13,700 nt of DNA, taken from Nitrosarchaeum sp. (GTDB lineage Archaea > Thermoproteota > Nitrososphaeria > Nitrososphaerales > Nitrosopumilaceae). The number at the start of each line of letters is the position of its first letter. Positions within the stretch are counted from its first letter, which is position 1. Under the pieces are notes generated by a model. That model was given only the letters and a program-made list of their open reading frames with translations, ran no database searches and was not told where the DNA came from. This document shows, in pieces, positions 1 to 13,700 of the stretch. The stretch lies in contig JACRND010000105.1 of assembly GCA_016234975.1 (NCBI GenBank), positions 1-13,700 of the forward strand, in the 5' to 3' direction. Both the position numbers and the translations under genes were made by a program.

Positions 1-90
1 GTATTTTTTTGCAATACCTGAAACAGCTAAAGCAAGAGCATCTTTTTCTTTTTCCAGTCTCCTCTTCATTAATCCTATCCCAGGACTCAT
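1..90 (-). CDS. Partial unidentified gene, N-terminal part only (runs off the left edge)
   Basis: Reading leftward from an ATG at 88-90 there is an open frame to the window edge. It begins MSPGIGLMKRRLEKEKDALA and continues LAVSGIAKKY, a Lys/Arg/Glu-rich start followed by an Ala-rich helix. That composition is protein-like, but 30 residues are too few to assign a family. A second open frame from the ATG at 106-108 (MNQEYHES...) crosses the same bases and reads less like protein because it becomes Cys/Lys/Arg-rich, so I prefer the 90 start without certainty. The AT-rich stretch at about 111-135 could hold the promoter. It is divergent from the membrane gene that starts at 210. Confidence 0.4.
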   Translation of the reverse strand, partial: MSPGIGLMKRRLEKEKDALALAVSGIAKKY

Positions 91-209
91 GATATTCCTG
101 ATTCATTTCATCTAATATAGTTAATTCCCAAAATTACCCATAATGTTCAATTTTTTTATTTCATAAATTTACAACACTTGAAATACCTCAATCAAAAAGA
201 TAACACAAA

Positions 210-803
210 ATGAAACTAATCCAAAAATTTTCAAATTCATCACTTGCAAAAACTAGCACACTTGTATCACTCGTTTCAATTCTTGCAGTAATTGGACCTT
301 TTGTAGTAGTGTCTGCAGGTTTTTGGGACGCAATATCTCATCTTCAAAAAAGACCTGAGTTATTTTGGAGTATGCCACACATTGTAGTTTACACTGGTGT
401 TTCAATAACTACCAGTGCTGCAATCATAGGAACAATCCTTTTACTTAGAAACTCTACAAAAAATTCTTTAAAAAAAGGAATTACTCTAGTAATTTCTGGC
501 TCATTAATTCAGATAGTTGCAGGTTATGCCGATTCAATTTCACATGATGTTTTTGGAATTGATGGTTTGATCTCTTGGTCACATCAACCGCTGGAATTTG
601 GTTTGGTCTTATCTGCATTAGGCGGATTTCTAATATTAAAAAATCTGGAAAAAACAAAACTCAAAGTGTTTCTTCCTTTCTCAATTATCTCATTTTTATT
701 TTTTACAACCTGGCTTGTTTTTAATCTGGTTTTGATTTTTGGAAATACAATACAATGTCTTCCAGTCTACAAGATATTTTTATCTGGCTGCTCAATATTG
801 TAA
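210..803 (+). CDS. Five-helix membrane protein with two D-x3-H-x12-H motifs (AmoC/PmoC-like copper-site signature)
   Basis: This 197-residue protein has about five membrane helices (residues ~14-36, 56-79, 88-106, 126-145, 153-177). Positive loops at 80-90 and 144-152 and a Lys-bearing N-terminus place helix loops 1-2 and 3-4 outside the cell. Both outer loops carry the same motif: D40-x3-H44-x12-H57 (FWDAISH ... MPHIVVYTG) and D108-x3-H112-x12-H125 (YADSISH ... SHQPLEFG), exactly 68 residues apart, so the protein looks like a duplicated two-helix unit. Known: the PmoC copper site uses Asp156, His160 and His173, the same spacing, and a second nearby site uses Asn227, His231 and His245. Inferred: a metal-binding membrane protein, possibly a distant AmoC/PmoC relative. 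Archaeal AmoC is of similar length. Substrate and partners are unknown and no other amo gene is in the window. The ATG start follows an AT-rich leader with TTCATAAATT near 160-170. The 3' end overlaps the opposing gene by 37 bases. Confidence 0.75.
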   Translation: MKLIQKFSNSSLAKTSTLVSLVSILAVIGPFVVVSAGFWDAISHLQKRPELFWSMPHIVVYTGVSITTSAAIIGTILLLRNSTKNSLKKGITLVISGSLIQIVAGYADSISHDVFGIDGLISWSHQPLEFGLVLSALGGFLILKNLEKTKLKVFLPFSIISFLFFTTWLVFNLVLIFGNTIQCLPVYKIFLSGCSIL

Positions 804-1258
804 TTTTTTAATTTCATATACGATGACACAATAATCATCATTGCACCTACCAGTATCATCACACCTGGAGGTATCATGTTTTCAGAGTTTGCATCTCCAA
901 GTTCAACTTGCAGATTTATTTGGCTCTCTGATGGATTTGTTATCTTTGCAGTATAGGTACCACTCTTTTCAAAATTAAAATAGCCTACAGACATTTTTGT
1001 TTGAACACTTTCTTCTGATATTACGTTCTGATTGTTATCTAAAATCTGAACAAACACTTGATTACCTACAAATTCTGGCATGAATACTTTGTAGTATCCA
1101 ATACCTTTTCCATTAAAACTCAACTCTAAATCATACGAATTAGTTGATTTTAACACAATTTCTTCAGATATTTTGTCTCCTTGGAGAAAAACAAGTGATA
1201 TCCAAATCATTCCAATCACACTCAACACTAAACCAATTTTGAATAGGGAAATCTTCAA
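767..1258 (-). CDS. Anchored extracytoplasmic protein, family not recognised
   Basis: This 163-residue protein has an N-terminal helix (residues ~5-26), an outer domain of about 100 residues and a C-terminal helix (~131-150) followed by a short Lys-rich tail. The outer domain is rich in alternating hydrophobic and polar strands and in Asn, Gln and Ser, with KSGTYTAKITN-type turns, suggesting a beta-sandwich like those of pre-peptidase or GOLD-like domains. It contains no His and no Cys, so a cupredoxin or AmoB-type copper role is not supported. The start is a TTG at 1256-1258. The upstream ATG alternative is out of frame and stops at once, and a TATA-like run at 1283-1293 lies about 29 bases upstream, as for a leaderless archaeal mRNA. 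It converges on the D-x3-H-x12-H membrane protein and shares 37 bases with it. Function unknown. Confidence 0.7.
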   Translation of the reverse strand: MKISLFKIGLVLSVIGMIWISLVFLQGDKISEEIVLKSTNSYDLELSFNGKGIGYYKVFMPEFVGNQVFVQILDNNQNVISEESVQTKMSVGYFNFEKSGTYTAKITNPSESQINLQVELGDANSENMIPPGVMILVGAMMIIVSSYMKLKNYNIEQPDKNIL

Positions 1259-1282
1259 TTCATCTAGTAAGTGAATTGCTTG

Positions 1283-1293
1283 TTTAATAAAAT
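1283..1293 (-). promoter_or_regulatory. TATA box for the anchored protein gene
   Basis: On the minus strand the run reads ATTTTATTAAA, centred about 29 bases before the TTG start at 1258. This is the spacing expected for an archaeal TATA box driving a leaderless transcript. It lies just beyond the 3' end of the tRNA gene, so read-through from the tRNA is also possible. Confidence 0.4.
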
Positions 1294-1301
1294 AATCTAA
1301 G

Positions 1302-1376
1302 AGGGCTCGGAGGGCTTCGGTCCCTCGATCTAGCGGTTCGAAGCCGCTCGCACTATCCAGACTGTGCTACGAGTCC
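1302..1376 (-). tRNA. tRNA-Arg(TCG)-like gene with an abnormal T arm and acceptor mismatch
   Basis: The minus strand folds as a cloverleaf: acceptor GGACTCG/CGAGCCC, D arm GCAC...GTGC with GG in the loop, anticodon stem AGCGG/CCGCT with loop CTTCGAA (anticodon TCG, reading CGA), variable loop AGATC, and T stem GAGGG/CCCTC. Three features are odd. The T loop is ACCGAAG instead of the usual TTCRANY, so T54 and T55 are both lost. Acceptor pair 3-70 is A-C. The base after the acceptor would be T, whereas arginine tRNAs normally carry A or G there. All stems except pair 3-70 close, so it may still be a working gene, but a decaying copy or sequence error is possible. A minus-strand TATA-like ATATTTA at about 1401-1408 fits its promoter. 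Confidence 0.65.
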
Positions 1377-1387
1377 AAACAAGTAAG

Positions 1388-1395
1388 AATTTAAC
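1388..1395 (+). promoter_or_regulatory. TATA box for the aminotransferase
   Basis: AATTTAAC is centred about 29 bases before the TTG start at 1421, which matches a leaderless archaeal promoter. It overlaps the upstream region of the oppositely oriented tRNA-Arg, so the two promoters are interleaved. Confidence 0.35.
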
Positions 1396-1420
1396 AGGCC
1401 TAAATATCTGTCTAGACAAT

Positions 1421-2596
1421 TTGAAAATATCAAAGAAAGTAGCCGGTGTTGAATATGCAATTAGGGATATTGTTTTAGCTGCAAGAAAAGTTGAACAAAA
1501 AGGAATGAAAGTTGATTATCTTAACATTGGTGATCCTGTACAATTTGGTTTTCAACCTCCTGATAATGTAAAAGAGGCAATGATTAATGCAATAAGAAAA
1601 GGAGAAAACTACTATTCTGCATCAGAGGGTCTCAAAGAACTTCGAGTAGAAATTGCAAAAAAAGAAAATACAAAGGGACTGTCAATTTCAGCTGATGATA
1701 TTCTAATTACAAATGGTGTTTCTGAAGGACTTGATATGGTGATTTCATCAATTGTTGAAGAAGGTGATGAGGTACTGTTACCTGGACCATACTATCCTCC
1801 ATATGCCTCATACGTAAGACTACACGGTGGAATCCCTGTAGAGTTTGCAGTTGATTTGGATAACTCTACACCTGACATTGATGATATCAAATCAAAAATT
1901 ACTTCAAAGACAGTTGCCATTTGTTTGATTAGCCCAAATAATCCAACTGGCGTTGTATTTAATGAATCATCACTTAAAAAATTAGTTGAACTTGCAAATC
2001 AGCATAACCTCTACATAATTTGTGATGAGATTTATGATCAAATAATTTTCGATCAAAAATTTGTAGGAATTGGCAAAGTAGCAGGAGATTCACCAGTAAT
2101 AGTTCTTAATGGATTCTCCAAAGTTCATCTAATGTCTGGTTGGCGAATCGGATATATTGCATTTAATCAATCCTCAAAACTTGATGCATTACGAGAAAAT
2201 CTTCCAAAGCTTGCACGAGTAAGAATTGCTACAAATCTTCCGGTTCAGTATGGAGCATTAGAATCATTGCGAGGACCTCAAGGGTACATCTCTGAATTTG
2301 TATCTGAATTAAAAAAGCGAAGAGACTTGGTTGTAAAACGACTAAATTCGATGCCAGGCTTGTCTTGCCCGAATCCAAAAGGCGCATTCTATGCTTTTCC
2401 AAAGATTGAAGATAATAGATTTGGAACTGATAAAGAATTTGTACAAAAACTACTCGAGTCAAAAGGAGTGCTAACTGTGCACGGTTCTGGCTTTGGAGAA
2501 AAATACGGCAGTGGACATTTTAGACTGGTATATCTGCCTAGTCTTGAAATTTTAGATTCGGCAATGAACAAAATAGAAGACTTTGTCAGTCAATAG
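1421..2596 (+). CDS. PLP-dependent class I/II aminotransferase, AlaA-like
   Basis: This soluble transaminase has about 391 residues. Its motifs follow the class I order: LNIGDP near residue 34, YYSASEGLKELR near 64, NGVSEGLD near 98, SPNNPTG (Asn173), DEIYD (Asp202, which binds the PLP pyridine nitrogen, and Tyr205), SKVHLMSGWRIGY (Schiff-base Lys234) and HFRLVYLP, whose Arg binds the substrate carboxylate. These strings closely match recalled E. coli AlaA (glutamate-pyruvate aminotransferase), so alanine formation from pyruvate and glutamate is the likely reaction; aspartate or a broader substrate cannot be excluded. I chose the TTG at 1421, giving MKISKKVAGVEYAIRDI, because the longer frame from a GTG at 1364 begins inside the tRNA-Arg gene and adds residues unlike the family. 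A TATA box sits 29 bases upstream. Its stop overlaps the opposing gene by 7 bases. Confidence 0.9.
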   Translation: MKISKKVAGVEYAIRDIVLAARKVEQKGMKVDYLNIGDPVQFGFQPPDNVKEAMINAIRKGENYYSASEGLKELRVEIAKKENTKGLSISADDILITNGVSEGLDMVISSIVEEGDEVLLPGPYYPPYASYVRLHGGIPVEFAVDLDNSTPDIDDIKSKITSKTVAICLISPNNPTGVVFNESSLKKLVELANQHNLYIICDEIYDQIIFDQKFVGIGKVAGDSPVIVLNGFSKVHLMSGWRIGYIAFNQSSKLDALRENLPKLARVRIATNLPVQYGALESLRGPQGYISEFVSELKKRRDLVVKRLNSMPGLSCPNPKGAFYAFPKIEDNRFGTDKEFVQKLLESKGVLTVHGSGFGEKYGSGHFRLVYLPSLEILDSAMNKIEDFVSQ

Positions 2597-2988
2597 CTCC
2601 AAACTGATAACTTTTCTGGAATTATCTCTATGATGCAATCAGTATTGTCTAGTAATTCTATTGCAGATTTGTTTTGTATGCTTTTGAAATATCTTGAGAG
2701 TATTTTTTTTGCAATTTGCTTTACCTTTTTATTTTCTAAAATTATGTTTGCATTTCCTTGACCCATTACACCGTATATTGGAGAATTAACTCCCACATCT
2801 ACACAAAATGCAACTTTGTTGTTTTTCTTTACATTTTTTGCCTTTTGGGTTTTAGTGTTTGTGCCGATGTAGATTTTTTTTAAACTATACATATACCAAA
2901 CAGGTACTATGTGCGGAGTTTTGTTATTTCCTATAGTTGTAAGATGTAAAATCTTTTGAGTTTTTAAAAATTCATCTCTGCGATTCAT
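2590..2988 (-). CDS. Pyridoxamine-phosphate-oxidase-like split-barrel flavin/F420 protein
   Basis: This 132-residue protein is the usual length for a single split beta-barrel. It shows the family's pattern: ILHLTTIGNNKTPHIVPVWY (residues ~13-32), KIYIGTNTKTQKAKNVKKNN (~38-57, the phosphate-binding basic segment), VAFCVDV, a GVMGQGNANII strand and a closing PEKLSVWSY. Members bind FMN or F420 and act as oxidoreductases on varied substrates. Here it is the last gene of a minus-strand operon headed by an F420-NADP reductase, which makes reduced F420 a plausible cofactor (inference). Its start overlaps the 3' end of the upstream membrane gene by 17 bases, suggesting translational coupling. Substrate unknown. 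Confidence 0.82.
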   Translation of the reverse strand: MNRRDEFLKTQKILHLTTIGNNKTPHIVPVWYMYSLKKIYIGTNTKTQKAKNVKKNNKVAFCVDVGVNSPIYGVMGQGNANIILENKKVKQIAKKILSRYFKSIQNKSAIELLDNTDCIIEIIPEKLSVWSY

Positions 2989-3205
2989 GTTTTCTAAACC
3001 CCAACAGTATCATAAAAACACCAAAGCCAATCATACCTATTGATATTTTCTCATTAGTAAATTCTGAATTTACAATAAAGTCCTCTACAAATTCTGGACC
3101 CCATAATATTACTTGCCTGACTAAAACAATTCCTGCCATAATTAGAAAAAGTGAGCCAATTGCTGTATACCAATTTCTGCCCCGTCTATAATATTCGTGG
3201 CTCAT
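2972..3205 (-). CDS. Small two-helix membrane protein, unknown function
   Basis: This 77-residue protein has an Arg-rich N-terminus (YYRRGRNWY), helix 1 at about residues 13-33, an acidic loop (GPEFVEDF...) and helix 2 at about 53-70, ending in a basic tail (RKHESQR). By the positive-inside rule both ends lie in the cytoplasm. No family was recognised. It sits between the F420-NADP reductase (11 bases upstream) and the split-barrel protein (17-base overlap), so the three are almost certainly co-transcribed. It could tether the F420 proteins to the membrane, but nothing in the sequence proves this. Confidence 0.75.
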   Translation of the reverse strand: MSHEYYRRGRNWYTAIGSLFLIMAGIVLVRQVILWGPEFVEDFIVNSEFTNEKISIGMIGFGVFMILLGFRKHESQR

Positions 3206-3216
3206 AACCAGTAAAA

Positions 3217-3888
3217 CTAGATAATTTTGATACCTGGATTTTTTATCTTGTTTCTTATCATTGCATTTAGCAATAACGGTGTTGAGATCTCTGCCATATA
3301 TGATAATTCTCCCGGTCCCAAGTAAATTGGTCTTAATCCTTTGATTTCATTAATCAAGCCATTTACCACTTCAATTGCTTCTTTATCATCACCGCAGACA
3401 AAAATATCGTAATCAAGTACCATTGTTGGATTGACAAGTTTCTTTTCAGAAATTACATGAAATGCAGAAACTAGTTTTGCTTTGTTTTTCATATATTTTA
3501 AAACAAGCTGATATGAGAATGGCTTGTTTTCTTTGATTGGAATAAATTCAAAGCCCACATCTGTTTTTACCATTGGAACAATTGGTGATACAACAACACA
3601 ACTGTCTTTGACTGCAGGTAAAATTTCTGAGCAGACAGAATCAATGTTCTCATAAGGAATTGATAAAATCAAAACATCGCTATCTTTGGCAACTGAAACA
3701 TTATCGTTTCCTGTAATTGTTCCGTTAATTTGTCCAAATGATTCTTTTGCAAGATTTGTGTATTCTTTTGCAGACTCGGATGCTCTTGTTGCATCTCTTG
3801 AGCCAACCATGACATTATGATTTTGTGACCATCTAAGAGCAAAACCTTTTCCCATTCCCCCAGTTCCGCCAATAATTCCAATTTTCAT
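3217..3888 (-). CDS. fno: F420-dependent NADP reductase (NADPH-F420 oxidoreductase)
   Basis: This 223-residue cytoplasmic enzyme moves hydride between NADP(H) and coenzyme F420. The Rossmann start MKIGIIGGTGGMGKG (residues 1-15) is followed by VGSRD (S30-R31), where the Ser/Arg pair at the end of strand 2 is the usual NADP 2'-phosphate site. Then come DVLILSIPY, VVSPIVPM and KLVSAFHVIS, a conserved string of the Fno/NpdG family, and the C-terminal F420-site region with LGPGELSYMAE. Length is normal. It heads a three-gene minus-strand operon with a membrane protein and a split-barrel flavin/F420 protein. It shares a 50-base divergent promoter region with the histidine phosphatase. The start ATG at 3886-3888 has no clear Shine-Dalgarno and is probably leaderless. 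Confidence 0.9.
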   Translation of the reverse strand: MKIGIIGGTGGMGKGFALRWSQNHNVMVGSRDATRASESAKEYTNLAKESFGQINGTITGNDNVSVAKDSDVLILSIPYENIDSVCSEILPAVKDSCVVVSPIVPMVKTDVGFEFIPIKENKPFSYQLVLKYMKNKAKLVSAFHVISEKKLVNPTMVLDYDIFVCGDDKEAIEVVNGLINEIKGLRPIYLGPGELSYMAEISTPLLLNAMIRNKIKNPGIKII

Positions 3889-3904
3889 GATATTATCCTA
3901 AGAA

Positions 3905-3925
3905 TCTTATTATTATCTTTATTTG
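3905..3925. promoter_or_regulatory. Divergent promoter region, fno / histidine phosphatase
   Basis: This run of A/T (TTATTATTATCTTTATT and neighbours) lies about 27 bases from both the ATG at 3888 (minus) and the TTG at 3939 (plus). It therefore could supply overlapping TATA boxes to both leaderless genes. No distinct operator was seen. Confidence 0.4.
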
Positions 3926-3938
3926 GCATTCGATCAGG

Positions 3939-4562
3939 TTGGGCTCTATTATTTTTCTGAGACATGGTCAGGCAAAAAATAACATCGAAAGAATTCTAAC
4001 TGGAAGAACTCCAGGCATACCATTAACTGAAAAGGGAATTGATCAAGCAGAAAAGGCAGCAAAATTCTTAGAACACATGAATATCTCTGCAATTTATTCT
4101 AGTCCCATTGAAAGAGCAAAACATACTGCAGAAATTGTCGGCAAACACAACTCCCTTGATGTAACAATTGATGATAGACTAATTGAACTTGACATGGGAA
4201 AATTTACTGGCGTGCCATACGATGAAATCTTTACCAGTCACGGTAATGTCTTTATGAAATTTTATAATGGTGAATTAGAAATTGCTCATAACGGTGTTGA
4301 GACTTTCTCAGAAGTAAAAAAACGCGTATTGGGCATTGTAGATCATGTCATTGAAAATCATCCTGATCAAAACGTTGTACTTGTAACTCATATGGACCCG
4401 ATCAAAGCAATGCTGTCCACTGTAGTAGATCTCACCCCGACGAATCTCTTTGAATTAATTATTGCAAACGCATCTCTGAATATCTTTAGGGAATACAAAC
4501 GTAAATTTTCAATTTCTGGACTAAATGTAATGGATCCATCTCGTTTCAATCAAGATTGGTAG
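3939..4562 (+). CDS. Histidine phosphatase (phosphoglycerate-mutase superfamily)
   Basis: This 207-residue enzyme has the full active site of the family: LRHGQ with Arg8 and nucleophile His9 near the N-terminus, SSPIERAKHTA with Arg59, ELDMGKFTG with Glu83, and VTHMDP with His151. The phosphate is transferred to His9 and hydrolysed or passed on. Substrate cannot be read from the sequence; relatives include phosphoglycerate mutases, alpha-ribazole phosphatase (CobC) and broad phosphatases. CobC is thinkable in a B12-making archaeon, but nothing nearby supports it. I accept TTG at 3939 because it puts the RHG motif at the usual residue 8-10, there is no in-frame ATG upstream of the motif, and the promoter spacing fits a leaderless mRNA. 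Confidence 0.85.
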   Translation: MGSIIFLRHGQAKNNIERILTGRTPGIPLTEKGIDQAEKAAKFLEHMNISAIYSSPIERAKHTAEIVGKHNSLDVTIDDRLIELDMGKFTGVPYDEIFTSHGNVFMKFYNGELEIAHNGVETFSEVKKRVLGIVDHVIENHPDQNVVLVTHMDPIKAMLSTVVDLTPTNLFELIIANASLNIFREYKRKFSISGLNVMDPSRFNQDW

Positions 4563-4578
4563 ATAATAATCTTGAAAA

Positions 4579-4588
4579 CCCTTAAATA
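4579..4588 (+). promoter_or_regulatory. TATA box of the cytochrome oxidase operon
   Basis: CCTTAAATAG lies about 35 bases before the ATG at 4619, predicting a transcript start near 4610 and a leader of about 10 bases. It follows the histidine phosphatase stop at 4562, marking the operon boundary. Confidence 0.5.
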
Positions 4589-4618
4589 GAAATCACAGGT
4601 CACGTTTCTCAACCGCTA

Positions 4619-4882
4619 ATGAAGAGTATACTTGGTCTATTCTTGGTATTGGCAATTCTAGTAATAATTCCAGCAGCACATTTTGTATTTGCTGCAGGTG
4701 ATGAACCTGATGGATATCTTGATCGTAGAGTGGTAATTTGGAATTTATTTTATCGAATGATGACTGTAGCATTTACCGTTGGTGCAGTAGTATCTGGAAC
4801 TATGATTTGGCTGTGTTGGAGATTCAGAGAATCTCATCCAAAAGCCACCCCAACTCCATATGAAAAGGAAGGAGTTTGGTAG
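4619..4882 (+). CDS. Cytochrome c oxidase subunit II, N-terminal half (separate gene)
   Basis: This 87-residue membrane protein has a signal-like first helix (residues ~4-26, ending HFVFAAGDE) and a second helix (~46-69), then WRFRESHPKATPTPYEKEGVW. That tail resembles the loop between helices I and II of ordinary COX II, with its Pro-rich, basic stretch. The next gene starts one base after the stop and supplies helix II and the CuA domain. Together they equal one COX II, so subunit II is split exactly in the helix I-II loop. As I recall, cultured marine relatives have the same gene order, so this is a lineage trait and not damage. It probably assembles with the CuA half in the oxidase complex. 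Confidence 0.78.
   Translation: MKSILGLFLVLAILVIIPAAHFVFAAGDEPDGYLDRRVVIWNLFYRMMTVAFTVGAVVSGTMIWLCWRFRESHPKATPTPYEKEGVW
4867..4874 (+). promoter_or_regulatory. Shine-Dalgarno site for the CuA half of COX II
   Basis: GGAAGGAG ends 9 bases before the ATG at 4884. It favours that start over the in-frame ATG at 4860, which has no such site and would overlap the upstream gene by 23 bases. Confidence 0.6.
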
Positions 4883-4883
4883 A

Positions 4884-5321
4884 ATGGGACATCACTCTAA
4901 CTGGCCTGAATGGATATACATTGGCGTTGTTATCGCTTTAATGGTTTGGGTAGGTTCAGAAGCATGGAATGCCGAAAGATTAGTTGAACATATTCCAGCA
5001 GATGCCGAAGTTATCAAAGTGACCGGACAACAATGGTTCTGGTCATTTGAACATGAGGATGGCACAAAAGAGATCGGTGAGCTACACGTTAAAGTTGGCA
5101 AAGCCTACAAATTTGAAATAACATCAAAGGATGTTAATCATTCATTTAACATTCATGATTATGTAGTATTGCTAGATGCAGTACCTGGAAGAATCAATAC
5201 TGTATGGTTTGCACCAAAGGAAGTTGGTGAACATGACATTCAATGCAGAGAGTATTGTGGATTAATTCACTATAATATGCGTGGTAAACTAATTATCGAG
5301 GAGGCAGACACTACATCTTGA
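4884..5321 (+). CDS. coxB: Cytochrome c oxidase subunit II, CuA domain half
   Basis: This 145-residue protein has one membrane helix (residues ~10-27, PEWIYIGVVIALMVWVG) and an outer CuA cupredoxin domain. The binuclear copper site is intact: H86 (VNHSFN), C121 and C125 (QCREYCG), E123, H129 and M132 (LIHYNM). The aromatic stretch GQQWFWSF (48-55), which guides electrons toward subunit I, is also present. It takes electrons from a reduced cupredoxin (archaea of this group lack cytochrome c) and passes them to haem a in COX I. It pairs with the 87-residue gene one base upstream. The start ATG at 4884 is preceded by a good Shine-Dalgarno. A possible extra promoter (CTTTTATCC near 5329) lies between this gene and COX I. 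Confidence 0.92.
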   Translation: MGHHSNWPEWIYIGVVIALMVWVGSEAWNAERLVEHIPADAEVIKVTGQQWFWSFEHEDGTKEIGELHVKVGKAYKFEITSKDVNHSFNIHDYVVLLDAVPGRINTVWFAPKEVGEHDIQCREYCGLIHYNMRGKLIIEEADTTS

Positions 5322-5350
5322 TACCAACCCTTTTATCCAAACTTTCAAGT

Positions 5351-5356
5351 GAGGAG
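5351..5356 (+). promoter_or_regulatory. Shine-Dalgarno site for COX I
   Basis: GAGGAG lies 8 bases before the ATG at 5365, fixing the start of subunit I. Internal genes of this operon use Shine-Dalgarno sites, unlike the leaderless first genes elsewhere in the window. Confidence 0.6.
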
Positions 5357-5364
5357 AGTTACTA

Positions 5365-6642
5365 ATGGTTCTAGAATTACAAAAGCCACGTCCAATTTGG
5401 CAAATAATGTTTTCAACACATCATACTGATGTGGGATTAATGTACCTCATAACATCTCTCATATTCTTGTTTATGGGTGGTGCATTAGCTCTTGCAATTA
5501 GAGCAGAACTGTTCTTACCCGGATCACAAATCATTGCAGACTCGATGACATTTAACAGAATGTTTACTGTACATGGAACAACACTCATCTTCTTGTTCTT
5601 GTTACCATTTGCATCTGCAGTTGGTAACTACTTTGTACCAATTATGGTAAGATACAAAGACATGGCATATCCAAAATTAAACGCAATAGCATTTTGGATG
5701 ATTCCTCCAGCCGCTGCACTAATTTGGTTGGGATTTGCTGACTTTACTTGGTATGCAAATCCACCATATTCTATTATCAGTGCACCAGGTCCAGCAGCAG
5801 ACATGTGGATATTTGGACTAAAGATTTTAGGAATCTCATCAGTACTTGGCGCTATCAACTTTATTGTTACAATTTTAAAATGTAAACACCCAGACATGTC
5901 AATGGGTCAAATCCCATTATTAGCTTGGTCATTTTTGACATCATCATTAATTGTTCTAGTTGCAATTCCTACATTTGCAGCAGCGCTTTTTTTTTTTTTT
6001 TCTGACAGACTCGGCGTAAGTGGATTCTTCAATCCTGCAATGGGTGGTAACCCAATTGCATATGCACACTTGTTCTGGTTCACATTCCATCCTGAAGTGT
6101 ATGTACTGGTTATTCCAGCAATCGGAATGATGTATGAAATTATTCCGAGATTTTCAAGAAAACCAATCTTTAGTCACAGCTCTGGAATCTTTGCTTTTGT
6201 ATTGTTGTCCATGGTAAGTTTCTCGTCATGGGCACACCACATGTATGCTACAGGAATGTCATTTACTGAAAAAACTGTATTCATGATAGGAACCTTAGCT
6301 GCAGTACCGGCATCTGCCATGCATGTCTTTAACTTTATTGCAACAATGTGGAATGGTAGAATTAAATTCGCAACGCCAATGATGTGGGCAGTTGGAGGAA
6401 TTGCATTATTCTTCTCAGCAGGAGCGGGCGGTGTTGTAAATGCTGCAATGCCATTGGACTTCCAGACACACGACAGTTATTGGGTAGTTGGTCACTTCCA
6501 CCTATTTGTAATGGGTACAATTGCATTTGGTTCAATCGGTTTCCTTTACTACCTGTTCCCATATGTCACAGGGAGAATGTATAATGAGAGATGCCAAGAA
6601 GAGTCTATGATTATCCTCCAATCCCAGAATGGATTACTATGA
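5365..6642 (+). CDS. coxA: Cytochrome c oxidase subunit I, broken near the C-terminus (helix XI missing, frameshift)
   Basis: This is the catalytic haem-copper subunit, reducing O2 to water and pumping protons. The first 409 residues are authentic. Haem a ligands are H70 (TVHGTTLIF) and H379; the haem a3 ligand is H377 (VVGHFHLF). CuB ligands are H242 (HPEVY, with cross-linkable Y246) and H291-H292 (WAHHMYATG). The proton-pathway Glu is E244. The position of the K-pathway Lys appears to hold H320. After TGRMYNER (ending at base 6591) a normal COX I continues through helix XI into HFLG-x-x-GMPRR. Here MPRR follows immediately but in another frame, so about 80-90 bases are missing and the last 16 residues are unrelated to the family. 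A 15-T run at 5987-6001 encodes FFFF and keeps the frame. As given the gene cannot make a complete subunit, so sequence or assembly error is the first suspect. Confidence 0.88.
   Translation: MVLELQKPRPIWQIMFSTHHTDVGLMYLITSLIFLFMGGALALAIRAELFLPGSQIIADSMTFNRMFTVHGTTLIFLFLLPFASAVGNYFVPIMVRYKDMAYPKLNAIAFWMIPPAAALIWLGFADFTWYANPPYSIISAPGPAADMWIFGLKILGISSVLGAINFIVTILKCKHPDMSMGQIPLLAWSFLTSSLIVLVAIPTFAAALFFFFSDRLGVSGFFNPAMGGNPIAYAHLFWFTFHPEVYVLVIPAIGMMYEIIPRFSRKPIFSHSSGIFAFVLLSMVSFSSWAHHMYATGMSFTEKTVFMIGTLAAVPASAMHVFNFIATMWNGRIKFATPMMWAVGGIALFFSAGAGGVVNAAMPLDFQTHDSYWVVGHFHLFVMGTIAFGSIGFLYYLFPYVTGRMYNERCQEESMIILQSQNGLL
5987..6001 (+). repeat. 15-T homopolymer inside COX I
   Basis: Fifteen consecutive T bases encode most of L-F-F-F-F-S at residues 208-213. 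The length matches the family (AL + 5 residues + DR), so the count is in frame as given. Such a run is prone to slippage in replication, transcription and sequencing. Confidence 0.95.
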
Positions 6643-6809
6643 ACCAAATTGCAACAGTAGGCGCTATGATTATCGGTGTGAGCATGATAATATTTTTGAT
6701 AAACATGATTTACAGTTCTGGTAAAGGAAAGATTGCTAATACTGATGATCCATTTAATTTAGGTGGAAAATACTACTGGCCATATGAGGCAAAGAACCCA
6801 CATCACTAG
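6591..6809 (+). pseudogene. coxA: Detached C-terminal fragment of COX I (helix XII)
   Basis: This frame begins exactly at the conserved MPRRVYDYP motif that in intact COX I follows helix XI, continues PIPEWITMNQIATVGAMIIG, forms one membrane helix (residues ~15-40) and ends in a polar tail (KYYWPYEAKNPHH). It is therefore the missing end of COX I, not an independent gene. It has no Shine-Dalgarno, and the frame immediately upstream holds a stop at 6585-6587. The junction bases are GAGAG/ATGCC. The downstream cupredoxin gene starts 12 bases after its stop. A separately translated fragment joining the complex is conceivable, but it would still lack helix XI. Confidence 0.85.
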
Positions 6810-6813
6810 GAGA
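6808..6813 (+). promoter_or_regulatory. Shine-Dalgarno site for the double cupredoxin
   Basis: AGGAGA lies 8 bases before the ATG at 6822. An earlier ATG at 6817 is followed at once by a stop (ATG AAA TGA), so 6822 is the working start. Confidence 0.6.
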
Positions 6814-6821
6814 AATATGAA

Positions 6822-7784
6822 ATGAATCAACATAATCAAGAAATTTACAGAACAACATCAGCAAGAACTGGAAAAATGTTGGCAATAATACTAGGTGTTT
6901 GCATCGTTGGCGGTGTAATTTTCTTTGGCATGTGGGATTACTGGATTTCATATCAAGCTCCAGTAGTTGCTAAAATGGCAGGAGAATCCGAACATAAACT
7001 TGCACCAGGTGTAGCAACTGGTAAACACATGGATGTGACTCTGAACTTTATTGAATCACCTGATTTCAAAACATTTGCATTTAATGCATTACCTGGTGAA
7101 GAAGGACACAATCCTACAATTAATGCAAACGTTGGAGATGAAATTGTCTTTAACGTTGCAAATGGAGGAAAATCATTTCACGCATTTGGTGTAACCAAAG
7201 CAAGTGAAGGAGCTACAGGAATCATTTCAACTAGTGAAATTAAAAGTGCTTCAAATCCGCTAAAACCTGGCGAAAGTGGCACATCTGAATTTATTCCATC
7301 TGAGGAAGGAACTTACTACTACATCTGTACAGTTCCAGGACACAGAGAACAAGGTATGGTTGGAGAGATTATTGTGGGTCCGGCACAAGTAGGAGAAGCT
7401 CCAAAGGCTGCAGCCCCAACTGGAACTCATCTTGATTTTAGTGTAAATTTCATCGAATCACCTGATTTCAAAACATTTGCATTTAATGCATTACCTGGTG
7501 AAGAAGGATACAATCCAGAGTTCAAAGTAAAATCTGGTGATGAAATTACTTTTTCAGTGACAAATAATGGTAAATCATTTCATGCATTTGGAATTGTCTC
7601 GGATCCAGAAAACGTCAATAGCATACTTTGGAATTCTGCAATTGCATCTGCGTCAAACCCAATAAAACCCGGTCAAGGCGGTAGTGTTACCTTTATTGCC
7701 GGTGCACCAGGAACTTACTACTACATCTGTACAGTTCCAGGACACGCATTACAAGGAATGAAAGGTTCATTCATAGTAGAATAA
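6822..7784 (+). CDS. Membrane-anchored tandem cupredoxin (plastocyanin-like, two type 1 copper domains)
   Basis: This 320-residue protein has a cytoplasmic N-terminus, one membrane anchor (residues ~18-38) and two outer cupredoxin domains (~68-186 and ~202-320) joined by a Pro/Ala linker (QVGEAPKAAAPTGT). Both copper sites are complete: H120, C169, H174, M179 and H254, C303, H308, M313, each in the C-x4-H-x4-M pattern (ICTVPGH...GM). Lying in the oxidase operon, it is the likely electron donor to the CuA site, replacing cytochrome c (inference from context; copper electron carriers are well established in this lineage). Two DNA blocks are repeated without any change between the domains, 402 bases apart, pointing to recent exchange. 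CtaA starts two bases after its stop. Confidence 0.9.
   Translation: MNQHNQEIYRTTSARTGKMLAIILGVCIVGGVIFFGMWDYWISYQAPVVAKMAGESEHKLAPGVATGKHMDVTLNFIESPDFKTFAFNALPGEEGHNPTINANVGDEIVFNVANGGKSFHAFGVTKASEGATGIISTSEIKSASNPLKPGESGTSEFIPSEEGTYYYICTVPGHREQGMVGEIIVGPAQVGEAPKAAAPTGTHLDFSVNFIESPDFKTFAFNALPGEEGYNPEFKVKSGDEITFSVTNNGKSFHAFGIVSDPENVNSILWNSAIASASNPIKPGQGGSVTFIAGAPGTYYYICTVPGHALQGMKGSFIVE
7053..7106 (+). repeat. 54-base direct repeat, copy 1 (cupredoxin domain 1)
   Basis: This 54-base stretch, encoding ESPDFKTFAFNALPGEEG, is identical to 7455-7508 with no synonymous difference over 18 codons, although the flanking codons differ. Together with the 36-base pair at the same 402-base offset it suggests gene conversion between domains. 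Confidence 0.9.
7308..7343 (+). repeat. 36-base direct repeat, copy 1 (copper loop of domain 1)
   Basis: This 36-base stretch, encoding GTYYYICTVPGH with the copper-binding Cys and His, is identical to 7710-7745. Confidence 0.9.
7455..7508 (+). repeat. 54-base direct repeat, copy 2 (cupredoxin domain 2)
   Basis: Identical copy of 7053-7106, exactly 402 bases (134 codons) downstream and in the same frame. Confidence 0.9.
7710..7745 (+). repeat. 36-base direct repeat, copy 2 (copper loop of domain 2)
   Basis: Identical copy of 7308-7343, again 402 bases downstream, so both repeat pairs reflect one domain duplication. Confidence 0.9.
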
Positions 7785-7786
7785 TA

Positions 7787-8230
7787 TTGGCTCTAAAATA
7801 TCTCGCATTAGCATCTCTGATTATTTTGTATTCTTTGATGTTCATCGGAGGATATGTCTCCTCAGCTGGACTTGGATTGACTTGTCCTGAGTGGCCCCTT
7901 TGCCCAAATGGTGTGTTGCCTGATGAAAAATATTTCATTGAATGGACTCATCGATTAATTGCTGTAACCACTGCTACACTTGTAATTGTAACTGCAATTG
8001 TAAGTTGGCTTAACAAAAATGCCGGCAGAAAGATAAAATTCACTAGTGCTTTTGCAGCAACTCTTGTAATTACCCAGATAACTTTGGGTGCTATAGTAAT
8101 TAATCTAAAACTTCATGCTGTACTTGTTGCAATTCACTTGGGAGTTGGAATACTGTTGTTTTCAATGGTTTTACTAACTGCATTGTTTGCATTTAAAATT
8201 GCAAAAAAACCAATTGAATCTAAGATTTAA
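7787..8230 (+). CDS. ctaA: Haem A synthase, archaeal half-size CtaA/Cox15
   Basis: This 147-residue protein has four membrane helices (~4-24, 57-75, 87-107, 112-136). Family marks are GGYVSSAGLGLTCPEWPLCP with the Cys pair C33/C39 in the first outer loop, EWTHR with haem-ligand His55, QITLGAIVI, and H110 and H117 (AIHLGVG). Bacterial CtaA is a fused duplication of eight helices; archaeal forms with only four are known and may work as dimers. The enzyme oxidises the C8 methyl of haem O to make haem A for COX I, which fits its place at the end of the oxidase operon. The TTG start at 7787 lies two bases after the cupredoxin stop, so translation is probably coupled. Confidence 0.85.
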   Translation: MALKYLALASLIILYSLMFIGGYVSSAGLGLTCPEWPLCPNGVLPDEKYFIEWTHRLIAVTTATLVIVTAIVSWLNKNAGRKIKFTSAFAATLVITQITLGAIVINLKLHAVLVAIHLGVGILLFSMVLLTALFAFKIAKKPIESKI

Positions 8231-8744
8231 CTTTGAAATGTAACCTCTTTGGCAGATAAATATATGCTACAACTACTCCTAACGTAATAGCTCCTATTGT
8301 GATTGCTATGATGAAAATATATCCAAATGGACTTTGAGTACTCATGTTAAATGTATAAGTTAGAATTCCTGGTTTACCACCCATATCGTATAGATCTACT
8401 TTAACAACATGATTTCCTGGTTTTTTCCAGACATAGTCCATTTCGTAATGACCACCTTTGTGTAATTCTGGGTTTATTGCATCAACTTGTTGATCATTGT
8501 AAAAAAATCTAACACCCATTGTAAAGTGATCAACTTCATTAAAGTTACTGTCTCCAACTCTAAATAGAATCTGTGATTTTTCTCCTATCTGTGGAAATTC
8601 TGGTAACGTTGCAACCTGAACTCTGTACCCTCCAAGAAATTCTTCAGCGGAATTAAACATCGAATGTGCATATGCATTAGAAAATAAAGGAACTATGCCA
8701 AGTACTAAAACAAACATGATTACAATTGATCGCAAATTCGTCAT
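8220..8744 (-). CDS. Secreted, C-terminally anchored beta-domain protein with predicted N-terminal histidine
   Basis: This 174-residue protein has a signal peptide (residues 1-26, ending in the cleavage motif A24-Y25-A26), an outer domain of about 110 residues, and a C-terminal membrane helix (~138-162) with a basic tail (KRLHFKVKS). Cleavage would leave His27 as the first residue (HSMFNSAEEF). The outer domain is beta-rich, with FPQIGEKSQILFRV and KKPGNHVVKVDLYD strings recalling YtkA/FixH/CopC-like immunoglobulin folds, and further His at 73 (VDHF), 95 and 99 (HKGGHYE) and 112. A role in copper handling or oxidase assembly is plausible next to the oxidase operon but unproven. It overlaps the end of ctaA by 11 bases in convergent orientation. 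A TATA box at 8769-8776 supports the ATG start at 8744. Confidence 0.8.
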   Translation of the reverse strand: MTNLRSIVIMFVLVLGIVPLFSNAYAHSMFNSAEEFLGGYRVQVATLPEFPQIGEKSQILFRVGDSNFNEVDHFTMGVRFFYNDQQVDAINPELHKGGHYEMDYVWKKPGNHVVKVDLYDMGGKPGILTYTFNMSTQSPFGYIFIIAITIGAITLGVVVAYIYLPKRLHFKVKS

Positions 8745-8768
8745 TGCAAATTATGTATATCTCCGCAT

Positions 8769-8776
8769 GAATATAG
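8769..8776 (-). promoter_or_regulatory. TATA box for the secreted beta-domain protein
   Basis: Minus-strand CTATATTC is centred about 29 bases upstream of the ATG at 8744, as for a leaderless archaeal gene. Confidence 0.45.
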
Positions 8777-8810
8777 TGTTAATCAATTTACATAGGAAAA
8801 TCTTCAAAAC

Positions 8811-8819
8811 CTTTAAATC
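8811..8819 (+). promoter_or_regulatory. TATA box for the SRPBCC protein
   Basis: CTTTAAATC, preceded by purine-rich AAAAC, is centred 28 bases before the TTG start at 8843. It closely matches the oxidase-operon box and supports the TTG start. Confidence 0.6.
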
Positions 8820-8842
8820 CTTATTGGCAAGACACTGAAACG

Positions 8843-9445
8843 TTGACTATCGTAACAAAATCAATCGATATTAAAACACCTGTAGAAAGCGTATTTACTT
8901 ATTTTGCAAGACCAGAACACGTTTCTGATCAAATCAAAAATGACACCGTAGGCATGACCGTAATTCCTATGGATATCAAAGAAGGAATGGGTGTTGGAAC
9001 AACATTTAGAATAATCGGTGACTTTAACGGTAAACGACTAGAATGGGATTGTGAAACGATAGAATTTGTCAGAAATGAAAAAATTTCTGCAAAACAGAGT
9101 CAAGGTGCATTTAAGCAATGGAAAATTACCAATGAATTCAAATCATTAGGTGATAATATGACAAGAGTAACGATGTCAGTAGATTATGCAATGCAATTTG
9201 GTACATTAGGAGCAATTTTGGATAAAGCAAAATTTGAAAAATCTGCTCAAAGAGGAATGGAAACTGCACTCTACAATGTCAGAGGTCTACTTGAAGGAAA
9301 CGGTTCAATTCCAGTGTACATCACACTAGATGCATACCAAAAACTACTTGCCGAAAAGAAAAAAATGAACGATGTTCCAGTTTCAACTGCACTAACTGCA
9401 ATTCTTGAAAAATATGCTGAAATTGAAGCAAAAGCTCAAAATTAA
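8843..9445 (+). CDS. SRPBCC/START-like ligand-binding protein with a ribbon-helix-helix-like C-terminal tail
   Basis: Residues 1-150 of this 200-residue cytoplasmic protein fit the SRPBCC (polyketide cyclase/dehydrase-like) fold: a start SIDIKTPVESVFTYFARPEH, a central strand set (GTTFRIIG, RLEWDCETIEF, QWKITNEF, TRVTMSVDYAMQF) and a long C-terminal helix (LDKAKFEKSAQRGMETALYN). Such proteins hold a hydrophobic ligand in a cavity. Residues ~156-192 (IPVYITLDAYQKLLAEKKKM followed by NDVPVSTALTAILEKY) do not belong to that fold. A strand followed by two helices resembles ribbon-helix-helix DNA-binding or antitoxin domains. A ligand-responsive regulator is therefore possible (inference). The TTG start at 8843 is fixed by promoter spacing and by the family start. 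Transcription is monocistronic; a T-rich run follows. Confidence 0.75.
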   Translation: MTIVTKSIDIKTPVESVFTYFARPEHVSDQIKNDTVGMTVIPMDIKEGMGVGTTFRIIGDFNGKRLEWDCETIEFVRNEKISAKQSQGAFKQWKITNEFKSLGDNMTRVTMSVDYAMQFGTLGAILDKAKFEKSAQRGMETALYNVRGLLEGNGSIPVYITLDAYQKLLAEKKKMNDVPVSTALTAILEKYAEIEAKAQN

Positions 9446-9460
9446 ATTTTCATTTCTTTT
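9446..9460 (+). terminator. T-rich transcription stop after the SRPBCC gene
   Basis: ATTTTCATTTCTTTT directly follows the stop codon. Archaeal terminators are short T-runs without an obligatory hairpin, so this is plausible, but in AT-rich DNA it is weak evidence. Confidence 0.3.
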
Positions 9461-9504
9461 ACAATCTTAAGATTAATAACAACTCTAGGTTTTGCTATTT
9501 TTGT

Positions 9505-9578
9505 GGGTCTATGGCGCAGCCAGGTAGCGCACCGGACTCTTAATCCGGTTGTCGTGGGTCCGAATCCCACTAGACCCG
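9505..9578 (+). tRNA. trnK: tRNA-Lys(CTT)
   Basis: The cloverleaf is complete: acceptor GGGTCTA/TAGACCC with G as discriminator, D stem GCGC/GCGC with GG in the loop, anticodon stem CCGGA/TCCGG, loop CTCTTAA giving anticodon CTT (reads AAG), variable loop TTGTC, and T stem GTGGG/CCCAC. The T loop is TCCGAAT, with C instead of the near-universal T at position 55, a trait it shares with the tRNA-Arg in this window. The AT-rich stretch near 9470-9480 could be the promoter. No intron is present and CCA is not encoded. Confidence 0.93.
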
Positions 9579-9625
9579 GATTCAATCTCTTCTGGCAATC
9601 CTTCCCACCATGAATTATTTGTCAT
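9509..9625 (-). pseudogene. 38-codon frame with a protein-like start running antisense through tRNA-Lys (possible gene remnant)
   Basis: From an ATG at 9623-9625 the minus strand reads MTNNSWWEGLPEEIES and then continues into the antisense of the tRNA-Lys gene, stopping at 9509-9511. The first 16 residues look like real protein, whereas the rest (SGIRTHDNR...) is simply tRNA antisense. A TATA-like CTATAAGCT at 9651-9658 lies about 29 bases upstream, the right distance for a leaderless start. Either a short working peptide gene or the surviving 5' end of a gene cut off at the tRNA. Weakly supported. Confidence 0.3.
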
Positions 9626-9647
9626 ATTCAAAATCTTTGTTATTATG

Positions 9648-10070
9648 TTAGCTTATAGATCTTTCTAAACTTGAATTAGAAACTAAATCTTGTTTTTCCA
9701 AACTTTTTAGATCAGAGTATTTCTTTGCCAAGTCCAATAGTATGTCTACTTCAATTGGCTTTGAAATAACAGAAATTAGTCCCTGCTCTAGAGCTCTTTT
9801 ATTTTTTGGTTCAAATTCGGAGAAACCTGTCACAATCACCACTCTTGCATTTTTGTCCATTTTTATGATTTGAGAAAATGCTTCATACCCATCAAGTTTT
9901 GGTAGATCTCCGTCCATTACCACCAAGTCTGGATGCATCTGCCTGTATTTTGATACTGCTTCTTCACCATCTGTAGCCGTTTGAACATTATACATATTCA
10001 CTTGCAATATCTCTGCATACAAATCTAATAATTCCATGTCGTCTTCTACAACTAGAATTGTTTTTGTCAT
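9648..10070 (-). CDS. Single-domain response regulator (CheY-like receiver)
   Basis: This 140-residue protein is a receiver domain with every key residue: acidic pair D10-D11 (VVEDD), phospho-acceptor D53 (LVVMDGDLP), switch T81 (VIVTGFS) and K104 (VISKPIE). A polar tail of about 25 residues follows (SLEKQDLVSNSSLERSIS) and there is no DNA-binding output domain. It lies divergent to a membrane histidine kinase with 147 bases between, so the two probably form a pair in which the phosphorylated receiver acts by protein contact (inference). A minus-strand TATA box near 10097-10104 sits 30 bases before the ATG, consistent with a leaderless mRNA. Confidence 0.9.
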   Translation of the reverse strand: MTKTILVVEDDMELLDLYAEILQVNMYNVQTATDGEEAVSKYRQMHPDLVVMDGDLPKLDGYEAFSQIIKMDKNARVVIVTGFSEFEPKNKRALEQGLISVISKPIEVDILLDLAKKYSDLKSLEKQDLVSNSSLERSIS

Positions 10071-10096
10071 GCCTGAAGTATGATGATATTAAGATA

Positions 10097-10104
10097 TTAT
10101 TAAA
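10097..10104 (-). promoter_or_regulatory. TATA box for the response regulator
   Basis: Minus-strand CTTTAATA, preceded by a purine-rich GAGG, lies about 30 bases upstream of the ATG at 10070. Confidence 0.4.
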
Positions 10105-10115
10105 GCCTCAGTTTG

Positions 10116-10129
10116 TGTAATTTATTACA
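10116..10129. promoter_or_regulatory. Inverted repeat TGTAA-N4-TTACA between receiver and kinase genes
   Basis: A perfect 5-base inverted repeat with a 4-base spacer lies just upstream of the response regulator TATA box in the divergent intergenic region. The position suits an operator, but short palindromes are common in AT-rich DNA. Confidence 0.3.
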
Positions 10130-10181
10130 TATTGATAATTAACTACCATTCTATGATGATTATTAATGTTGAATTCAAAAT

Positions 10182-10192
10182 TTCATAAAAAC
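10182..10192 (+). promoter_or_regulatory. TATA box for the histidine kinase
   Basis: TTCATAAAAAC is centred about 31 bases before the ATG at 10218, which favours that start over the in-frame ATG at 10242. Confidence 0.35.
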
Positions 10193-10217
10193 ATATTACT
10201 TGTTGCTTCTCTAATCT

Positions 10218-11918
10218 ATGTGGAATCAAGAGGTTGCATTCATGGATAAATTAGTAAACAACCAAAACCCAATCAAAAAAGAACGTAATACTGTTGTTTT
10301 TTTAATAGTCTCCCTGTTGGCAATAACTCTAATTTATCAGCTAAGGCCATTTCTGGACGATTCCCAATTTTTCTGGATTTCTTTTCCAGCATATGTGATT
10401 GTTCCTGGAACATTACTTGCATTTTCAATCTATCTTACAATCAAATTATACAAACAAAAACACTTTCAGTCAAAAGCCTTTTTATTTTTTACATTAGGGA
10501 CATCATTCTGGTTTGTAGCTGAGCAGATTTGGGCAGTGTATCAATATGTCTATAAAGCGGATCCATTTCCGTCTGTAGCCGATGTTTTCTATATCGCATC
10601 ATATCCCTTCTTTGTTATTTTTCTTTTAATTTCTCTAAAATCTATACAAAAATCAATTACCAAAAAAATTTGGTTATTTTCATTGCTGTTGTCATTTACA
10701 CTTTTAATTCCGTCACTATTAGCAAGTTTTAACTCCTTGGATCAAACAGAAGGAGGACCAGATATACTTTCTAAATCAATCGCACTTGCATATCCAATAT
10801 TGTCTTCATTCCAATTAGCTCCTGCCATTGTTGGCGTTATGTTTTTGATAAAAAAGGGCGTAAGCTATTTTTGGATGCTGTTGTTATTTGGATTTTTACT
10901 TTTCACCGTATCTGATACATTCTATCTTTTTTCAGAACTAGATGGCTCATACTATGATGGACATCCAGTAGATGTGATGTATCTTTACGCTTTTATTTTG
11001 CTAATATTTTCTTTGCACAGTCGATTAAAACTAGCAAACAGTTCTAATAATAAAAATCAAGAAATATTTTTCAGTGAAAGTATTAAATTTGAAACAATCA
11101 CTAAATTTGGCATCCCACTCATATTGATAATATTTTCTATGAGTGTCATTATTTCTTTGATTAGTGTAACTTACTCTGATCCTGTAAAAATACTATCTGC
11201 TGACTATCTTATGTTTGGAATTATATCTATCCTTGTAGTATTTACTATAATAATTCTAACAATTAACAATAGTTTAACACGATTTGTTAAAATGAGAACA
11301 AAGGAACTTGAAGAACAAAGAAATAATTTGGAATATCTAGTTGAAGAAAAAACACAGGCGATACTCAAAGCAGAAAGACTCTCAGCAATAGGGGAATTAT
11401 CTGGACGTTTAGCTCATGACTTGAGAAATCCATTATCTGTCATAAAAATGTCTATTGATTTGATAAAACAACACCCAGCAGATGCAAAAATCTCTGATAG
11501 TATCATCACTAAAAGACTTGATCTAATAGAAAAAAGCATTGAGAGAATATCTCATCCAGATGTTATTGCTAGATGTGATTCAATAAAGATCGATGCTGTT
11601 TTTATCAATCTCATTGTAAATGCAATTCAGGCAATGCCTCAAGGAGGCACCCTTGAAATTAAGATCAAATCAGAGAATGATGATGCTGTCATTGATTTTG
11701 TAGATTCAGGCATAGGTATCCCAAATGAATTCATAGATAAAATATTTGAACCGCTCTTTACTACCAAGCAAAAAGGAACTGGATTGGGTCTGGCAAGCTG
11801 CAAAAATATTATAGAACAACACAATGGAAAAATTTCAGTTAAGAATAATCCGACTACATTTACAGTGAGATTCCCAAAAACATCTGTAGAACTATATCCC
11901 AAATCTATTTCACAGTGA
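10218..11918 (+). CDS. Membrane histidine kinase with a shortened ATPase domain
   Basis: This 566-residue protein has about seven to nine membrane helices in residues 25-350. A DPFPSVADVFYIASYP string (115-130) resembles a loop seen in membrane domains of bacterial signalling proteins. A coiled linker (359-385) leads into the HisKA domain with phospho-acceptor His400 (LAHDLRNPLS). The ATPase part has the N box (N464/N468, INLIVNAIQAM), G1 (D496, DSGIGIP), F box (FEPLFTTK) and G2 (GTGLGLAS). Oddly, only 68 residues separate His400 from N468, whereas about 100-120 is usual: ERISH (446) runs straight into PDVIARCDSIK, so the first strand and helix of the ATPase domain are missing in frame. ATP binding may be impaired. 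It is divergent to its likely partner receiver and converges on the methyltransferase with a 10-base gap. Confidence 0.87.
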   Translation: MWNQEVAFMDKLVNNQNPIKKERNTVVFLIVSLLAITLIYQLRPFLDDSQFFWISFPAYVIVPGTLLAFSIYLTIKLYKQKHFQSKAFLFFTLGTSFWFVAEQIWAVYQYVYKADPFPSVADVFYIASYPFFVIFLLISLKSIQKSITKKIWLFSLLLSFTLLIPSLLASFNSLDQTEGGPDILSKSIALAYPILSSFQLAPAIVGVMFLIKKGVSYFWMLLLFGFLLFTVSDTFYLFSELDGSYYDGHPVDVMYLYAFILLIFSLHSRLKLANSSNNKNQEIFFSESIKFETITKFGIPLILIIFSMSVIISLISVTYSDPVKILSADYLMFGIISILVVFTIIILTINNSLTRFVKMRTKELEEQRNNLEYLVEEKTQAILKAERLSAIGELSGRLAHDLRNPLSVIKMSIDLIKQHPADAKISDSIITKRLDLIEKSIERISHPDVIARCDSIKIDAVFINLIVNAIQAMPQGGTLEIKIKSENDDAVIDFVDSGIGIPNEFIDKIFEPLFTTKQKGTGLGLASCKNIIEQHNGKISVKNNPTTFTVRFPKTSVELYPKSISQ

Positions 11919-11928
11919 ATCTCTTTTT

Positions 11929-12483
11929 CTAAAGTTTTCTTAAGAGAGTGAATCTACTTTTATCCGGCTCTATTTCTTCATGCATATCGACATTACTTAT
12001 GATTTTAACTTTGTAACCTAGCCATCTTTTTTGCATATTTCGAAATTTTGAATTACTGTTGATTTGTTTTTCTGATTCATCATATTTCTCACAATTCATG
12101 ATATATTTTCCTGTAACTCTATACATTTCAGAAATACCTTTTTCTAAAATATCATCCTCAAGATAATTCAAAAGCTGATGAGTAAAAACAAAATCAATTG
12201 AAGAATTCTCAAAAGGTAAATCTGTAATTGAAGATTTCTTAAAATCAAACTTGGGAAGTTTTTCTTTTGCAATATTTAGTGCGGTGTCGTTTAAATCTAC
12301 ACCATGAACATCAAATGTCTCTGGAAATAGCCTCAAATCAATTCCAGTACCACATCCTATCTCTAATACACTTGTACAACGTAATGAAACAACCAAATCC
12401 CTGACAAATTTTGCAAATTCCTCATTGAATTTAGATTCATTTTCATTTGCATATTTGTCCCAAAACCCCTTGTCATAACTCAT
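11929..12483 (-). CDS. Class I SAM-dependent methyltransferase
   Basis: This 184-residue cytoplasmic protein has a Rossmann methyltransferase core: motif I VLEIGCGTG (residues 39-47) for SAM, acidic D63 (VHGVDLND) for the ribose, SSITDLPFENSSIDFVF (motifs II-III) and a late EMYRVTGKYIMNCEKYDES segment. The start FWDKYANENESKFNEEFAKF and the LNYLEDDILEKGISEMYRV pattern recall the pseudaminic-acid-associated methylase group, a tentative link only; substrate unknown. It follows the 53-residue Cys-rich gene by 38 bases on the same strand and probably belongs to the ilvE transcript. The best Shine-Dalgarno upstream (CAGGAG at 12498-12503) fits a 7-codon frame that ends over this gene's ATG, hinting at coupled translation. 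Confidence 0.83.
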   Translation of the reverse strand: MSYDKGFWDKYANENESKFNEEFAKFVRDLVVSLRCTSVLEIGCGTGIDLRLFPETFDVHGVDLNDTALNIAKEKLPKFDFKKSSITDLPFENSSIDFVFTHQLLNYLEDDILEKGISEMYRVTGKYIMNCEKYDESEKQINSNSKFRNMQKRWLGYKVKIISNVDMHEEIEPDKSRFTLLRKL

Positions 12484-12521
12484 AAAATATTTTCATATCT
12501 CCTGTATTTGATATTAATTGT

Positions 12522-12683
12522 TTAATGCTGGCACTTGCAGGGAACAAGTTTTGTGTCAAATGTACAGTCATGAGGCCCATCTGATTTGTTATCCATTGGT
12601 ATCTCCTTCATACAGTCTTCATGGCGACCTTTTCTACAAAACCAGCAAATCTCCTGTGTATTTCCAGTTGCACAATACTCCAT
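12522..12683 (-). CDS. 53-residue Cys/His-rich protein, probable zinc binder
   Basis: From an ATG at 12681-12683 the minus strand reads MEYCATGNTQEICWFCRKGR, then HEDCMKEIPMDNKSDGPHDC and a tail ending KLVPCKCQH. Seven Cys (4, 13, 16, 24, 40, 49, 51) and three His (21, 38, 53) in 53 residues, including C-x2-C-x4-H-x2-C at 13-24, indicate one or two metal sites, most likely zinc. There is no helix long enough for a membrane segment, so it should be soluble. It lies 39 bases after ilvE and 38 before the methyltransferase on the same strand, within one probable operon; an A/T run at 12722-12731 could give it its own promoter. The protein could act as an adaptor or a nucleic-acid binder, but no family was recognised. 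Confidence 0.7.
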   Translation of the reverse strand: MEYCATGNTQEICWFCRKGRHEDCMKEIPMDNKSDGPHDCTFDTKLVPCKCQH

Positions 12684-12722
12684 GCTTGTATTACCATATT
12701 TGTGGATAAAAAACTTGGTAAA

Positions 12723-13637
12723 TTAAATAAAAGTTAACCACGGCAAGAATCTTTCATCTTTTCCCATAGTAACGTCTGAAAATGATTTTTGTAATGCCTT
12801 TGTAGTTTTCCCCATTTTTGCATTTCCTATTATTACTTTATCAATTTGTGTAACTGATTTTACCTCTGCAGCTGTTCCTGTCATAAATATCTCATCAGCA
12901 CAATACAGGTCCCCTCTTTCAAGATCTCTTTCTATGACAAATCCCCCATTCTCCTCAATAATTTGGATTACGCTGTCTCTTGTAATTCCTTCTAGTCCTC
13001 CTGCTGAAAGTGGAGGCGTTTGAATAATGTCATCTTTTACAACAAAAATATTTTCTGCGCTGCCTTCTGCAATTTTTCCATGTACATTTAGCATTATTGC
13101 TTCATCATATCCATTTTCAAGTGCTTCTACTCTTGCCAATGCGGCATTTGCATAGTTTGATGCTGCTTTTGCTTGCATTGGTTGGGATCTAGAATCTATC
13201 TTTATCCAACTTGAAACCTTACATTTTGCACCAGAGAATTTTCCTGCTTTTCCTTCTCCCATACTCCACTCCCAACACGCAATTGACACATCAACTTTGT
13301 TTGGAGTTGGTGTAAGACCCATTGTACCATAACCATAGTATGCTAATGGTCTAATGTAACATTCTTTTAAGCCGCTAGCCTTTACAGTTTTGATAATCGC
13401 ATCTGAGATCTCTTTTTTAGAAAATTGCATCTTCATAGAATACAATTTTGCTGAATTGAAGAGTCTATCAACATGTTCTGCAAGTCGGAAAATCGCTGAG
13501 CCATTAGGAGTATCATAACATCTAATCCCTTCAAAGATTGATGTTGAGTAATGCAAGGCATGAGTAAGTACATGTACTTTGGCATCTTTGAATGGAACTA
13601 ATTTTCCATTCATCCAAATTTTGCCAATTTCTTTCAT
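12723..13637 (-). CDS. ilvE: Branched-chain amino acid aminotransferase (PLP fold type IV)
   Basis: This 304-residue cytoplasmic enzyme transfers the amino group between glutamate and the 2-oxo acids of leucine, isoleucine and valine, the last step of their synthesis. Family marks in order: KIWMNGKLVPFKDAKVHVLT and HALHYSTSIFEGIRCY at the N-terminus, IRPLAYYGYG (95-104), the Schiff-base Lys157 (MQAKAASNYANA), EGSAENIF with Glu195 contacting the PLP nitrogen, LEGITRDSV and EIFMTGTAAEV. Length is normal and nothing is missing. The ATG at 13635-13637 has a TATA box centred about 27 bases upstream. Two small genes (Cys-rich protein, methyltransferase) follow on the same strand at short spacing. 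Confidence 0.93.
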   Translation of the reverse strand: MKEIGKIWMNGKLVPFKDAKVHVLTHALHYSTSIFEGIRCYDTPNGSAIFRLAEHVDRLFNSAKLYSMKMQFSKKEISDAIIKTVKASGLKECYIRPLAYYGYGTMGLTPTPNKVDVSIACWEWSMGEGKAGKFSGAKCKVSSWIKIDSRSQPMQAKAASNYANAALARVEALENGYDEAIMLNVHGKIAEGSAENIFVVKDDIIQTPPLSAGGLEGITRDSVIQIIEENGGFVIERDLERGDLYCADEIFMTGTAAEVKSVTQIDKVIIGNAKMGKTTKALQKSFSDVTMGKDERFLPWLTFI

Positions 13638-13659
13638 AGGAGAGGGAAAATACTCTACT

Positions 13660-13668
13660 AATTTAAAG
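13660..13668 (-). promoter_or_regulatory. TATA box for ilvE
   Basis: Minus-strand CTTTAAATT is centred about 27 bases before the ilvE ATG at 13637, predicting a leaderless transcript. It is nearly the same sequence as the SRPBCC promoter. Confidence 0.55.
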
Positions 13669-13681
13669 AATTATCTTTAGA

Positions 13682-13700
13682 ATGGAATTTTATGGCAAAT
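13682..13700 (+). CDS. Possible start of a gene divergent from ilvE (runs off the right edge)
   Basis: An ATG at 13682 opens a frame reading MEFYGK before the window ends. The AT-rich stretch at 13661-13670 could serve both directions. Six residues allow no identification. Confidence 0.2.

Follow-up and report, generated by a model that had tools for sequence, protein, structure and literature searches.

We detected that the open reading frame at positions 210-803 (+) of the window, the whole 13,700-nucleotide stretch of Nitrosarchaeum DNA that was analysed, encodes a membrane protein of 197 aa with five helices and two D-x3-H-x12-H sites (ORF and predicted model). We suggest that it is an outward-facing copper-handling relative of AmoC, with a probability of about one half. 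Three points underlie this reading: the site is identical with the PmoC CuC site, kin of the protein are located near copper genes, and the CuD features are absent. According to the best reading of the sequence, the protein is not a monooxygenase, because the CuD Asn and the Phe pocket are missing.

CuMMOs oxidise ammonia and methane, and their subunit C holds the active site. A family with the same duplicated site outside CuMMOs would give this active site an ancestry and may show the origin of the ammonia/methane monooxygenase active site. It would also offer a simpler testable model, combining a small protein of ammonia-oxidising archaea with genetically tractable relatives in soil bacteria. 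Neither a subunit C relative outside CuMMOs nor a description of the double-triad family was found in the open-licence PMC papers searched; the excerpted texts on CuMMO evolution (PMC6215863) and on Thermoplasmata CuMMOs (PMC9038741) both treat true CuMMOs.

The double-site protein and its archaeal orthologues

Site 1 (327-380, +) is formed by D40 (327-329), H44 (339-341) and H57 (378-380), and site 2 (531-584, +) by D108 (531-533), H112 (543-545) and H125 (582-584). Both triads are conserved, and the ORF translation confirmed them with the exact D-x3-H-x12-H spacing given by the initial annotation. The motif starts only at residues 40 and 108. All four His of the protein (44, 57, 112, 125) are inside the motifs, and Asp also occurs four times (40, 108, 113, 118). 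Two motifs were found in 0/200,000 composition-preserving shuffles of the protein, and at least one motif in 0.11%. A second copy of the gene was not found in the genome of the window (78% completeness). Pfam, NCBIfam and PDB sequence searches with the protein or with A1, an alignment of 27 rows (13 short orthologues and 14 longer relatives of 315-508 aa), gave nothing over the cut-off.

The D40, H44, H57, Y61, H112 and H125 residues are kept in 27/27 rows of A1 and D108 in 26/27, the exception being L040 with Asn. For the short sequences (the query and 120 matches listed), H57 is present in 120/121 (one H57R) and the other five ligands in 121/121; all six D/H residues are kept in 120/120 long paralogues among the matches listed. 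The family alignment proposed earlier as a check of the six positions thus found them kept, and orthologues lacking the residues did not occur. The close homologues that are named belong to Nitrosarchaeum, Nitrosopumilus and Nitrosopumilaceae. The genome search detected the family in 46/300 genomes of the phylum: 42/44 of taxon f1 (short and/or long form), 3/3 of f3, one genome of f16 and 0/3 of f2.

The Aigarchaeota member L040 (1080-2027) and five homologues (P0122-P0127) have Asn at position 108 in all six. The second site of L040, N-x3-H-x13-H, has the residues and spacing of PmoC CuD, and its first site has x14 spacing.

The predicted structure (mean pLDDT 80.4, pTM 0.79) has long helices at residues 15-45, 55-79, 85-115, 125-145 and 150-182. 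By these limits, a helix ends at each D/H pair, and the helix that follows begins at or just before the second His. The mean K+R number per loop (59 short rows) was 3.0, 1.0, 2.2, 0.0, 4.0 and 0.3. The positive charges are in the loops of the opposite side, and both triads are therefore predicted to face outward (positive-inside count). The suggested location of the sites in outer loops between paired helices agrees with the model for the helix placement and with the charges for the side; by these charges the two triads share one membrane face, which the initial annotation proposed to look for.

Comparison of the A1 halves by hhalign suggested two hairpin repeats, residues 24-76 (279-437, +) and 92-144 (483-641, +), with 94.8% probability over 53 gapless columns and the ligands in register. 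For the bacterial relatives, half against half gave 95.1% (hhalign). Judged from its sequence, the archaeal protein is a duplicated two-helix hairpin with one Asp-His-His site per copy. For the long relatives, a repeat of the first half in the second was also considered and rejected (0.4% profile probability); in AmoC, the duplication was not detectable by half-to-half profile comparison (0.8%).

The invariant Cys pair C183 (756-758) and C194 (789-791), spanning 756-791 (+), is located in the predicted outer C-terminal tail in 121/121 short sequences, where conservation of C194 may partly stem from the neighbour gene, since C194 falls in the stretch in which the two genes overlap.

The PDB Foldseek search with the archaeal and bacterial models gave no match at E<=0.001. 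PmoC was absent from the Foldseek (PDB) and VIA-align lists of both models; the viral library was also searched for the archaeal model. Helical bundles, cytochrome b561 and STEAP rank high in the archaeal model's fold list, and that of the bacterial model is filled by beta-domain matches.

Bacterial relatives and probable kinship with AmoC and PmoC

The plasmid search with the long archaeal relatives gave weak matches (E 0.002-0.6) among bacterial proteins that carry the two motifs, and all six ligands are kept in the twelve plasmid members. The double-triad family extends to Actinomycetota, Chloroflexota, Deinococcota and Bacillota. The profile of the twelve members detected it in 25/149 genomes of the phylum to which a Streptomyces belongs and in 19/101 genomes of the phylum of a Chloroflexi bacterium. 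No Pfam match over the cut-off was found among the members of this wider family that were scanned.

Type-1 members (~480 aa) are from Actinomycetota, plus one Trueperaceae and one Chloroflexi locus, and have the sites D-x3-H-x12-H and D-x3-H-x13-H, the second with PmoC CuD spacing. Type-2 members (~330-400 aa) have x12 or x14 spacing in the first site and x16 in the second. In 54 of the 56 type-1 loci (without L124 and L149), the first motif was detected in 53 and the second in 51, although conservation of the first D and H is not an independent result, because the scan patterns contained both. The L117 miss is due to a start, set by the script, past site 1, and its second site has Arg in place of the first His; L147 and L148 were missed since the frame as read ends after site 1.

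Profile comparison of A1 with the bacterial set, A3, gave 99.3%. The archaeal-bacterial link is independent of the motif, since 98.0% persists after masking of the six ligand columns. The type-1 proteins (for instance, WP_014805643.1 and WP_024126299.1) have the same duplicated double-triad domain, with 98.5% for A1 against A7 (44/56 type-1 loci; near-duplicates and cut or odd loci excluded), but differ from the archaeal protein by the length of ~480 aa, additional helices and a CrdA-like beta domain at the C terminus. The [D/N]-x3-H-x12..16-H double hairpins are in register by profile, which places the archaeal protein in the wider family.

Two family genes in tandem were observed at L213, L214 and L215, from three genomes of the Chloroflexi bacterium's phylum. 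More distant forms, open frames of ~600-900 aa, were observed in the phylum of the Streptomyces.

The family is very probably homologous to AmoC/PmoC, by sequence and through a chain from the archaeal to the bacterial members and from these to CuMMOs. The search set was 8,134 distinct ORFs of at least 100 residues from the collected loci. A8, a profile built on twelve CuMMO C subunits from bacteria and archaea, matched 38 AmoC/PmoC and a further 65 ORFs at E<=10; every one of the 65 is from the double-triad family (45 at E<=1e-3, best 6e-9). All single AmoC/PmoC sequences (12/12) matched family members (best 8e-8), with one unrelated match overall (E 0.043). In the reverse direction, A3 detected 38/38 AmoC/PmoC ORFs (best 2.4e-12), A1 34 and A7 33, each with no unrelated ORF. 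Over site 1, one bacterial member weakly matched Pfam AmoC (E 0.044), TIGR03078 (0.034) and NF041641 (0.058).

Profile-profile comparison against A8 gave 86.8% for A1 (reverse direction 93.9%), 95.5% for A3 (96.3%), 86.6% for A7 (93.1%) and 96.8% (E 2.8e-10) for the pooled family profile. Against archaeal AmoC alone, the values were 55.6% (reverse 89.7%) for A1, 95.2% (95.0%) for A3, 64.5% (87.7%) for A7 and 95.5% for the pooled profile. Both triads are in register in the family-CuMMO alignments displayed. Among unrelated membrane families used as controls, 10 gave at most 2.4% and 20 (overlapping sets) at most 4.7% among the best four per query; with reversed profiles, no value exceeded 9.1% apart from the 59.6% of archaeal AmoC, a set of low diversity, when compared with its own reverse. 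The distant kinship to AmoC/PmoC supposed by the initial annotation is thus supported by the ORF searches and by the 86.8-96.8% values, and the profile similarity that it proposed to look for was found.

The matched halves of the archaeal family and CuMMO gave 65% and 34% and the crossed halves 0.3% and 1.4%; a duplication predating the split from CuMMO would give this pattern. For the bacterial set, the first halves gave 96.1%, the second 7.0% and the crossed halves 34.9% and 14.3%, so there is no clear pairing. The short archaeal group alone gave 27.5% and 9.0% against the CuMMO profiles and no AmoC ORF at E<=10 in the 8,134-ORF set; A8 matched 2/36 short archaeal ORFs (E 0.0014 and 0.013). 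The archaeal link to AmoC therefore passes through the bacterial relatives. AmoC was not found in the phages collection.

Convergence, by which an unrelated membrane protein would bind zinc, iron or heme at its outer D-H-H sites and resemble AmoC at the ligands only, appears improbable. With the ligand columns masked, A3 still detected 31/38 AmoC/PmoC ORFs (26 of them at E<=1e-3), without any unrelated match. One AmoC-to-family alignment covers AmoC residues 15-153, the archaeal matched halves pair better than the crossed ones, and type-1 genes have copper-gene neighbours. Under masking, A1 and A7 matched no AmoC ORF in the 8,134-ORF set, and A8 matched two ORFs only, both from the double-triad family. 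Profile-profile comparison with CuMMO, both sides masked, gave 4.9-15% for A1, 3.8% for A7 and 36-79% for A3.

Gene neighbourhoods and possible role

Copper genes were detected near type-1 genes in 39/56 loci, in 4 of which the sole basis is a P-type ATPase reference that may match non-copper ATPases. The copper panel gave 0/18 around the bacterial loci outside type-1, and a copper link for the whole family was rejected. In archaea, the panel detected only cox genes and a single cupredoxin among the 20 loci of long relatives. Because the panel was chosen from the type-1 plasmid neighbourhoods after viewing them, further copper genes may escape it.

In the cytochrome oxidase cluster of the window, the protein encoded at 6822-7784 has two cupredoxin-type stretches, and the gene at the end (7787-8230, +) is heme A synthase-like, with about half the full length (147 aa; best match to COX15-CtaA over 73-170 of 322). 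The gene at 8220-8744 (-), convergent with ctaA and overlapping its 3' end, encodes an exported protein with a C-terminal helix and no Pfam family over the cut-off, in which the sequence after the signal-like helix begins AH.

The protein could also be an auxiliary or assembly factor of AMO in Nitrosopumilaceae, loading or guarding copper or sitting beside the complex. The kinship of the family to AmoC and its presence in 42/44 f1 genomes, an ammonia-oxidising group by the homologue names, are in favour of this role, but we consider it unlikely. The amo genes were found in none of the 36 short loci (177 kb, window included) and 20 long loci (318 kb), in a search that detected 4/4 control amo loci and raised two flags, both due to the family genes. 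Clustering of the amo genes is not universal in archaea. The family is absent in 3/3 f2 genomes, two of which carry AmoC, so AMO does not need the family everywhere. AmoA was detected in 0/30 type-1 host genomes, a result that covers the bacterial type only, because the model, which detects two plasmids with hmoA-like genes, is silent in the two archaeal genomes tried. The excerpted complexome text (PMC10030591) adds AmoY (9.6 kDa) and AmoZ (12.8 kDa) to AmoX as new subunits, and no protein of this size. The initial suggestion of an AmoC paralogue did not hold in the narrow sense: this is a separate wider family, also present in bacteria without bacterial-type AmoA.

The conserved neighbour p163 (767-1258, -) encodes 163 aa, arranged as a helix, a beta-type domain (by weak Pfam matches, no family over the cut-off) and a helix. 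It is adjacent and convergent to the short gene in 36/36 loci, covering 36 of the 37 short orthologues from the 300-genome search. The 3' coding ends of the two genes overlap in antiparallel orientation over 37 bp (767-803). This overlap is conserved across the family, with 37 bp in 34 of the 36 loci compared, 34 bp in one and none by the script in one.

The F1 gene, encoding a small exported Ig-like protein, is located directly upstream of the long relative in 7/20 loci (L163, 7154-7723; L165, 7186-7773; L168, L169, L170, L176 and L164); the 20 regions read are part of the long relatives in the 300-genome search. F1 overlaps the long-relative gene by 4 bp in L163 and L176. Its His-rich end, P-H..S-H-[YF]-P..D-H-Q-[ND]-E, is present in most rows and mostly missing in L164; F1 may also hold a metal. 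AmoB-like partners were considered and rejected: by profile, F1, p163 and the bacterial beta domain resemble neither AmoB nor one another. A shared plan of a membrane double site with an outer beta domain (fused in type-1) is only suggestive, because F1, p163 and the type-1 beta domain are not detectably related.

In the copper-handling reading, the archaeal protein is a small, stand-alone member of a family of prokaryotic membrane proteins that has the metal-binding core in common with AmoC/PmoC. Tandem duplication of a two-helix hairpin produced the two outward-facing Asp-His-His sites. Each most likely holds a single copper ion on the outer side of the membrane, and the two sites would act together. 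The archaeal protein would take up, hold or pass on copper outside the cell membrane, possibly alongside the exported beta-domain protein. This copper would feed copper enzymes, for instance AMO or the terminal oxidase.

Comparison with known copper sites

According to excerpts of PMC7584546 and PMC12576850, the PmoC ligands are Asp156/His160/His173 and Asn227/His231/His245, as quoted by the initial annotation, with the second spacing being x13. Its statement that archaeal AmoC has one D-x3-H-x12-H and one N-x3-H-x12-H was borne out by the sequences. CuD (Asn227/His231/His245, helices gamma5 and gamma6), surrounded by Phe177, Phe240 and Phe248, is regarded as the active site of pMMO in recent work (excerpts of PMC11194816 and PMC9445010), and CuC was argued for in 2020 by the authors of PMC7584546, as excerpted.

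The archaeal protein is similar to PmoC/AmoC in its pair of consecutive helix hairpins, both of which bear a [D/N]-x3-H-x12/13-H triad. The CuC triad is present as D40/H44/H57 in 120/121 short and 120/120 long sequences among the matches listed. Four positions past the last ligand of site 1 there is an aromatic residue: the 7 bacterial A8 rows have Phe, and archaeal AmoC and the window protein both have Tyr. The differences are in the second site and its surroundings. The CuD Asn (12/12 of A8) is Asp in 241/241 short and long archaeal sequences checked. Phe240 and Phe248 of the CuD pocket (12/12 of A8) are Leu in 87/89 and 89/89 rows of A6, which contains the query with 58/120 listed short and 30/120 listed long homologues. 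The second-shell Arg165 is Arg in 12/12 of A8 and in 44/44 of A7, but Pro in 89/89 of A6. The window protein had no match to PF04896, TIGR03078 and NF041641 over the curated cut-offs, and 0/27 A1 rows matched PF04896 at E<=1.

It is very unlikely that the protein is a membrane oxidase or oxygenase that uses one of its sites to act on another substrate: site 1 equals CuC by sequence and site 2 is located where PmoC has CuD, but the Asn and Phe replacements described above and the lack of profile similarity of the partners F1 and p163 to AmoB stand against it.

We tentatively suggest, with the odds leaning slightly against it, that CuMMO subunit C is one branch of an old duplicated-hairpin family whose other branches are copper-handling. 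The archaeal protein would keep the symmetric Asp/Asp state, and the monooxygenase would have arisen via the Asp to Asn change, the Phe pocket and the joining of subunits A and B. If so, the Aigarchaeota protein and the members found with it, which have Asn in site 2, would represent an intermediate or a parallel development.

The CopD, CtaG, DUF998 and cytochrome b561 Pfam profiles gave no match at E<=1 to the window protein and the 27 A1 rows; DUF998 appears solely as the source's name for two homologues among the matches listed. Cytochrome b561 and STEAP, which rank high by fold, differ from this protein, in which the four His are at the outer helix ends within D-x3-H-x12-H. CopC/CopD and YcnJ copper import, as described in the excerpted text of PMC3817396, is comparable in the way of working only, with a membrane domain and an exported beta domain arranged around copper.
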